This document shows, in pieces, positions 1-64,000 of a DNA stretch of 64,000 nt (within the stretch, counting starts at the first letter, position 1; the number at the start of each line of letters is the position of its first letter). The DNA comes from Paeniglutamicibacter sulfureus (GTDB lineage: Bacteria; Actinomycetota; Actinomycetes; Actinomycetales; Micrococcaceae). Location of the stretch: assembly GCF_030512175.1 (NCBI RefSeq), contig NZ_JAULBL010000001.1, positions 1,092,510 through 1,156,509 of the forward strand. Direction: 5' to 3'. The position numbers and the translations under genes were made by a program. Under the pieces are notes generated by a model. The model was not told the DNA's origin. It did not search any database and saw nothing but the letters and a program-made list of their open reading frames with translations.

Positions 1-34
1 CCCGACGGCGTCTGTCACATTGGACGAGGAACCC

Positions 35-658
35 TTAGATGCTGCCCGTGGCCATGTCGATGTCCAGGCGCGGCAGGCGGTCGAACCAAGCGTTTTCGCC
101 GGGGGTGCCCACGTTGACGATCAGGAAGGCGTGGTTGGCGGTTTCGGCGTTGACGACGGTGTCCACGCCGGCGGCGTTAAAGCCACCCATGGGTCCGGCA
201 TGCAGGCCGGCAGCACGGACGGCCATGATGAAGTAGCCTGCCTGCATCCAGGCGTTGTTCTTGGCGATCTCGGCACGCATGGCGGCATCGTCCTCAAACA
301 TTGCCTTCCGCTCCGCCGCGTGGGGGAAGAAGACGGGGAACTGCTCGTGCCAGTTGGCATCGTAGCTCAACACAGCCAGCGCCGGGGCGGCCAGGGACTT
401 GGGTCGGTTCGCTTCCATCATCTGGGCAACAACTGCCTCGCGGGCCTCTGCACTCTTGACCCAAGTGATGCGCAACGGCTGGTTGTTCATCATCGTCGGA
501 CCCATTTTGGTGAGCTCGTAGATGGCTTCCAGGGTCTGGTCGGAGACGGCGTCGTCGGAGAAGGTGTTGGCAGTTCGCGCTTGAAGGAAAAGCTTGTCAG
601 CGGTATCTGCATCGATCGACAGCTGTTCGTACACGGTCGCGGCGGTTTCAACGCTCAT
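35..658 (-). CDS. Nitroreductase-family protein (RutE/HadB-like malonic semialdehyde reductase)
   Basis: The 207-residue product matches the nitroreductase fold family, most closely the RutE/HadB branch, which reduces 3-oxopropanoate-type aldehydes or quinones with NAD(P)H and FMN in the cytosol. Visible marks are the GPTMMNNQP segment near residue 55, which belongs to the flavin-binding loop of this branch, and the GLHAGPMGGF stretch near residue 155. Length is close to the family norm of about 195-200. The ATG at 658 follows an AAGGAG ribosome site about 11 bases away. It stands alone: no pyrimidine (rut) genes surround it, so malonic semialdehyde as substrate is a guess. A general quinone or nitro-compound reductase is the alternative. 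Confidence 0.85.
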   Translation of the reverse strand: MSVETAATVYEQLSIDADTADKLFLQARTANTFSDDAVSDQTLEAIYELTKMGPTMMNNQPLRITWVKSAEAREAVVAQMMEANRPKSLAAPALAVLSYDANWHEQFPVFFPHAAERKAMFEDDAAMRAEIAKNNAWMQAGYFIMAVRAAGLHAGPMGGFNAAGVDTVVNAETANHAFLIVNVGTPGENAWFDRLPRLDIDMATGSI

Positions 659-1087
659 GTGGGGGTGTGCTCCTTGCGGTTCAGCGGTAGTTTCCTACTA
701 AAGCAGAACCACCACTGTTGACCGCCACATTCCACCGGCATCCGTGATTCACGTCACCCGGAATGGCCAAGGGTTCGAGAACGGGACACTTTCGTGGTTA
801 AACATCAGCACGCCTGACGACGCCGATGGTAGCTACTCTTGGGGTAGTAGCGACCGGGAACCATGGTTATCAAATGCTCCTTGGGGGAAAGCATTTGACG
901 CGGTTCCCGATGCGGACCAACTTGGGGGCTTGGTCTGCGGGGCTGGCGTCGTCTGGCGTGCTGGAAATGAGTTCTCGAAGCGCCACTCGCAAAACGCTCT
1001 TCGTACTCATCAATCGGCTATACGGCCGATGTAGTACCTACTGTATCCAGCGTGGCAACCACAGCACATTAGACTTTTGACCATACT
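659..1087. other. Intergenic stretch, no gene recognised
   Basis: About 430 bases without a convincing gene. Short open frames exist but lack ribosome sites and family features. A CRP/GlxR-like half-palindrome, GTGA-N6-TCAC, lies at 744-757, about 90 bases upstream of the nitroreductase; it is the only regulatory-looking element I see and is weak evidence. Confidence 0.4.
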
Positions 1088-1106
1088 TAGTGAGGAAACC
1101 TCACTA
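1088..1106 (-). terminator. Hairpin at the end of the histidine kinase gene
   Basis: An 8-base perfect inverted repeat, TAGTGAGG and CCTCACTA, with a three-base loop overlaps the kinase stop codon. On the kinase strand the bases after it are A/T-rich but lack a clean U run, so a termination role is only probable. Confidence 0.4.
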
Positions 1107-2357
1107 TAAATCTTGGACCTCGGGTAGTTCCTCGGGCACCTGGTGGGCTCCATCTAGAATCTTGGCGGGCAGCTCGGCCCGAACCACCCAGTCACCTCGG
1201 ACGCCCTGGGCCGACAGAGTCCCGCCGAAGGCTGCCATGCGGTCGGCCATGCCCACGATGCCGGAGCTATGACCACCATTGTCAAAACCCTGGTCGATCA
1301 CCCGACCAGGCAGCTTGTTGGCGACTTCAAGCCAAACCCTGTCACCGACAATGAGGGCCTCAATGCGGCACGGCGCATCACGCTCGGCATGTTTGACGAT
1401 GTTCGTCGTGGATTCCTGCAACACCCGATATAACGCGGCTTGGGCCGACTGGGGCAGCCCGGCAAGCTTTGGGTCGGCCATGGTCTTGGTCGGGTGGCCG
1501 AGGTCAACCAATCGCTCGGCAAAGATCTCGACACCAATCAATATTTCCAGGCTGCTGGCCGCATTCCCCGCCTTGTCAACAATCGATCCGTCCAAACGCG
1601 TTGCCTGGCCGTCGGATCGAAGCACATTGAGCAGGACGCGCAGGTCCTGGAGCGCCTCCTTAGACGTAGCACCGATAACCTTGAGCGCGGCCTGGGCAAC
1701 CGCCGGATCGCCGGAAAAACCTGCAGCCTTGGCTTGCATGGAAATCACGGTGATGTCGTGGGCGACGATATCGTGAAGGTCCCTCGCAATGGCCTTGCGC
1801 TCCGCTTCAACAGCTTCCCGTTGTTTGCGTCGTAATTCTTCAATGCGCTCCCTGTCGGCTTCGCGCTGTTCCTGGAATTTCCGGACGAATATGGCGATGA
1901 AGTAAGCCGCCGCAACCAAAGGAATGATGATGATCAAGAAGCCCACGTCGTAGGATCTGACGACGATGATCAGGATCGGCCAAAGGCCCGTTATGCAGAG
2001 GTAGCGGAGCGAGAATTTGCGGGTCTCCGTCAGAGTAACCAAGCCGACGAGGAGGGGAATAATGAGGAGCGAGTACAAATATGCTCCGGTGAATGCTGCC
2101 AACGTCATTGCCACTATCGAAACGATGACCGCATATCGGGTACGCACCCACAGTAGTCCGAGCGCCAGAGCGAAGGTCGCATTAACAGCGACCGCTTTAG
2201 CAAAGGAGACAAACAGGGCAGGGTCAGTTTCGTTGAGAAGTGTCACAATGTCAGTGCCCAGCAGCAGTGCGACGAATCCACTGGCCACCAGAAGAATCTT
2301 CCTCCCAAGACTGGAGGAAGACTGCTCCTTGGCGGCGACAGTTATCGGAGAGTTCAT
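1104..2357 (-). CDS. Polytopic sensor histidine kinase, NarL/DesK type (HisKA_3)
   Basis: The 417-residue protein has about six hydrophobic membrane segments (residues ~20-160), a charged coiled linker (~160-190), a HisKA_3 dimerisation box with phosphoacceptor His195 in ARDLHDIVAH, and an HATPase_c domain (N-box near QESTTNIVKHA, G-box near GIVGMADRM). It should autophosphorylate and pass phosphate to the NarL-type regulator encoded divergently at 2724. It has no large extracellular sensor domain; the signal must be read by the membrane segments, as in kinases that sense membrane state or small peptides. The small secreted-peptide gene at 2413-2622 lies 55 bases upstream on the same strand, so the two are probably co-transcribed. 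Ligand unknown. Confidence 0.92.
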   Translation of the reverse strand: MNSPITVAAKEQSSSSLGRKILLVASGFVALLLGTDIVTLLNETDPALFVSFAKAVAVNATFALALGLLWVRTRYAVIVSIVAMTLAAFTGAYLYSLLIIPLLVGLVTLTETRKFSLRYLCITGLWPILIIVVRSYDVGFLIIIIPLVAAAYFIAIFVRKFQEQREADRERIEELRRKQREAVEAERKAIARDLHDIVAHDITVISMQAKAAGFSGDPAVAQAALKVIGATSKEALQDLRVLLNVLRSDGQATRLDGSIVDKAGNAASSLEILIGVEIFAERLVDLGHPTKTMADPKLAGLPQSAQAALYRVLQESTTNIVKHAERDAPCRIEALIVGDRVWLEVANKLPGRVIDQGFDNGGHSSGIVGMADRMAAFGGTLSAQGVRGDWVVRAELPAKILDGAHQVPEELPEVQDL

Positions 2358-2379
2358 TTCTCCATTCTCATCGAAATAA

Positions 2380-2399
2380 GGGCTCGCACAAATAAGCCC
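2380..2399 (-). terminator. Weak hairpin between peptide gene and kinase gene
   Basis: Read on the minus strand, GGGCT and AGCCC pair around a 10-base loop and are followed by TTATTT. A 5-bp stem is short for a full terminator; a leaky one would give more peptide than kinase mRNA. Structure is seen; function is inferred. Confidence 0.35.
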
Positions 2400-2412
2400 A
2401 GATCTTTAGGAG

Positions 2413-2622
2413 CTATGAACGGCAGCCGGCACCAAAGTATCGGCACAGCCAGTCATTGAAAGCCAGAGATGCGCCAGCGGTTTCAGCGACTGGCATTGAG
2501 CCACCTTGCGCCAGGGAACCCGGAACGGCAGCAGCCTGGGCAGGAATTGCAGCCGGCAGCAGCAAGGCGACGGACATGGTAACAGCAGCGAAGATACGAG
2601 TTTTACGATTCATGTTGCCCAT
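2413..2622 (-). CDS. Small secreted peptide with C-terminal two-cysteine loop (candidate signal peptide)
   Basis: A 69-residue product with a textbook Sec signal: basic start (NRKTR), hydrophobic core (residues 10-23) and an A-x-A cleavage region (AQA, residues 28-30). The predicted mature part, about 37-39 residues, is Gly/Ala-rich and ends in WLCRYFGAGCRS, with Cys60 and Cys67 able to close a small disulfide loop. The ATG at 2622 is preceded by AGGTG at 2628-2632 (minus strand), well spaced, which favours it over the ATG at 2613. It lies immediately upstream of the histidine kinase gene on the same strand and divergent from the response regulator. I recognise no family. A secreted peptide beside a polytopic kinase suggests a pheromone or kinase accessory ligand; a toxin or envelope peptide is possible. 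Confidence 0.7.
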   Translation of the reverse strand: MGNMNRKTRIFAAVTMSVALLLPAAIPAQAAAVPGSLAQGGSMPVAETAGASLAFNDWLCRYFGAGCRS

Positions 2623-2723
2623 TCTCGCACCTATTTCAGTAAGTCAACAGCTACATTCCCGAAAACTTTTGTTGCTCACCTGCAAGTCCCACAATTCCAC
2701 TCAGGGTCATTAGACTCGTAGTT

Positions 2724-3395
2724 GTGACCGACATCCAAGTTCTTGTGGTAGATAACGAACCACTCATGCGCCAAGCACTCAAAATCATTCTCGACGCAGC
2801 GCCAGGATTTCATTGGCTTGGAGAGGCAACAAACGGCATTGAGGCCGTGAATTTTTGTGCGGGCAACAGCCCGGACGTGATCCTCATGGACATGCAGATG
2901 CCGCGTATGGACGGTGTTGAGGCCACAGAAATTATCATCACGAATTACCCGGACATCGGCGTACTCGCCATAACCGCATTCTCCTCGGAAGAATACCTGG
3001 TCCCGGCTCTACGCGCCGGTGCTGCAGGATATCTGGTCAAGGACGCCGAGCCCATGGAAATCCTCGGCGCGATTCAGGCAGTGCACGACGGAAGCGCCGC
3101 CATTTCGGCATCGCTATCGCAGGATCTCATTCGCGCGGTTCGCGATGCTCACGGCATCAAACCAAGTAGTACGAGCAGACAAAGCCCCATGCCTTTGTCT
3201 GAGCGGGAACTAGAAGTCCTACAGTTGCTGGCTCGCGGCCGAAACAATCCAGAGATGGCTGCCGAGTTGCACATTTCCGAAGCCACCGTCAAAGCGCATC
3301 TAAGCCGTGTCATGGCAAAATTCGGTGTCCGGGACAGGGTCCAGACCTTGATCCGGGCTGCACAATTCGGACTTGTCGAGCTGCACATGGATTAG
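2724..3395 (+). CDS. NarL/FixJ-family response regulator (REC + LuxR HTH)
   Basis: The 223-residue cytosolic regulator has an N-terminal receiver domain with the acidic pair near residue 10, phosphoacceptor Asp56 in ILMDMQMP, a conserved Lys near residue 106 (GYLVKDAEP), and a C-terminal LuxR helix-turn-helix starting at LSERELEVL (~residue 160). It is the expected partner of the divergently encoded kinase at 1104-2357. The start is GTG; only a poor ribosome site precedes it, but a TAGACT hexamer at 2711-2716 sits seven bases upstream, as expected for a leaderless transcript. The 100-base gap to the peptide gene must hold both promoters and is the natural place for an autoregulatory binding site. 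Confidence 0.93.
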   Translation: MTDIQVLVVDNEPLMRQALKIILDAAPGFHWLGEATNGIEAVNFCAGNSPDVILMDMQMPRMDGVEATEIIITNYPDIGVLAITAFSSEEYLVPALRAGAAGYLVKDAEPMEILGAIQAVHDGSAAISASLSQDLIRAVRDAHGIKPSSTSRQSPMPLSERELEVLQLLARGRNNPEMAAELHISEATVKAHLSRVMAKFGVRDRVQTLIRAAQFGLVELHMD

Positions 3396-3602
3396 ACAAG
3401 GGCCTACGGTTGTTGCTCGGCAGATGTTGTCACGCCAACCCGGCGTCCTTGCCTCCAACGGATCGGGACGGGCACCGGTTTTGCACGATGAATAGGTGCC
3501 CATCCGGCCACCGGCGTCAGGCAGCGGGACCGGGCACATATAAAACTTGTACATTTTACTAATATGATCCCCATTTCATGGATTAGCATTCATTTGCAAA
3601 TT

Positions 3603-3620
3603 AGGTGGCAATAACCACCT
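3603..3620. promoter_or_regulatory. Inverted repeat upstream of BCCT transporter
   Basis: AGGTGG and CCACCT (perfect 6-bp arms, loop CAATAA) lie just before the putative -35 element of the transporter gene, a position suited to an operator or to the last hairpin of the upstream transcript. Confidence 0.35.
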
Positions 3621-3623
3621 TTC

Positions 3624-3654
3624 TTGCTAGGGTCCCCCCTGCATCGCCTAGGCT
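3624..3654 (+). promoter_or_regulatory. Candidate promoter of BCCT transporter, leaderless start
   Basis: TTGCTA (3624-3629) and TAGGCT (3649-3654) are separated by 19 bases. The ATG at 3661 begins seven bases after the -10 hexamer and has no Shine-Dalgarno sequence, so transcription probably starts at the initiation codon. Confidence 0.45.
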
Positions 3655-3660
3655 CGAAAA

Positions 3661-5442
3661 ATGACAACTGAACTGACGAAGGCGCGCGCCCAGCCACGCG
3701 TACACCGATGGGTTTTCTGGCCCGCGGCCATCATCATCATTGTTTTTGCCACGTTTGCCATGACCATGCCAAGCACTGCCGAGGCACTCTTCGCGTCCGT
3801 CCAGTCGCAGATCATCGGCTACTTCAATTGGTACTACGTCCTTATTGCCACGGGATTTGTGGTGTTCAGCCTGTGGCTGGGATTCGGCAAATTTGGCGAA
3901 ATCAAGCTCGGCAAGGACGAAGACGAACCGGAGTTCTCCCTCGGTTCGTGGTTCTCGCTGCTCTTCGCCGCCGGCATGGGCATCGGCCTGGTCTTCTATG
4001 GCGTCTCCGAGCCGCTGAGCCACTTTGCCTCTCCCAAGCCCGGCGCCTCGGGATCGCCTGGCGAGCTTGCCCAACAGGCGCAGGCGCAAACCTTCCTGCA
4101 TTGGGGGGTGCATGCCTGGTCGATCTACGTAGTTATCGGGTTGGCCCTCGCCTACGCCATTCACCGCCGTGGCCGACCCATATCGATTCGGTGGACACTC
4201 GAGCCACTGCTGGGGCGCAAGGTCCATGGCGGACTTGGAAACCTCATCGACGTTGTTGCGTTGGTTGGCACGATCTTTGGTGTGGCGACCTCTTTGGGAT
4301 TGGGCGTCTTGCAAATCAGTGCAGGACTGGAAAGCGCCGGACTGGTTCAGGCTTCCCAATTCATCGATCTCGTCATCATTGCAGTCGTCACCGCGTTGGT
4401 GCTCTTCTCCGTTCTTTCGGGCGTCGGCAAGGGCATGAAGTGGCTCTCGAACACCAACTTGATCCTGGCAGGCGTGATGGTCGTCTTCCTCTTGATTGTT
4501 GGCCCCACGCAATTCCTGCTCAGAAACTTCGTACAGTCCGTGGGCAATTACCTGCAGAACTTCCTTGCAATGTCGTTCAACGTCAGTGCCTTCACCGGGG
4601 CCGAGGGCGAGGTCTGGCAGGGCACTTGGACCACGTTCTACTGGGGCTGGTGGATTTCGTGGGCGCCGTTCGTGGGAATCTTCATTGCCCGGATTTCTCG
4701 CGGTCGCACGGTACGCCAATTCGTTGCAGGTGTCATTTTGGTTCCCACCATTGTCACGATGATGTGGTTCTCGGTCCTGGGTGGAATCGCCTTGCACGGA
4801 CAGCTGGAGGGAACGGGCAACCTCATCGCCCCGGACCGCTCGATTGACACCGAGGGCGCCTTGTTTGCCATGCTCGACCAATTGCCTGCCGGCTCTGTAC
4901 TAACGGTGGGTGCGATCATCATGATTGTCATCTTCTTCGTTACATCGGCTGACTCGGGCGCGCTGGTCATGGGCATGATTGCCACCGGCGGGGACGTGGA
5001 GCCCAAGAACTGGATCCGAATCTTCTTCACGCTGGCAACTTCGATCCTGGCCGCTTCCCTCTTGCTCTCGGGCGGCCTTGAGGCACTCAAGACAGCGGCG
5101 ATCATCATTGCCCTGCCGTTCAGCATCGTCCTGATCTTGATCTGTTGGTCGACGTATCGGGCATTTTCACGTGAAGTGAAGGTATATGAAAAGGCACGGC
5201 GCATGGCGTTCGTCGACCACATCGGCGATTTCTATGGTCTGGAAGTCGAAGCCCCGAACCAGGATTCGCAGTTGATCAATCTCCAGAACTTCACTGCACG
5301 GCTGCGGCGGTCAGTTCCGCTGGCACGCCGAGGCCATGTGCCGGCGGCTTCGGGCAGGGTTCGCTTGGAAGCTGACAACCATCGAGACGCACCGGAAACC
5401 GAAGGCAGCGACTCCGGCCAGCCACCGCAGGCCACGAGCTAG
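3661..5442 (+). CDS. BCCT-family glycine betaine/choline/carnitine transporter (BetP/OpuD-like)
   Basis: The 593-residue membrane protein has about 12 transmembrane segments with the BCCT hallmarks: the glycine-rich AAGMGIGLVFYGVSEP segment (near residue 105), the aromatic FYWGWWISWAPFVG signature of TM8 (near residue 325) and the FFVTSADSGA stretch near residue 425. Members import betaine-type quaternary ammonium compounds by Na+ or H+ symport during osmotic stress. Hydrophilic tails on both ends resemble osmo-regulated BetP-type carriers, although the C-terminal tail here is Pro/Ala/Asp-rich, unlike the basic helix of BetP. It stands alone between a leaderless-type promoter and a strong bidirectional terminator. 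Substrate cannot be fixed from sequence. Confidence 0.93.
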   Translation: MTTELTKARAQPRVHRWVFWPAAIIIIVFATFAMTMPSTAEALFASVQSQIIGYFNWYYVLIATGFVVFSLWLGFGKFGEIKLGKDEDEPEFSLGSWFSLLFAAGMGIGLVFYGVSEPLSHFASPKPGASGSPGELAQQAQAQTFLHWGVHAWSIYVVIGLALAYAIHRRGRPISIRWTLEPLLGRKVHGGLGNLIDVVALVGTIFGVATSLGLGVLQISAGLESAGLVQASQFIDLVIIAVVTALVLFSVLSGVGKGMKWLSNTNLILAGVMVVFLLIVGPTQFLLRNFVQSVGNYLQNFLAMSFNVSAFTGAEGEVWQGTWTTFYWGWWISWAPFVGIFIARISRGRTVRQFVAGVILVPTIVTMMWFSVLGGIALHGQLEGTGNLIAPDRSIDTEGALFAMLDQLPAGSVLTVGAIIMIVIFFVTSADSGALVMGMIATGGDVEPKNWIRIFFTLATSILAASLLLSGGLEALKTAAIIIALPFSIVLILICWSTYRAFSREVKVYEKARRMAFVDHIGDFYGLEVEAPNQDSQLINLQNFTARLRRSVPLARRGHVPAASGRVRLEADNHRDAPETEGSDSGQPPQATS

Positions 5443-5461
5443 CCGAATCTACATCGCAAAA

Positions 5462-5506
5462 TCGAGGTGTTGGGTTACCGTCATGTACGGGAACCCAACA
5501 CCTCGA
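5462..5506. terminator. Bidirectional intrinsic terminator
   Basis: A perfect 15-bp inverted repeat (arms 5462-5476 and 5492-5506), extended inside by CCGT/ACGG, sits between the converging BCCT carrier and APC permease genes. The 180 bases between it and the permease stop contain no gene I can support. Confidence 0.75.
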
Positions 5507-5686
5507 ATGCGTTTCGATCAATGTTGCCTGCTGGCGTCGACAAATAGGTGCCGGACTCCACGGCGGTGTTTTGCTGCCCGGTTGGCCGGCACCGATTCGG
5601 ATCCAAGTCGTGGAAGACAACGATGTGCGGCACCATCCGCGTTCCGCATGTGGTGATCAGTCGGAACTTGTTGCCGGGCTGGACGA

Positions 5687-6961
5687 TCAATGGTCCACGT
5701 TGTATCCGTCAGCCCCGAAGCGCAGGCGAATGGCACGGTAGCCCAGGCCCACGGCGAACATCGCCAGTCCACCGACGACGGCGCTGGGTGGCAGCGTGGC
5801 AACAAACACGGCGCACCCAATGGCACCCGCGACTCCCAACCACGCGGGGCTCAGGCGCTCGTCCCGCGGCTGTTTGAACGCCGCGATGTTGGCGATTAGG
5901 TAGTAGACGAGCACTCCGAACGACGAGAACCCGATGGCGGTCCGCAGGTCGAAGAACATGATCAGCAAAACCACTGCCACGCCAACCGTCAGCTCGGCGC
6001 GATGCGGCGTTGAAAAGCGCGGGTGGATGGCGGCCAAGGGATGGGGAAGATCGCGTTCCCGTGCCATGGCCATGGCCGTGCGTCCAATGCCTGCAATCAA
6101 AGCAAGAAGCGCCCCAAGGGATGCAAGGGCCGCGGCTATTTGCACCAGCGGCAAGGCCCATGAATCCCCCAGCGCGGTGACCAAAGGCTTGGCGCTTTGG
6201 GCAATACCTCCGGCACCCAGAACATTCAGGAGCACCACGGCGACCACCGCATAGAGAACTACGACGATGCCCAGGCCAATCCCGATGGCACGGGGAATGC
6301 TCTTGGTCGGGTTTCGTACTTCTTCGCCCAGGGTCGCGATGCGTGCATATCCAGCGAAGGCAAAGAACAGTAGCCCGGCCCCCTGCAAGATACCCAGAGC
6401 GCTGGCATTCTCCCCTGCCGCGTGGGCCGGCGGCGCATGGGTGCCGGTAAGGATCACGACCAGAACCACGGCAAGGAGCGCCAATACCGCGATGACGATG
6501 ATGCGTGCTGCGGCCGCTGTTCGTGTAACTCCCAGATAGTTGACGCCGACCAGCAACGCCACCGCCAGAACAGCGACGGGCTTCACCCAGGCTTCGGGAA
6601 CCGTGTAAGTTGCGAAGGTCAGTGCCATTGCCGCTGCCGAAGCCGTCTTGCCGACCACGAAGCCCCATCCGGCGATAAAGCCCGGCCACGGGCCAAGCAC
6701 CTCACGCCCATAAGCATAAGTACCTCCGGACGTCGGGTACCGAGCCGCGAGTTGGGCGCTGGAGCGTGCATTTGCATACGCCAACGCGGCCGCCAAAAAC
6801 AGGGACACCAGAAGTGCGGAACCGGCCGCGGACGCCGCAGGTGTGAACGCGGAAAAAATTCCGGCGCCAATCATGGCACCCAAACCGATCATCACTGCCG
6901 CCTGGGTACCCAATTGACGTTTGAGGCCAGGGCCCACTTCTTCTCCGCTCAAGCTTCGCAT
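5687..6961 (-). CDS. APC-superfamily amino acid permease
   Basis: About 424 residues forming some 12 transmembrane helices. The N-terminal GLGAMIGAGIFSAF (residues ~25-38) is the substrate-binding TM1 motif of the APC superfamily, and GGTYAYGREVLGPWPGF marks TM3. Members are proton-coupled amino acid or amine carriers of the plasma membrane. The ATG at 6961 is chosen over an upstream in-frame TTG at 6970. No ribosome site is obvious, and a TAGTAC hexamer lies close upstream, so the mRNA may be leaderless. It is not in an operon, faces the BCCT gene across a terminator, and its substrate is unknown. Confidence 0.88.
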   Translation of the reverse strand: MRSLSGEEVGPGLKRQLGTQAAVMIGLGAMIGAGIFSAFTPAASAAGSALLVSLFLAAALAYANARSSAQLAARYPTSGGTYAYGREVLGPWPGFIAGWGFVVGKTASAAAMALTFATYTVPEAWVKPVAVLAVALLVGVNYLGVTRTAAAARIIVIAVLALLAVVLVVILTGTHAPPAHAAGENASALGILQGAGLLFFAFAGYARIATLGEEVRNPTKSIPRAIGIGLGIVVVLYAVVAVVLLNVLGAGGIAQSAKPLVTALGDSWALPLVQIAAALASLGALLALIAGIGRTAMAMARERDLPHPLAAIHPRFSTPHRAELTVGVAVVLLIMFFDLRTAIGFSSFGVLVYYLIANIAAFKQPRDERLSPAWLGVAGAIGCAVFVATLPPSAVVGGLAMFAVGLGYRAIRLRFGADGYNVDH

Positions 6962-7158
6962 TCCCAACAAGTACTACATTGAGATTAACGTTTGGTGGCG
7001 CACCAACATCGAGGGACGCGCCCTCAGTCGCCTTTTCACTTCGCGCATGCGCTCCCACGCCATAACCCCACGGATCGACATTGGTCTGGGAACGACCTTT
7101 GCAGGTTCGCCTAAGCTCAAAGAGGATTGCTGGATACGCGCAAGAATCGGGGACTCGC

Positions 7159-8406
7159 ATGACACTGGGACATTTCGCAGTCATTGATACGGAAACCACG
7201 GGACTTTTCCCGGGAAACCACGACCGCATCGCAGAAATTGCCGTCATTACCATGGACCGTTCGGGAGCGGTACTGGATCGATGGGAAACGTTGATCAATC
7301 CAGAGCGTGACTTAGGCAAGCAATCGATCCATGGCATCCGGGCAAAGGACATCCTCGACGCGCCACGCTTCAGTGACGTCGCTGACGAACTTGATTGGCG
7401 CCTATCCGGAACCATTGTTGTTGCGCATAATCTCGGATTCGACGCGCGTTTCCTCAGGGCCGAATTTCATCGTGCGGGACTCGAACTTCCCGATTTCTAT
7501 TTACCACGCGGTTTGTGCACCATGCAGATGGCGCACGAGTATCTGCCTGGGGCGGGGCGCTCCCTGCAGGACTGCTGTGATTCATTCAGCATCGAGCTGC
7601 GGCATGCTCACAGCGCCGGGGATGACGCCGAGGCAGCGGCCGTCCTTCTATCCCGATATATGGAGCTCGATCCCGATCTGGGAGACTGGGACTTTCTCCT
7701 GACGGAGGCGGCGGAAACATCCTGGCGACAAACACCGCTTACGCCCCTTCGCGAACCCGCGCACCGATCATCGGCGGGTTCTTTGGAACCGCACTTTGTT
7801 GACCGGATTGTGGTGCGGCTGCCAGAAATATCCGGACCAGCGGAACACCATGAGTATCTGGCACTACTTGACCGCGCACTGCTTGACCGGTATCTCTCCG
7901 CTCACGAAAAGTCCGCACTCGTTGCCACCGCCGATGATCTGGGAATCGGCCAAACCACCGTTCGGGAACTGCACGGGAAGTATTTCGCTTCGGTGTCAGC
8001 TGTCGCTTGGGCAGATGGTTCGCTCACCGGAGATGAACTAAACGAACTGACAACCATCGCGGGGCTGCTCGGCATCTCTGCCCAACAGCTCGAGGCCGCT
8101 TCCCAAGCAACACAGGAAACGGTCCCGCCGGTCCCTGATACGACTGCTTTGACCTCCTCGTTCCTGGTACCTGGCGATCTCGTCGTACTGACCGGGGACA
8201 TGAGCAGGCCGCGCAATGCCATCGAAGCCGAGTTGGAAGAAGCCGGCTTCACGCCTCACGGGGCTGTGACAAAAAAGGTCAAGCTTCTCGTGGCCGCCGA
8301 TCCGGACAGCCTCTCGGGCAAAGCGCGAAAAGCCAGATCCTACGGCATCCCGGTGGTCGGGGAGGATTACCTGTGGAACCGTCTCCTTAGATCGCCGGGC
8401 AACTGA
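7159..8406 (+). CDS. DEDDh 3'-5' exonuclease with C-terminal BRCT domain
   Basis: The 415-residue protein starts with a DnaQ/epsilon-type exonuclease domain: Exo I VIDTETTG (residues 9-16), Exo II VVAHNLGFDARFL (~90-103) and Exo III HSAGDDAEA (~150-158). A middle region (~240-330) resembles a TerB-like or saposin-like helical bundle only vaguely. The last ~80 residues, from LVVLTGDMSRPR to YLWNRLL, form a BRCT domain, as found in DNA ligase and some polymerase-associated exonucleases. It should degrade or proofread DNA ends and bind repair partners. The ATG at 7159 has GGGGA just upstream and brings the Exo I motif close to the start, as usual; longer upstream starts look spurious. Precise repair role unknown. 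Confidence 0.88.
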   Translation: MTLGHFAVIDTETTGLFPGNHDRIAEIAVITMDRSGAVLDRWETLINPERDLGKQSIHGIRAKDILDAPRFSDVADELDWRLSGTIVVAHNLGFDARFLRAEFHRAGLELPDFYLPRGLCTMQMAHEYLPGAGRSLQDCCDSFSIELRHAHSAGDDAEAAAVLLSRYMELDPDLGDWDFLLTEAAETSWRQTPLTPLREPAHRSSAGSLEPHFVDRIVVRLPEISGPAEHHEYLALLDRALLDRYLSAHEKSALVATADDLGIGQTTVRELHGKYFASVSAVAWADGSLTGDELNELTTIAGLLGISAQQLEAASQATQETVPPVPDTTALTSSFLVPGDLVVLTGDMSRPRNAIEAELEEAGFTPHGAVTKKVKLLVAADPDSLSGKARKARSYGIPVVGEDYLWNRLLRSPGN

Positions 8407-8515
8407 CGTCTCTTCAGAATTTTTTGACAACGGTACAATCGATCTCGGCTCACTAGTATGCTCAAGTCATCAGCGGCGGCGCCGGGGTTGTAGACGCTGC
8501 CAAGAGGACCAAACT

Positions 8516-9772
8516 GTGCGGAAAAAGATGTCTCCCAAAGATCCGAAATCAGCCAACAAGGTCGAATCGCCACCACGCGGCGCAGCCGATCCTTCCGTCG
8601 TAAGCATCGATGAGCTTCGAATTCGCCGCGAACTACCTCGCGTCCTCCCCGCTTTCGATCAATGGTGCTCGGAACGTCGATTCGATATCCGCGGTTCGGA
8701 TCTCCGCGCGAAAATCGTTGCTTTTCTGGAGCACTATGCGCGCGTAAACAGCAGTCGCGAAATCACCTTCCTGAATCTCCCGGCCTTCGCTGCGACGCTC
8801 GATGACCTGATGTTTGGCAAGAAAACCAACGACTTCCTGGAAACGACACACGTCCTGGGGGCCTACCTTGAGTTTCTAGGCACCACGGGAACATGGAGTG
8901 GCACCCATGAGGAATTTCAACGCCTCGAATCTTTTTTCAAATGCTTCGATTTTCCCCGGTTCGAGCCGGAATATTCCGCCATTCCCGAACTTCAAAGCGT
9001 GATGATCAGTGTTCCGAAACTTTCCCACGAAGAAGTCCATGAAGGGATCGCGGCGTTGGCCCTGACCCGCCGGTTGCTGTCGTTTTTGCGTTGGTTCGGC
9101 ACGAAGCGCGAAATCACTAGCTCGAAGATCTTGAACCGCAAACATGTACAAGAGGCGGCCGCCGCACTCGAAGTACCAGCCGTTTACGACGGCTCGCCGA
9201 CACCCGTCGGCGGACCGTCGAAGAACGGTCCGGTCCGGTTCAAGTCCGCCAAGAATGTGGCTCGCCTGAACTTGTACTGGGATGCGTCGGTGGCTGCCGG
9301 ACTCGTGGAATTGAGCGCCACCCGCGCCTACCCAAGCAAGAAGGCCATCGGCTTGCTTGAAGATCCCTCCGCCAATCTCATCAACGTGGTCCGTAGCGTG
9401 GCGCAGCAAATGTACCGTGCAGTGTCGGTGGAGGTAGAAGGACTCCGCCGAGTTCCGGAGATGGGTTACCTAACCCGTTATTTCTTGCTGGAGGCGGCCG
9501 TCGAGCCGATCAGCGTCGAAGTCCTCAAGCACCCGGTCCGGGGCTTGAGCGACTTCGATCCGCGCGGAACCCCGGACACCATTGAAGTAGCTTGGCATTA
9601 CCTGGAACGGTTGCATGCGGAAGGACTCGTGACCATCAACGCACGGCTTTCCATCCCGCCGGTCTTGTGCAAGCCGCTGGTCCTGGAACTCGCGGATGCT
9701 TCCGAGGTCGCGTACACGTTCTTGGATCCCAACGACGAGGTTCCCAGCTTCACCGGTCGTCCGTTGTTGTGA
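8516..9772 (+). CDS. Uncharacterised protein, 418 residues
   Basis: I do not recognise a family. The GTG start at 8516 has a good ribosome site, AAGAGGA at 8502-8508, and codon use matches the neighbours, so it is a real gene. The product has no signal peptide or membrane segment. A basic, disordered start (~1-25) is followed by a largely alpha-helical body rich in Leu, Arg and Glu. Segments near residues 190-300 (RRLLSFLRWFGTKREIT, then RLNLYWDASVAAGLVELS) read like winged-helix or mixed alpha/beta units, and residues 355-390 resemble another small helical domain. It follows the exonuclease-BRCT gene by 109 bases in the same direction and may be co-transcribed. Confidence 0.75.
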   Translation: MRKKMSPKDPKSANKVESPPRGAADPSVVSIDELRIRRELPRVLPAFDQWCSERRFDIRGSDLRAKIVAFLEHYARVNSSREITFLNLPAFAATLDDLMFGKKTNDFLETTHVLGAYLEFLGTTGTWSGTHEEFQRLESFFKCFDFPRFEPEYSAIPELQSVMISVPKLSHEEVHEGIAALALTRRLLSFLRWFGTKREITSSKILNRKHVQEAAAALEVPAVYDGSPTPVGGPSKNGPVRFKSAKNVARLNLYWDASVAAGLVELSATRAYPSKKAIGLLEDPSANLINVVRSVAQQMYRAVSVEVEGLRRVPEMGYLTRYFLLEAAVEPISVEVLKHPVRGLSDFDPRGTPDTIEVAWHYLERLHAEGLVTINARLSIPPVLCKPLVLELADASEVAYTFLDPNDEVPSFTGRPLL

Positions 9773-9906
9773 ACCTAGCGACTCCGGGAACGAATACTCG
9801 AATATTTAGGGACTCGGCTGGCGGCCCCGTTGTCCGGCGTTCCCCGTGATATCTTCTCCTACTTCGACGCGTTGAGTGGAGCACCCGCATACGCGGGATG
9901 CGGCGC

Positions 9907-10476
9907 CTACTGGATGAGAGGGGTTCCCAGCGTTTCCCCGTTGACGCTGCGCACCATCCACAGGCCAGCAACGTTGTCCGTCAGCGATACGGATCCATTG
10001 AGAATGCTGTCGAATTGGTTTCCGGCGAGCGCGGAAAGGGTGTAGCGGATGATCGTTCCGTGGCACACCACCGCAACGTTCTTCTCCGGGAAGTCCGCGG
10101 CGATCAGCTCGATGGCGGCAAGGCCGCGAGCCACCACTGAGTCCAAGTTCTCTATTCCGCCGCCGACCTTGTTGGGCCAGAGCTTCTCCCATTCACCGTC
10201 CTGCATGCCTTCGGCCTGACCGTAATCTCGCTCAATGAGTTCGTCGTAGCTGCGTCCCAACTCTATCCCCAGACCACTTGCAATGATTTCCGCAGTTTCG
10301 CGCGCCCGGGACAGCGGGGAACTGACAATCGCATCCCAGGAGCCTGCGCCAAGCACCGCCACGGCGTCGCGGGCCTGCTGGCGTCCGACCTCGTTGAGAG
10401 GGATGTCGCTGGAACCCTGCAGGCGGCCTTCGGCGTTCCAATCGGTTTGCCCATGGCGAATGAATCCTAGTTTCAT
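9907..10476 (-). CDS. Histidine phosphatase family protein (phosphoglycerate mutase-like)
   Basis: The 189-residue protein begins with FIRHGQTDWN (residues 5-14), the catalytic RHG motif that carries the phosphohistidine. It also has the partner Arg near SSPLSRARETAE (~60), a central acid-base Glu (ERDYGQAEG, ~95) and the second catalytic His in VVCHGTIIR (~150). It belongs to the small CobC/GpmB-like branch that removes phosphate from small metabolites. The specific substrate cannot be told. It is transcribed alone, with GGAG just ahead of the ATG. Confidence 0.9.
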   Translation of the reverse strand: MKLGFIRHGQTDWNAEGRLQGSSDIPLNEVGRQQARDAVAVLGAGSWDAIVSSPLSRARETAEIIASGLGIELGRSYDELIERDYGQAEGMQDGEWEKLWPNKVGGGIENLDSVVARGLAAIELIAADFPEKNVAVVCHGTIIRYTLSALAGNQFDSILNGSVSLTDNVAGLWMVRSVNGETLGTPLIQ

Positions 10477-10641
10477 GTCTCCATTCTCGCGCTTCCGCGC
10501 CCCGACTGCCTACCACCGACACTCGTCGGGGAAGTTCAGCTGCCAATGCAGATGCGTAAATTCAGTGGCTTCGTCTTTCCCGGCCCCCTGTCCAAAGGAA
10601 GTGCTTCCATGCGATCCTCTAAGGGTTGAGGGGTGGGACAT

Positions 10642-11802
10642 ATGGCAGTTCATCGGCTGGAGGCCGCGCTTGCTGCATTCGAGGATCCGGCGGCCAAGGC
10701 CCGATCGCTTATGCCGCTGCATCGGGCGTGGTCCAACACGGAGATCATCCCCGCACCGGTGCGTCCAGTGGTGGCCCGCTCCTGGCAGCGACAGTTGCTG
10801 AAGAACCCGGCCATCCGGCCGCTGGGCACCGAGGACATCGTCGACCGCAGGGAACGTGCAGCCGTGCTTTCCGGCTTGGTTCCCCTGCTTGAGGACCGCT
10901 TGTTGCAACTTGCCGCCGATGCGGGCAACGAACTGGTCATCAGCGACGACGAGGGCTATGTCCTGTGGGTTGCCGGGCCGTCCCCCATTCGGCGGCGCAG
11001 TGAGGGCATCGGATTCATTGCCGGGGCGCGATGGCGGGAAACCGATGTCGGCACCAACGGGCTGGGCGCCGCCATGGCCGAACGCACCGCGGTGCAGATC
11101 TTCGGCCCGGAACACGCCCGCGAGGAACAACATACCTGGGTGTGCACCAGTGCCCCGATCATCGAGGAACGCACCGGACAGGTGCTTGGCGCCATCACGC
11201 TCTCCGGGTCCTACCGCACCGCGCACCCGCATACCCTTGCGTTGGTCAGCGCCACGGCGCGGGAGGCCGCCGGCCTGCTGTCCGAACGGCACCACCGCGA
11301 GCTTCATCTGCTGGCTGCTTCGGTTCCGTCCCCGGTCGGACGCCATGTGCTGGTCGATGCGCAGGGCTGGGTGGCGCATTCGGCGGGCTTCGGTGTGGGG
11401 GACCGCCTGCGGCTGCCCGGCGCACTGTCCCCCGGCGGCGCCTGGCTGCCCGAGCTCGGGGCGGTCGTGGCCGAAGAGGTCCCCGGGGGTTGGCTGCTGC
11501 ACGGCGTCAACCGCGCGTCGGACGTCCGGCTGGAACTCGCCCTTGCCCCGGTGCCGGTTGCCGTCGTTGTCCAGGACGGGCAACGAACCGAGATCCGCCT
11601 CAGCGAGCGGCACGGCGAGATCCTGGCGCTGCTGGTGGCCAACCCGGCCGGCCTGGACGCCCACGGCCTCATGGAGCGGCTTCCCGGCATCACCACCACC
11701 GTCACGGTGCGCGCCGAGCTCTCCCGGCTGCGCACCAGACTCGGCGGGCTGATCGAATCCCGGCCCTACCGCCTGGGCCTGCCGGCGGCCTTCCGCCCCT
11801 GA
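10642..11802 (+). CDS. GAF-domain transcriptional regulator (AcoR-like N-terminus, no AAA+ domain)
   Basis: The product (386 residues from ATG 10642; an in-frame GTG lies at 10633) carries an AcoR-type GAF sensor, seen in the WRETDVGTNGLGAAM segment (~residues 135-150) and the following FGPEHAREEQHTWVCTSAP stretch. The C-terminal ~100 residues (from EIRLSERHGEIL) look like the helical DNA-binding domain typical of actinobacterial GAF regulators, which replaces the sigma-54 activator domain. Such proteins commonly control an adjacent oxidoreductase. Here the next gene, in the same direction 97 bases downstream, is a flavin monooxygenase with palindromic and direct repeats before it, a likely target. 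Effector unknown. Confidence 0.85.
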   Translation: MAVHRLEAALAAFEDPAAKARSLMPLHRAWSNTEIIPAPVRPVVARSWQRQLLKNPAIRPLGTEDIVDRRERAAVLSGLVPLLEDRLLQLAADAGNELVISDDEGYVLWVAGPSPIRRRSEGIGFIAGARWRETDVGTNGLGAAMAERTAVQIFGPEHAREEQHTWVCTSAPIIEERTGQVLGAITLSGSYRTAHPHTLALVSATAREAAGLLSERHHRELHLLAASVPSPVGRHVLVDAQGWVAHSAGFGVGDRLRLPGALSPGGAWLPELGAVVAEEVPGGWLLHGVNRASDVRLELALAPVPVAVVVQDGQRTEIRLSERHGEILALLVANPAGLDAHGLMERLPGITTTVTVRAELSRLRTRLGGLIESRPYRLGLPAAFRP

Positions 11803-11815
11803 GGCGGAGCGGGCG

Positions 11816-11860
11816 TTGCAACCTCTTGCAACCCTCGCGGCACTATGACGCAGCTCATAG
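11816..11860 (+). promoter_or_regulatory. Operator-like repeats before the flavin monooxygenase gene
   Basis: Two copies of TTGCAACC (11816-11823 and 11826-11833) are spaced one helical turn apart. Just downstream is a perfect palindrome with arms CTATGA (11843-11848) and TCATAG (11855-11860). The position, 40-80 bases before the start codon and right after the GAF regulator gene, suits regulator binding. Confidence 0.5.
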
Positions 11861-11899
11861 CATCGTCTCCATCGCAACATGCTTTCGAAGGAGACGGAC

Positions 11900-13690
11900 A
11901 TGACCGAAGAGAATGCCAGCACCGCGGCCGGGCAATGGCTCCGCGAGCTGGAACGCGCACTGGAAGCGGGCAACACCGAGGCGGCGGCAGCCCTCTTCGG
12001 CGGGGAATCCTACTGGCGGGACCTGTCGGCGCTGACCTGGAACCTGCACACCTCCGAGGGCCGCGGGGAAATCAAGGACATGCTGGACGGGGTCGGGCCC
12101 GACGCCTGGCCGCGGGACCTCTCCCTGGTCTCGGCCACCGAGGGCGACGGCGTGATCGAGGCCTGGTACACCTTCACCAACAAATCCATCGACGGCAAGG
12201 GGCTGCTGCGGCTGCGCGACGGCAAGTGCTGGACGCTGCTGTCCACCGCCCAGGGCCTGCGCGAGTTTCCCGAACCGGCGGGGTCGCTGCGCGAACGCGG
12301 GGCCGACCACGGGTCCGAGATGACATCGGAGAACTGGCTGGATCGGCGCAACCGGCACACGGCGGAATTCGGCATCACCGAACAGCCGTACGTGCTGGTC
12401 ATCGGCGGCGGGCAGGGCGGCATCGGGCTCGGCGCCCGGCTCAAGCGCCTGGGCGTCCCCGCCCTGGTCATCGACAAGCACCCGCGCCCGGGCGACCAGT
12501 GGCGCTCGCGCTACCACTCGCTGGCCCTGCACGACCCGGTCTGGTACGACCACATGCCCTACATCCCCTTCCCCGACCACTGGCCGGTGTTCACCCCCAA
12601 GGACAAGATGGGCGACTGGCTGGAAAGCTACACCCGGCTGATGGAGCTGGACTACTGGTCCAACACCGAGGCCACCTCCGCCGTCCACGATCCTGACACC
12701 GGGGCATGGACCGTCCAGGTGATCCGCGAGGGCCGGAAGCACACCTTGAGCCCCGCACACGTGGTGATCGCCACCGGCATGTCGGGGATCCCGAACATCC
12801 CCTTCTTCGAAGGCCAGGACGTCTTCGGCGGGGAACAGAACCACTCCTCGACCCACCCGGGCGGCGAGGCCTACCGGGGCAAAAACGTGGTGGTCGTCGG
12901 CGCCAACAACTCCGCCCACGACATCTGCGCGGACCTCTATCAAAACGGCGCCAAGCCCGTCATGGTGCAACGCTCCAGCACCCACATCGTGCGCTCGGAG
13001 TCGCTGATGAACACCGTGCTCGGGCCGTTGTACTCCGAGGAGGCGCTGGCAAACGGCATCGACCACGAGACCGCGGACCTGATCTTCGCCTCCATCCCCT
13101 ACAAGGTGCTGCCCGAATTCCACCGCCCGGCGTTCGAGAAGATCCGCGCGGACGATGCGGATTTCTACCAGGGGCTCGCCGATGCAGGCTTCGACCTGGA
13201 CTTCGGCGACGACGATTCCGGGTTGTTCCTGAAGTACCTGCGCCGCGGCTCGGGCTACTACATCAACATCGGCGCCTCCGAACTGGTGGCCGACGGGTCG
13301 ATCGCCCTGGCCCACGGAGACGTGGCGCATTTGACCGAGGACTCGGTGGTGCTCACCAACGGCACGGTGCTGCCGGCCGACGCGGTGGTCTATGCCACCG
13401 GCTACGGCTCCATGAACGGCTGGGCGGCCAGGCTCATCTCCCAGGACGTGGCCGATGCGGTGGGCAAGTGCTGGGGCCTGGGCTCGGACACCACCAAGGA
13501 CCCGGGTCCGTGGCAGGGCGAGCTGCGCAACATGTGGAAGCCGACCCGCCAGGAAAACCTGTGGTTCCACGGCGGGAACCTGCACCAGTCGAGGCACTAC
13601 TCCAAGTACCTGGCGCTGCAGCTCAAGGCACGCTTCGAGGGCATCGACACCCCCGTCTACGCGCTGGCCGAGACTCACCACAGCTCCTGA
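11900..13690 (+). CDS. Flavin-containing monooxygenase-like NAD(P)/FAD oxidoreductase with NTF2-like N-terminus
   Basis: The 596-residue enzyme has a ~130-residue N-terminal domain resembling SnoaL/NTF2-like folds, then a class B flavoprotein monooxygenase core. Visible are the FAD fingerprint VLVIGGGQGGIGLGARL (~residue 160), the NADPH fingerprint VVVVGANNSAHDICADL (~330) and the ATG motif DAVVYATGYGS (~490). Such enzymes insert one oxygen atom into a carbonyl, amine or sulfide using NADPH. ATG 11900 is chosen because AAGGAGA lies five bases upstream. It probably forms a regulatory pair with the GAF regulator before it and ends at a strong hairpin. Substrate unknown; a Baeyer-Villiger-like or YUCCA-like reaction is possible. 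Confidence 0.88.
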   Translation: MTEENASTAAGQWLRELERALEAGNTEAAAALFGGESYWRDLSALTWNLHTSEGRGEIKDMLDGVGPDAWPRDLSLVSATEGDGVIEAWYTFTNKSIDGKGLLRLRDGKCWTLLSTAQGLREFPEPAGSLRERGADHGSEMTSENWLDRRNRHTAEFGITEQPYVLVIGGGQGGIGLGARLKRLGVPALVIDKHPRPGDQWRSRYHSLALHDPVWYDHMPYIPFPDHWPVFTPKDKMGDWLESYTRLMELDYWSNTEATSAVHDPDTGAWTVQVIREGRKHTLSPAHVVIATGMSGIPNIPFFEGQDVFGGEQNHSSTHPGGEAYRGKNVVVVGANNSAHDICADLYQNGAKPVMVQRSSTHIVRSESLMNTVLGPLYSEEALANGIDHETADLIFASIPYKVLPEFHRPAFEKIRADDADFYQGLADAGFDLDFGDDDSGLFLKYLRRGSGYYINIGASELVADGSIALAHGDVAHLTEDSVVLTNGTVLPADAVVYATGYGSMNGWAARLISQDVADAVGKCWGLGSDTTKDPGPWQGELRNMWKPTRQENLWFHGGNLHQSRHYSKYLALQLKARFEGIDTPVYALAETHHSS

Positions 13691-13703
13691 TCCGGCGCCA
13701 GGG

Positions 13704-13740
13704 TGCCCCGCCGACCCCGGATTGTCGGGGCCGCGGGGCA
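13704..13740 (+). terminator. Two-tier hairpin after the flavin monooxygenase
   Basis: TGCCCCGC pairs with GCGGGGCA and, inside, CCCCG with CGGGG. It starts 13 bases after the monooxygenase stop and lacks a U run. Its presence argues that the next gene starts at GTG 13751, not at the in-frame ATG 13703 inside the hairpin. Confidence 0.55.
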
Positions 13741-13750
13741 CAATGGTGGT

Positions 13751-16213
13751 GTGAGTCCCACCCACCACGATCCGGACCAACCCCAGCTGCCGCTTGATGG
13801 GGCATCGACCCGGCCTCCGGCACCGGCAGACACCCGCGCCCCCGCCGATGCCCCTGCCAACACCGGCTCCGTCCAACGCGAGCTTGAGGCGCTGCGCATT
13901 GACAACTTGCGGCTGCGCAAGCTCTTGTCCCTGGGCACTGCCGAGGCACGGGCCGCGGCACCCTCCCAGGCCGAGCTCGCGCTGCGCCCCTCGGGCCCGG
14001 TGACCGCCAGCTCCCCGGAGGCCGAGAAGATCCGGCTCTACATGGACCTGTTTCGCGCCCGCACCGATGTCTTTGCGCTGCGCTGGGAAAACGCGGCGGA
14101 GGGAAAGTCCGGCTGGGTGCCGGCGGTTCCCGGGGGCTGGCGCAAATGGATGGACCGGGACAATACGAACTACACCAGGCTCACCCCGGCCGAGGTCGAG
14201 GCCCACCTGCGGGGCACCCAGCACATCGGGCTCTACCCGTTGACGGCGCGGGACAGCTGCTACTTTGTGGCCGCGGACTTCGATGGGGACGCCGCGATGC
14301 TCGATGCGCTGGCCTACCTCAAGGCCGCGCGCTACCGCGGCATCCCCGCCGCCCTGGAGGTCTCCCAGTCCGGGCGCGGGGCGCACGTGTGGATTTTCTT
14401 CGCGCAGGAGGTCTCTGCCGAGTCCGCGCGCTCCCTGGCCAGCTCGCTGCTGCACGAGGCCATGGGCATCAGGGGCTCGATGTCGTTGCGCAGCTACGAC
14501 CGGCTTTTCCCCTCCCAGGACCGGCACACCGGCAAGGGCATGGGCAACCTGATCGCCGCCCCGTTGTCCGGCAGGCGCCGCAAGCACGGCACCACGCTCT
14601 TTCTGGACACCTCGACCCTGGAGCCCTACGAGGACCAATGGGCGTACCTCTCGGGCCTCGGGCGGGTGAGCCCCGGGGAACTGAAATCGCTGCTGCGGTT
14701 GCTGCCGGCACCGGTCACCGGGCGCAAGACCCGCCTGGAGGTCCCGGCCTCCTCCAAGATCTCCCCGCGACCCGCCCCGATCGTCAATGCCTCGATCGCT
14801 GCACGCATCACCCTGCGCGCCACGGACCTGGGCCCGGCCATGGTCACCGCGCTGAAGCACGCCGCGGCCCTGCCCAACCCCGACTTCTACGAGCGGCAGC
14901 GCCAGCGGCGCTCCACCTGGGGCATCCCGCGCTTCCTCACCAGCTACGACGAAACCCTCGAGGGCGACCTTATCCTGCCCCGCGGGTTGCTGCCCCGGCT
15001 GGAGGAACTCGTTCAAACCGCCGGCAGCAAGCTCAGGCTCACCGACCACCGGGTCGTAGGGGAAGCAGCAGACTTCGCCTTCACCGCGACGTTGCATCCC
15101 GAGCAGCAGCGGGCGTTCAATGCGCTGGCGGCCCGCACCCACGCGGTGCTGGTCGCCGCGCCGGGCAGCGGCAAGACCGTCATGGCCTGTGCGCTGATCG
15201 CGGCCAAGTCCGTCTCCACGCTGGTGCTGGTGGACCGCAAGGCGCTGGCGGACCAATGGCGCGGCGAGATCCTGACCTTCCTCGGCGAGAAATCCGGCCA
15301 GATCGGCGGCGGGAAGTCCAAGACCACCGGCCGCATCGACGTGGCGCTGCTGCCCACGCTGGCCCGGCGCAAGAATGTTGCGGAGCTGACCGCCGGCTAC
15401 GGGTTCGTGGTGGTCGATGAATGCCACCACGTGCCTGCGGCCGCCTTCAGCCAGGTCATGAACCAGGTCTCGGCCCGTTCCTGGCTCGGGCTCACCGCCA
15501 CCCCGTACCGACGCGACGGGCTGGAGGAGCTGATCTTCCACCAGCTAGGCACCTTCACCCACGAGTTCGCCACGGCCCGCCACGGCGAACTGCCGCAAAG
15601 CGCCGCCGAGTTCCCCGCTCCCGCCCTGCAGCTGCGCCTCCACGACACGGCGTTCGACTACGACGGGGACATCGACCCGAGCGAGCCGGGCGGGATCACC
15701 CGGATCTACAAGATCCTCATCGAGGACCGAAACCGCCTGGCCCAGGTCGCCGGCGACGTCATCGAGGCGCACGGAAAGGGCCGGCAAATCCTGGTGCTCT
15801 CGACCTGGAAGCGGCATCTGCAGCTGATTGCCGAGGAGTTGCGCGGCGTCGGGCTCGACCCGATCGAGCTCACGGGATCGCTGAAGACCTCCGAGCGGCG
15901 GGCCGCAATGGAGCGGATCAACTCCACCCCCGAGGACGAAGCGCTGCTGGTCCTGGGCACCGGGTCGTTGATCGGCGAGGGCTTCGACTGCCCGCGCCTG
16001 GACACGCTCTTCCTGGCCGCACCCGTTTCCTTCAAGGGACGGCTCGTCCAGTACGCCGGCCGGGTCACCCGGCCACACCCGGGCAAGGCCACCGCCGTGG
16101 TGCACGACTACGTCGATGTGCTCACCCCGGTGATCGCCCGCGCCTACGACAAGCGCGCCGGCGGGTACCGGGACCTGGGGTTCGCGACCGAGTCCAAGAA
16201 CCGCTTGCCTTAA
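13751..16213 (+). CDS. TOTE-type archaeo-eukaryotic primase fused to SF2 helicase
   Basis: About 820 residues in three parts. A short coiled coil (~35-60, VQRELEALRIDNLRLRKLL) comes first. An AEP primase domain (~90-320) follows, with the catalytic acidic pair in VAADFDGD and the GRGAHVWIFF histidine motif. Last is an SF2 DEAD/ResIII helicase (~420-790) with Walker A APGSGKT, DECH box VVDECHH, motif III LTATPYR and motif VI QYAGRVTR. This order is that of the primase-helicase of TOTE conflict systems, proposed to act on invading nucleic acid. No nuclease is fused or adjacent, which is unusual if it is defensive; a repair role is possible. GTG 13751 is favoured because the upstream ATG lies in a terminator hairpin. 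Confidence 0.85.
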   Translation: MSPTHHDPDQPQLPLDGASTRPPAPADTRAPADAPANTGSVQRELEALRIDNLRLRKLLSLGTAEARAAAPSQAELALRPSGPVTASSPEAEKIRLYMDLFRARTDVFALRWENAAEGKSGWVPAVPGGWRKWMDRDNTNYTRLTPAEVEAHLRGTQHIGLYPLTARDSCYFVAADFDGDAAMLDALAYLKAARYRGIPAALEVSQSGRGAHVWIFFAQEVSAESARSLASSLLHEAMGIRGSMSLRSYDRLFPSQDRHTGKGMGNLIAAPLSGRRRKHGTTLFLDTSTLEPYEDQWAYLSGLGRVSPGELKSLLRLLPAPVTGRKTRLEVPASSKISPRPAPIVNASIAARITLRATDLGPAMVTALKHAAALPNPDFYERQRQRRSTWGIPRFLTSYDETLEGDLILPRGLLPRLEELVQTAGSKLRLTDHRVVGEAADFAFTATLHPEQQRAFNALAARTHAVLVAAPGSGKTVMACALIAAKSVSTLVLVDRKALADQWRGEILTFLGEKSGQIGGGKSKTTGRIDVALLPTLARRKNVAELTAGYGFVVVDECHHVPAAAFSQVMNQVSARSWLGLTATPYRRDGLEELIFHQLGTFTHEFATARHGELPQSAAEFPAPALQLRLHDTAFDYDGDIDPSEPGGITRIYKILIEDRNRLAQVAGDVIEAHGKGRQILVLSTWKRHLQLIAEELRGVGLDPIELTGSLKTSERRAAMERINSTPEDEALLVLGTGSLIGEGFDCPRLDTLFLAAPVSFKGRLVQYAGRVTRPHPGKATAVVHDYVDVLTPVIARAYDKRAGGYRDLGFATESKNRLP

Positions 16214-16217
16214 AGCA

Positions 16218-16262
16218 CCGTTGGCGGTTGTCGCGGGGCGAACCCCGGACAACCGCCAACGG
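16218..16262. terminator. Bidirectional terminator
   Basis: A perfect 15-bp inverted repeat (16218-16232 with 16248-16262) lies between the converging primase-helicase and sugar-binding-protein genes. Confidence 0.75.
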
Positions 16263-16281
16263 CTGATTCACGTGCCTGGTA

Positions 16282-17352
16282 CTACTTGATTTGGCCCGGC
16301 AGCCCTTCGTAAGCCACGTTGCCGGTCTTGAGGTTCTCGCTGATCAGCTCGGGCAGCGCCTTAAGGAAGGATTCACGTTCGGTCACCACGTTCTTCATGG
16401 CGCCGTCAACATTCTCCTTGGTGATGGCCGGCATGATGTAGACGGGCTTTGCGTTGACTTCCTCGCCCTTGGCCAGCTTGACTGCCACGGCCAGTCCCGC
16501 GGCCATTTCCACCGTTCCGTGCTGCAACGAAGTACCGATGAAGTCACCCTGCTTCACGGCTTTCAGTCCATCCTCGATGCCATCGATGCCCACGATCGGG
16601 ACGCCCTTGATGCCTGCTTCTTTCAATGCCTGCAAGGCTCCGAGCCCCATGTCGTCGTTCTGCGAGATGACGCCGTCGATGTCGTCGCCGAATGCAGAGA
16701 TCCAGTTCTTCATCTTGTTCACGGCCTCGTCGCGCTTCCAGTTGGCGGTGTCTTTCGCCAGCACCTTGACGTCCGGGTACTTGGCCAAGACCGAGTCGAT
16801 GCCCGCGCCGCGGTCGATTTCCCCTGAACCACCCAACGGGCCCTGCAGGATCACGACGTTGCCCTTGCCGCCCAGCTTATCCATCATCATCTGGGCTTCC
16901 TGGGCACCGGCGGCGACATCGTCCGGCTGCACCGACCCGTCAAGGGCATCGTTCTTCAGCGATGCGTTGACATCGACGAAAGGGATGCCTGCTTCCTTGG
17001 CCGCGGCAACCTGCGGCTGCAGCGAGCCGGCCTGAACGGGGTTGACCAGGATCGCGTCGACGCCTTGGTTCACGAACTGGTCAACCTGGGTTGCCTGCGT
17101 ATTGACGTCGAGGTTGGCCGAGTTCCACAGGATCTTCACATCGTTGGCCGCGGCGTATGCATCGATGCCTTCCTTGCCCTGGGTCACGAAGGAGGACATG
17201 TCGTAGACGCTCACGCCCACGGTCAGCTGCTTGTCGGACGAGCCCGCTGCGCCGGCGGCATTCGGGTCGCCTGCTCCGCAACCGGTGAGGACCAGGGAGG
17301 CCACGCCGAGTGCGGCCAGGGAGGTGGTGATTTTCTTGAGAGGACGGATCAT
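16282..17352 (-). CDS. CUT2-type ABC transporter substrate-binding lipoprotein (polyol locus)
   Basis: The 356-residue lipoprotein has a lipobox LTGC at about residue 22 after a basic, hydrophobic leader, then a two-lobe periplasmic-binding fold of the RbsB type (Peripla_BP_4), seen in [23 protein letters not shown] and [17 protein letters not shown]. It should bind a monosaccharide or sugar alcohol outside the membrane and hand it to the permease at 17408. ATG 17352 is chosen because AGGAG lies eight bases before it and the lipoprotein signal follows at once. It is the last gene of a leftward operon dehydrogenase-ATPase-permease-binding protein. Ligand inferred, from the dehydrogenase and xylulokinase, to be a pentitol or hexitol. 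Confidence 0.92.
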
Positions 17353-17407
17353 CGTTGACACTCCTGAAAGGGGATTCGAAAGGTGGGAAAAGGTGAAACG
17401 TGGAACG

Positions 17408-18430
17408 CTATTTGCGGTGCTTGGAGGCCCAGACGTCGACGGCCACGGCCGCAACAATCAGGATGCCCTTGATGACGTCCTGCCAGTAGGCGGGGACGAC
17501 CAAAAGGTCGAAGCCGTTGTTCAGTGTCTGGATGAGCAACAGGCCCAGGGCGGTGCCCCAGATGCTGCCGCGCCCGCCCATGAGCGAGGCACCGCCAATG
17601 ACCACCGCGGCAATGGCATCAAGTTCGTAGCCCGAACCCAGGTTCGGCGCCCCCGAAATCACGCGCGAGGCAATCATGATTCCGGAGAGGCCGGCCAGCA
17701 CGCCGCTGATGGCGTACACGCTGAGCAGGATCCGGGAGCTGTTTACGCCGGCGATTTCGGCGGCCAGGCGGTTGCCGCCCACCGCGTAGACCCGCATGCC
17801 ATAGGCGGTGCGCTTCATCACGATGGCAAGGCCGATGATGCTGACAATCATGAGGATCACCGGGATCTTCATTCCGAGGACCTCAGTATTCGCGAATGCC
17901 CCGAAGCCCGCCGGCAAGCCGTTGATCGGAGCGCCGTTGCCGATCACGTAGGCCACACCGGAAGCCAAGGTCATCATGCCGAGGGTTGCGATGAAGGGCG
18001 GAACCTTCATGTAGGCCACCACCAAGCCATTGATCAGGCCGGCCACCATGCCCACCACCACTGCGGCGAGCAGGGCCAGCCAGATTTGGCCTGGGTTTGA
18101 CTTGGCGACCAGGGCGCCAGCCATGGCGCTGGCGGCAATGACACTGCCGACCGACAGGTCGATGCCGCCGGTGAGGATGACCAGGGTTTGTCCCAGGGCG
18201 ATCAGGGCGAACGGTGCCGCGGCGACGAGGATGGTGACCAGGTTTTCCGGCGTGCCGAAGCGTGCGCTGCGATAGAGGAAGAACACAATCACCAGCACCA
18301 TGACCACGACCATGGCATTGTCGATGAGCAATTGCCTGAACCAGGCCCCGCTGAAACGGGCCGGGCCCAACGCGGTCGCTGGGGCCGTTTCGGCCATTGT
18401 GGCGGCCTTGGCCGGCTTAGTCGTTAACAT
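17408..18430 (-). CDS. CUT2-type ABC sugar/polyol permease (RbsC-like)
   Basis: A 340-residue membrane protein with about 8-10 helices of the BPD_transp_2 family. The [13 protein letters not shown] segment near residue 90 is the ATPase-contact signature of RbsC-type permeases, and [15 protein letters not shown] near residue 290 is also typical. It forms the homodimeric channel for the ATPase encoded just upstream. The ATG at 18430 overlaps the ATPase stop by 14 bases with AAGGACA as ribosome site, so the two are translationally coupled; a longer upstream frame is spurious. Confidence 0.92.
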
Positions 18431-19955
18431 TCGGGGTGTCCTTCTGCGAGTCGGCTTCCTGCCCGGAAGCAAGTCTGAAAATGCGGTCCTGTATATCGGG
18501 GGCGGACAGTTCCTCGCGGGAGAGCTCGGCGGCGAAGGCACCGTCCCGCATCACCATGGTCCGGTGGGTCAGCGAGAGGATCTCGGGCATATCGGAGGAC
18601 GCCATGACCACGGCCATGCCAGCCTGGGCGAGTTCGGTGATGATCCGGTAGATCTCGTTGCGCGCGCCCACGTCCACGCCCCGGGTTGGTTCGTCGAGCA
18701 ACAGCACGTCGACCTTTCCGGTGAGCCAGCGGCCGAGGACAACCTTTTGCTGGTTGCCGCCAGAGAGCTTTTCCACCGGCTGTCCCAGTGTGCGGCGGCG
18801 CAGCCGCAGCGAATCCATGACCTCGGTGGCCGTTTGCTGGCGCGAGCGGCCGTGGAGCCAACCCGCGGTGGAAAACGCTGAGAGCCGCGGCAGGATCGTG
18901 TTGTCGAGAATCGACATGCCCATGACGGCGCCGGCGCCCTTGCGGTCCTCCGGGACCAGGGCCATGCCGGAAACGATGGAGGCAGCAGGGTTGGCCAGGC
19001 GCACCTTGGAGCCGGAGACTGTTACGGTTCCGCCGTTCGGGGCACGCATGCCGAAGATGGTCTCAATCAGCTCGGTGCGTCCTGCGCCGACCAGCCCGGC
19101 CAGCCCCAGGATTTCCCCGCGTCTCACGCTCAGGCTGACCGGCGCTCGGTCTCCGACGCCCAGCCCGCTTACCTCAAGCAGCACCTCGTCGGCGTGCGGG
19201 TGCACCTGGGGGAACAGGTCCTCGAGCTCGCGGCCGATCATCGCCCGGACGATTCCATCATCGGTGATGTCCGCAATGAGCTGGTCCTCGACCAGGTTTC
19301 CGTCGCGCAGCACGATCACGCGGTCGGCCATGGCCCGGATTTCTTCCATCTTGTGGGTGGTGAACAGCAGCGCGACGCCGTCTGCGCGGAGCTGTCGGAC
19401 GACCGCAGCGAGGCGGGCCACCTCCTTTTCGGCGATGGCGCTGGTCGGTTCGTCGAGCAACAGCACCTTGGCCCCGCGGGTGGTCGCCTTGGCGATTTCG
19501 ATGATCTGCCGAATGCCCACGGGCAGCGATCCCATTTGGGCGTCGGGCGAGATTTCCAGGCCGAACGTCGAGAGCATCGCTCGGGCCCCGGAACGCATGG
19601 CCCGGCGCCTGAGGAATCCGCCGCGGCGCAGCTCCCGCCCGATGTACAGGTTCTCGTACACGGTCATTTCAGGAATGGAAGCCAGTTCCTGAGGCACGAT
19701 GGCCACGCCCAGCTGGTTGGCGGCCTGCGGATTCCCGACCGGCAGATGCGTCCCGGCCACCTCTACGATTCCGTCATCGGCCCGGTACTGCCCGGAGGCA
19801 ATCTTCATCAACGTGGACTTGCCCGCACCGTTTTCTCCGGCCAGCGCAGTGACCGTGCCGGGCTCCAGGCTCAGGGTGATGCCCTTGAGCACCGGGACGC
19901 CGGCAAAGCCCTTATGGATGTCGACGCAGCCCAGCGCCCCGGGGGCCGCGCTCAT
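18417..19955 (-). CDS. CUT2-type ABC sugar/polyol ATPase (RbsA-like, two nucleotide-binding domains)
   Basis: The 512-residue cytosolic ATPase has two tandem domains. Domain 1 carries Walker A GENGAGKST (~residue 38), a divergent signature LPVGIRQIIEIAKA and Walker B LLLDEPTSAI (~165). Domain 2 has the degenerate Walker A typical of this family (GLVGAGRTE, ~290), signature LSGGNQQKVVLGRW (~400) and Walker B LLLDEPTRGVD (~425). ATP hydrolysis drives polyol uptake through the permease at 17408. ATG 19955 overlaps the dehydrogenase stop as ATGA; the longer open frame upstream has no homology. Confidence 0.93.
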   Translation of the reverse strand: MSAAPGALGCVDIHKGFAGVPVLKGITLSLEPGTVTALAGENGAGKSTLMKIASGQYRADDGIVEVAGTHLPVGNPQAANQLGVAIVPQELASIPEMTVYENLYIGRELRRGGFLRRRAMRSGARAMLSTFGLEISPDAQMGSLPVGIRQIIEIAKATTRGAKVLLLDEPTSAIAEKEVARLAAVVRQLRADGVALLFTTHKMEEIRAMADRVIVLRDGNLVEDQLIADITDDGIVRAMIGRELEDLFPQVHPHADEVLLEVSGLGVGDRAPVSLSVRRGEILGLAGLVGAGRTELIETIFGMRAPNGGTVTVSGSKVRLANPAASIVSGMALVPEDRKGAGAVMGMSILDNTILPRLSAFSTAGWLHGRSRQQTATEVMDSLRLRRRTLGQPVEKLSGGNQQKVVLGRWLTGKVDVLLLDEPTRGVDVGARNEIYRIITELAQAGMAVVMASSDMPEILSLTHRTMVMRDGAFAAELSREELSAPDIQDRIFRLASGQEADSQKDTPNVND

Positions 19956-20992
19956 GCGCCGTTCCCGGGACGGATCATGGTTTTCAGGCTGATGGAGGCG
20001 GTGGATGCCAACAGCGCGGCTTCGACCTCGTCGAGCCCGAAGCCGCCGGTCACCAGGCCGTCCAGGTCCACGCGCCCGGTGCGCACCAGGTCGATGGCGG
20101 TCGGCCACGTGTTGTTGTAGCGGAAGATGCCGGTCACGACGAGCTCGCGGTTCTGGATCAGCGGGATCGGCAGGGCAATTTCGTCTGCTCCCATGCCCAC
20201 CAGCACGGCGACACCGGCGGGGGCCAGGGCCTCGAGCCCGGCGCGCACCGCGGGGGTGGCCCCGGAGCATTCGAGCAGCACGTCCATGCCGAGGCCGCGC
20301 AATTCGGCGTCGTCCGCGATGGCGTCCAGCACGCGGTCGGCCCCGAAGGCGAGCGCCTGGGCCCGGCGCTCAGCGTCAAGGTCGCTAACGATGACCTCGG
20401 TGGCCCCGAAGGCGCGGGCAACCTGCAGGGCGATGATGCCGATCGGACCAGCACCGGTGACCAGCACGCGGGAACCCGCGGTGATCCCGGCCTTGCGTGC
20501 CGCAGCGATGCCCACGGATAGCGGTTCCATCAGGGCGGCCGCGTCGTCGCTGATGTTCTCCGGCACGGCAAAGGCGAAGTGTGACTGGATGGTCACATAT
20601 TCGGCGAAGGCCCCGTCAATCGGCGGCGTCGCGTAGAACTCCATGTGCGGGCAGAGGTTGTAGGCACCGGACATGGTCTGCTTGCTGGTCGGCGAGGGAC
20701 GCTGGGGTTCGATCGAAACCCTTTCTCCGACACGGGCCGGATCGACGTCCGCGCCCACCGCGACGATCACGCCGCCCGCTTCGTGGCCCAGCACCAAGGG
20801 CGATTCGACCACGAAGTCGCCAATGCGGCCTTCCTTGAAGTAGTGGACGTCCGATCCGCAAATTCCAACCGAGCCAACACGGACCAGTACTTCATCGGAT
20901 GCCGGAACCGGGACCGGACGGTTCTCGACTACGACCTCGCCCGCTTGGCGCAAAACGCTGGCGCGCATCTCGGTGGGCAGTGGTTCGCGCAT
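19952..20992 (-). CDS. Zn-dependent polyol dehydrogenase (sorbitol/xylitol dehydrogenase-like, MDR family)
   Basis: The 346-residue enzyme belongs to the medium-chain dehydrogenases. Visible are the catalytic zinc Cys and context GICGSDVHYFKEGRIG (~residue 40), the GHEAGG motif (~68) with zinc ligand, MEPLSVGIAAAR (~150) and the NAD-binding VTGAGPIGIIALQVARAFGA (~170-190). The Cys quartet of the structural zinc site is absent, as in many sorbitol dehydrogenases. It should oxidise a sugar alcohol to its ketose with NAD+. It heads the leftward operon with the importer, opposite a SorC regulator and a xylulokinase, so xylitol or D-arabitol to D-xylulose is the best guess. ATG 20992 has AAGGAAG upstream. 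Confidence 0.92.
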   Translation of the reverse strand: MREPLPTEMRASVLRQAGEVVVENRPVPVPASDEVLVRVGSVGICGSDVHYFKEGRIGDFVVESPLVLGHEAGGVIVAVGADVDPARVGERVSIEPQRPSPTSKQTMSGAYNLCPHMEFYATPPIDGAFAEYVTIQSHFAFAVPENISDDAAALMEPLSVGIAAARKAGITAGSRVLVTGAGPIGIIALQVARAFGATEVIVSDLDAERRAQALAFGADRVLDAIADDAELRGLGMDVLLECSGATPAVRAGLEALAPAGVAVLVGMGADEIALPIPLIQNRELVVTGIFRYNNTWPTAIDLVRTGRVDLDGLVTGGFGLDEVEAALLASTASISLKTMIRPGNGA

Positions 20993-21087
20993 GATTTGTG
21001 CTTCCTTCTTCTGGTTGCTTCGACGGCGACTCGCCCGCCTCAGGTGCGGCGGTGGACCGTGACGACTGGCACAAGTATCTAACACGT

Positions 21088-21103
21088 TTACACAAGTGTG
21101 CAA
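21088..21103. promoter_or_regulatory. Operator-like palindrome 1, polyol divergent promoter
   Basis: TTACACA and TGTGCAA face each other around AG with one mismatched pair, in the gap between the dehydrogenase and SorC regulator genes; a natural SorC binding site. Confidence 0.5.
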
Positions 21104-21109
21104 GTCCCA

Positions 21110-21123
21110 TGCTCATGTGAGCA
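21110..21123. promoter_or_regulatory. Operator-like palindrome 2, polyol divergent promoter
   Basis: Perfect 6-bp arms TGCTCA and TGAGCA around TG, six bases from palindrome 1. Two sites on one face of the helix suit cooperative binding by a tetrameric SorC regulator. Confidence 0.5.
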
Positions 21124-21165
21124 AATGTAAGCTAGTCTGGAAATCCATCTTCCAGAGGAGTCTCC

Positions 21166-22110
21166 TTGGCACCCATCGGCCCCGACGAACTCGTGCGCCT
21201 GGCCCATATCGCCCGCGAACACTACATCGCCGGCAAGACCCGCGTTGAAATCGCGGAGGAACTCGGCTTGAGCCGATTCAAGGTGGGACGGCTGCTCGAC
21301 GATGCGGTGAAAAACGGGATCGTCACCTTTGAGATTTCCGTCCCCGGGCCCGTCGACGTGGAGCGCTCGCTGGAACTGCAACGGCGCTACGGCCTCAAGC
21401 GTGCCGTCGTGGTGCGGACCCCCACCGACTCCGCCGAAGCCGTCCAGGAGGAGCTGGGCCGGGTTGCGGCCCAGCTGCTGGAGGAAATCGCCACCGCGGA
21501 CGACGTCATCGGCATGACGGCAGGGCGAACGCTCGGCCAACTGGCCCGGTCGCTCGGCGCCTTGCCACCCTGCGAGGTCGTCCAGCTAGCAGGGGTCGCC
21601 GGCCCTCTCCAGGCCACGGGCGTCGAGGTCATCCGGCGTGTCGGCGAGGCCGCGAATTCCCGGGGCTGGACCCTCTATGCACCGCTGATCGCCTCGGATG
21701 CCGAGTCGGCCGCCGCCATCCGGCGGCAGCACGACGTACAACTGACCATGAACCAGTTCAGCCGCGTCACCCTCGCGCTCGTTGCCATCGGAAGTTGGTC
21801 TCCTCCGGATTCGCAATTTTTCGACAACCCGGCCATCACCGCGGACGACCATGCGCTGCTGGTTGAGCACAGGGTCCAGGCCGATATCGGATCCATCCTC
21901 ATCGACCGCGACGGCGGACTGGTCAATGACATCCAGGATCGCTGCATCGCCATCGGGGCTGAGGCCATGGCCAACATTCCCGAGGTGATCGGCGTCGCCG
22001 GAGGGGCGTCGAAGGCTGCCGCCGTCCGCGCGGCCCTCGACTCGGGCCTCATCGATTCGCTGGTTACCGACCTTTCGCTCGCCACCCGACTACTGGAGAA
22101 CCACGCATGA
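21166..22110 (+). CDS. SorC-family sugar-responsive transcriptional regulator
   Basis: The 314-residue protein has an N-terminal helix-turn-helix (ARIAREHY to SRFKVGRLLDDA, residues ~10-45, with the typical KTRVEIAEELGLSRFKVGR recognition helix) and a C-terminal NagB-like effector domain (from residue ~60) that binds a phosphorylated sugar in this family. Its probable job is control of the polyol operons on both sides. The TTG start at 21166 is supported by GAGGAG five bases upstream. Its stop overlaps the xylulokinase ATG (ATGA), so regulator and kinase are co-translated. Two palindromes lie 40-80 bases upstream. Confidence 0.92.
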   Translation: MAPIGPDELVRLAHIAREHYIAGKTRVEIAEELGLSRFKVGRLLDDAVKNGIVTFEISVPGPVDVERSLELQRRYGLKRAVVVRTPTDSAEAVQEELGRVAAQLLEEIATADDVIGMTAGRTLGQLARSLGALPPCEVVQLAGVAGPLQATGVEVIRRVGEAANSRGWTLYAPLIASDAESAAAIRRQHDVQLTMNQFSRVTLALVAIGSWSPPDSQFFDNPAITADDHALLVEHRVQADIGSILIDRDGGLVNDIQDRCIAIGAEAMANIPEVIGVAGGASKAAAVRAALDSGLIDSLVTDLSLATRLLENHA

Positions 22111-23495
22111 GCCGCACCGTCATCGCCGGAATCGATTCCTCCACGCAGAGCACCAAGGTCCTGAGGGTCGACGCCGAAACCGGCGAAATCTTGAGCAAGA
22201 CTTCCGCCCCACACCCCGACGGTACGAGCGTCAACCCGGAACGCTGGTGGGAGGCCCTGGCATCGCAGGGGGACCTGGACGACGTCGCCGCCTTGTCGGT
22301 CAGCGCCCAGCAGCACGGCATGGTGGCGCTGGATGCCTCCGGAACCCCGGTCCACGACGCGCTGCTGTGGAACGACACCCGCTCGGCCCCGCAGGCCAAG
22401 GCGCTGCGCGAGGCGTTGGGTGCGGAGTCCTGGGCCAGGGAAATCGGCATCGTCCCGGTCCCCTCCTTCACAGTCACCAAGTTGGCCTGGCTCGCCGAGA
22501 ATCATCCCGAGTTGGCCGACCGGGTCGACCAGGTCATGCTGCCCCACGACTGGCTGACCTGGAGGCTTGCCGGGCGCCCCGAAACCGCGACGACCGATCG
22601 GTCCGACGCCTCCGGCACGGGCTACTATTCCGTGCCCGAGGGCCGGTACCGCGACGACATACTGCGACTGGCCTTCGGCCGCTCACCTCGCCTTCCCCGG
22701 GTACTGGCTCCGGCCGAGGCCGCGGGAAGAACGTCCTCCGGCGCCCTGATCGCCGCCGGCTGCGGGGACAACGCCGGCGCGGCCCTGGGGCTGGGCTTGG
22801 TGCCCGGCGAGGTGGTCATCAGCATCGGAACCAGCGGAACGGTCTTCGCGCCGTCGGCGGCCCGCATCCAAGATCCCAGCGGAGCCGTGGCGGGCTTCGC
22901 GGACGCCACGGGCCACAACCTGCCGCTGTTGGCCACGATCAATGCGGCCCGGACCCTGTCCGCCAGCTCCCGGATGCTCAACGTCGACCTGGACGAATTG
23001 GATGCCCTGGCCTCTGCCGGAGCCCCCGACGCCGGCGGTCTGACGTTGATTCCCTACCTAGACGGCGAGCGAACCCCGGACCTGCCCCACGCAACGGGCA
23101 CCATGACGGGCCTGACCCGAGCCAACCTGACCCCCGAAAACATGGCCCGCGCATCTGTCCTTGGGCTGTTGTGCACGCTGTCCGACGCGCTGGAGAGACT
23201 GCGTGCCCAGGGAGTCAGCGCCAAGCGCATCGTGTTGATCGGCGGCGGCTCAATGTCCCGGTCCGTGCGTCGCGCGGCCGCGGAAATTTTCGACACCGAA
23301 GTGGTCGTTCCACCGTCGGCCGAGTACGTGGCACTCGGCGCCGCCCGCCAGGCCGCTTGGGCGCTGAGCGGGGCGACCGAACCGCCCACGTGGACCCGCT
23401 CCACCGAGCAGACCTATGAACCCACCGGCGCATCATGGGCCGCCGAGGTTCGCGGGCGCTTCACTGCCGCTCGCATCGCCACCTATGGCATCTAG
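22107..23495 (+). CDS. xylB: Xylulokinase-like FGGY carbohydrate kinase
   Basis: The 462-residue kinase has both FGGY lobes. The N-terminal GIDSSTQSTKVL phosphate loop (residues 5-16), SAQQHGMVALD (~75) and the MLPHDWLTWRLAG segment (~145) are xylulokinase-like; the C-terminal GCGDNAGAALGLGLVPGEVVISIGTSG (~215-245, catalytic Asp in GDN) completes the active site. It should phosphorylate D-xylulose made by the adjacent dehydrogenase, feeding the pentose phosphate pathway. ATGA overlap with the SorC regulator indicates coupling. Another ketose substrate cannot be excluded, so the symbol is tentative. Confidence 0.9.
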   Translation: MSRTVIAGIDSSTQSTKVLRVDAETGEILSKTSAPHPDGTSVNPERWWEALASQGDLDDVAALSVSAQQHGMVALDASGTPVHDALLWNDTRSAPQAKALREALGAESWAREIGIVPVPSFTVTKLAWLAENHPELADRVDQVMLPHDWLTWRLAGRPETATTDRSDASGTGYYSVPEGRYRDDILRLAFGRSPRLPRVLAPAEAAGRTSSGALIAAGCGDNAGAALGLGLVPGEVVISIGTSGTVFAPSAARIQDPSGAVAGFADATGHNLPLLATINAARTLSASSRMLNVDLDELDALASAGAPDAGGLTLIPYLDGERTPDLPHATGTMTGLTRANLTPENMARASVLGLLCTLSDALERLRAQGVSAKRIVLIGGGSMSRSVRRAAAEIFDTEVVVPPSAEYVALGAARQAAWALSGATEPPTWTRSTEQTYEPTGASWAAEVRGRFTAARIATYGI

Positions 23496-23514
23496 CCTTT
23501 CCGAAGGGAAATAC

Positions 23515-24198
23515 ATGACAAACGCCTCGCCGGAACGATCCGGCCATGAATCGACGACGCATTTCGATGTGCAAGCCATCCTCTTCGACCTCGACGGGAC
23601 TCTCATCGATTCCACCGTCGCCACCGAGCGTGCCTGGACCTCCTGGGGCGGACTGATGGGGCTCTCCGGCTATCGGCATACCGTCCATGGATTGACGGCG
23701 CAAAGCCTGGTCAACGAACTCATCGCGGAATCGCGCCGGGCCGAGGCCCTCGAGCTGATTGCACGCCTGGAGATCCAGGACACGGACGGAATTCAAGTGA
23801 AGGACGGGGTTCGGGAGTTGCTGCAGAGCCTTCCGGCCGAATCCTGGACGATCGTGACATCCTGCACCAGCGCGCTGGCCGCGGCCCGCATGGGCGCAGC
23901 CTCCCTGGGGCAACCGGAGCACATGGTCACCGCTGACCAGATCACTACGGGCAAGCCCTCCCCCGAGGGCTTCCTGTTGGCGGCCGAACGGCTGGGTGTG
24001 GACATCGCCCGTTGTCTGGTCGTCGAGGACGCACCCGCCGGGATCAGCGCCGGGAAGGCCGCAGGTGCCGGAACATTGGCGGTCACGGGAACGTATGGCT
24101 CCAATTCGCTCGACGCCAACGTCGTCGTGGAGTCGCTCAGCCAGATTGCAGTCTCCCGCACGCCTATGGGGACGCTGCGGGTTTCCATCAACAACTAG
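23515..24198 (+). CDS. HAD-family sugar phosphatase (subfamily IA)
   Basis: The 227-residue protein shows the four HAD motifs: LFDLDGTLIDS (~residue 24) with nucleophile Asp, VTSCTSALA (~115) for motif II, Lys in TTGKPSPEGF (~145) and VVEDAPAGISAGKAAGA (~170). It resembles sugar-phosphatases of the YfbT/GPP group. The ATG at 23515 follows GAAGGG, 20 bases after the kinase stop. Its place at the end of the polyol operon suggests removal of toxic or dead-end phosphates such as pentitol phosphates formed by the kinase. It could also be a main pathway step. Confidence 0.88.
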   Translation: MTNASPERSGHESTTHFDVQAILFDLDGTLIDSTVATERAWTSWGGLMGLSGYRHTVHGLTAQSLVNELIAESRRAEALELIARLEIQDTDGIQVKDGVRELLQSLPAESWTIVTSCTSALAAARMGAASLGQPEHMVTADQITTGKPSPEGFLLAAERLGVDIARCLVVEDAPAGISAGKAAGAGTLAVTGTYGSNSLDANVVVESLSQIAVSRTPMGTLRVSINN

Positions 24199-24209
24199 CA
24201 CCCTGACGC

Positions 24210-24268
24210 GGTGTGGCCCTCCCGACGCCCATAGCCAAGGATCGAAAGGGCCACACCACTTTTGTTTG
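24210..24268 (+). terminator. Intrinsic terminator of the polyol operon
   Basis: A perfect 11-bp stem (24210-24220 with 24247-24257) is followed by ACTTTTGTTT. The long loop is unusual but the stem and T tract are clear. Confidence 0.7.
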
Positions 24269-24285
24269 ATGGCTTGGAGCGCGAC

Positions 24286-25623
24286 CTAGCGCAACGGGTT
24301 GAAGTGCCGCATGATGGCCGGGGTCGATTCCCCGGTGATCGAGGCGGCAAGCATCTTGCCGGTCAGCGGCCCCAGGGCCACTCCCCACATGCCGTGGCCG
24401 CCGGCGACATGCACGCGCGAGGATCGGGTGGCCCCGATCAGCGGCAGCCCGTCGGTGGTGCAGGGACGGGATCCGACCCATTCCTCCTGGCGGTCCTCCC
24501 AGTTGATGCCGGTGAACAGCGGGGAGGCCGCGGCGACGATGGCCTCGATGCGCTTGGGCTCCAGCGGGTGGTCGGCGTCGCGGAACTCCATGGTCCCGGC
24601 CACCCGGAACCTGTCCCCCAGCGGGGTGCAGGCCACACGCTGGGCGGGGAAGTAGATCGGGTGCGTCGGCTTGACCTCGGGGACCACGGTGAAGGAGTAG
24701 CCGCGCCCGGCCTGGACCACGCGCTTGACGCCGAACTTCCGCGCGAGCTTGCCCAGCCAGGCGCCGGTGGCAATGACCACCGCATCGGCACCCTGGATCC
24801 GGCCCTGCGCGTCCACGACCTCGACGCCATGGGCGTGTTCAATCACGTCGGCGACCTCGAAGTCCGTGACGATCTCCCCGCCGCGGGCAATCACCGAATC
24901 GGCCAGCGAGTCCATGAACTTGGGCGGGTTGATGAAGCGCTGGTGGTGGATCGCGACACCCGCCTGGACACCGTCCCCCAGGGTCGGTTCGATGTCACGG
25001 ATTTCCGCCGCGCTCATCAGGTCGAATTCGACCTCGCCGCCGGCGGCGCGGATGCCCTCGAATTCGTGGAGCAGCCCGTCGCGGTCCTTGAAGTTCTTGA
25101 ATCCGGTCAGGAAGGGCTCGGCCGGGCGGGTGGGTTCCACCACGCCGGTCCCCAGCGTCGCGGTGCCCCCGTCGTTGGCCGGGACGCCGGTCCCATTGAC
25201 GGAGCCCGCCTGCCCGATCCTGCTGATGGTGCTGCCCTCTGAGATCTCGTCGAAGGCGTCCAGCCCGGTGGCGCCGATCTCACTGAAGACGGCCATGGCC
25301 TCGCGCCACTTGCCCGGGGTGCAATGCCGGGCAAAGCCCAGCAGGAAGCGGATCAGCGAAGGCTTGGCGGAGAGCGGGATGTAGAGCGGGGAGGCCGGGT
25401 CGAACATGGTCTTCAGGCCGTAGGTAAGCACCGAGGGTTCGCTCAGCGGCAGGGTCAGTGCCGGGGTGAGCCACCCGGCGTTGCCCCAGGAGGAACCCGC
25501 GGCCACGCCGTCCCGGTCCAGGATGGTGACCTTGACGCCGCGTTCCTGCAGGTACCAGGCGGTGGACAGGCCGACCATGCCCGCACCGATGACGACCACA
25601 TGTTCCGGACTCGTTGTGCTCAT
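24286..25623 (-). CDS. dadA: D-amino-acid dehydrogenase (DadA-like FAD enzyme)
   Basis: The 445-residue flavoprotein of the DAO family begins with the FAD fingerprint VVVIGAGMVGLSTAWYL (~residues 8-24), followed by GSSWGNAGWL (~45), a DadA-type mark, and ends with RPCTTDGLPLIG and HVAGGHGMWG. It oxidises D-amino acids, classically D-alanine to pyruvate and ammonium, passing electrons to the membrane chain. It is the first gene of the sulfonate island and lies downstream of xsc on the same strand. With the alanine racemase at 36975 it can recycle the alanine formed by the taurine aminotransferase. ATG 25623 (GGAG upstream) is preferred to the in-frame GTG 25635. Confidence 0.88.
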   Translation of the reverse strand: MSTTSPEHVVVIGAGMVGLSTAWYLQERGVKVTILDRDGVAAGSSWGNAGWLTPALTLPLSEPSVLTYGLKTMFDPASPLYIPLSAKPSLIRFLLGFARHCTPGKWREAMAVFSEIGATGLDAFDEISEGSTISRIGQAGSVNGTGVPANDGGTATLGTGVVEPTRPAEPFLTGFKNFKDRDGLLHEFEGIRAAGGEVEFDLMSAAEIRDIEPTLGDGVQAGVAIHHQRFINPPKFMDSLADSVIARGGEIVTDFEVADVIEHAHGVEVVDAQGRIQGADAVVIATGAWLGKLARKFGVKRVVQAGRGYSFTVVPEVKPTHPIYFPAQRVACTPLGDRFRVAGTMEFRDADHPLEPKRIEAIVAAASPLFTGINWEDRQEEWVGSRPCTTDGLPLIGATRSSRVHVAGGHGMWGVALGPLTGKMLAASITGESTPAIMRHFNPLR

Positions 25624-25749
25624 TTCACGCTCCACTCTCTTGCTTGCCGCTCACCCGTCGGCGGACGTCGCTGTCCGCGTGTGGTGCCCGGCCGAATTGC
25701 CGATGTTAAATGTCTGGGTTCAATGTCTGGGGGGGGTGGCCGGAAGTGC

Positions 25750-25775
25750 GCCGGAGGGTGCGGGCACCCTCCGGC
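25750..25775 (-). terminator. Hairpin downstream of xsc
   Basis: GCCGGAGGGTGC and GCACCCTCCGGC form a perfect inverted repeat 42 bases past the xsc stop. No U tract is evident; it may reduce read-through into dadA. Confidence 0.5.
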
Positions 25776-25816
25776 TGTGCTCCCCCGCCACGGGGTCGTG
25801 CGGATGGAACTGCGGT

Positions 25817-27622
25817 TTAGACGTAGTCCTTGTACTTCTCCAGGTGGCGGACCGGGGTGGAGAGCGCGTCGCGGCGGAACGGGTCGCCCAGTTCGCGGGT
25901 GCACATGATCTCGATGACGGTGGTCTTGCCGTCGACCATCTGGTTGTTCAGGGCTTCCTTGAGTGCCGCCCCGACGTTTTCCAGCTTGTCCACGACGATG
26001 CCCTCGGCGCCCATGCTGCGGGCCATCTCGGCGAAGGATTCGCCGTTGTCCAGCTCTCCGGCGATGAAGCGGCGGTTGTAGAACTCGACCTGGTTCTTCT
26101 TCTCCGCGCCCCACTGGCGGTTGCGGAAGACGATCGCGGTGACCGGCAGGTCGTGGCGGACCGCGGTGAGGACCTCGCCCATGCTCATGGCCCAGGCGCC
26201 GTCGCCCGCGTAGGCGATGGCCGGGCGGTGCGGCGCCGCGGCCTTGGCACCGATCATGGTCGGCAGCGCGTAGCCGCAGTTCCCGAAGGACATGGGGGCG
26301 AAGAAGCTGCGCGGCTTCTCGAAGCGCAGGTAGCTGTGCGCCACGGAGTTGATGTTTCCGATGTCGGTGGAGATCATGACGTCCTCCGGCATGGCCTTTT
26401 CAAGTTCGCGCAGCACCTGGCGCGGGTGCAGCCAGTTGCCCTCTTCGCCTTCGGCCTCGGCGATCACGTCGAGCGAGTACTCGTCCTGCTCGTGGGTCCA
26501 CTCGGAGAGCTCCTGCTCCCAGGCTTCCTTTTCGGCCTTGATGTTCGCTGCGCGTTCGGCTTTGGTCGCATCCGATGCCAGTTCGATGCCCTCGAGACGC
26601 TTGGAGAGCTCAATGGCAACCGCCTTGGCATCGCCGGTGATTCCGACCGCGATCTTCTTCACCAGACCGAGCTTGGTGTGGTCCGCATCGATCTGGATGA
26701 TCTTGGCCTCGGTGGGCCAGTAGGCCTGGCCGTACTGCGGCAGGGTGCCGAACGGGCCGAGCCGGGTGCCCAAGGCGATGACGACGTCGGCCTCGGAGAT
26801 CAGCTTCATGCCAGCCTTGGATCCCTGGTAACCCAGCGGGCCCGCCCACAGCGGGTGGCTGGCCGGGAAGGAGTCATTGTGCTGGTAGCTGTTGACCACC
26901 GGTGCACCCAGGCGCTCGGCCAGGGCCTTGGCTTCCTCCACACCGTCTGCCATGACCACGCCGCCGCCGGAGACGATGACAGGGTTCTTGGCGGTCTTGA
27001 GCAACTCGATGGCCTCGTCCAGGGACTTGGTGCCACCTGCACCGCGGTCAACGCGGCGCGGGGCGGGGATCTCGGTGATGGATTCGCCGTAGAAGTAGTC
27101 GCGCGGGATGTTCAGCTGCGTCGGACCGTTTTCGCTCATGGCGCGGTCGAAGCAGCGGGCGGTGAATTCGGCCATGCGGTTCGGGTGGGTTACGTGGCCC
27201 TGGTACTTGGTGAATTCCTGGAACATCGGGAGTTGGTTGGCCTCCTGGAAGCCGCCCAGGCCGATGGTGTTGGTTCCGGCTTCCGGGGTGATGATGACGA
27301 CCGGGCTGTGTGCCCAGTAGGCGGCGGCGATGCCGGTGACGCAGTTGGAGATGCCCGGGCCGTTCTGCCCGATGACCACGCCGTGGCGGCCGGAAGCGCG
27401 TGCGTAGCCGTCGGCCATGTGGGCGGCGCCCTGTTCGTGCACGACGGGTACCAGGCGGATGCCGGCCGGGGCGAAGATATCCATGGCGTCCATGAAGGCG
27501 GAGCCCATGATGCCGAAGATGTCGGTGACGTCGTTGGACACCAGCGTCTCAACGAAGGCTTCCGACGACGTCATCTTCTGCGCGCCCTGGACGACCTCGC
27601 GGGATGTGGCCTTTTCAGTCAT
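25817..27622 (-). CDS. xsc: Sulfoacetaldehyde acetyltransferase
   Basis: The 601-residue thiamine-diphosphate enzyme desulfonates sulfoacetaldehyde with phosphate, giving acetyl phosphate and sulfite; it is the key step of taurine and isethionate breakdown. Diagnostic features: VTDIFGIMGSAFMDAMDIF (~33) and VVHEQGAAHMADGYARASG (~60), with the activating Glu; ThDP motif YAGDGAWAMSMGE (~470); and the Xsc-type QWGAEKKNQVEFYNRR stretch (~505). Length matches characterised enzymes (~590-600). ATG 27622 follows AGGAGA. IclR regulator and CobST-like genes are divergent; pta, aminotransferase and exporter genes lie 4-11 kb away. It is probably induced through the IclR protein. Confidence 0.95.
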   Translation of the reverse strand: MTEKATSREVVQGAQKMTSSEAFVETLVSNDVTDIFGIMGSAFMDAMDIFAPAGIRLVPVVHEQGAAHMADGYARASGRHGVVIGQNGPGISNCVTGIAAAYWAHSPVVIITPEAGTNTIGLGGFQEANQLPMFQEFTKYQGHVTHPNRMAEFTARCFDRAMSENGPTQLNIPRDYFYGESITEIPAPRRVDRGAGGTKSLDEAIELLKTAKNPVIVSGGGVVMADGVEEAKALAERLGAPVVNSYQHNDSFPASHPLWAGPLGYQGSKAGMKLISEADVVIALGTRLGPFGTLPQYGQAYWPTEAKIIQIDADHTKLGLVKKIAVGITGDAKAVAIELSKRLEGIELASDATKAERAANIKAEKEAWEQELSEWTHEQDEYSLDVIAEAEGEEGNWLHPRQVLRELEKAMPEDVMISTDIGNINSVAHSYLRFEKPRSFFAPMSFGNCGYALPTMIGAKAAAPHRPAIAYAGDGAWAMSMGEVLTAVRHDLPVTAIVFRNRQWGAEKKNQVEFYNRRFIAGELDNGESFAEMARSMGAEGIVVDKLENVGAALKEALNNQMVDGKTTVIEIMCTRELGDPFRRDALSTPVRHLEKYKDYV

Positions 27623-27717
27623 TACAAGTCTCCTTCGGGGATCAAGACCTCGCAATCGCGAAAAGTCTCAAAAAATGATTCGAACTGCTCCCAAAAACGG
27701 GATTGATGACAAAGCTA

Positions 27718-27733
27718 TGCGACTCACGTCACA
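27718..27733. promoter_or_regulatory. CRP/GlxR-like site in the xsc-iclR gap
   Basis: TGCGA-N6-TCACA differs from the actinobacterial CRP/GlxR consensus TGTGA-N6-TCACA at one base. Position between divergent genes suits global carbon control. Confidence 0.45.
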
Positions 27734-27780
27734 TCAGTCAAGCCCCTATTCCATTTATTCTTCGTCCTGATACGATTTAT

Positions 27781-27794
27781 TGAAACTTCGTTCA
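27781..27794. promoter_or_regulatory. IclR-type operator candidate
   Basis: TGAA-N6-TTCA lies 20 bases before the IclR gene; IclR-family sites commonly have such inverted TGAAC-like halves. It would also cover the iclR promoter, giving autoregulation. Confidence 0.35.
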
Positions 27795-27813
27795 TCGGCA
27801 GATTGGATCGATC

Positions 27814-28653
27814 ATGGAAAATCTCACGGAACCGGAGCTCGGGCCCGCGGGCGCTGTCCAGGGAGAAACACCGGCCCTGCGCCTGTTCGCGCTGCTGGAG
27901 TTGATCACCACGCGCGACCAGCTCTTCACCTTGCAGTCGCTGGTGGACCAAACGGGACTTCCGAAGCCCACGCTGCACCGCATGCTGCAACAACTCGAAG
28001 GCGCCAACCTGCTGACCCGGCAGTCCGACGGCAGGCATTACGGCACCGGCTCGCGCATGCGCCGCATGGCCGAGGACGTGCTGCTCAATGACACCCGGCA
28101 CGGCACGCGGCACGCCATCCTGCGGGGCCTGGTCGATGAGATCGGCGAGAGCTGCAACATCACCGCCCTGTCCGGCAACGAGGTCATCTACCTCGACCGC
28201 GTCGAGACCAACGAGCCCTTGCGCGTGCACCTGGGCCCCGGATCCCGGGTGCCGGTGCATTGCTCGGCCAGCGGAAAGCTGATCCTTGCCCAGTTCGGGC
28301 CCACCCAGCGCGAACGCGTCCTGGCCACGGGACCCCTGCAACGCTTCACGGCCCACACGCTCACCGACAAAGCGGAAATCGAGGCCGAACTGGCCCGGAT
28401 CCGGATCGACGGATACGCCGAGGACCGCCAGGAATACCTGGACGGGCTGGTTTGCCTGGCGGTGCTGGTTCCCAATCCGGCCGGGCGCTCGAACCTCTGC
28501 ATCGCGGTGCAGGCCCCCATGATGCGCAAGAGCTCGGAGGACCTGCTCAAGTTGCTGCCCGCACTTCGCCGAGCGGCCGAGAGCATCTCGCGCATCGAAG
28601 ACCACGCGGACCTGGGTTCCCCGGAGTCCGAACCCATCGCGGCGGGATGGTGA
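27814..28653 (+). CDS. IclR-family transcriptional regulator of the xsc region
   Basis: The 279-residue protein has an N-terminal winged helix ([13 protein letters not shown] to [16 protein letters not shown], residues ~20-70) and the C-terminal IclR effector domain ([21 protein letters not shown], ~110; [12 protein letters not shown], ~150; CLAVLVPNP, ~215). Such regulators sense small organic acids. It is divergent from xsc across a 190-base gap with CRP-like and IclR-like sites and is followed six bases later by the CobS-like gene, so it should control one or both. Its effector may be sulfoacetaldehyde, taurine or an acetyl metabolite; the sequence cannot tell. Confidence 0.9.
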
Positions 28654-28658
28654 GGGAA

Positions 28659-29645
28659 ATGAACCCGGAAGCCACCCCCCTCGCGCAGCAGGAATTGGTC
28701 TCCGTCCGCGAGACCTTCGGCATCGACAGCGACCTGCGGGCCCCCAAGTTCACCGAAACCTCGGACCACGTCCCGGCCATCGACCCTGCCTACCGGTTCA
28801 ACCCGGATGTCACCGTGGCCATCCTCGCCGGATTCACCCACAACAGCCGGGTCATGATCCAGGGTTTGCACGGCACGGGAAAATCCACGCACATCGAGCA
28901 GGTTGCGGCGCGGCTGAATTGGCCCCTCATGAGGGTGAACCTCGATGGGCACATCAGCCGGCTCGACCTGGTCGGCAAGGACACCGTGGTGATCCAGGAC
29001 GGCCAGCCGGCCACCAAGTTCCAGGAAGGCGTGGTTCCCTGGGCCATGGTCCAGCCCATGGCCCTGGTCTTCGACGAATACGATGCGGGGCGGCCCGATG
29101 TCATGTTCGTGGTCCAGCGGCTGCTGGAACGCGACGGCGGATTCACGCTACCCGACCAGAACCGCGTGATCCGCCCCCACCCGCACTTTCGGCTCTTTGC
29201 CACGGCGAACACCGTTGGACTCGGAAACCTCAACGGCCTCTACCACGGGGTGCAGCGGCTGAACCACGCCCAGCTGGACCGGTGGAACATCGTTGCCGCC
29301 CTCGACTACCTTCCGGTGGACGAAGAGGTCCGGATCGTTGCCTCCCGTGTTCCCGAGCTGGCACGAACCCCTGCCGGACTGGAGCTGGTTCGGTCCATGG
29401 TGGACGTTGCGAACCTCACCCGCGACGGCTTCGCCGCCGGGGACATCTCCACCCTGATGTCACCACGCACGGTGATCACCTGGGCCCAGAACGTTTCCAT
29501 CTTCCGCGATCCGGCACTGGCCTTCAGGCTCTCCTTCGTCAACAAGTGCGACGAGGCCGAGCGCTTCATCGTGTCCGAGTACTACCAGCGTGCCATGGCC
29601 ACCGAACTCGACGAGTCCTACGCACTCGTTCCCGTCGGGGCCTAG
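28659..29645 (+). CDS. CobS-like AAA+ ATPase (MoxR class), sulfonate island
   Basis: The 328-residue protein matches cobaltochelatase subunit CobS over its length: an N-terminal CobS-type segment, Walker [21 protein letters not shown] (~residue 75), [16 protein letters not shown] (~95), Walker [16 protein letters not shown] (~135) and the sensor region [11 protein letters not shown]. CobS works with CobT and CobN to insert cobalt into corrin. No CobN or cobalamin gene is in the window, so here it more likely forms an AAA+/VWA chaperone that activates a metalloenzyme, as MoxR-type pairs do. ATG 28659 lies five bases after the IclR stop; ATG 28647, overlapping it, is an alternative. It is paired with the VWA gene 16 bases downstream. 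Confidence 0.88.
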
Positions 29646-29661
29646 GGAAGCCGGGCACGCC

Positions 29662-31380
29662 ATGAGTGCAGCCCAGGCCCCCGCGCGCCGCGCCCAGGAA
29701 ATCAGGGAACTGTGCGGAGCGTCCCTGCGCGCCCTCGGCGCCGATCCGCGGCTCGAACTGCTCGGTTCCCGCCCATACCGCGGCACCGTCGTGCTTCCGT
29801 TCAATGCCCCGCACCTCTATCCGCCGGCGGCAGGGGCCGGCTTCACGTCGTTTCGCGGTGCCGCCGATGGGATGGCCCTGCGCGTGCTGCATTCGGACAC
29901 CGCCGCGCACTTGGCCCTGCTCCCGCACTCCCCCAGTGCCAGGCTGGTCTTTGAAGTGCTGGAACAATTCCGCTGCGAATCCCTGGCGACCCTGCCAGGG
30001 GTCATCGAGAATCTCCGGGCCCGGCACGTCGCATGGTCCAAGGAATACATCGCCTCCGGGCTGACCGAAACCGCCCTGGGCATGCTCCTCTACACGATCT
30101 TCCAGGTGGCCCGCTCGCGGATCAGCTCGGAGCCGGTGGTCCTTGAATCCGAGGACATGATCGAGGCGACCCGAGCGAACCTGTCTTCGACGCTCGGCCC
30201 GTTGCTCCCGGGCCTTCGCCGGTACAAGCACGACCAGGCCGAGTTCGCCCAGCATGCGCTGCTGGTCGCCGAACTTGTCGCGGAGGCCGTCAGCGCCCTG
30301 GAATCCCCGGCACCTGCCCGCAAGGGCGCCAAGGAAAAGCAAGCCAAGGCGCCGGAGTTTTCCCTGCTGGTGGATGTCGAACACGATGCAGCTGCCATCG
30401 GGACATCCGGCAGCGCAACCAGCGGCGCCCTTGATTCCTCGCCCGAGGGATACACCGTGTTTACCCGCGCCTACGACAAGATCTCCCCGGCCACCACACT
30501 GGTGCGCGAGGACCTGCTTCGCAGCTACCGCGAGCGCATCGCCGCCCGGGTGCACACCGAGGCGGTGAACGTGCAGCTGCTGGCCAAGTCCCTGCAGTCG
30601 CTGCTCTGCGTTCCCGGGCGCTCGGACTACGATTCGGGCACGGAGGAGGGCCTGCTCGACGGAACCCGGCTGGGCCAATTGGTGGCCTCGCCCACCGAGC
30701 GCCGGCTGTTCAAGACCGAGCGCTTCGAACCTTCCGCGGCCGCGACCCTCACATTCCTGGTGGACTGTTCCGGCTCCATGAAGGAGCATGCGGAAGGACT
30801 CGCGGCATTCCTTGACGTGCTGGCTCGGGCACTGGAACGCATCGAGGTGCCCTGCGAGGTGCTGGGCTACACCACCGGCACTTGGAACGGCGGCCGGGCG
30901 CTGAAGGACTGGCGCCGCGCAGGCACCCCGCCGAATCCGGGGCGGCTGAACGAACTGAGCCACGTGGTTTTCAAGGATGCGGCGACCTCGTGGCGCACCG
31001 GGCGCCTGGGGCTTGCAGCGATGCTCAAGCCGACGCTCTACCGCGAGGGAATCGACGGGGAGGCCGTGCGCTGGGCCTTGGGCCGGCTCGGGCAGCGGGA
31101 CGAGGAACGCAAGATCCTGGTGGTGCTCTCCGACGGCAGCCCCGCGGACGGCGCCACGGCAAACGCCAACGACGAGAACTACCTGCAGCACGACCTCGCC
31201 AATGTGCTGCGCGAGGCCGAGGCGGCCGGCGGCACCACGATTCTGGGGCTTGGCCTGGGACTGGACATGAGTCCGTATTTCAGGCGCAACGCCATCCTGG
31301 ACGCGGGCCGGCTGGGCGGTTCGGAAACCGTGCGTGACCTGTTGGGCCTGTTGGAGCGCTCGTTGCGTTCAGTGCGCTGA
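29662..31380 (+). CDS. CobT-like VWA-domain protein, partner of the CobS-like ATPase
   Basis: The 572-residue protein has the CobT layout: a helical N-terminal part (~1-200), a short low-complexity Lys/Ala linker (~215-230), and a C-terminal von Willebrand A domain with the MIDAS motif VDCSGSMKEH (~370) and LSDGSPADG (~490). Length is near CobT (~600), but the usual long acidic middle segment is reduced. With the CobS-like ATPase it should form a ring-shaped remodelling complex that handles a metal centre or client enzyme. It is last in the iclR-cobS-cobT transcription unit and ends before a strong bidirectional terminator. Client unknown; sulfite-handling or taurine-oxidising metalloenzymes elsewhere in the genome are possible. 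Confidence 0.85.
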   Translation: MSAAQAPARRAQEIRELCGASLRALGADPRLELLGSRPYRGTVVLPFNAPHLYPPAAGAGFTSFRGAADGMALRVLHSDTAAHLALLPHSPSARLVFEVLEQFRCESLATLPGVIENLRARHVAWSKEYIASGLTETALGMLLYTIFQVARSRISSEPVVLESEDMIEATRANLSSTLGPLLPGLRRYKHDQAEFAQHALLVAELVAEAVSALESPAPARKGAKEKQAKAPEFSLLVDVEHDAAAIGTSGSATSGALDSSPEGYTVFTRAYDKISPATTLVREDLLRSYRERIAARVHTEAVNVQLLAKSLQSLLCVPGRSDYDSGTEEGLLDGTRLGQLVASPTERRLFKTERFEPSAAATLTFLVDCSGSMKEHAEGLAAFLDVLARALERIEVPCEVLGYTTGTWNGGRALKDWRRAGTPPNPGRLNELSHVVFKDAATSWRTGRLGLAAMLKPTLYREGIDGEAVRWALGRLGQRDEERKILVVLSDGSPADGATANANDENYLQHDLANVLREAEAAGGTTILGLGLGLDMSPYFRRNAILDAGRLGGSETVRDLLGLLERSLRSVR

Positions 31381-31422
31381 ACGGGGGGGGACCGCTCCGA
31401 GCGAAGAGATAGCGCGAAAAGG

Positions 31423-31467
31423 GGAACAGTGCGGGGCCGAAAGATTCGTTCGGCCCCGCACCGTTCC
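31423..31467. terminator. Strong bidirectional terminator
   Basis: A 13-bp perfect stem (31429-31441 with 31449-31461), extended by GGAAC/GTTCC after one mismatch, separates the converging cobT-like and YeiH-like genes. Confidence 0.8.
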
Positions 31468-31505
31468 CTCACGACTTGTGGCGGGCGTTGTCTCCCGCCG
31501 TCGTA

Positions 31506-32612
31506 CTACATCTGCAGCAGGAGCACCCCCGCGTAGCCAAGTCCGGCAATCAACGCCCAGGAACACATGGCCATCAGGATCGAGGCCCCCTTCGAGGCGA
31601 AAAGCTGGCGGATCCGCACGGCCGAACCCAGTCCGAAGAGCGCGGCGGCCAACACCACGTCCTGCACGATCGTCACGGCCTCCAGGACCTCGGTGGGTAC
31701 GTTGAAGATCGAGCGCACCGCCACCAGCACCACGAATCCAATGATGAATCCCGGAACAATCGGCGGAAGCTTCAGGCCTTTTTCACCGTCACCGGCCCGG
31801 CCGTTGCGCCGGCTGATGATGCCGGCTGCGGCTACCATCGGGGCCAGGGTCAGCACTCGGGTGAGCTTGATGACGATGGCAATGGCCAGCGCGGATGCCC
31901 CGGCGGTCTGCGCGGTGGCAACGACCTGGCCGACGTCGTGGACCGAGGCGCCGACCCACTGGCCGAAGGCCTCCGGGCCCAACCCCAGCGGACGCATCAG
32001 CAGCGGCAGCACGGCAATGGCCAGGGTGCCGCACAAAGTCACCAGCGCCACGGGGATTACGGTGTCCTCGTCCTTTGACCTGCGCACCGCGCTCATCGCA
32101 CCGATGGCGGAGGCACCGCAGATGGAGAAGCCGGTGGCGATCAACAGCGGCTGGTCTCCCGGCAAGCGGAACGCCTTGCCCAGCAGGTAGGTGCCGCCGA
32201 AAGCCAGCAACACGACCAGCACCACCACCCCGAAGGTCGCCCAACCCAGCTCAAGCACATCGACGATGCTCAGTTTCAGGCCCAGCAGCACAATGCCGGC
32301 CCGCATGAGTTTCTTCCCCGCGAAGCCCAGCCCCCTCTGCCAGGGCCCTTCCACCAGCCGGCCCGTCCCCGGGAGGTTTGCGGACAGGATGCCCAGCACC
32401 ACGGCCGTGGTCATGACCGGGATCGAGGGGACGAGCAGGTGGACCAGGAAGGACAGCGGGACCACCACGGCGCAGACCGCCAGCCCGGCCCAATGCCCGG
32501 TGACCCAGGCGCGCGCGCGGGCCCGCCGGGTAGGTCTCACGGGAGCGACGGGCGTCGGTGCGCCGCCCCCGGTCGGAGGCCGCACTGCCGGCTCATGTGT
32601 TTGATGCACCAT
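31506..32612 (-). CDS. YeiH-family putative sulfate/sulfite exporter
   Basis: The 368-residue membrane protein (about 10 helices) belongs to the COG2855/YeiH family: MTTAVVLGILSANLPGT near the start, RAGIVLLGLKLS (~110), TGFSICGASAIGAMSAV (~165) and ASVHDVGQVVATAQTAG (~225) are its conserved loops. Members near sulfonate-degrading genes are predicted to expel the sulfite or sulfate that Xsc releases. ATG 32612 follows AAGGAG; the start upstream at 32705 has no support. It is the last gene of the leftward run from the aminotransferase and permease. Transport of sulfur oxyanions is inferred from context, not visible in the sequence. Confidence 0.88.
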   Translation of the reverse strand: MVHQTHEPAVRPPTGGGAPTPVAPVRPTRRARARAWVTGHWAGLAVCAVVVPLSFLVHLLVPSIPVMTTAVVLGILSANLPGTGRLVEGPWQRGLGFAGKKLMRAGIVLLGLKLSIVDVLELGWATFGVVVLVVLLAFGGTYLLGKAFRLPGDQPLLIATGFSICGASAIGAMSAVRRSKDEDTVIPVALVTLCGTLAIAVLPLLMRPLGLGPEAFGQWVGASVHDVGQVVATAQTAGASALAIAIVIKLTRVLTLAPMVAAAGIISRRNGRAGDGEKGLKLPPIVPGFIIGFVVLVAVRSIFNVPTEVLEAVTIVQDVVLAAALFGLGSAVRIRQLFASKGASILMAMCSWALIAGLGYAGVLLLQM

Positions 32613-32738
32613 GAAGGTGGCTCCTTCGAAGAATGACATTGGCGTGGTGCGGCCGCACGCACCAGGGGATTCTCCCGTCGGGGGCTGCGGACGCACCACG
32701 ATCAATGTGGTGGGTACGTTGACAATTCTGCCTGCTAA

Positions 32739-34295
32739 TCAGGCTCCGGGCGTCACGGCCGGGGTGCCGGACTTCAGTTTGGTGCCTTCCGGGCGCGGGG
32801 CACCCAGGACCAGGATGTCGACCTGTTCGTCGGTCAGGGTCTTGTTGTGCCTACGGCGCATCAGGAAGAATACGACGCCCAGCAAGGTCCAGACGACCAG
32901 CGCCGTCATGGATTCCTTGCCCAGCACGCCCGGGGAACCCGGGATCAGCAGCAGCCCCATGAAGACCAGGGCCGTCACGGCGCCCAGCGCGCTGAGCACC
33001 TTCTTGGAGGTGGAGCGGGTGCCCTCGAGGTCTCCGGGGCACTCGATGGAGTTGGTCGGGCGGAAGATCTTGAACGCGCACAGGCAGGTGTAGAGGTAGG
33101 CAACCGTCACGCCCACCGCGGACATGTCAACGACCCAGGTCAGTGCCGCGCGGCCGAACCACGGGCTGATCAGGCAGACGGCCCCGACGAAGATGACGCC
33201 GACGTATGGGGTCTTGTACTTGGGGTGCAGGCGGGCGAACATCTTCGGGACCATCTGCGCCCGGCCCATGCCCAGCAGGATGCGGCTGGCCGAGACGTAG
33301 AAGCCGTTCAGGCCGGTGCTCACTCCCATGGTGATGCCGATGGTCAGCAGCAGCAGGCCGGATCCGCCCAGCACGCCGGTCAATGCGTCCGCGGTGCCCC
33401 AGGCCGAGTCGCCGGCAACGAGGGCCTCCCACGGGGCGGCCATGGCGACGGCGGCGATCATGGCCGCGTAGAGCAGGGCTGCGGCCAGAAGTGCCAGCAC
33501 GATCAGCTTCATGGCCTTGGCCGGCGGGAAATCGAATTCCTCTGCCGCCTGCGGCACGTTGTCGAAACCGATGAAGGCCCAGGGTGCGATGGCGACAATC
33601 GCGGCGATCGCGGCGACCGGGTTCACGCCCTCCGGAAAGGCCGGAAGCGCGTTGGAGAAGAGGACCTGCGGGCTGGCGATGACCGCCACCAGGATGCAGG
33701 CCACGGCGACGAGCATGATGACGCAGGCGATGAACTGGATGCGGCCGGAGAGGGCGGTGCCGCGGATGTTGAGGTAGGCGAAAACCGCCAGGGCGACCAT
33801 GGAGATGAGCACCTCGACGATGTACACGTCGAAACCTGCCACGGTGTATAGGTATCCCTGTTGGACCACGTCCGGCATGAGCTTGCGGAAGAGCAGGGCC
33901 AGCGCCGAGGCGTTAAGGGCCACGATGCAGGTGTAGCCAAGGGTCAGGAACCAGCCGCAGAAGAAGGCGTGGGTCCGTCCGAAGCCGACCAGGGCGAAGG
34001 CCAACTCGCCGCCGGAGACGGGAAATGACTTGATCAGGAACCCGTAGCTGACGGCAATGAGCACCATCAGTGCGCCACCGATCAGGAAGCCGGAGACCGC
34101 TCCGAGCGGTCCTCCCATGGCCAGCCAGTCGGTGGGGAGGATGAACGCACCCCAACCCACGGCGGAGCCCAGGGCAATGGCCCAGACCCAGTGGGCCTTG
34201 AGTGTTTTTTCCATGCGCTCGGGCTGGCCGTTGTCCGGACCTGCCGATGCCGATGCCATGGGAGTAACCACCGTCTTGTCTGTTGTGGCTTTCAT
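32739..34295 (-). CDS. APC-superfamily permease, probable taurine/amine importer
   Basis: A 518-residue carrier with about 12 transmembrane helices. WVWAIALGSAVGWGAFILPTD (~residue 35) is TM1 of an APC branch common in amine and amino-sulfonate loci, and AIAPWAFIGFDNVPQAAEEF (~240) is its TM6 motif. It sits 80 bases downstream of pta and is followed by the sulfate exporter on the same strand, so it most likely imports the substrate of the aminotransferase, taurine or a related amine, by ion symport; no TauABC importer is present. ATG 34295 has GAGG six bases upstream. Confidence 0.85.
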   Translation of the reverse strand: MKATTDKTVVTPMASASAGPDNGQPERMEKTLKAHWVWAIALGSAVGWGAFILPTDWLAMGGPLGAVSGFLIGGALMVLIAVSYGFLIKSFPVSGGELAFALVGFGRTHAFFCGWFLTLGYTCIVALNASALALLFRKLMPDVVQQGYLYTVAGFDVYIVEVLISMVALAVFAYLNIRGTALSGRIQFIACVIMLVAVACILVAVIASPQVLFSNALPAFPEGVNPVAAIAAIVAIAPWAFIGFDNVPQAAEEFDFPPAKAMKLIVLALLAAALLYAAMIAAVAMAAPWEALVAGDSAWGTADALTGVLGGSGLLLLTIGITMGVSTGLNGFYVSASRILLGMGRAQMVPKMFARLHPKYKTPYVGVIFVGAVCLISPWFGRAALTWVVDMSAVGVTVAYLYTCLCAFKIFRPTNSIECPGDLEGTRSTSKKVLSALGAVTALVFMGLLLIPGSPGVLGKESMTALVVWTLLGVVFFLMRRRHNKTLTDEQVDILVLGAPRPEGTKLKSGTPAVTPGA

Positions 34296-34375
34296 TTTAA
34301 CCTCGTTCTCGGGTGGTGGCGGCGATGCCACCGCTTGCGAAGACCGGCCGCCCCGGCAGGGGCGGGACCGGTGGA

Positions 34376-35389
34376 TCAAGATTTCTGGGATTGCAACATG
34401 CTGATGAGTGAAACGTTGACGATGTCCGCGACGCTTGCGCCGCGGGAGAGGTCGTTGACCGGCGCGGCCAGCCCCTGCAGGATTGGCCCGTAGGCCTGGG
34501 CACCGGCGAGCCTTTGGGTGATCTTGTACCCGATGTTTCCGGCCGCCAGGTTGGGAAAGATGAAGACATTTGCGTGTCCGGCCACCGTTGAGCCCGGGGC
34601 CTTGGACGCGGCCACCGATTCGAGCAATGCGGCGTCGAATTGCAGTTCCCCGTCGATGCTCAGTGTTGGCTCGGCCGCCAGGGCCAGGGCGGTTGCCGCG
34701 CGGACCGTGGAAATGCTTTCGTGCTCCGCGGATCCGGCGGTGGAAAAGGAGAGCATGGCGACGGCCGGTTCTTCGCCGGTGAGGATGGCGAAGGTCCGTG
34801 CCGTGGCGCGGGCGATGTGCGCCAATTGGGTGGCGTCGGGCGTCGGGATGACGGCGCAGTCGCCGTATCCCACATAGCGCCCGTCGGCCAGCCGCATCAG
34901 GAAGGAGGAGGAAATGCTGCCGGCACCCGGGTCCGTGCCCACCACGCGCAGTGCCGCTCTCAGCACGTCGGCGGTGGGCCGGGTGGCCCCGGCGACGACG
35001 GCCGAGGCCAGCCCCGCCGGAACCGCCGCGACCGCCAGGAACAACGGGTCATCCATCCACCCCGCTGTCTTGGCGGGGCCGAGGCCGGCGACCTTGCCGG
35101 CCAGGAGCGTCCCGGCGGCACTGTCGCGCAGCTCGGCCACGCACAGGACGGTGGTGGCGTCGGTGAGCGTGACGCCTTCGGCGAGCGCCATCGCCTTGAT
35201 GCACTCGCGCTCCCCCACCAGGATGGTCTCGACGCCGATCTCGCCCAGCACCCCGGCCGCGGCAATGGCCCGCGGATCGTGCCCGTCGGCAAGGATGACT
35301 GGTCCGCGGGAACCTTGGTCCGGGCCTGCCAGGAATCGGGCCAGGATTTTTTCGTCGACACCCGGGGGTCTCACCGTTGCGATGGCCAT
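34376..35389 (-). CDS. pta: Phosphate acetyltransferase
   Basis: The 337-residue enzyme is a short, single-domain Pta. Conserved stretches include GPVILADGHDPRAIAAA (~30), MLSFSTAGSAEHE (~215), DGELQFDAALLESVAASKAPGSTVAGHANVFIFPNL (~245-280, several Pta motifs) and GNIGYKITQRLAGAQAYGPILQG (~285-308). It converts the acetyl phosphate made by Xsc into acetyl-CoA. It lies 24 bases from the aminotransferase gene and 80 from the permease gene, as in known xsc-pta clusters. ATG 35389 follows GGGAGGAA. Confidence 0.92.
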   Translation of the reverse strand: MAIATVRPPGVDEKILARFLAGPDQGSRGPVILADGHDPRAIAAAGVLGEIGVETILVGERECIKAMALAEGVTLTDATTVLCVAELRDSAAGTLLAGKVAGLGPAKTAGWMDDPLFLAVAAVPAGLASAVVAGATRPTADVLRAALRVVGTDPGAGSISSSFLMRLADGRYVGYGDCAVIPTPDATQLAHIARATARTFAILTGEEPAVAMLSFSTAGSAEHESISTVRAATALALAAEPTLSIDGELQFDAALLESVAASKAPGSTVAGHANVFIFPNLAAGNIGYKITQRLAGAQAYGPILQGLAAPVNDLSRGASVADIVNVSLISMLQSQKS

Positions 35390-35413
35390 GGGACGGTTTC
35401 CTCCCATTGCCCG

Positions 35414-36808
35414 CTAGACCGCGGCCAGGGTGACGGCCGGCGACTTGAGGTAGCTGTCGGCGGCACTCATCACGTGGTGGACCTTGTCCAGCAAGTCATC
35501 GAGCACGTCCTGGTCGGCGACCAGGGGCGGGGAGAGCACCAGCATGGTGGCGCCGCGGTTGTCCGGGCGGGTGATCAGGTTGACCTCGCGCATGGCCTTG
35601 GGCATTACCCTGGTCAGCAGGTCCTTGGATTCCTCGGCCGTGAGCTCGCGTCCGGTTTCCCGGTTGCCGGTGAGCTCGATGGCGTAGAAGAATCCGGTCC
35701 CGCGGTATTCCTTGATGCTGGTGTGCGCCGAGACGATCTTGTCCAGTCCGTTCTGGAAGTACGGTTCCAGGCTCCGGACGTTGCCCACGATGCCTTCTTC
35801 CTTGAGCGCGGTCATGTTGGCCACCGCCACCGCGGTGGAGACCGGGTGGCCTCCCCAGGTGGCGCCGTGGGTAAAGATGCCCGCCAATGGCGAGGAGAGC
35901 ATGGCGTCGGCCAGCGGTTTGCGGATAATGACCCCGCCCAGCGGCGCGTAGCCGGAGGTGGAGCCCTTGGCGAAGGTGATCAGGTCCGGGACCACGTCGT
36001 ACTTGATGCTGCCGAACCATTCGCCGAGGCGGCCGAAGCCGGTGATGACCTCGTCGGCGACCAGCAGGATGCCGTGCTCGTCGCAGATGGAGCGCAGTTC
36101 CTGCCAGTAGCCGGCCGGCGGGACCAGTGCGCCGCGGGAGTTCTGCACCGGCTCGGCAAAGAGCGCGGCGATGGTGTGGGCGCCTTCGCGGGCGATGACC
36201 TCGCGGATCGCCTGGATCGAGGGCAGGTCCGCGGCGGATCCGCCTTCCGGGATGACCTCTCCCAAGGTGTTCGGGACGTGGAAGACGCCGGGCATCAGGG
36301 TGCCGAAGGCCTCCTTGTAGGCGGGGATCCCGGTGACGGCCAGGGCGCCAAGGGTGGTGCCGTGGTAGGCCATGTTGCGGGCGATGATCTTGGTGCGCTC
36401 GGGTTCGCCCTGCCCGCGGTGGTACTGCCGGGCAAACTTGATGGCCGACTCGACGGCCTCGGAACCGGAGTTCACGAAGAAGACGACGTCGAGGTCCCCC
36501 GGGGCCAGCCCGGCGATGAGCGTGGCGGCATCCACGGCCGCCGGGTGGGCCGAGCCCCAGTTGGTCCAGTAGGCCAAGCGCGACATCTGCTCGTACGCGG
36601 CCTTGGGAATGTCCTGGCGGCCGTGGCCGATGTTGGCGCAGAAGAGCCCTGCCAGTCCGTCGAGGAACTTGTTGCCGTCCTCGTCAAAAAGGTAGCTTCC
36701 CTCGCCCCGGGTGATGATGGGCAGGTTCGGGTCGTTCCACACCTGGCCTGTGGTGAAGTGCGGGTAGAGATGCCGCTGAGCACGATTGCGGATATCTGAG
36801 TTGGTCAC
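35414..36808 (-). CDS. tpa: Class III aminotransferase, probable taurine:pyruvate aminotransferase
   Basis: The 464-residue PLP enzyme shows the class III pattern: GLAGLFCANIGHGR (~55), NSGSEAVESAIKFARQYH (~115), the AFP-like LLVADEVITGFGRLGEWFG stretch (~255) and the Schiff-base Lys in FAKGSTSGYAPLGGV (~285). With xsc and pta adjacent, taurine plus pyruvate to sulfoacetaldehyde plus L-alanine is the natural reaction. Omega-amine:pyruvate aminotransferases look very similar, so context decides. The GTG start at 36808 follows GGAGGGG. It appears to head the tpa-pta-permease-exporter operon. Confidence 0.85.
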   Translation of the reverse strand: MTNSDIRNRAQRHLYPHFTTGQVWNDPNLPIITRGEGSYLFDEDGNKFLDGLAGLFCANIGHGRQDIPKAAYEQMSRLAYWTNWGSAHPAAVDAATLIAGLAPGDLDVVFFVNSGSEAVESAIKFARQYHRGQGEPERTKIIARNMAYHGTTLGALAVTGIPAYKEAFGTLMPGVFHVPNTLGEVIPEGGSAADLPSIQAIREVIAREGAHTIAALFAEPVQNSRGALVPPAGYWQELRSICDEHGILLVADEVITGFGRLGEWFGSIKYDVVPDLITFAKGSTSGYAPLGGVIIRKPLADAMLSSPLAGIFTHGATWGGHPVSTAVAVANMTALKEEGIVGNVRSLEPYFQNGLDKIVSAHTSIKEYRGTGFFYAIELTGNRETGRELTAEESKDLLTRVMPKAMREVNLITRPDNRGATMLVLSPPLVADQDVLDDLLDKVHHVMSAADSYLKSPAVTLAAV

Positions 36809-36974
36809 GAGACCCCTCCATTCAAGGTTTTCCTGTCGGGTCCGCGGGCGCTTCCTTGCCCCGGGGATCCCCGCGCCACCCGACGTTGCCGTGTGGTGTG
36901 TATCACTCTGCCCCCATGCTGGGCCCTTTCCCAGACCCAAATCGGCTTCCCTTTTTAGGTACCAGAGGTTGGGG

Positions 36975-38156
36975 CTACACGTAGATCCGCGGCACTCTGG
37001 TCCCCACGCGGGTCAGGATCTCGTACGGAATGGTGCCGGAGGCCTCCGCCCACTTCTCGACGTGCGGCTCCCCGGCATCCCCGGGGCCAAAGAGCAGCGC
37101 CGCGTCCCCGGCCGAGACGTCGTCGTCGCCCACGTCGATGACGAATTGGTCCATGCAGACCCGGCCCAGGACGCGGTAGCGCACGCCACCGACCTGGACG
37201 GGACCCACCGAGCTGGCGCTGCGGAAGACGCCGTCGGCGTAGCCCAGCGGAACGACTGCCAGCGTGGTCTCCCCTTGCGTGGATTCGGTGTGGCCGTAGG
37301 AGATCCCGGCGCCGGCCGGGGCGCGCTTGGTCTGCACAACGGCAGCGCCCAGGGACATGGCCGGCCGCAACCGGGGGCAGTGGATGCGTTCGGATTCGGG
37401 GAGCGGGTTCACCCCGTAGACGGCGATCCCGGTGCGGACCATGTCGAAGTGCGCCTCCGGGGTGGCGAGGGTCGCTGCGGAGTTGGCGATGTGGCACAGC
37501 GCGGGGTCCAGCCCCAGGGACCTGGCCGTGTCGATGGCGTGCCTGAAGACCTGCAGTTGCGCAGCCACCGAAGGGTGCCCCGGTTCATCGGCGCAGGCCA
37601 GGTGGGACCAGACTCCCACCACCCGGATCCGTCCGGCGGCTTCCAGCTCCCGGGCCGCTGTGCACAATGCCGGCCAGTCGGCGGGCGTTGCCCCGCCGCG
37701 CCACATCCCGGTGTCGATCTTCAGGTGGATCCGGGGAACGCCGCCGGCCCCGGTTCCGGCGTCAGCGATCTCCCGCAATTGCCCCACCGAATACGCGGCA
37801 AGCTCGATGTCCTCGGCGATGGCCCGGGCGTAGGGTGCGCCGGGCGCCGCCAGCCAGGAGAAGAGCGGGGCGTCGATCCCGGCTTCCCGCACCGCGAAGG
37901 CCTCCTCGAGCACGGCGGTGCCCAGGTAGTCGGCTCCGCCTTCGAGGGCTGCGCGGGCGGCGGGCACGATGCCGTGTCCGTAGCCGTCGGCCTTGAGCAC
38001 CGCCAGCAGCCGGACGCCGGCGGCGACCTTCCGCAGCGCCCGCACGTTGGCGGAGATGGCCGCCGTTTCGATGAAGGCTGCCCGCTGCGGCACCGCGCCG
38101 AGGGCTGTCTGCGGCCCGGGGGCCTGGTTGTTTTCGAGCGTGCTGAAGGGATTCAT
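36975..38156 (-). CDS. alr: Alanine racemase
   Basis: The 393-residue PLP enzyme has the fold III barrel with the catalytic Lys in LAVLKADGYGHG (~residue 54), SHLACADEPGH (~180), RTGIAVYGVNP (~245), the catalytic Tyr in GISYGHTEST (~290) and RVCMDQFVIDVGD (~335) of the second domain. It interconverts L- and D-alanine. Usually a cell-wall gene, here it sits between the taurine aminotransferase and its probable regulator, and with DadA (24286) it would turn aminotransferase-derived L-alanine back into pyruvate. A second, housekeeping alr elsewhere is likely. The gap to the aminotransferase holds its promoter region. Confidence 0.92.
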   Translation of the reverse strand: MNPFSTLENNQAPGPQTALGAVPQRAAFIETAAISANVRALRKVAAGVRLLAVLKADGYGHGIVPAARAALEGGADYLGTAVLEEAFAVREAGIDAPLFSWLAAPGAPYARAIAEDIELAAYSVGQLREIADAGTGAGGVPRIHLKIDTGMWRGGATPADWPALCTAARELEAAGRIRVVGVWSHLACADEPGHPSVAAQLQVFRHAIDTARSLGLDPALCHIANSAATLATPEAHFDMVRTGIAVYGVNPLPESERIHCPRLRPAMSLGAAVVQTKRAPAGAGISYGHTESTQGETTLAVVPLGYADGVFRSASSVGPVQVGGVRYRVLGRVCMDQFVIDVGDDDVSAGDAALLFGPGDAGEPHVEKWAEASGTIPYEILTRVGTRVPRIYV

Positions 38157-38231
38157 TGCGACGTCCTTGTCGTTGGTGGGGTGCGCCGGTGCGCGGGCAG
38201 GGGGCGGCGGGCGGCAACATGCCCGCGCTAC

Positions 38232-39848
38232 CTACAACTGTTCTGCAGGTGCGCCGTTCGGCACAGATCCAGATCGGGCAGGGTTCAATGGGTCCACAGG
38301 ATGTGAAGGGGCCTCGCCCTGCCGCCCGGCAAGCCCTGCAATGACGCGGCCCAGTTCCCTGATGCCCGGTCGGATGGCCTCGAGCTTGATGGCGGCGAAT
38401 CCCAGGCGGAAGTGGTTCCGGTTGGCTCCTGGATCATCGTAAAAAACGTCCCCGCGCTCGATGACGATTCCTGCCTTCAGCGCCTCGGCCGCCAATTCCA
38501 CGCAGTCCAGGTCCGCCGGGCCGGTGATCCAGACGCTGACCCCGCCCGGAGGCGCAACGACCTTGAAGGGCACGAATTCCTCCAGCGCCTCGGTGAGCAC
38601 CTGCCACTTGCGCTGCAATTGGGTGCGGCGCCGCGAAATGGTGCGGTGGTACTGGCCCGATTCGATCAGCAGCGCCATGGCGCGCTGGGGGTGGCCGGGG
38701 ATGTGCCGGATCTTGTAGCGCCGCTGGTTCCGCAATTCGGTGATCAGCTCCGCCTCGGCCACCAGGTAGCCCATGCGCAGCCCCGGGGCCAGGAACTTGG
38801 TGAAGGATCCGAGGTAGATGACGTGCCCGGAATTCGGCAGCGCCTTCAGCGCCGGGGTGGGCTTGCCGCGGTAGCGAAACTCGGAATCGTAGTCGTCCTC
38901 GATGATCAGTGCCCCCGCGTCGCGGGTGCTCGCGAGGATTTGCTGGCGGCGGCTGCCCGAGAGGGTGACGTTGGTGGGGCTGTGGTGGCTGGGGGTGAGA
39001 TAGAGCAGGTCAAGGTCCCCGAAGTCCGCGGGTGGCACCAGGCCGTGTTCGTCGACTTCCAACGGACGCAGCGTGGCACCGGTGCGCGCGAAGGTGTGCC
39101 GGGCATCGACATACCCGGGGTTCTCCACCCCGACCACGGTGTCGAGGCCCATCATGGTCTGCGCCAGAAGGTCCAGCCCCTGTTGGGAGCCGGCGGTGAT
39201 GAGGATGTTTTCCGGCCGGGCCTGGATGCCGCGGGCCGGGAGGACCCGCTTGCACAGCACCTCGAGAAGGTACGGGTCGTCCTCGTCCACCGAGTCGCGC
39301 AGCGAGTAGAAGAGGTGCGGTGCGTCCATGGCGTCGCGCAGCGCCCGGGACCAGGCCAGGCGCGGGAAGTCGCGCTCGTCGACCTGCCCGGCCACGAACG
39401 GGTACGGGTGGCTCGACCAGTTGCGGACCTTGGTGATCTCCGGCATCCCGGCATCCTCGCGCGGGCGGATGTGCCGGGACCAGTCGACGGCCGACCCCTC
39501 AGCCGTGGCGGCGGCGGCGCCAAGCTCGCGGTTGCGCAGCATCTGGGTGTTGATGAAGTAGCCGCGGCGCGACCGGGACTCGATCATGCCCGAGGCCAGC
39601 AGCTCCTGGTAGGCAGCGTTGACGGTGTTGCGCGAAAGACCGAGCTCCCGGGCCAGGTCGCGCGACGAGGGCAGGGGCTGCTCCGGCACCAGGGTGCCCA
39701 CGAGGATCTGGTGCTCCAGCGCCTGCCGCAGCTGCCGGTACAGCGGCTCCCCTGACTGGGCCGACACCGCGATCGGAGCCCTGACCCCTTCGCGGGGTTC
39801 CGGCAGGTCTGCGGGGTTGGCGGGGCGCGGGTTCCTAGACGTAGCCAT
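38232..39848 (-). CDS. MocR-family regulator (GntR HTH + aminotransferase fold), TauR-like
   Basis: The 538-residue protein joins a GntR-type winged helix (residues ~30-110: YRQLRQALEHQILVGTL, LPSSRDLARELGLSRNTVNAAYQELLASG) to a fold I aminotransferase-like domain (~165-500) with a PLP Lys in YLGSFTKFLAPGLRMGYL (~375). MocR proteins use bound PLP and an amine to sense substrates; TauR, activator of taurine genes in Rhodobacter, is of this type. Its position next to alr and the aminotransferase makes control of taurine genes likely. ATG 39848 overlaps the end of the stress-protein gene by 14 bases; the longer open frame is spurious. Confidence 0.88.
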   Translation of the reverse strand: MATSRNPRPANPADLPEPREGVRAPIAVSAQSGEPLYRQLRQALEHQILVGTLVPEQPLPSSRDLARELGLSRNTVNAAYQELLASGMIESRSRRGYFINTQMLRNRELGAAAATAEGSAVDWSRHIRPREDAGMPEITKVRNWSSHPYPFVAGQVDERDFPRLAWSRALRDAMDAPHLFYSLRDSVDEDDPYLLEVLCKRVLPARGIQARPENILITAGSQQGLDLLAQTMMGLDTVVGVENPGYVDARHTFARTGATLRPLEVDEHGLVPPADFGDLDLLYLTPSHHSPTNVTLSGSRRQQILASTRDAGALIIEDDYDSEFRYRGKPTPALKALPNSGHVIYLGSFTKFLAPGLRMGYLVAEAELITELRNQRRYKIRHIPGHPQRAMALLIESGQYHRTISRRRTQLQRKWQVLTEALEEFVPFKVVAPPGGVSVWITGPADLDCVELAAEALKAGIVIERGDVFYDDPGANRNHFRLGFAAIKLEAIRPGIRELGRVIAGLAGRQGEAPSHPVDPLNPARSGSVPNGAPAEQL

Positions 39849-40731
39849 GGTTGGCGCCCGCAGGGACCGGGACGTAGAAGCGCGGGATGACCACGATGGG
39901 CACCGGCAGTGCACGCAGCATCTTGTTCGCGGTGGACCCCAGGAAGATCCGGCTCCGCTCCGCCAGGCGGCTGGAGCCGAGCAGGACGATTTCTGACTCG
40001 TCCCAGTCAAGGGCGTCCACCGCGGCCTCTGTCGAGCGGCCCTGGGCGACGTCGGCGGTGACAATCGTCCGGTTCCGCACCCCCGCGATGGCCGTCTCGA
40101 GGGTCTGCCGGGCGTGCTCGCGCGCCGCATCGATCCGGTCGCCGTGGTGCTTTTCTTTGTCCATGGCCACCAGCGAGATCAGCCGCAGCGGAACGTGGCG
40201 GACTGCGGCGGAATCCACCGCGGCCTCCAGGACCGAATCGGCCCCGGTGCGGGTGCCCAGCGCACAGGTGATGCGGGTGATTTCCCGCGGAGGGAGGTAG
40301 CCCGAGGGTGCCAGCGCCACCGGGACCGGCGAGGAATGCAGCAGGGCGTTGGCCACGGAGCCCACGGTGAACCGGCGCAGCGGCCCGGTGCTGGCCGCTC
40401 CCACCACCACCAGGTCCGCCTTGAACGCCGACACCGCCTCGAGCAGCCCTTCGGCCATCGATGCGGCAAAACGAATGTGGGTCCGCGCAACCATGCTTGA
40501 GGGCACCAGCGCCAGCGCCCGGTCCATCCATTTTTGGGCTGCCTGCTCCAGGAACTCCTGGTAGACGCGTTCGCTGCGGGTGGCTGCAGCGGCCGGCTGG
40601 ACGCCGGGAAGGATGTGGACCAGCTCGATCTCGGCATGAGTGGGAGCCGCCAACGACCTGGCCAGCGCCAGTGCCAGGGAGATTGCCTCGCGGCCGCGCT
40701 TGTCCTCGGTGCATCCAACGACATACCTCAT
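39835..40731 (-). CDS. Tandem-domain universal stress protein (UspA family)
   Basis: The 298-residue cytosolic protein contains two Usp domains (~1-140 and ~145-290). Each ends in the ATP-binding type loop: VVVGAASTGPLRRFTVGSVANALL and VLLGSSRLAERSRIFLGSTANKML. Such proteins often accompany amino acid carriers and stress-linked metabolism in actinobacteria. Here its end overlaps the MocR start, so it is the first gene of a two-gene unit with that regulator. Role in taurine metabolism is unknown; a ligand- or ATP-dependent modulator of transport is possible. Confidence 0.9.
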   Translation of the reverse strand: MRYVVGCTEDKRGREAISLALALARSLAAPTHAEIELVHILPGVQPAAAATRSERVYQEFLEQAAQKWMDRALALVPSSMVARTHIRFAASMAEGLLEAVSAFKADLVVVGAASTGPLRRFTVGSVANALLHSSPVPVALAPSGYLPPREITRITCALGTRTGADSVLEAAVDSAAVRHVPLRLISLVAMDKEKHHGDRIDAAREHARQTLETAIAGVRNRTIVTADVAQGRSTEAAVDALDWDESEIVLLGSSRLAERSRIFLGSTANKMLRALPVPIVVIPRFYVPVPAGANHGYV

Positions 40732-40837
40732 GGCGTGGGCTTCCCCCCTTCATTGGGAGTCGATTCGGGCTTACCCCCTTATGCCTACCAGTTCGCGGTG
40801 CAGGGCGGAAAGAATGACGCACCTGTGACGCGGCGCA

Positions 40838-42337
40838 CTATTTGTCCATCGAGTGCTGCGCCAGGAAGGAATACACCTCGGTCTCGTCCACGCCAGGAAA
40901 GGCACCCTGTGGCATGGCCGCCAACAGATGCGTCTGGGCACGCGCGCTGGGCCAGGCCTGGCCCGCCCACTGCTGCTGCAGCTCCAGTGGCGGGCGGCGG
41001 CAGCACGACTCGTCCGGGCAGGTGGATACGGAGCGCTCGGTGGTGTCGCGGCCACGGAACCACTTCACGTGCACGTAGGGCACCCCGATGCTCAGCGAGA
41101 ACTTCCCGGTGTTGGAACGCTCGGTCCGCGCGGTGCACCAGAAGGTGCCGACCGTCGTGTCGGTGTACTGGTTGTAGGCGCTGAACTGGTCGGCCACGTC
41201 GAAGACCTCGCGGCTGGTCCAGTGCCTGCACACCGACTGGCCCTCGATGGCACCGATGTGGTCCATCGGGAAGTTCACGCCGTCGTTCTCGTAGGCCTTG
41301 TGGATGATGCCGGACTCGTGCACCTTCTGGAAGTGTACGGTGATGCCCAGGTGCTCGGTGGCAAGGTTGGTGAAGCGGTGGGCGGCGGTCTCGTAGGAGA
41401 CCGCGAAGGCGTCCCGGATGTCCTCGACGGCGAGCTCCCGCGCACTCTTGGCGTGTTGCAGGAAATCCACGGTTGCCTTTTCCGGCATCATCAGGGAGGC
41501 CGCAAAGTAGTTGGTCGCCACACGCTGGCGCAGGAACTCGGCGTAGTCGGACGGGGTGGCGTGGCCCAGCACGTGATGTCCGAAGGCCTGCAACAGCACC
41601 GAGCGCGTGGAATGCTCGGAGCGCTGGGACTGGGTGAGGTAGACCCGCATGTTCTTCAGGTCGGTGACCGAGCGGGTGGAGTGCGGCAGGTCCGAGACGT
41701 TGTGCAGGGAGAAGCCCAGGTGCGCGGCGATGTCGGCTACCTGGTGGTGCGAGAGCGGACCGGTGGTGTGGCCGATGGCCTTGAGCACGGCCGCGGCTTC
41801 CTTCTCGATCGCCGGGAAGTAGTTGTTGCGTGCCTTCATCTCGCCGCGCAGCTCCGCGTTGGCGCGGCGCGCCTCCTCGGGGGTGGCCGATTGCTCGTTG
41901 AGCCGCCGCTCCAGCTCCCCCTGCAGCCCGACCAGGGATTCGAGCACGTCCATGGGCGTGCGCGAGGAGATGCGCACCTTGGGCAGCCCGAGCGATTGGT
42001 AGAGCGGTCCGCGCTGGGCGCGTTCGAGCTCGATTTCCAGGGCTGCGCGCCGCGTGGGAGGTGCGGCACCGAGCAGCTCGTCCAACCCGACCCCGAAGAT
42101 GGCGGCCAGGGACTTGAGCATGCTGAGCTTGGGTTCGCGCTTGCCGTTTTCCATCAGTGACAGTTGGCTGGGTGCGGTGCCCACGGCCTCTGACAGGTCG
42201 TCGAGGGTCATGGCCTTGGTCTTGCGCAGGTGCCGGATCCGCCGGCCAAGGGAAATGATGTCCAGCTGCTCGGCATCTTCCGGCGACAGGACACTCTTCT
42301 CCGGTGTTGCAGGCCGGTTCCATGTGGGGGTGCTCAC
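40838..42337 (-). CDS. RamB/ScfR-family regulator (XRE HTH + ImmA/IrrE-like + C-terminal domain)
   Basis: The 499-residue regulator has an XRE helix-turn-helix (residues ~30-85: GRRIRHLRKTKAMTLDDLSE, APSQLSLMENGKREPK), an ImmA/IrrE-like middle with FGHHVLGH (~250), and the C-terminal short-chain-acyl-CoA-regulator domain with CPDESCC (~435). RamB in Corynebacterium represses acetate genes such as pta-ackA and aceA. Its place beside a locus that makes acetyl phosphate and acetyl-CoA suggests a similar carbon-status role. The GTG at 42337 is chosen because a TACCCT hexamer lies six bases upstream with no Shine-Dalgarno, a leaderless pattern; the ATG at 42481 gives an unsupported extension. Confidence 0.88.
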   Translation of the reverse strand: MSTPTWNRPATPEKSVLSPEDAEQLDIISLGRRIRHLRKTKAMTLDDLSEAVGTAPSQLSLMENGKREPKLSMLKSLAAIFGVGLDELLGAAPPTRRAALEIELERAQRGPLYQSLGLPKVRISSRTPMDVLESLVGLQGELERRLNEQSATPEEARRANAELRGEMKARNNYFPAIEKEAAAVLKAIGHTTGPLSHHQVADIAAHLGFSLHNVSDLPHSTRSVTDLKNMRVYLTQSQRSEHSTRSVLLQAFGHHVLGHATPSDYAEFLRQRVATNYFAASLMMPEKATVDFLQHAKSARELAVEDIRDAFAVSYETAAHRFTNLATEHLGITVHFQKVHESGIIHKAYENDGVNFPMDHIGAIEGQSVCRHWTSREVFDVADQFSAYNQYTDTTVGTFWCTARTERSNTGKFSLSIGVPYVHVKWFRGRDTTERSVSTCPDESCCRRPPLELQQQWAGQAWPSARAQTHLLAAMPQGAFPGVDETEVYSFLAQHSMDK

Positions 42338-42550
42338 GTTTTCAGGGTACGCGAAGAAGTGAAGATCTTCCCAGCACTTGACCAAAAAAGCTGCATTGGA
42401 AACACCAAACATTCGTTTCAGGGAAGTTGCATGCCAAATCCGCCAGTCCGCACAGCCGTCCACGAACCAGCAGGATTCCATGTGGAGTTATTCGCGTCGT
42501 GCTTTCCCGCCGCCCAACGGGGGTTGTGCCGGACCAACCGCCCTGACAGC

Positions 42551-43348
42551 ATGAAACCGGTGACTGACCATGCGAAATACCTCGAGGCCTACGACGACCA
42601 GCTCCGCACGGACGCCGAAACGCCCAGCGCGATCCGGGTTGATCTGCTGGACACACTGCGTCTGGTGACGTTCGCCGGAGGGCGTGGCTTCGTTACGTAC
42701 CGGGATCTGGGATCCGTTGACGAAGTCGGAATCGCCACACTCGTTGGCCGGGCGCTCGACCATTTCCGCAAGGATCCGACGATCGCCGGCATCGAGTGGA
42801 AAAGGCGGGGGCACGATCATGCACCGGGGCTGCACGGGGCGCTGCTGGCCCACGGCTTCCGGCCCGGGGAACCCGAGTCGATCATGATCGGTGCCCTCGA
42901 AGGATTATGTGCCGATGTCCCGACCCCCGACGGGGTCGGCCTGCGGCGCATCGCCAGCGATTCCGATGTACGCATCATGAGCGAGATGGTCGATCAGGCC
43001 TTCGGCAACCCCTCCAACACCCGTCTTGCCGATGCACTCATCAACCGACTGGCGCGCAACGACGGCATGGAGCTGTGGGTGGCCGAGACCGACGGGCGCA
43101 TGGTCGGTGCAGGCCGGATCGAGCCCGTGCCCGACACCGACTTTGTCGGCATCTGGGGCGGCTCCACCCTCCGGGCCTACCGCGGCCGCGGTATCTACCG
43201 CGCGCTGACGGCTGCACGGGCGCGGTCTGCGCTGGTCCAGGGCAAGAAGCTGGTCCACAGCGACTCGACGGAGTACTCCCGCCCCATCCTGGAACGCTCC
43301 GGTCTGCTCAAGGTCTCCACGACCACGCCCTATTACTGGTCGCGCTGA
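42551..43348 (+). CDS. GNAT-family N-acetyltransferase
   Basis: The 265-residue protein has a GNAT fold in its C-terminal half: GLRRIASDSDVRIMSEMVDQAF (~135), MELWVAETDGRMVGAGRIEPV (~175) and the acetyl-CoA loop LRAYRGRGIYRALTAARARSAL (~210-230), where R-G-R-G is the Q/RxxGxG/A equivalent. The N-terminal half looks like a second, degenerate GNAT unit. Substrate unknown. ATG 42551 gives the family-like start, although no strong ribosome site precedes it. It is alone, divergent from the RamB-like gene and facing the monooxygenase operon. Confidence 0.82.
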   Translation: MKPVTDHAKYLEAYDDQLRTDAETPSAIRVDLLDTLRLVTFAGGRGFVTYRDLGSVDEVGIATLVGRALDHFRKDPTIAGIEWKRRGHDHAPGLHGALLAHGFRPGEPESIMIGALEGLCADVPTPDGVGLRRIASDSDVRIMSEMVDQAFGNPSNTRLADALINRLARNDGMELWVAETDGRMVGAGRIEPVPDTDFVGIWGGSTLRAYRGRGIYRALTAARARSALVQGKKLVHSDSTEYSRPILERSGLLKVSTTTPYYWSR

Positions 43349-43370
43349 GCCCGAAGGCCGCGCCGCCCGG

Positions 43371-44609
43371 CTACGCCCTTTTTGACGCGCCAATGGCCCA
43401 GACCCGCGGCAGGGCAGCGCCGTTGACGGAGTGATCCCCCACCAGGCGGGCCTTGTAGACCCAGGGGTTGTGGTTTCCCGCGGTGCGGGCGTTGCGCCAA
43501 TGGCGGTCCAGGTTCTTGGTGGTGCTGGTGGCCGAGGCAGCCAGCGCATCGAAGGCGTGGGTCACGGCATTGAGGACCAGCGGGGTCAGTGCCACCTGCG
43601 CCTGGGCCGAGGCGAGTTCCGCGGCGTCGTTGGCCGCCTCGTCTTCCTGCTCCGTGGCGTCCCCGGCATGCAGCGCGACGGCGGTTTCGTAGGCGCGTTC
43701 CAGGGAAGTGGCCACGCGTTCCACCGCGCCGGCGGCGACGAATGCGGCCGCGGAAACCTCTCCGACGATTTGCAGCAGCTGCGGGTCTTCACCGGCGACG
43801 TTGGCCGCGGCGTGGCTGAAGGTGCGCTTGCGCGCGGCCAGCTCGGCGGCGAACTCGCGCTCGACGGCGCGCGCCGTTCCCGCCAACACCGCCAGCAGCA
43901 CCTCCTGGTAGAAGGCAGTCTGGTACTTGAACCTGGTGTCGAATTCGATGAGGTTCTGCGCCGTGACGACGGCGTCGGTGTAGGTGGAGGTCCCGGTGCC
44001 GGTGGTGCGCTGGCCGAATCCGTCCCAGTCGTCCCCCAGCTGCACCCCGGGCTGGTGGGCGCTGACTACCGCAATGACCCGGCTGCCGGTGTCGGTGCGC
44101 TGGGCGTAGGTGTCGATCCAGTCGGCGTAAATCGACCCGGTCGAGTAGTACTTGGTCCCGTTGACCACGAATCCGCCGTTGCCGTCGGGGCTGACCTTGG
44201 TATTCACCTCGCCCACGGTCACGGTCCCGATCTCGGTCCAGGCACCGCCTACCAGCTCGCCGTCGACAAAGCGCGCCAACCAAGCATCGCGTTCCGCGCC
44301 GGGGACGGCGACGAGCCGGTCCTCCACGAAGGCGAAGTGGCTGCGCAGCGCTTGGGTGATGTTGGGGTCTGCCGCGGCAAGCTCGGTGAGCAGCTCGAAG
44401 AGCTCGGGCAGCGTGGCCCCGGCACCTCCGTGGGATTCTGGAACGCGAACCGCGCCGAACCCTGCGGCGGCCAACGCCGAGACTTGTTCGCGGGGAAGCG
44501 ACCCCGTGCGGTCGCGCTCCGAGGCACCGGCGGCGATGTCGGCGAAGAGCGGGGCGAAGCGTGTCGAAAGCTCCTCGAGCCGGCTGCGGTTCAGGGATGT
44601 GGTGGTCAT
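43371..44609 (-). CDS. DszC/SfnC-like flavin-dependent monooxygenase 2 (acyl-CoA dehydrogenase fold)
   Basis: The 412-residue protein has the acyl-CoA-dehydrogenase fold: helical N-domain (LAAAGFGAVRVPESHGGAG, ~50), beta middle domain (GAWTEIGTVTVGEVN, ~120; GFVVNGTKYYSTGS, ~148) and helical C-domain with the HWRNARTAGNHNPWVYKARLVGDH motif (~370-393) characteristic of the DszC/SfnC branch. Such enzymes use reduced FMN and oxygen to oxidise sulfides or amines and do not act on acyl-CoA. It is the last gene of the operon, 41 bases after its paralogue at 44651. Substrate unknown. Confidence 0.85.
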   Translation of the reverse strand: MTTTSLNRSRLEELSTRFAPLFADIAAGASERDRTGSLPREQVSALAAAGFGAVRVPESHGGAGATLPELFELLTELAAADPNITQALRSHFAFVEDRLVAVPGAERDAWLARFVDGELVGGAWTEIGTVTVGEVNTKVSPDGNGGFVVNGTKYYSTGSIYADWIDTYAQRTDTGSRVIAVVSAHQPGVQLGDDWDGFGQRTTGTGTSTYTDAVVTAQNLIEFDTRFKYQTAFYQEVLLAVLAGTARAVEREFAAELAARKRTFSHAAANVAGEDPQLLQIVGEVSAAAFVAAGAVERVATSLERAYETAVALHAGDATEQEDEAANDAAELASAQAQVALTPLVLNAVTHAFDALAASATSTTKNLDRHWRNARTAGNHNPWVYKARLVGDHSVNGAALPRVWAIGASKRA

Positions 44610-44650
44610 GGTTGGACTCCTTTTGTGTGGGAAGGAAAGCGGGACGGGGC

Positions 44651-45877
44651 TTAGGTGTAGAGCGAGAGCGGTTGCAGCTCTCCATGCAGGAAGTGGGCGC
44701 CGACCTCGATCTTCTTGTAGTCGACCGGGTCGTGCAGGGTGTGGGTGCGCACATTGCGCCAGAAGAGGTCGAGGCCCACGGAATTGGCCGTCGAGCTGGC
44801 GCCGGTGACCTCATAAATGCGGTTGGCGACCTCGATGCCGGTCTCGGTGGCCACCACCTTCAGCTCGGCGATGGCGATGGCGTAGTCCCCGCGCTGCCCG
44901 GCCGTCAGCTCGTTGGAGCGGGCGACCTCGGTATCGAAGCGGCGGTTCAGCTTCTCGGCGAGCGCCTCCACCGCTGCTGTGCGGGCCTTCAGTTCCCCGA
45001 TGGCGCGCTGGAAGACCACGTCGTGCGCATAGCTTTCGGCGTTTGAGAGGAACCAGGCGTTCTTGCGCGCCAGCAGCAGTTCCCTGCCCTTGGCCAGCGC
45101 GCCCTGGGCGACGCCGAGGTAGAAGTTGCCGAAGCCCAACTGAACCCCCGGCGTCAGCAGCGAGGCGATGGGCTCGTCGGTGACCGGCCCGAGGATGTCC
45201 TCGGGCAACACCGCGACATCGGTGTACCGCACCGAGCCCGAGGCCGTCAGCCGCTGGCCGAGGTGGTCCCAGTCTCCCACCAGTTCCAGTCCCTCCCGCC
45301 CGGTGTCCAGCACGAAGGCCAGCACCTTGCCGTCGTTGGTTCCGCCTTGGATGACGGCGTTGACGATGATGACCTCGCCCACCCCGGAGCCGGTGGAGAA
45401 GCGCTTGAACCCGTTCAGGCGGTAGCCCTCGCCCTCTTCGGTGAGCACCAGGGTGGGGTCCACGGGGTTCACCGAGTCGCCCCAGAGCCAGCCGCCCTCC
45501 ACCGTGCGGCGCCACCAGGCCGGCTGGTCCTCCGGGGCCGCGTAGAAGCCGATGCCCGCCTGGTTGAAGTAGTGATAGGCCAGTAGCTGGGAGATCGAGC
45601 CGTCGGCGGTGGCCAGGATACGCACGGCGTGGAAGGAGGACTCGAAGTGTCCTCCGCCACCGCCGAACTCCGCAGGGACCAGCAGATCCAGCAGGCCCGA
45701 GGAGCGCAGCAATTCCGTCTCCGCATGGGGTGTCGCGTTGGCGCGGTCCCGGACCAGGGCATCGGTGGCAAGGGTGTCGGCCACCGATTGGGCGATGGCG
45801 CTCCAGTGGGCGATCTCCGCCTCGTCGGCGTTCCCGGTCCAGGGGGTGCGGCGCAGGGTCTCGGTGCTTGTGCTCAT
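44651..45877 (-). CDS. DszC/SfnC-like flavin-dependent monooxygenase 1 (acyl-CoA dehydrogenase fold)
   Basis: The 408-residue protein shares the fold of its neighbour at 43371: LRSSGLLDLLVPAEFGGGGG (~58-77), GYRLNGFKRFSTGSGVGE (~152) and a C-terminal LFWRNVRTHTLHDPVDYKK motif (~375). Two divergent paralogues in one operon suggest two successive oxidations or a heteromeric enzyme. Reduced flavin must come from a reductase encoded elsewhere; none is in this operon. It lies 15 bases downstream of the DszA/NtaA-like gene. General role, oxidation of a small S- or N-containing compound, is inferred from family and context. Confidence 0.86.
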   Translation of the reverse strand: MSTSTETLRRTPWTGNADEAEIAHWSAIAQSVADTLATDALVRDRANATPHAETELLRSSGLLDLLVPAEFGGGGGHFESSFHAVRILATADGSISQLLAYHYFNQAGIGFYAAPEDQPAWWRRTVEGGWLWGDSVNPVDPTLVLTEEGEGYRLNGFKRFSTGSGVGEVIIVNAVIQGGTNDGKVLAFVLDTGREGLELVGDWDHLGQRLTASGSVRYTDVAVLPEDILGPVTDEPIASLLTPGVQLGFGNFYLGVAQGALAKGRELLLARKNAWFLSNAESYAHDVVFQRAIGELKARTAAVEALAEKLNRRFDTEVARSNELTAGQRGDYAIAIAELKVVATETGIEVANRIYEVTGASSTANSVGLDLFWRNVRTHTLHDPVDYKKIEVGAHFLHGELQPLSLYT

Positions 45878-45892
45878 GTGCTTGCCTCTTTC

Positions 45893-47335
45893 CTAGGAGT
45901 GGTTCGAGGCCAGGACGGCCTCGGGGGTGGCGCTGGCCGCGGCCTCGGCTGCGGAGGGCTTGTCCGCATAGGAGCCGCGGTAGGCTGCCGCCGGGTGGGT
46001 GTCGGCGACCTTGGTGTTGCCCTGCCCGGCCACGTATTCGCGCAGCGTGGAACCCTCGTAGCCACCCCAGGCGCGTCCGCGCTTGCGCAGTTCCGGGACC
46101 ACCAGGTCGGAAAATTGCTCGAAGGACCCGGGGGTCACGGCGTAGGCCAGGTTGATGCCGTCGAGCCCCGATTCGTCCACCCAGCGCTCCACCTCATCGG
46201 CAACGGTCTCGGCTGAACCGACAAAGACCGGGCCGATGCCGCCGATGCCCAGGTAGTCGGCGATCGCATTCGGCGTCCACGACTTGGTGGCATCCGCGGT
46301 GGTGAAGATCGACAGGGCGGAGCGCGCAGCATTGGTGTCGATGTACTTCAGTTCGTCCTCGCCGGCGTACTTGCTCAAATCCAGGCCCGACCAGCCGCCA
46401 TAGAAGGTCATGGCGCCCTCGCGGGAGGAATAGGACTGGTATTCGCGGTACAGCGCCTCGGCCTTGGCATCCGAGTCGGCGACAACGGTGGTGACCAGGG
46501 CGTAGAGCTTGGCCGCATCGCGCGGGCGGCCGACCAGCTCGAGTTCGTCGCGGATTGCCTCGGTTTGCCGGCGGGTGACGGTGGTGTTGATCGAGTTCAG
46601 GAAGATCCCTTCGGCGTGCGTGGCGCCGAAGCGCCGGCCGCGTGAGGATGCCCCCGCTTGGAATATGGCAGGGGTGCGCTGCACCGAGGGCTCGGAGAGG
46701 TGGATTCCGGGCACCTTGTAGTACGTGCCGTCGTGGTTGATCGGGTGCACCTTGGAGGGGTCGGTGTAGATCCCGCGCTCCCTGTCCTTGACGACGGCGC
46801 CATCCTCCCACGAACCCTCCCAGAGCTTGTAGACGACCTCCATGAATTCATCGGCGAGGTCGTAGCGCTCGTCGTGTCCCAGTTGGCGCGTGTAGCCCAG
46901 GTTCCGCGCGGCGGATTCGAGGTAGCTGGTGACAACGTTCCAGCCGATGCGCCCGCCTGTGAGGTGGTCAAGCGAGGAGAACTTGCGGGCCAGTGCGTAG
47001 GGCTGTTCGTAGGTCAGCGCGCTGGTCACCGCGAACCCGAGGTTCTTGGTCACCACCGCCATCGCGGAGACCTGCATGAACGGGTCGTTCAGCGGGACCT
47101 GGTCGGCGTCCAGCAGTGCCGGGGCGCTGGAGTTTTGGTAGACGTCGTAGATTCCCAGCACGTCGGCCAGGAAGAGGGCGTCGAAGCCGCCGGCCTCGAG
47201 GGTCTTTGCCAGGGAAGTCCAGTATTCGAGGGTGTTGTAGGTATCCGCCCGATTTTCCGGGTGGCGCCAGAGCCCGGGGCTCTGGTGGGTCGGGGTGGTC
47301 ATGTCGAAGGCATTGAGGGAAATGCGTTGTGCCAT
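45893..47335 (-). CDS. LLM-class flavin-dependent monooxygenase, NtaA/SnaA/DszA family
   Basis: The 480-residue enzyme has the luciferase-like TIM barrel of the NtaA/SnaA/DszA/SoxA group: SLNAFDMTTPTHQSPGLWRH (start), GGFDALFLADVLG (~49), RKFSSLDHLTGGRIGWNVVTSY (~115-136), AIFQAGASSRGRRFGATHAEGIF (~223) and the substrate-loop region near 330. Enzymes of this group use FMNH2 from a separate reductase to cleave C-N or C-S bonds in chelators, sulfones or thioethers. It is downstream of two ABC permease genes by 18 bases and upstream of two DszC-like genes by 15, forming one operon. Confidence 0.9.
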   Translation of the reverse strand: MAQRISLNAFDMTTPTHQSPGLWRHPENRADTYNTLEYWTSLAKTLEAGGFDALFLADVLGIYDVYQNSSAPALLDADQVPLNDPFMQVSAMAVVTKNLGFAVTSALTYEQPYALARKFSSLDHLTGGRIGWNVVTSYLESAARNLGYTRQLGHDERYDLADEFMEVVYKLWEGSWEDGAVVKDRERGIYTDPSKVHPINHDGTYYKVPGIHLSEPSVQRTPAIFQAGASSRGRRFGATHAEGIFLNSINTTVTRRQTEAIRDELELVGRPRDAAKLYALVTTVVADSDAKAEALYREYQSYSSREGAMTFYGGWSGLDLSKYAGEDELKYIDTNAARSALSIFTTADATKSWTPNAIADYLGIGGIGPVFVGSAETVADEVERWVDESGLDGINLAYAVTPGSFEQFSDLVVPELRKRGRAWGGYEGSTLREYVAGQGNTKVADTHPAAAYRGSYADKPSAAEAAASATPEAVLASNHS

Positions 47336-47353
47336 GGCGTGTGGGGCCTCTTC

Positions 47354-48460
47354 CTAGTCGGTGCTCTGGGTTGCGTTGCGGTGTGCCGGCCTGGTCAATA
47401 GCCGGGCCAGGATCCCGCTTCCGGCCGGGACGCTTCGGGAAAGCAGCACACCGAGCAGGAGGATGGCCAACAGCACGACGCCGCGGCCCAGTCCCTGCCA
47501 GAAGAAGGAGAGCCCCACGAGGTTCATCCCGTTGCTCAGCAGAGCGAAGATCAGTACGCCGATGAGCGTCCCGGGCACCGAGACGCGTGAGAAGCGGGAA
47601 AGCGTCGCCCCGATGAAAACCGCGCCGATGGCATCCATCAGGTATGCCTGCCCGGATCCGGGCACGAACCCATTGGTCCGTGAGGCCAGGATGACTCCGG
47701 CGAACCCCGCAACCAGGGAGCAGAGCAGATAGGCCGAGACCGTGATGCGGTTGATCCGCAGCCCGGAGATCCGCGCCGCGGTGGGCTGCTCGCCGGTGAC
47801 CGTCACGGTGCGGCCCCAGCGGGTCGCCCCGAGCAGCACGCCGACGACCAGGGCAACGAGCGCGGCGCTGACGATCACCCCGTCCACGTCCAGCAGGTAA
47901 CCGCGGCCAAGCAGGGCGAACTCGATCGGCACGCGGGGCTTTGACAGGTAGATGGGGGCGCCACCGCCGGTGAGCAGTTGCTGGACGCTGGTGCCAATGA
48001 ACCAGACGCTCAGCGTGGCCAGGAACGGCGGGATGCGCAGGCCCACGATCAGTGCTGCATTGACGGCGCCGACCAGCAGTCCAAAAAGCAAACCGGCCGC
48101 GATGGCGACCCAGGCACGGTAACCGTCGGCGATCAACGCCGCGGACGCAAGCGCGGCCAGGTCCACGGCGACTCCGATGGACAGGTCGATGCCGCCGGCA
48201 CGGACCACGATGGTCATCCCGATGGCCACCAGCGACAGGATGGCCATCTGGCCCAGCACGCCGGCCAGGTTCCCTGCAGTCAGGAAGACCGGGGACAGCA
48301 TGCCGAAGCCGAGCAGGATCGCGGCCAGGGCCACCGGGGCAATCAGCCGCGGTGCGATGGCTCCGATCCGGCGCCGCTCCCGGCCGGGAGCGGGCCCGGG
48401 GTTGCCCTGCGGCGCCGGCGGGGTGGGCAGCAACGGTGGGGATTGTTGAATGAGGGTCAT
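47354..48460 (-). CDS. CUT2-type ABC permease 2 of the monooxygenase operon
   Basis: The 368-residue RbsC-like permease has about 8-10 helices after a Pro-rich cytoplasmic start. RAGGIDLSIGVAVDLAAL (~105) is the ATPase-contact motif of the family and DAIGAVFIGATL (~285) is its late conserved loop. ATG 48460 overlaps the stop of permease 1 as ATGA. Together they form a heterodimeric channel, as in AI-2 or ribose-type importers with two permeases. The longer open frame upstream has no support. Confidence 0.88.
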   Translation of the reverse strand: MTLIQQSPPLLPTPPAPQGNPGPAPGRERRRIGAIAPRLIAPVALAAILLGFGMLSPVFLTAGNLAGVLGQMAILSLVAIGMTIVVRAGGIDLSIGVAVDLAALASAALIADGYRAWVAIAAGLLFGLLVGAVNAALIVGLRIPPFLATLSVWFIGTSVQQLLTGGGAPIYLSKPRVPIEFALLGRGYLLDVDGVIVSAALVALVVGVLLGATRWGRTVTVTGEQPTAARISGLRINRITVSAYLLCSLVAGFAGVILASRTNGFVPGSGQAYLMDAIGAVFIGATLSRFSRVSVPGTLIGVLIFALLSNGMNLVGLSFFWQGLGRGVVLLAILLLGVLLSRSVPAGSGILARLLTRPAHRNATQSTD

Positions 48461-49464
48461 GATGCGGTGTTCCTTCCTCGGACAACGACGACGGCGAGCA
48501 CCAGCAGTATCAACAGTCCCTTGGCTGCGCCGACCCACTGGCTGGCAACCCCCAGCAGGGTCAGCCCGTTGGCCAGCCCGGCCACGAAGATTGCGGCGAC
48601 GACGGTGCCGGGGATGTTGACCACGAGCCGGCGGGAGAAGACGGTGGACATGTAGGCCACCAGGATGATGTCCAGCAGGATCTGCCCGCCGATGCCGGGG
48701 ACGGCGGCGGATAGCCGCGAGGCCAGCAATACCCCGGCGATGCCGCCCAACACGCCACTGATGACGTAGCTGGAGAAGCGGTAGCGTGCCGGGGACAGCC
48801 CGGCGATCGAGGCAGCCGTGGCGTTTTGCCCCACCGCGTAGCTGTTGACGCCCCAGGCGGTCTTGCCCAGCGCCCACCAGGCAAGCAGGGTGCCCGCAAC
48901 CAGCACCACGACGGCAGCCGGCAGGCCGGCGAAGGTTCCCTGGCGCAGCCACAGGAAGGCTCCCCCATCAAGGGCGACCTTGAGGTTGTCGCTGACCACC
49001 AGTTCCAGGGACGTGGCAATGCCCATGGTCGCCAGCGTGGCCAGCAGCGGCCGCAGGCCCAAGATGATGGCAGCTCCATTGACAGCACCCAGCGCCGCGG
49101 CAACGGCCAGACCCGTGAGCACGGCGGCCGTGGCTCCGGTGCCTGCCGCGACGGAAACGGCCGTGACGGTCCCGGCAAGCCCGGCGGTGGCCCCGATGGA
49201 AAGGTCGATGCCGCCCTCCAGGACGTCGTCGCCACCGGTGACGATCACGATGGCCAAGCCAATGCCGGCGATCCCGAAGACTGCTGCCTGGTTCAGCACC
49301 GAGGACACGTTCTCCCACTGCAGGAAGTGCGGCGACCCAAGGGCAAAGAAACCCAGAATGAGGACCACTGCGGCATAACCGGCCCAGGTGATCAGTGCGG
49401 GGCGTCTGAGCGGGGCGGCGGCCCCGGCGCCCGGACGGATGGGGTCCAGCGTGGTGACGCTCAT
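48457..49464 (-). CDS. CUT2-type ABC permease 1 of the monooxygenase operon
   Basis: The 335-residue RbsC-like permease shows GGDDVLEGGIDLSIGATAGLA (~75-95), the family's contact loop with a short insertion (DDVLE), and helices throughout. Its ATG overlaps the ATPase stop (ATGA-type, 49461-49464) and its own stop overlaps permease 2, indicating tight coupling. Substrate follows that of the binding protein at 51010. Confidence 0.88.
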   Translation of the reverse strand: MSVTTLDPIRPGAGAAAPLRRPALITWAGYAAVVLILGFFALGSPHFLQWENVSSVLNQAAVFGIAGIGLAIVIVTGGDDVLEGGIDLSIGATAGLAGTVTAVSVAAGTGATAAVLTGLAVAAALGAVNGAAIILGLRPLLATLATMGIATSLELVVSDNLKVALDGGAFLWLRQGTFAGLPAAVVVLVAGTLLAWWALGKTAWGVNSYAVGQNATAASIAGLSPARYRFSSYVISGVLGGIAGVLLASRLSAAVPGIGGQILLDIILVAYMSTVFSRRLVVNIPGTVVAAIFVAGLANGLTLLGVASQWVGAAKGLLILLVLAVVVVRGRNTAS

Positions 49465-51026
49465 GCGTACTGCCTCGCATTCAGGGTTTCGGGGGTGGAT
49501 TGGACCTGGTCTGGAGCCGAGGCGGCTCCCGAGGCGATCGCCAGAATCCGGTCGGTGGTGACCTCGGGTCCGGAAAGTTCCGCAGCGACCTTTCCGCGGT
49601 AAAGGACCAAGGTCCGGTCGGCGATGCCGATGAGTTCCTCCAGGTCCACAGTCACCACCAGCACGGCGGCTCCGGCCTCGACGAGCTCATTGATTTGGGC
49701 GTAGATCTGGGCACGGCTGCCGACGTCGACACCGGAGGTGGGCTGGTCAAGCACCAGCACCGAAGCGTCGGCGGCCAGCCACTTGCCCAGCACCGTTTTT
49801 TGCTGGTTTCCCCCGGAAAGGTTCCCGGCGATGGCCGAACCGTTGGCTGGGCGAATGTCGAGCTGCTCGATGTATTTCCTTGCAAGCCTGGTCTCCAGCG
49901 CGGGGGCAATGAATCCCAGGAGTTTCGAAACGTTGCCCAAGCGCGCCACTGACAGGTTTTCCGCCACGGTGTTTCGCACGAAGATGCCGTCGCGGCGGCG
50001 ATTCGAGGGCACATAGGCCCCGCCGTTGGCAACGAATCCGGCCACGTCGCGCACCGGTTGACCGCTCAGCTGAACACTCCCGTGGCGCTTGGCGGTGCCG
50101 GTGACGGCGTCGGCGACGACATCCACTCCGGAGCCGACCAGCCCGGTGATGGCCAGCACCTCTCCGGGAAGCACCTGGAGGTCAAGCCCCTGCAGGGCGC
50201 CGGGAACACTGAGTCCACGGACCTGAAGTGCCGGTATCTTGCTGTCGGGACGGCGTGGGGTCCGCCCGTGGTCGAACTCGACGACCTTGCGACCCACCAT
50301 CAGCTCGACCACGTCTTCAAGGCTGTCCCCGGCGCGCAGCGACACATTCCCGGCGTTCCCGCCGTTGCGCAGCACGGTGATCTTTTCGGTGATCTCGTTG
50401 AGTTCCTGCAGGTAGTGGGAGATGTAGATGATGCCAACTCCGGCGCCCTGAAGGCGGCGCAGGGTGCCGAAGAGCTGGTCGACCTCGCCTGAGGCCAGCG
50501 GCGCGGTTGGCTCGTCCAGGATCAGCACCCGCGGTTCGGAAAGCACCGCCCGGGTGATCTGGAGCAGTTGCTGCTGGGCAACAGTGAGCCGTTCCACCAG
50601 CAGGGAGGCATCGATGTGCTGGCCGGTGACGCGCAGGATGTCGGAGGCGGCTTTCTGTTCCAGGTTGCCGCGGCGTATCCAGCCGCGGCCGAGGTCCCGG
50701 TGCCCGAGGTACAGCTGTTCCGCGACGGAGAGCCTGGGGGCCAGGTGCCGGTCCTGGTGGATCACGTGGATACCCAGCTCCTCGGCGTCGGCCGGCCTGG
50801 CGATGGACACGGGGTTGCCGTCCAGCCGGATCTCGCCTGAGTCGGCGGCATAGAGACCGGTGAGGATCTTGATCAGTGTCGACTTGCCGGCCCCGTTCTC
50901 GCCAACGAGCCCCAGGATCTGCCCGGAACCGAGCTCGAGGTCGACGTCGGTGAGGACCTGCGCGGAACCGAACGACTTGTTGATTCCGGTCATTTCCAGC
51001 AGCGGGACGTTAGATGCCGAGGTCAA
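49461..51026 (-). CDS. CUT2-type ABC ATPase of the monooxygenase operon, domain 2 with altered Walker B
   Basis: The 521-residue protein has two nucleotide-binding domains. Domain 1 looks intact: GENGAGKST (~42), signature region LTVAQQQLLQITRAV (~147) and LILDEPTAPLA (~169). Domain 2 has the family's degenerate Walker A (GLVGSGVDV, ~297) and signature LSGGNQQKTVLGKW (~404), but its Walker B reads LVLDQPTSGVD, with Gln428 (codon CAG at 49743-49745) in place of the catalytic Glu. Domain 2 may therefore bind but hydrolyse ATP poorly. The gene overlaps the binding-protein gene by 17 bases and permease 1 by 4. Confidence 0.9.
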   Translation of the reverse strand: MTSASNVPLLEMTGINKSFGSAQVLTDVDLELGSGQILGLVGENGAGKSTLIKILTGLYAADSGEIRLDGNPVSIARPADAEELGIHVIHQDRHLAPRLSVAEQLYLGHRDLGRGWIRRGNLEQKAASDILRVTGQHIDASLLVERLTVAQQQLLQITRAVLSEPRVLILDEPTAPLASGEVDQLFGTLRRLQGAGVGIIYISHYLQELNEITEKITVLRNGGNAGNVSLRAGDSLEDVVELMVGRKVVEFDHGRTPRRPDSKIPALQVRGLSVPGALQGLDLQVLPGEVLAITGLVGSGVDVVADAVTGTAKRHGSVQLSGQPVRDVAGFVANGGAYVPSNRRRDGIFVRNTVAENLSVARLGNVSKLLGFIAPALETRLARKYIEQLDIRPANGSAIAGNLSGGNQQKTVLGKWLAADASVLVLDQPTSGVDVGSRAQIYAQINELVEAGAAVLVVTVDLEELIGIADRTLVLYRGKVAAELSGPEVTTDRILAIASGAASAPDQVQSTPETLNARQYA

Positions 51027-52104
51027 GGCGCACCTGATTCACGTTGGACTTGTCGATGAACACCGGGGCCAGGTAGCTGGTGTTGGGGACCTCGTCGGCT
51101 CGGTCACCGAGCAAGAGGGCAACGTTGGCAGCCGACTTGGCTGCCATCGCCTTGGTCTGCTGCGCAACGGTTACGGTGTAGGAGCTTTCCGGGTCCGCGA
51201 TGAGGTCAAGTGCCCCGGGTTCGGCGTCGACGCCGTAGAGCTTGATTTCGTCCCTGCCTGCCGAATCGACGGCCTGGGCCGCACCAATCAGCGGGATGTC
51301 CCAGCAGCTCCAGATGGCGTCGATCTCCCCGGCGGGGAGTCTGCGAAGCTGGTCCTGGACCTGCTTCTTGGCATCCTCGATGGTGCCTTCGTATTTGTCC
51401 TGAAGCTCGGGCTTCAGGATTTCGATTCCCGGGTAGTCCTCGAGCACCACCTTGAGTTCGCTGTAGCGGATCCGGCACGGGGCCACTCCGGGGAAACCGT
51501 TGAAGGCCAGGATCTTGCCCTTGCCCCCGATGTCCTCGGCCAGGGTGCGGGCAACGGTGGAGCCGACCCACCAGTTGTCGCCGGTGACGTTGTTGCTGCT
51601 GTACTCGGACTGGAAATCTATGGTGAACAGTGCGATCCCGGCCTCGTCGACCTTCTTCAGGGCGGGACTGAGCGTTTGGGCATCACCGAGGATCACGATG
51701 ATCGCATCAGGCTGCTGCGTGACGAGGTTTTCCACGTTGCTGACGTGCTTGTCGTCCTTTGCCTCGGCCTGGGTTGCAATCACCGTGCCACCGAGTTCCT
51801 CAATTCGGGATTGGAGCTCCTCATAAATAACGCGGCTGTAGTCGTGGACAATGTCCTTCGCGGCGATTCCAACCGTCTTGCCTTCCAGCGAGGGGACGCC
51901 GGCGAGGGGGTCGGCTTCTGCAACGGGAGCGCCCGCTGCCCCCGTGCCTGGTTGGTTGGCGACCGGAGCGGCAGTGGCCACTGGTTCCTTCAGCGAGCAT
52001 CCAGTGACCATCAAGGTCAGCGCGGCTGCCAGGCTCGCGCCCTTAAGAATCGCTCCGCGCAGCGCACGGCCTGACGATGCCGAGTGGGATTTGGTGTTTT
52101 CCAT
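51010..52104 (-). CDS. CUT2-type ABC substrate-binding lipoprotein of the monooxygenase operon
   Basis: The 364-residue lipoprotein has a basic, hydrophobic leader ending in lipobox VTGC (~residue 33), an Ala/Pro/Gly linker, then an RbsB/LsrB-type two-lobe domain (KTVGIAAKDIVHDYSRVIYEEL, ~80; PDAIIVILGDAQTL, ~135; AIWSCWDIPLIGAAQAVDSAG, ~270). It captures the operon's substrate outside the cell. ATG 52104 is chosen because GAAGGA lies nine bases upstream; the ATG at 52113 directly abuts that ribosome site. It is the first gene of the seven-gene operon, so its upstream region holds the promoter. Confidence 0.9.
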   Translation of the reverse strand: MENTKSHSASSGRALRGAILKGASLAAALTLMVTGCSLKEPVATAAPVANQPGTGAAGAPVAEADPLAGVPSLEGKTVGIAAKDIVHDYSRVIYEELQSRIEELGGTVIATQAEAKDDKHVSNVENLVTQQPDAIIVILGDAQTLSPALKKVDEAGIALFTIDFQSEYSSNNVTGDNWWVGSTVARTLAEDIGGKGKILAFNGFPGVAPCRIRYSELKVVLEDYPGIEILKPELQDKYEGTIEDAKKQVQDQLRRLPAGEIDAIWSCWDIPLIGAAQAVDSAGRDEIKLYGVDAEPGALDLIADPESSYTVTVAQQTKAMAAKSAANVALLLGDRADEVPNTSYLAPVFIDKSNVNQVRLDLGI

Positions 52105-52643
52105 GAAACGCATTCCTTCAACAATCTCGGTGGCGAAGAAATCGACAAACAATCCGACCCATGGCCAGCAGGTCCTGGCCGCGGGAGGAATCGCGAGATC
52201 TCCATCGGTCCTGGCCGAAGCACTATCCACGGATTGCTCCGTAAACTTGCTGCGGCGTCAACAAGCCAGGTCTCTCGGCCGCTCTGGATGGGTACTCATC
52301 GATTCAAACAGCCTGATTCCGCCGAATAAATACGACCGTAATATGTCGGTTGCTTCAGGCCTCATGACGTCGTCTGGCGACTTTCACGTCGTCACACCGG
52401 GCCGAATCCCGCCCTTCATCGACCTCGAGATGTCATATGGCGGAAGGAACCGTCACCTTTCGCCTTCAATTTGGAACTAGCCGCCCTCCGCTCCATCCGC
52501 TACGGCTTCTCCCGCTGCGGCCGGTGACACATTCACCAGACTCGGCTTCGCAATGCACTTTGTGTCCGGCAGGAATCAAACCGCCCAGGGCTGACGACTG
52601 ATGCAGTGCGCCTACGGCGCACGATGCCGATGGCAAAAGATGT
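52105..52643. other. Non-coding stretch upstream of the monooxygenase operon
   Basis: About 540 bases. It must hold the leftward promoter of the binding-protein operon, but I see no clear -35/-10 pair or palindrome. Short frames (for example 45 codons from 52343) lack ribosome sites. Composition is less GC-biased than the neighbours, consistent with decayed sequence. Confidence 0.4.
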
Positions 52644-52684
52644 TGTCGGAATTCATGCTCCGACACTGACAAAAAATCTAGAAT
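52644..52684 (+). promoter_or_regulatory. Inverted repeat and -10 element before the 88-residue gene
   Basis: TGTCGGA (52644-52650) and TCCGACA (52659-52665) are perfect 7-bp arms around eight bases. A TAGAAT hexamer follows at 52679-52684. The arrangement suits an activator or repressor site over the -35 region. Confidence 0.45.
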
Positions 52685-52709
52685 TAGGGTACGGATAAAG
52701 GACCTGGTG

Positions 52710-52976
52710 ATGAACATGAAAAACAAACGTCCCCGCTCGGCAGGCAATGCAGGCAGTACTTCCAGGATGGGCCCTGCCGCGCTGCACGGTTCGGCGTCAA
52801 GCCCCGGACTCCCAAATTTGGCAGGTGCCCAGATCCCGGGCCCGGGTACCAAGCATGTCCTCTACGGCGCGGACGGTACGCTCTCCGACGCGGCTGCCGA
52901 TCCGTGGGAACTTGAGGGCCATTTGGGTTCCCGCGGCGGGATTCGCTCTTTCCTGGGCAGGATCTTTAGACGCTGA
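52710..52976 (+). CDS. Small orphan protein, 88 residues
   Basis: ATG 52710 has AAAGGA seven bases upstream and a TAGAAT element with a perfect inverted repeat before that, which is more support than random frames have. The product is Gly/Ala/Pro/Ser-rich, without a membrane segment, strongly basic at the start (KNKRPR) and with a short amphipathic, basic tail (IRSFLGRIFRR). I recognise no family. The tail could bind membranes or nucleic acid; a bacteriocin-like or regulatory peptide is possible. It stands alone, divergent from the decayed HicB gene. Confidence 0.5.
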   Translation: MNMKNKRPRSAGNAGSTSRMGPAALHGSASSPGLPNLAGAQIPGPGTKHVLYGADGTLSDAAADPWELEGHLGSRGGIRSFLGRIFRR

Positions 52977-53110
52977 GGTGTCGCAAGGAATCCAATCTGT
53001 TGAACTCCACGGAGTAGTACGTCTACCTGAAGCGCAGGCAACCATCATCATGGTTTTCTGCGCTTCAGTTCCCACTCGAAGTCTTAGCGTTGGCCCCGGG
53101 CAGCCGGGAT

Positions 53111-53436
53111 CGAGCTCAGGAACCGATCCAACAAGACACCCTGCTTCTGGCCTCGACCACAAGTTACCCGTGCTCGGCCGGTGAGACCCGAACGCGAAGG
53201 TTGCCACTATAGGAACGCTCGGAGAACGGTGCAGGCCCGTCTTCGCCATTGAATTCGAGGTCGCGTACGACTCCTTCGACGAGATTCTCCAATGCGCGAA
53301 GGGACGCGTGCTGATCGTCGTCGAGCCATGACAGTGAGGGAAATTCCGCAACGGTCGCAACAAATTCCTCGTCTGCAGGCGACCATTCAGCTCAATAGCG
53401 GTAATGGGAAATGCGCGGACGAGCGACGGCTTGCAT
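53111..53436 (-). pseudogene. Decayed HicB-family antitoxin gene
   Basis: From ATG 53436 (with AAGGAG seven bases upstream) the frame reads MQAVARPRISHYRY, then TGA at codon 15, and continues without interruption as AEWSPADEEFVATVAEFPS and so on to SYSGNLRVRVSPAEHG before TAA at 53164. This is the HicB partial-RNase-H-like domain; the ribbon-helix-helix end, expected after VRVSP, is only recoverable in shifted frames (for example QGVLLDRFLSS down to about 53111). One nonsense change and at least one frameshift make it non-functional. No intact toxin gene is beside it; a 73-codon frame overlapping its start is unassigned. Confidence 0.75.
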
Positions 53437-53608
53437 CCTTCGACTCCTTCAAGTTGGCGATCGCTGCTAGCACTTGGGCGACCTGACATGGCTTGGCCGT
53501 CCCGCCGCGCCCACACGAAAGGTAACGCAGGCCGTCACAAACCTCCCTTCTTCCAAGCGAACTGGTTTCATATAGCGAGGAACGAGCTTGGAAAGGGCGA
53601 ATAACCAT

Positions 53609-54787
53609 ATGTCCGAGGACTCCACCGAATCATTGGGCGCAATACCCGATCCGGTACTTCGTTCCATCGGCTTCTTGGCATTCTTTGACCGTTTCGCCAC
53701 CCCGCCCATGCTCGTCGCCCTGGCTACTTTCACTGACCTCTCCTTGGCCCAGGCCGTCCAGCTAGTCGCCGTCTATGCGCTTTTCTATGCCTTCGGACAA
53801 CCGTTGTGGGGATTTCTCAGCGACCGCTTTGGTCGCCTGACGGTGCTGCGTCTGGCACTCATCGGGGCCGTTCTCGGCGCCGTTGCGAGCACCCTGTTCA
53901 TTTCATACGTGCCGTTGCTGGTGGCCAGGGCTTTCTCTGGTTTCATGTTCGGCGCCCTGTATCCCACCTTGCTCACGCTGCTGGGTGATACCCGGACGGG
54001 GATCGACCGCGCCCGGGGGCTCTCGGACCTGCAGATCTATTCCTCGCTGGGAGCGACCCTGGCCACCTTGGGAGCAGGAGCCGTCGCGACCTTCCTGGAT
54101 TGGCGGCTGGTCTTTGGAATTCCTGCATTGGGAGCTGCGGCAATCCTGTTTGCGTTGGCCAAGGTTTCGGCTGTTCCGGTGGTTCGTGGCCGCTTCCAGC
54201 TTCGCCGCGCCTTTACCGTAGCCGCGGTTGGCGTCTATGTGATTGCCCTGATGGAGGGCATGGTGTTGCTCGGCGCGCTGACCTACATCGTGCCGGCGCT
54301 TCAGCACGCCGGCGTGGGGATCGGGGTGGCCGGGCTGTTGGCCACCGGCTACGCCGTGGGGGTGATATTCGGTGCCCGCGCGATGAAGAAATTGGTGCAC
54401 CGTTTCTCCCGGACCCAGCTGATTTGTGCCGGCGGCTCGGTATTGACGGTGGCTTGCGGGATCTCCATGCTGTGGCCGGTACCTGCGGTGGTCACCGTGA
54501 CGGCGACCTTGATCGGCGTCGCCAACGCGGTCATGCACTCGTCAATGCAGGGTTGGGCCACCGATGTCGCACCGCAGGCCCGTGCGACGACCGTCTCGTT
54601 GTTCGCCGCATCGCTGTTCCTGGGCGGCTCGCTGGGAAACTTCGCCACGGCCACCCTGGCCGAAACGGGCGACTACGCCGCCATCTTCGGCTACGGACTG
54701 CTGCTCAGCGCCCTGCTGACAACGGCCGCGACATTCGGCCACACAGCATGGAACCGCCGCCATGCCGAACCCGCCACCCTCGGATAG
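53609..54787 (+). CDS. MFS transporter
   Basis: About 392 residues with 12 predicted transmembrane helices. The FGQPLWGFLSDRFGRLTVLR loop between TM2 and TM3 (~residues 60-79) is the MFS signature GxLxDRxGR, and a repeat-like loop occurs after TM8. It resembles drug or metabolite exporters of the MFS_1 group. ATG 53609 is preferred, but an in-frame TTG at 53588, with AGGA upstream, would add seven residues. It is monocistronic. Substrate unknown. Confidence 0.85.
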   Translation: MSEDSTESLGAIPDPVLRSIGFLAFFDRFATPPMLVALATFTDLSLAQAVQLVAVYALFYAFGQPLWGFLSDRFGRLTVLRLALIGAVLGAVASTLFISYVPLLVARAFSGFMFGALYPTLLTLLGDTRTGIDRARGLSDLQIYSSLGATLATLGAGAVATFLDWRLVFGIPALGAAAILFALAKVSAVPVVRGRFQLRRAFTVAAVGVYVIALMEGMVLLGALTYIVPALQHAGVGIGVAGLLATGYAVGVIFGARAMKKLVHRFSRTQLICAGGSVLTVACGISMLWPVPAVVTVTATLIGVANAVMHSSMQGWATDVAPQARATTVSLFAASLFLGGSLGNFATATLAETGDYAAIFGYGLLLSALLTTAATFGHTAWNRRHAEPATLG

Positions 54788-54972
54788 CAACTCGCAATAG
54801 TTTCCGCGCGTCCCGCCCATGAACGTTGACGCCATGGAACCATGGCAAAAACATCGCACGAACATTGCCCGCCCCAGTGTTCACGAATTCGTGGGCGAGT
54901 CTTTGCCGGCAGGACCCCTTCCCGGACCACGAACCCCGTTCCCCATTCACCTGCACTTGGAAAGTTGGAGGT

Positions 54973-54990
54973 GCCGACGAATAAGTCGGC
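54973..54990 (+). promoter_or_regulatory. 5' leader hairpin before phosphoesterase 1
   Basis: GCCGAC and GTCGGC form a perfect stem around GAATAA and are followed by AGGTTTTCC, 29 bases before the GTG start. It could end the MFS transcript or act in the leader. A perfect palindrome CACGAATTCGTG lies further upstream at 54882-54893. Confidence 0.35.
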
Positions 54991-55018
54991 AGGTTTTCCC
55001 CCAACCCGGAGGTCCCTC

Positions 55019-56842
55019 GTGCAGTCGTTCACCCCACCGTCCAAGAAGGCCCATGCCCGTCCCCTTGGCATTGCCGCCGGAACCCTGGCGCTCATGTTCG
55101 CCGGATCCGTTCTCTCCCCCGCCGCCAGCGCAGCCCCCGTCAAGGCTGACTGGGACGCAGCTGCCTTCCGCGGCACCGTCGATGTCGTCAAGCCAACCGG
55201 CGACGCAGGCCAGGAGGCCATCGATGGAATCGTTTTCGATGACAAGAACAAGAACTCCAAGCAGGACGCCGGCGAACGCGGCGTCAACGGCGTGACCGTG
55301 TCGAACGGACGCGACGTCACAAAGACCGATTCGAAGGGCCGCTACGAGCTGCCGGCCTTTGACAACATGACGGTGTTCGTTACGCAGCCGCGCGGCTACC
55401 AGGTACCGGTCGACGAAAACAATGTCGCCCAGTTCTCCTACCACCACCTGCCCGCCGGCTCCCCGGAGCTGAAGTTCGGCGGCATCGCCCCGACCGGCGC
55501 ACTGCCTGAGGCAGTGAACTTCCCGCTGGCCAAGAGCCAGCTGACCCAGTCCCCCGAGCAGCACTGCCTCATCGGTGGCGACATCCAGACCTACAACCAG
55601 GACGAGGTCGAATACGCCCGCAACGGCGCTTTCGCCGACCTGGCCCAGCGCACCGACTACGAAGGCTGCGGCGCCCTGTTTATTGGGGACGTGGTCGGCG
55701 ACGACCTTTCCTTCTACCCGCAGACCCGTGAACTGGCCAGCGTCCTGAATGGCCCGGCCCGCTTCCTGCCCGGCAACCACGACCTGGACTTCGACTCGAC
55801 CACCAGCGAGCACGCGTTCGACACCTTTAAGGCCAACCTCGGCCCGGAGTACTACTCCTACGACGCCGGCAAGGCCCACGTGGTCGCGCTGAACACCGTC
55901 GAGTACCCGACCAAGCAACCCGCCGCGAAGGGCGATTACACCGGCGCCCTGGACGAGCAGCAGCTTCAGTGGCTGCGCAACGACATTGCCCAGGTGCCGA
56001 TGAACAAGGTCATCGTGCTGGCCGCGCACATCCCGCTGCTTGACTTCGCCGACCAGGGAAGCGCCAAGCACCAGGTCAAGCAGGTAGCCGAGATCTACGA
56101 GCTGCTCGAGGGCCGCGAGGTCGTGGCGCTGGGCGGACACACCCACAGCATCGAGAACATGCGCGAAGGCGACAAGCTCGAAGGCTGGAATGACATCTTC
56201 GGCATCGACGGACTGCCCTTCACGCACATCACGGCCGGCGCGATCTCCGGCGACTGGTACTCCGGACGCGACACCGAGGGCGGCTACCCGCTCGCCCTGC
56301 AGCGCGACGGCGGACGCCCGGGCGTACTGACACTTGACATCAAGAACACCGATGTCGTCGAACGCTTCACCGTCCGCGGCGAAGACGACTCCGTGCAGAT
56401 GGCCCTGGGGCTGAACACCCCGGCCTACCGCGACTGGTACGCCGCGAACCTTTCCAACAAGGGCAAGGCCCCCGAGTTCGAGAACCCGCTGTCCGTGCCG
56501 AAGTCCGACTTGGCCAACAACACCTGGCTGACCACCAACTTCTGGATGGGTTCCACCGGCTCCACCGTCAAGGTGAGCATCGACGGCGCGGCAACCACCG
56601 AGGCGACCCGGACCCAGGCGATGGAAGGCGAAGCCCCGCTGGTCGGCGCCGAGTACTCCGACCCGGTGGCCGCTCAGGAGCAGCTGGTCAACGGCGGCAG
56701 CCTCGCCGACCGCTCCATGCACCTGTGGCGCCTGGAACTGCCTTCCGGCCTCGCCGTCGGCGAGCACACCGCGGAGGTCACCGCGACCGACGTGCACGGC
56801 CGCGAATTCACGCAGACCCTGGCGTTCGAGGTCACCGAGTAA
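55019..56842 (+). CDS. Secreted calcineurin-like phosphoesterase 1 (MetallophosN-Metallophos-MetallophosC)
   Basis: The 607-residue exoprotein has a Sec signal (basic SKKAHARP, hydrophobic core, cleavage near ASAA, ~residue 40), an Ig-like N-domain (DDKNKNSKQDAGE to TVFVTQPRGYQVPV, ~75-130), a metallophosphoesterase core with GDIQTYNQ, FIGDVVGDDL, GNHDLDF, AHIPLLDF and GGHTHS (~190-440), and a C-terminal beta domain (~460-600). It should hydrolyse phosphoesters outside the cell with two metal ions. The first metal motif has Gln where DxH is usual. The GTG start is supported by GGAGG (55008-55012) and by alignment with the paralogue at 57059. Substrate unknown. Confidence 0.9.
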   Translation: MQSFTPPSKKAHARPLGIAAGTLALMFAGSVLSPAASAAPVKADWDAAAFRGTVDVVKPTGDAGQEAIDGIVFDDKNKNSKQDAGERGVNGVTVSNGRDVTKTDSKGRYELPAFDNMTVFVTQPRGYQVPVDENNVAQFSYHHLPAGSPELKFGGIAPTGALPEAVNFPLAKSQLTQSPEQHCLIGGDIQTYNQDEVEYARNGAFADLAQRTDYEGCGALFIGDVVGDDLSFYPQTRELASVLNGPARFLPGNHDLDFDSTTSEHAFDTFKANLGPEYYSYDAGKAHVVALNTVEYPTKQPAAKGDYTGALDEQQLQWLRNDIAQVPMNKVIVLAAHIPLLDFADQGSAKHQVKQVAEIYELLEGREVVALGGHTHSIENMREGDKLEGWNDIFGIDGLPFTHITAGAISGDWYSGRDTEGGYPLALQRDGGRPGVLTLDIKNTDVVERFTVRGEDDSVQMALGLNTPAYRDWYAANLSNKGKAPEFENPLSVPKSDLANNTWLTTNFWMGSTGSTVKVSIDGAATTEATRTQAMEGEAPLVGAEYSDPVAAQEQLVNGGSLADRSMHLWRLELPSGLAVGEHTAEVTATDVHGREFTQTLAFEVTE

Positions 56843-56869
56843 CACCCGGTTTCACACATTGAGCGCACT

Positions 56870-56915
56870 GGCGGTGCGTCGCGGCCTTCGGGCTGCGGCG
56901 CACCGCCGCCGTTTT
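56870..56915 (+). terminator. Intrinsic terminator of phosphoesterase 1 (duplicated)
   Basis: GGCGGTGCG pairs with CGCACCGCC and GTTTT follows. Flanking bases are nearly identical to the terminator at 58906, so the duplication includes gene and terminator. Confidence 0.8.
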
Positions 56916-56979
56916 CGGAATCTTCCCTTCGGCGAGTCGCCTCGTCCATGCCACCCGGCGCTCCCCCAATCACTGCTTG

Positions 56980-57001
56980 CCGTTCACCTGCCGTTGAAAC
57001 G
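56980..57001 (+). promoter_or_regulatory. Pho-box-like direct repeat before phosphoesterase 2
   Basis: CCGTTCACCTG and CCGTTGAAACG are adjacent 11-base units, the spacing of actinobacterial PhoP boxes. The second unit is only a partial match. Phosphate control of a secreted phosphoesterase would make sense, but this is inference. Confidence 0.3.
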
Positions 57002-57058
57002 CTGGACAAGGCCGGTTCCCCGATCGGCCCAAAATCCAATCGCACCGGAAGGCACGTC

Positions 57059-58879
57059 TTGAAGCCGTTCATCAATCCGTCCAAGAAGCCACCAGTCCGG
57101 CCGCTGGCCATCGCGGCAGGTGCCCTGGTCCTGGCCACCGCGGGCACCCTGCTTTCCTCCAGCGCGGGCGCGGCCCCCACCCAGCCCGACTGGGACTCAA
57201 CTGCCTACCGCGGTGCCGTCGAGGTCGTTGCGCCGACCGGCACCAACAACCAGGAAATGCTCAAAGGGGTCGTCTTTGACGACAAGAACAAGAACTCCCG
57301 GCACGACGGCAACGAGCCCGGCCTGAACGGCGTGAGCGTGTCCAACGGACGCGAGATCGCCACAACCGATTCAAACGGCCGCTACGAACTTCCGGCGTTC
57401 GACAACATGACGGTGTTCGTCACCCAGCCGCGCGGCTACCAGGTCCCTGTCGACGAGGACAACATCGCCCAGTTCTTCTACAACCACCTGCCCGAAGGCT
57501 CCCCGGCCCTGAAGTTCGGCGGCATCGCCCCGACCGGGGCCCTGCCGGACGCGGTCAACTTCCCGCTGGCCCAAAGCACGCTGACCCAGTCGCCCGAGCA
57601 GCACTGCGCCATTGGCGCAGACATCCAGACCTACAACCAGAAGGAAGTCGAGTACGCCCGCAACGGCGTATTCGCGGATCTCGCCGCGCGCGAGGACTAC
57701 GCCGGTTGCGGCGCCCTGTTCATCGGCGACGTGGTGGGCGACGACCTCTCTGTATTCACCCAGACCCGCGAGCTGACCTCCATGCTCAACGGTCCCGCAC
57801 GTTTCCTGCCCGGCAACCACGACCTGGACTTCGACGCGCTTGACGGGGAACACGAGTTCGACTCCTTCCGCGCCCAGTTCGGGCCGGAGTACTACTCCTA
57901 CGACTCCGGCATGGCGCACGTCGTGGCGCTGAGCAACATCGAGTACCCGACGAAGGTGCCCGCCAAGAAGAGCAGCTACACCTACGGCCTCGGCGAGCGC
58001 CAGCTCGACTGGTTGCGCGCGGACATCGCACAGGTCCCGAAGAACAAGGTCATCGTGTTGGCGGGCCACAGCCCGTTGCTCGAGTTCTACTACAGCGACT
58101 CGCACACCGTGAAGCAGCTGAAGGAGATCTACGAGATCCTTGAGGGTCGTGAGGTCGTCTCGCTGGGCGGGCACACGCACATGGCGGAGAACCTGCGCGA
58201 GGGTGACTTGATGGCCGGGTGGCGCGACGAGGTCGGCGAGGCGGGTCTGCCGTTCACGCACTTGACCGTTCCCGCGGTCTCGGGCCACTGGTACGGCGGC
58301 CGGGTCCTGGACGGAGGCTATCCGACGTCCGTCCAGCGCGACGGCACCCCGCCAGGCGTGCTGACCCTCGACATCAAGAACACGGAAGTCACCGAGCGTT
58401 TCACCGTCCGAGGCGGCGATGGGACCCGGCAGATGTCCGTGGGCCTGAACACGCCGAAGTACCGCGCTTGGTACGAGGAGAACATCGACCTGCCGCGCGG
58501 TTCCGCTCCCGAGCTGGAGGAACCGCTGTTGGTGTCAAAGGACGATCTTGCCGTCCAGGCCTGGCTGACTGCCAATTTCTGGATGGGCAGCACCGGCTCC
58601 TCCGTCGAGGTCAAGGTCGACGGCGGCCGACCCGTCGCGGCCGTACGCACCCAGCAGATGAGTGGAGAGACCCCGCGCATCGGCGCCGAGTATTCCGACC
58701 CCGCGGCCATCCAGGAGCAGTTCGTCCACGGCGGCGGACTCGCCGACCGCTCCATGCACCTGTGGCGTCTCGAGCTGCCCGCGGATCTCGCGCTCGGGGA
58801 GCACACCGCGGAGTTCACCGCCACCGACATGCACGGCCGTGAATTCACCGAAACCCTGGCCTTCCAAGTCACCGAATAA
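57059..58879 (+). CDS. Secreted calcineurin-like phosphoesterase 2 (tandem paralogue)
   Basis: The 606-residue protein has the same layout as phosphoesterase 1: Sec signal (NPSKKPPVRPLAIAAG, cleavage near AGAA), N-domain, core with GADIQTYNQ, FIGDVVGDDL, GNHDLDF, AGHSPLLEF and GGHTHM, and C-domain. TTG 57059 is chosen from GGAAGG six bases upstream and because it aligns with the GTG of the first copy. Conservation is high in core and C-domain and lower in the signal peptide and around residues 300-360, showing an old tandem duplication with divergence. It has its own leader and terminator, so the copies may be expressed separately. Confidence 0.9.
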   Translation: MKPFINPSKKPPVRPLAIAAGALVLATAGTLLSSSAGAAPTQPDWDSTAYRGAVEVVAPTGTNNQEMLKGVVFDDKNKNSRHDGNEPGLNGVSVSNGREIATTDSNGRYELPAFDNMTVFVTQPRGYQVPVDEDNIAQFFYNHLPEGSPALKFGGIAPTGALPDAVNFPLAQSTLTQSPEQHCAIGADIQTYNQKEVEYARNGVFADLAAREDYAGCGALFIGDVVGDDLSVFTQTRELTSMLNGPARFLPGNHDLDFDALDGEHEFDSFRAQFGPEYYSYDSGMAHVVALSNIEYPTKVPAKKSSYTYGLGERQLDWLRADIAQVPKNKVIVLAGHSPLLEFYYSDSHTVKQLKEIYEILEGREVVSLGGHTHMAENLREGDLMAGWRDEVGEAGLPFTHLTVPAVSGHWYGGRVLDGGYPTSVQRDGTPPGVLTLDIKNTEVTERFTVRGGDGTRQMSVGLNTPKYRAWYEENIDLPRGSAPELEEPLLVSKDDLAVQAWLTANFWMGSTGSSVEVKVDGGRPVAAVRTQQMSGETPRIGAEYSDPAAIQEQFVHGGGLADRSMHLWRLELPADLALGEHTAEFTATDMHGREFTETLAFQVTE

Positions 58880-58905
58880 CACCCGGTTTCCCTTATTGAA
58901 GGCAC

Positions 58906-58952
58906 CGGCGGTGCGTCGCGGCCTTCGGGCTGCGGCGCACCGCCGTCGTTTT
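58906..58952 (+). terminator. Intrinsic terminator of phosphoesterase 2 (duplicated)
   Basis: CGGCGGTGCG pairs with CGCACCGCCG, loop GGCCTTCGGGC-like, followed by TCGTTTT. Near copy of the terminator at 56870. Confidence 0.8.
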
Positions 58953-59028
58953 CGCCACTTCTTCCTTGGTGCACCGGGCCGCCGGATGCTGCTTCGACGC
59001 TTGATGCAAAGATCCGACCTTAGTTGGC

Positions 59029-59847
59029 TTACGTATTTGCCAGCATGAATTCGCGGGCTTCGCGAACCTGTTCTTCGGTGGGCGTCAGGCCGGTGTAGAG
59101 AACAAACTGCTCCACGGCCTGCAGCGTTGCAACGTCGGCACCGGTCACTACCGGCTTCCCCGCGTTGCGTGCGGCACGGATGAGAGGCGTCTGAACCGGC
59201 ATGGCAACGACGTCGAACACCACCTGCGAAGCCGTGACCTGTTCCAGCGAGAACGGCATCCGGTCCGCGTCCCCGCCACCGGCCATGCCGATAGGGGTGA
59301 CGTTGACCAGCAGTTCTGCACCGTCCTCGGCTTCAGCAGCCCACTCGAAGCCATAGGCCCGGGCCAGAATCCGGCCGGCCGATTCATTGCGGGCAACCAC
59401 CACGACGTCGTCGAACCCCGCGTCCCGCAGTGCTGCCACCACTGCCTTGGCCATTCCCCCGGACCCACGGACCGCAGTTCGCAGCGAAGGGGAAATGTTG
59501 CGGGTTTTCAGCAATTCAAGCACTGCCGAATAGTCGGTGTTGTGGGCCGTGAGGACACCGTTGTCATTGACGATGGTATTCACTGAATCGATGGCCGCGG
59601 CGGAAGCGGCCACATGGTCGACGAGCGGAATCACCGCTTCCTTGTAGGGCATGGAAACGGCGGCACCACGTATGCCAAGACCGCGGACGCCGGCGATGGC
59701 CTGGGCCAAGTCGGTGGGGGCGAACGCCTTGTAGATCCAGTTCAGGCCCAGCTGCCCGTAAAGGTGGTTGTGGAACAGGGTCCCGTTGTTGCTGGGCCGC
59801 GCCGCAAGCGAAATGCACAGCTTCATGTCCTTGTTCAATATCGGCAT
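59029..59847 (-). CDS. Shikimate dehydrogenase-like protein (AroE paralogue)
   Basis: The 272-residue protein has both AroE domains: SMPYKEAV (~residue 65, in place of SxTxPxK), NTDYSAV (~104), the NADP-binding GSGGMAKAVVAALRDAGF (~130) and NVTPIGMAGG (~180). The canonical shikimate-binding SxSxxxHN start is replaced by LAARPSNNGTLFHN, a version found in AroE-like paralogues of uncertain substrate rather than housekeeping AroE. It should reduce or oxidise a shikimate-like hydroxy acid with NAD(P)H. It lies 74 bases downstream of the FadR-type regulator and may belong to the same unit. Confidence 0.87.
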   Translation of the reverse strand: MPILNKDMKLCISLAARPSNNGTLFHNHLYGQLGLNWIYKAFAPTDLAQAIAGVRGLGIRGAAVSMPYKEAVIPLVDHVAASAAAIDSVNTIVNDNGVLTAHNTDYSAVLELLKTRNISPSLRTAVRGSGGMAKAVVAALRDAGFDDVVVVARNESAGRILARAYGFEWAAEAEDGAELLVNVTPIGMAGGGDADRMPFSLEQVTASQVVFDVVAMPVQTPLIRAARNAGKPVVTGADVATLQAVEQFVLYTGLTPTEEQVREAREFMLANT

Positions 59848-59921
59848 GCTTCAGTCTAATCCGGCGGCCCCGGACCAAAATCGCTGCGCTTACTCGTCGG
59901 CCAATGACGTCGCTTGTGCCG

Positions 59922-60602
59922 CTACTTCACGGGCATCCAGCCCATGCAGTAGTCCAGGTTCGCGATGACGGTGCGCACGGCGGCCTCGCCGTCACCGGCC
60001 TCGATCGCGTCCAGCAGGTCTTCGTGGCCCACTGCCATGCAGCCGTCGAAGCCGGCTTCGAGCCGCTGGACCATCTTGGTCCCGTGGAAGACATCCCCGA
60101 AGCTTTCGTAGAGTTCGTGCAGCAGAGTATTGCCGGAGGCCTCGGCCACGCGCAGGTGGAATTCCCAATCCGCTGTCGACCAGACCTCGTAGTCGGCGGC
60201 CTCCCAGGCCTCGCGCCGTCGGACTAGCAATGCGCGAAGCACGGAAATCACGGTGGGGTCGGCCGAGCCGGCGGCGAGCCGGGCGGCCTGCGTGTCCAGG
60301 GCGAAGCGCACCTGGAGCACGTCCTCGTCCGCGTGTTCGCGGTAGACCCGCTGCGCGGTGCCGCTGATTTCACTGGTGGCGCGCACATAGGTCCCGTCTC
60401 CGCGCAGGACCTCGAACAGACCGGCGTGTGCGAGCGCCTTGACCGCCTCGCGCAGGGTGCCGCGGGAAACTCCCAGCTCGGCCACGAGTTCGGGTTCGGA
60501 TGGGATCTTCTCGCCCACGCCCCAGCGCCCCGAAGCGACGGCCTCGCGCAGCCGTGCAACAACCTCGTCGGCCAACGGCGGCCGCAAACCGGGCACGCTC
60601 AC
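59922..60602 (-). CDS. GntR-family regulator (FadR/FCD subfamily)
   Basis: The 226-residue protein has a GntR winged helix (residues ~8-75: VVARLREAVASGRWGVGEKIPS, LGVSRGTLREAVKAL) and a C-terminal all-helical FCD domain with metal-binding type residues (DWEFHLRVAEASGN, ~145; VGHEDLLDAIEAGD, ~190). It likely represses the MFS gene upstream; the GTG start at 60602 overlaps that gene's stop (GTGA) with GGAGG seven bases before, so regulator and carrier are one unit under a palindromic operator at 61918. Effector probably a carboxylate carried by the MFS protein. Confidence 0.9.
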   Translation of the reverse strand: MSVPGLRPPLADEVVARLREAVASGRWGVGEKIPSEPELVAELGVSRGTLREAVKALAHAGLFEVLRGDGTYVRATSEISGTAQRVYREHADEDVLQVRFALDTQAARLAAGSADPTVISVLRALLVRRREAWEAADYEVWSTADWEFHLRVAEASGNTLLHELYESFGDVFHGTKMVQRLEAGFDGCMAVGHEDLLDAIEAGDGEAAVRTVIANLDYCMGWMPVK

Positions 60603-61912
60603 GCCTGCACCTCCACCGGGACAACCTTTTTCCGGCCGATTCCGCCCAGCCGGTAGCCCAGGACAAACTGCACCAGGGCCACACCGACGAGGATCACCAG
60701 GGGAACCGTCCAGGAACCAAGAACACCCTGCAACAGGCCGAGGCCGAACGGGCCGGCGGCGGCGACGAGGTAACCGACTGACTGGGCCAGGGTCGACAGT
60801 GCGGTGGTTTCGGCTGCGCTCTCGCCGCTGCGGCTGATCATCAGCATCAACAGCGGGAAAATGCCCAGTCCCAGGCCGGTGAGAACCGCAGGGATCACCG
60901 AGAACGCGACGGGGAGCAGCAGCAGGGAAGTGAAGCCGGCGACGGCGCACCCGCAAGTCAGGATGAAGGCGGGGCGCAAGAGCCGCGGCTTCGAGGCCAT
61001 CCACAACAGGAGCAACACCGTGGGGATGCTGACCGCCTGCACCAGGCCCAGCATGAAGCCCGCCGTGGCGGCATTCGATCCACGCGAAATGAGGATGTGC
61101 GGCAACCAGCTCAACAGCGTGTAAACCAGCAGTGACTGGACCGCAAAGACCGAGGTGAACAGCAGGCCCTTGCGTGTTGCCAGCATGGGCCACGGGGAGA
61201 CGTGGGGTCCGGCGGGTCCGGAAGCGCGGCTTCCCCTGATGGCCAGCGGAAGGAAGACCAGCAGCGCGAGGGCCGCCGGAATTGCCCAGGCAGCAAGGCC
61301 GAGCGTCGGCGATCCCAAGACTCCGGCGATCGGCACGCTCAGCGCCGCGGCGCTGGTCGCACCCACCGACATGGTGACGGTGTAGGTGGCGGTCATCGCC
61401 GCGGATCTGCTGGCGTGGTGCTCCCGGATGAAGGAGGGCATGGTCACGTTGCAGATGGCCAGGCCGGACATGCCGAGCACGGTGCCGGCCAGCAGCAGCC
61501 AGGTGGACTCGAAAGCGCGCACGGCCAGACCCAGGGTCAGCAGCAGCAGGGCGATTCCAATCGCCCGCTCAAGACCCGTGTGCTTGACCAACCAGGCGGT
61601 GCCGGCCCCGGCGAAGGCAAAGCAGAGCACCGGGATGGTGGGCAGCAGCGAGGCCACCAGCGTGCCGTATCCGAGCAGGGTTTCCAGGTCGTGATAAAGC
61701 GGCGCCGCGGAGGCAATCCCGGCGCGAAGGTTCAGGCCGACCAGGACCACCGCAGCCACGGTCAGGGCCCCGGTGACCCAGCCGTTTCGACGTGCGGGCG
61801 CCGGCCCGGCAACCGGAGCACCGACGGCCGCTTCGACCTCGGCCATCTGTCCGGCGACATCCTCCGCGGCCTGCGGTGGGCTGGGTGGTTTCCGGGTCGT
61901 CTCTGAGCTCAT
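60599..61912 (-). CDS. CynX/NimT-family MFS transporter 1
   Basis: The 437-residue carrier has a ~40-residue hydrophilic N-tail and 12 helices of the CynX/NimT branch: VLVGLNLRAGIASAAPLYHDLE (~57-78, the LRxxIxxxxPL motif of the family), TMPSFIREHHASRSAAMTATYT (~158) and SRSGESAAETTALSTLAQSVGYL (~370). Members carry cyanate, nitroimidazoles or small anions. Gene order carrier-GntR suggests efflux or uptake of the regulator's effector. There is no ribosome site; TAATGT lies six bases upstream of ATG, so the mRNA may be leaderless, with the operator over the -10. Confidence 0.88.
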   Translation of the reverse strand: MSSETTRKPPSPPQAAEDVAGQMAEVEAAVGAPVAGPAPARRNGWVTGALTVAAVVLVGLNLRAGIASAAPLYHDLETLLGYGTLVASLLPTIPVLCFAFAGAGTAWLVKHTGLERAIGIALLLLTLGLAVRAFESTWLLLAGTVLGMSGLAICNVTMPSFIREHHASRSAAMTATYTVTMSVGATSAAALSVPIAGVLGSPTLGLAAWAIPAALALLVFLPLAIRGSRASGPAGPHVSPWPMLATRKGLLFTSVFAVQSLLVYTLLSWLPHILISRGSNAATAGFMLGLVQAVSIPTVLLLLWMASKPRLLRPAFILTCGCAVAGFTSLLLLPVAFSVIPAVLTGLGLGIFPLLMLMISRSGESAAETTALSTLAQSVGYLVAAAGPFGLGLLQGVLGSWTVPLVILVGVALVQFVLGYRLGGIGRKKVVPVEVQA

Positions 61913-61917
61913 GGTTA

Positions 61918-61939
61918 AACATTAGACGTCTGATGTTTG
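61918..61939. promoter_or_regulatory. GntR/FadR-type operator upstream of CynX-like carrier 1
   Basis: A 22-base near-perfect palindrome centred on AGACGTCT, with outer arms AAACAT and ATGTTT and a single mismatched pair. It overlaps the putative -10 hexamer and lies six bases before the ATG, ideal for repression by the GntR protein of the same operon. Confidence 0.65.
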
Positions 61940-62060
61940 TTGCGGTGAATTTCGTGGCCTTTCCCACGAACCGGCACCCTTTGCCGGGGCTCCGCTAGGC
62001 TGGCTTCAGGACCAGGGCACCAATTGGCCACCACGTCCAGAGAGCCCTAAGGAGTCCACC

Positions 62061-63305
62061 ACGCACCGCAGCCCAGCATCGCGCACGGCACTCCCGTGGG
62101 TCATCGCCGGCATCGTGGTCGTGGCCTTAAGCCTGCGCGCACCGATCATCGCGCCCACCGCGGTGATCCCCGACATCACGGCCGACACCGGGCTCAGCGC
62201 GGTCGGAGCCGGGTTGCTCACCGGGCTGCCGGTGCTGCTCTTCGCGCTCGCCACCCCGCTGGCGACGCGCAGCATCCGTCGCTTCGGCCCGGAGGCAACC
62301 ATCATCCTGTGCCTGGCCGGCGTGCTGGCCGGGACCGTCATCCGCTCGCTCGGACCGGCCTGGGTGGTGCTGGCCGGAACCATACTGATCGGTGCGGCCA
62401 TGACCCTGGGGAACATCGCCGTCCCCGTGCTGATCCGTCGGGATGTCCCGTTCAACCGGATCTCCGCCGCCACCGGCGCCTATTCGGCCACCATGAACAT
62501 CGGTTCCATGGCCACCTTGCTGGGCACCGCGCCGCTGGCGGCCGTTGTTGGTTGGCGCTGGGCGATCGCGGCGTGGGGCATGGTGACCGCTGCAGGACTG
62601 GCCTATTGGCTGCTGCGGCAACGGCATGCGCGCAACTCGACATTGGAATCCACGGTAGAGCCGGCCCGCGCACCGGCGGTCCCGGTGGTTTCGGATGGTC
62701 CCGGCGCCGCGGCCGCCACAGCTCGCGCAGCCATTGACCGGACCCGCTTCCGCAGGGTCGTAGCCCTGCTGGTTCTCGCCTTTTGCGGACAGTCCGCCGC
62801 CTATTACGCCACGACCGCCTGGCTGCCCCTGATGCTTTCGGACACGCGCGGACTTGCGCCGGCCACCTCCGGCGCAACGGCTTCGCTGTTCCAGATCGCC
62901 GCGGTCATCGGCGCTTTCGGTGTGCCCCTGTTGGCTGCGCGAACGAAGCTCTGGATCGCGACGGGAGTCATCGCGCTGTTCTGGGTCTCGCTCCCGATCG
63001 GCCTGTTGGCGGCCCCGGAGGCGTTCGTGCTCTGGTCCATCATCGGCGGGATCGCCCAGGGCGGCGGGTTCACGGCAATCTTCTCGATCATCCCCCGCGT
63101 GGCCCACAACAACGCCGACACTGCCACCGCTTCCGCCCGCATCCAGGCCGGCGGCTATCTCGCCGCCACCTTTGCCCCGCCACTTGCCGGCTGGCTCAAC
63201 AGCACCACCGGCTCCTGGACCATGCCGCTGTTCCTGGTGCTTGCGGCAACCCTGGCCTTCACCATCGGGTCACTGCTGGCCGCGCGGCTTGCCGAACGGC
63301 GCTAG
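62061..63305 (+). CDS. CynX/NimT-family MFS transporter 2, apparent ACG start
   Basis: The second CynX-type carrier has 12 helices and family motifs VVALSLRAPIIAPTAVIPDI (TM1), LRQRHARN loop and VLWSIIGGIAQGGGFTAIFSI (TM10). The first standard in-frame start, GTG 62115, falls inside TM1 and lacks a ribosome site. Upstream, AAGGAG (62049-62054) stands six bases before an in-frame ACG at 62061, giving the natural N-terminus (HRSPASRTALPWVIAGIVV). Either ACG is used as a rare start or an ATG has mutated and expression is low. It is divergent from carrier 1; no regulator is attached. Substrate unknown. Confidence 0.82.
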   Translation, partial: THRSPASRTALPWVIAGIVVVALSLRAPIIAPTAVIPDITADTGLSAVGAGLLTGLPVLLFALATPLATRSIRRFGPEATIILCLAGVLAGTVIRSLGPAWVVLAGTILIGAAMTLGNIAVPVLIRRDVPFNRISAATGAYSATMNIGSMATLLGTAPLAAVVGWRWAIAAWGMVTAAGLAYWLLRQRHARNSTLESTVEPARAPAVPVVSDGPGAAAATARAAIDRTRFRRVVALLVLAFCGQSAAYYATTAWLPLMLSDTRGLAPATSGATASLFQIAAVIGAFGVPLLAARTKLWIATGVIALFWVSLPIGLLAAPEAFVLWSIIGGIAQGGGFTAIFSIIPRVAHNNADTATASARIQAGGYLAATFAPPLAGWLNSTTGSWTMPLFLVLAATLAFTIGSLLAARLAERR

Positions 63306-63428
63306 CACCAAAGCGCATGTTGCTCCACCACACCGCGTTCGATCGCTTCCGAGATCATTGCTGACGGGCTTTGAGCCGGAACCCATGCTGCTACCTGCAG
63401 GTTCAGGGAATCATTTTAGTTGCCAGGA

Positions 63429-63719
63429 CTAGTTCCCGCCCGCGGCGTTGGATTCCAGTACGACGGCGGTGAAACGACGCTCGAGCTCCACGCCCGAAAC
63501 CACTTCGCGCTCCACGCGGAAGGACGTTTCCGGAATGTCAAGGACCAAAGCGATCAGGCTGCGGGTGTAGCCGGAGATCTTGCGGGACTTCCTGGTGGCG
63601 GTGACTTGATCGATCTCTGGAACCCAGATGTTCCACCAACCGCCTTGTTTTCCGACGACGGCCTGGAATACTCGTGGATCAGGCATATGTTGTTCTACTT
63701 TCATGGGTGCGTCTGCCAC
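63429..63719 (-). CDS. Small HicB-like protein, 96 residues
   Basis: The core VVGKQGGWWNIWVPEIDQVT followed by a helix, SLIALVLDIPETSF, matches the beta-beta-beta-alpha shape of HicB-like antitoxin-type domains common in actinobacteria, without an obvious ribbon-helix-helix tail. No HicA toxin gene is beside it within the window. Start is uncertain: GTG 63719, ATG 63704 or ATG 63686 are all in frame and none has a strong ribosome site. A stand-alone regulator or remnant antitoxin is possible. Confidence 0.65.
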   Translation of the reverse strand: MADAPMKVEQHMPDPRVFQAVVGKQGGWWNIWVPEIDQVTATRKSRKISGYTRSLIALVLDIPETSFRVEREVVSGVELERRFTAVVLESNAAGGN

Positions 63720-63863
63720 GCATCCGGCTGGGATTCCGACCCGGTGAGCCGCAATAGACGGTTCACCTCTTGTTTCAATGTTCCTTCATGGATGGCGGTT
63801 GGGACAAGGCCGGCGCTGAACCCGCCCCCGTCGCGGCCCCAAGGAATAGGAACCACCGCCGCC

Positions 63864-64000
63864 ATGTTGGCAACGGGTGTGAAGAACATCGGATTCCTGT
63901 CATTCGGCCACTGGACCGACCACCCGCAGTCCGGCACGCGCAGTGCGTCGGACTCGCTGCTACAGGCCATCGACCTCGCGGTCGCGGCCGAAGAGCTCGG
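63864..64000 (+). CDS. LLM-class flavin-dependent oxidoreductase, N-terminal part (cut by window end)
   Basis: The frame from ATG 63864 reads MLATGVKNIGFLSFGHWTD and continues with SASDSLLQAIDLAVAAEELG to the last base. The VKxIGFLSFGHW start and the DLAVAAEELG helix are typical of a luciferase-like monooxygenase branch. Only ~45 residues are present, so function is not assigned. GTG 63879 is an alternative start nearer the conserved VKNIGF. It is divergent from the HicB-like gene; an opposite-strand frame over the same bases has no support. Confidence 0.75.
   Translation, partial: MLATGVKNIGFLSFGHWTDHPQSGTRSASDSLLQAIDLAVAAEEL

What the first reader, a model, noticed from the sequence alone, without database searches (positions are those of the whole stretch)
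2413..3395. Candidate peptide-pheromone two-component system: secreted loop peptide beside a polytopic kinase and divergent regulator
Seen: a 69-residue peptide gene with a clear Sec signal and a C-terminal C-RYFGAG-C loop lies 55 bases upstream of a six-helix histidine kinase on the same strand, and the NarL-type regulator is divergent. Known: polytopic kinases without an extracellular domain often read small peptides or membrane state, and peptide genes next to such kinases are usual in quorum systems. Inferred: the mature peptide is secreted, perhaps closed by a disulfide, and sensed by this kinase. The peptide does not resemble AgrD, ComC or other described pheromones, and the kinase is HisKA_3 class, not the AgrC/ComD class.
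Basis: partly seen in the sequence, partly recalled or inferred. Interest (0 to 1): 0.75.

Follow-up and report, generated by a model that had tools for sequence, protein, structure and literature searches.

The report
Secreted Cys-loop peptide beside its kinase
A small, probably secreted peptide with a conserved two-cysteine tail sits next to a membrane sensor kinase in soil actinobacteria, and the same pairing recurs in related families, so it looks like an undescribed peptide signalling system in a group where such signals are hardly known.

Summary
In detail: a small ORF (2413-2622, minus; conserved start at 2613, so 66 rather than 69 aa) lies 55 nt upstream of a HisKA_3 kinase (1104-2357, minus), with a divergent NarL-type regulator (2724-3395, plus). 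In 34 of 34 loci taken for analysis the kinase follows. Kinases of the same clade in other Micrococcales families are often preceded, at the same place, by ORFs ending in a two-cysteine loop: 15 of 24 inside the clade, 3 of 172 outside (automatic calls). A Micrococcaceae-only tail profile recovers four of these outside peptides (E 6e-5 to 0.02), not the rest. Tail and kinase membrane domain co-diverge in one of two genera tested; a covarying hairpin separates the genes. Best reading: a secreted, probably disulfide-closed peptide read by the adjacent ComP-like kinase. Export, disulfide and binding are inferred. MgrB-like kinase modulation is the main rival.

The parts
2413..2613 (-). peptide gene, most likely start (66 aa; the listed ORF runs from 2622, 69 aa)
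   Evidence: ORF; found in 15 of 15 genomes of the genus; start chosen because some congeners lack the first Met
2533..2613 (-). Sec-type signal sequence ending AQA|A (cleavage inferred, no predictor run)
   Evidence: reading; AxA kept in all 13 aligned congeneric sequences
2416..2475 (-). conserved C-terminal tail GASLAFNDWLCRYFGAGCRS
   Evidence: invariant columns include G, A, N, D, W, C, R, G, A, C; pN 0.116 against 0.322 in the linker
2422..2445 (-). C-x6-C loop CRYFGAGC
   Evidence: both Cys invariant in alignments A1-A3
2380..2399 (-). hairpin between peptide stop and kinase start, terminator-like in the window
   Evidence: stem covaries in 13 congeners, 9 of 11 pairs with double changes, 0/500 shuffles; the window's own copy is a weak one (z -1.0)
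1104..2357 (-). polytopic HisKA_3 histidine kinase, presumed receptor
   Evidence: catalytic part resembles DesK
2724..3395 (+). divergent NarL/LuxR-type response regulator
2614..2723 (.). divergent promoter region: conserved TTGACT at 2642-2647 (peptide side) and TAGACT at 2711-2716 (regulator side)
   Evidence: alignment of 13 intergenic regions; promoter role inferred; the generic scan found no sigma-70 match

Best explanation
A three-gene signalling module. The peptide is exported (Sec signal, cut after AQA), its C-terminal tail closes between the two cysteines outside the cell, and the tail is sensed by the membrane domain of the adjacent HisKA_3 kinase, which phosphorylates the divergent NarL-type regulator: autocrine or population-level signalling of the ComX-ComP-ComA kind with a different peptide chemistry. 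Shown: the gene, its synteny, tail conservation, one kinase clade, co-divergence in one genus, the hairpin. Inferred: export, cleavage, disulfide, binding, direction (activation or repression), regulon, autoregulation, and that the hairpin raises peptide mRNA over kinase mRNA.
For: 15 of 15 genomes of the genus. 34 of 34 analysed peptide loci with the kinase directly downstream, gaps -10 to 125 nt (one of the 34, G057, had been accepted partly because of that context). Several genera with different neighbours. Only 1 of 13 HisKA_3 kinases of the genome has such an ORF. Kinases found with a Micrococcaceae-only profile in other families: 6 of 9 by reading have a Cys-tail ORF upstream, 5 of 9 by the automatic rule, against 0 of 12 other HisKA_3 of the own genome: Fisher p 0.0015 and 0.006. 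Tree of 249 catalytic domains: all 53 positives (read labels) in one clade of 66; 7 label changes against a shuffled minimum of 41, automatic labels 12 against 40. Outside Micrococcaceae 15 of 24 in the clade, 3 of 172 outside, automatic, p 9e-14. The tail profile finds L371, L370, L369 and L186 (E 6e-5, 4e-4, 0.022, 0.023) among 489 ORFs, nothing below 0.7 on the opposite strand. Partial Mantel tail against membrane domain given catalytic domain: r 0.56, p 0.0005 in Paeniglutamicibacter.
Against: No binding, expression or mass-spectrometric data. Co-divergence is not significant in Glutamicibacter (r 0.21, p 0.07). Eight of 24 clade kinases outside Micrococcaceae (read labels) and the loci L185, L188, L190, L192, L202 show no Cys-tail ORF. 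Most outside peptides are not recognised by the tail profile (L283 E 1, L399 4.9, L189 5.4, the others not listed or worse), so for them the link is place plus a Cys pair only. Clade support is moderate (88, FastTree) to weak (SH-aLRT 59, IQ-TREE quick); the clade was defined after the labels were known, and profile A5 was seeded partly with positives. The f19/Microbacterium forms lack a signal sequence, so export there needs another route. No processing or export gene was recognised beside the window copy.
Confidence: 0.6

Rival explanations
1. MgrB-like accessory: the small protein stays in or at the membrane of the producing cell and tunes (inhibits) the kinase, with the disulfide as a redox input; not a diffusible signal.
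For: Small protein, one N-terminal hydrophobic segment, two conserved presumably extracytoplasmic cysteines, kinase partner; the MgrB C28-C39 pair and its contact with PhoQ are described in PMC10576120 (passages read). Co-divergence with the membrane domain fits this as well.
Against: The N-terminus ends in a conserved AxA signal-peptidase-type site, whereas MgrB is bitopic; the linker is unconserved in length and sequence, as in a processed precursor.
Confidence: 0.18
2. Bacteriocin-like peptide whose production the adjacent two-component system controls.
For: Small Cys-containing, probably secreted peptide; weak NCBIfam hits to lactococcin_972 in 4 of 16 members.
Against: Two of those hits looked at one by one cover residues 1-50 and 1-45, not the tail, at 16.0 and 14.3 bits against a cut-off of 32.1; no immunity or transporter gene recognised beside the window copy other than BCCT and amino acid permeases; tie to one kinase clade and co-divergence.
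Confidence: 0.07
3. Part of an envelope sensor: the secreted Cys tail is a redox or membrane-damage probe for the kinase (three-component system).
For: The catalytic part resembles DesK, a membrane-state sensor (recalled); Cys pair invariant, Trp invariant in most Micrococcaceae members.
Against: Residues between the Cys differ strongly between families while the place is kept, more like ligand diversification than a redox switch.
Confidence: 0.08
4. Leader ORF or attenuator controlling kinase expression, the peptide itself without function, or a chance ORF.
For: Hairpin right after the stop codon; very short ORFs in f19 and Microbacterium.
Against: Amino-acid conservation against saturated synonymous change, conserved signal sequence and tail in 15 of 15 genomes, profile-level similarity of some tails across families.
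Confidence: 0.05

Closest known systems
ComQXPA (ComX pheromone, ComP kinase, ComA regulator), Bacillus
   Same: Small variable precursor (ComX 52-73 aa with a Trp near the C-terminus), polytopic HisKA_3 kinase with a variable membrane domain, peptide gene directly before the kinase (PMC4008528 passages); NarL-type regulator (recalled for ComA)
   Different: No ComQ prenyltransferase recognised beside the window copy, no ComX Pfam match in 16 members, Sec-type signal, Cys pair, regulator divergent
Agr (AgrBDCA)
   Same: Cys-containing small peptide beside a polytopic kinase (recalled)
   Different: HisKA_3 kinase and NarL-type regulator here; no AgrB recognised beside the window copy; Sec-type signal
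ComC/BlpC with ComD/BlpH
   Same: Peptide gene next to a polytopic kinase (recalled)
   Different: No double-glycine leader by reading, no dedicated exporter recognised beside the window copy, other kinase class
MgrB with PhoQ
   Same: Small protein, extracytoplasmic Cys pair, acts on a sensor kinase (PMC10576120 passages)
   Different: MgrB is bitopic; here a conserved AxA site; kinase of another class
DesK
   Same: Closest solved kinase by sequence, E 1.6e-18, profile positions 162-384 only
   Different: No peptide partner known to me (recalled)

Membership tests
ComQXPA | ComQ isoprenyl transferase adjacent | tested here: not met
   Pfam scan of six window proteins between 35 and 6970: nitroreductase family, kinase, regulator, BCCT, amino acid permease, peptide without match; loci of other genomes not Pfam-scanned
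ComQXPA | peptide matches ComX family PF05952 | tested here: not met
   not among the families matched by 16 peptides at E 0.5
ComQXPA | polytopic PF07730 kinase | tested here: met
   HisKA_3 E 3.6e-17, hydrophobic N-terminal half; number of helices not resolved
ComQXPA | Trp in the C-terminal part of the peptide | tested here: inconclusive
   invariant in the 20 tails of A3 but absent in G147, Kocuria and several other loci
ComQXPA | four genes on one strand | tested here: not met
   regulator divergent
Agr | AgrB protease and AgrC-type kinase | tested here: not met
   kinase is HisKA_3; no AgrB among the window neighbours
Double-glycine (ComC-type) pheromones | GG leader | tested here: not met
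   reading of alignments A1, A2
MgrB-like kinase regulators | uncleaved bitopic membrane protein | not testable with these tools
   AxA site argues against; cleavage not shown
MgrB-like kinase regulators | inhibits the kinase | not testable with these tools
   needs an experiment
Lactococcin 972 bacteriocins (TIGR01653) | score over the curated cut-off | tested here: not met
   16.0 and 14.3 bits in the two members with a hit among four scanned one by one, cut-off 32.1
Peptide-kinase signalling pairs in general | peptide gene co-inherited with its kinase | tested here: met
Peptide-kinase signalling pairs in general | peptide and receptor domain co-diverge | tested here: inconclusive
   r 0.56, p 0.0005 in Paeniglutamicibacter; r 0.21, p 0.07 in Glutamicibacter
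Peptide-kinase signalling pairs in general | peptide is the ligand | not testable with these tools
   needs a synthetic peptide assay

The most novel reading that the evidence does not exclude
An undescribed, order-wide class of actinobacterial peptide pheromones: one kinase clade in Micrococcales (Micrococcaceae, Microbacterium and the unnamed families f3, f11, f13, f19) with its own hypervariable Cys-loop peptide, Sec-exported in Micrococcaceae and shrunk to leaderless forms of about 16-36 aa in Microbacterium and f19, tails and receptors co-evolving into private specificities.
Probability: 0.42. Interest if true: 0.85.

Novelty: new variant of a known kind. Interest (0 to 1): 0.72.

Why it matters
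Peptide quorum sensing is well known in Firmicutes (established knowledge), while a 2016 review counts 25 of 342 actinobacterial genera reported to use quorum sensing, nine of them with experiments (PMC4748050, abstract start, passages). A peptide-kinase pair fixed in a whole genus of common soil actinobacteria, with many natural tail variants, would make peptide signalling in this phylum directly testable with synthetic peptides and a reporter. It would also show a ComP-like receptor class using a Cys loop instead of a prenylated Trp.

Tried and rejected
Sequence search for the peptide outside its family failed: the full-length profile in 396 order genomes returned, outside a few Micrococcaceae, matches that stop short of the tail or lie in long frames (read from the listing; these loci were not opened), and the tail profile in 297 order genomes gave only two Micrococcaceae below E 0.01; anchoring on the kinase was needed. 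Five of 35 genomes hit at E 0.001 were dropped: two inspected as long unrelated ORFs (L060, L061), three not fetched because only part of the profile matched. Candidates G133 and G028 were fetched and not confirmed. Weak NCBIfam matches (DegQ, lactococcin_972, UrcA) were rejected as sub-cut-off. PHROGs: one match at E 0.17, ignored. No Rfam family in 900-3700; no match in the plasmid or phage collections at E 1. Generic promoter scan: none. Label changes before the 'read' count: automatic positives L216, L347, L377 and L281 set to negative; G067, L205, L207, L197 and L398 set to positive (G040 was positive automatically, but for a different ORF than its true peptide). L284 and L281 have ambiguous Cys-pair ORFs and count as negative. 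The 'outside Micrococcaceae' set of 196 still holds one Micrococcaceae kinase (Sinomonas, L271, negative). dN/dS could not be computed for the tail because synonymous sites are saturated (pS 0.75), so pN and pS are given.

Full report
What is in the window. The peptide ORF reads MGNMNRKTRIFAAVTMSVALLLPAAIPAQAAAVPGSLAQGGSMPVAETAGASLAFNDWLCRYFGAGCRS. Several congeners lack the first Met, so translation most likely begins at the second, giving 66 aa. Pfam finds HisKA_3 in the kinase, receiver plus GerE in the regulator, nothing in the peptide. The gene downstream of the kinase is a malonic semialdehyde reductase (NCBIfam over its cut-off); on the other side lie a BCCT transporter and an amino acid permease.

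Conservation in the genus. Two contigs of the genus have the length of named records, Paeniglutamicibacter psychrophenolicus (288930) and Arthrobacter sp. C2 (4555954), so the window's genus is taken to be Paeniglutamicibacter in the GTDB sense (inference). The peptide is found in 15 of 15 genomes of the genus, E 1e-41 to 1e-8 (G000 and G013 are one species with identical peptides), in the same gene order. The tail consensus is about GxSDAFNDW[VLM]CR[NY][LF]GA[LAG]C. Counts over 14 sequences give pN/pS of 0.130/0.506 in the signal, 0.322/0.702 in the linker and 0.116/0.749 in the tail: all parts are constrained, the linker least, and the linker also varies in length.

Conservation in the family. 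A full-length profile in 395 Micrococcaceae genomes hit 35 at E 0.001; 30 I count as true (15 of the genus, 15 others), 5 not. A tail-only profile in 158 genomes gave 20 hits below E 1e-8; of four further candidates, G147 (E 1e-5) and G057 (E 0.015, accepted with the help of its context) are counted, G133 and G028 not. Contig lengths identify Glutamicibacter soli and G. protophormiae among the positives (G063, G036). In all 34 peptide loci taken for analysis a HisKA_3 kinase follows on the same strand, gap -10 to 125 nt (negative gaps come from start-codon choice). A response regulator on the opposite strand was picked up by pattern in 33 of 34; for the remaining one (G002) its C-terminal sequence is seen. 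Surroundings differ between genera, though in several Glutamicibacter loci a gene that reads like the same reductase lies downstream of the kinase (by reading, not Pfam-tested).

Control in the own genome. Of 13 HisKA_3 places (12 over the Pfam cut-off) only the window's kinase has an upstream ORF with signal sequence and C-terminal Cys pair. Because some loci held little upstream DNA, the other 12 were repeated with at least 391 nt upstream: 0 of 12; Cys-pair ORFs without a signal occur in 4 of the 12.

Beyond the family. The tail profile in 297 order genomes found nothing outside Micrococcaceae below E 0.01. A kinase profile built only from Micrococcaceae members (A4) found nine kinases in other families at E 1e-50. 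By reading, six of the nine are preceded by a Cys-tail ORF at the same distance: L186 (GRWACKRLGLFC), L187 (LNCFFFKRC), L189 (LMCVVLKKRC), L191 (ALCDLIPELCPPHLR), L195 (TALCKLLRACS, no signal) and L197 (LACQVLGDFFEKC, nine residues between the Cys); L193, L194 and L196 are not. The automatic rule counts five of nine (its loop limit is 8). These ORFs were seen only after the kinases had been chosen.

Named loci. An automatic test found signal plus Cys pair in 7 (L198-L201, L203, L204, L205). By reading, Kocuria marina (L207, VICHYWPVLCPNR) and, without signal, Microbacterium sp. (L217, MSGIWSYMCQVMGICS) are added. In the other 71, mostly Streptomyces and other distant HisKA_3 kinases, none has signal plus Cys pair; some have Cys-pair ORFs without signal (one search lists 14 of 80 with any Cys tail in a wide window). 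I read the frames by eye only in L202, L217, L260, L271 and L274. Nesterenkonia ebinurensis (L202) shows none, two other Nesterenkonia do.

Family-wide searches. A second kinase profile, A5, partly seeded with positives, was run in four further families (at most 30 loci returned per search, 120 in all). New positives were L280, L283, L309, L313, L369, L370, L371, and from loci fetched by place L398 and L399. The f19 forms have no signal: MSPLNPFGIGPLISTMVASNADLGDWLCKMLGICA, MFSGTKIIAPLQLSFFEWLCQMFGICS. The family codes carry no names; that f19 is Microbacteriaceae is my guess from its size and the likeness to the Microbacterium locus.

Statistics. In a FastTree of 249 catalytic domains (membrane domain left out) all 53 positives (read labels) lie in one clade of 66, support 88. 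Label changes: 7 against at least 41 in 1000 shuffles (read), 12 against at least 40 (automatic). Outside Micrococcaceae 16 of 24 (read) or 15 of 24 (automatic) clade kinases have the ORF, against 0 of 172 or 3 of 172 outside the clade; Fisher p 9e-14 for the automatic counts. Weak points: the clade is drawn round the positives, A5 was seeded with some of them, and an IQ-TREE quick tree of 99 rows puts all 37 positives on one side of a split of 46 with SH-aLRT of only 59. The test free of this is the A4 set: 6 of 9 (automatic 5 of 9) against 0 of 12 other HisKA_3 of the own genome, p 0.0015 (0.006).

Likeness of the tails. The Micrococcaceae tail profile, searched against all 489 short ORFs before 252 kinases, ranks outside Micrococcaceae L371 (E 6e-5), L370 (4e-4), L369 (0.022) and L186 (0.023) first, all in the clade; on the opposite strand nothing is below 0.7. 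Against this: L283 (E 1), L399 (4.9) and L189 (5.4) are at noise level among ORFs from outside the clade, and the remaining outside peptides were not listed at all. For those the link is position, Cys pair and kinase clade.

Receptor evidence. In Paeniglutamicibacter the kinase membrane domain differs at 44% of positions on average against 20% in the catalytic part; tail distance follows membrane-domain distance after regression on catalytic distance, r 0.56, p 0.0005; in Glutamicibacter the same measure is 0.21, p 0.07 (14 genomes each). This is what a ligand-receptor pair would give, but an accessory membrane subunit would give it too, and the permutation does not fully correct for kinship.

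RNA. Between peptide stop and kinase start lies a hairpin. In 13 Paeniglutamicibacter sequences 85% of cells pair, 9 of 11 pairs show double changes, and none of the five measures is reached in 500 shuffles or by sliding. The structure was predicted on the same alignment, which favours it. In the window the stem is short and followed by TTATTT. A role in giving more peptide than kinase mRNA is inference. In Glutamicibacter some loci have a stem there, others none that stands out. The divergent promoter region keeps TTGAC on the peptide side and TAGACT 7 nt before the regulator's GTG, which suggests near-leaderless mRNAs (inference).

Known systems. Eight literature searches of the open PMC library listed no title or abstract start that describes such a peptide in these genera (searches list 15 of 80 and 15 of 34 papers). 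Passages were read of PMC8895600, PMC4748050, PMC4008528, PMC10576120 and PMC13220807, none in full. Subscription papers and preprints were not searchable. The closest analogue in working is ComX-ComP-ComA; membership fails on ComQ, on the ComX family and on gene order. So it probably works like a ComX-type pair, and it is not a member of that family.

Verdict.

Noticed in passing
window 2380-2399 minus strand: Covarying hairpin directly after the peptide stop codon in Paeniglutamicibacter; the window's own copy is weak and terminator-like.
   Followed up: yes
window 2724-3395: The regulator's receiver has VDNE where Glutamicibacter has VDDE: the second of the two usual acidic residues is Asn in 12 congeneric rows by pattern (G013 being the window's own species) and in two more by reading, while the presumed phospho-accepting Asp remains.
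   Followed up: partly
L193, L194 (kinase loci of family f19, genus g59): At the peptide's place both have a short ORF without cysteines, MGIFYVFGKMIGIFR and MGIFYIFGKMIGIFR, perhaps a Cys-free variant.
   Followed up: no
L203, L204 (Nesterenkonia): Peptides with a longer loop, FFCAAFPRSSSC and VICRAFPSAQGC (C-x8-C), and a hydrophobic N-terminus without a clear cleavage site.
   Followed up: no
L189 with L401, L280 with L398 (family f3): The genomes G651 and G740 each carry two kinases of the clade with different tails, LMCVVLKKRC and LACQVLGDFFEKC: possible paralogous signal pairs in one cell.
   Followed up: no
window 35-658 minus strand: Malonic semialdehyde reductase gene downstream of the kinase; a gene that reads like it lies downstream of the kinase in several Glutamicibacter loci.
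   Followed up: partly
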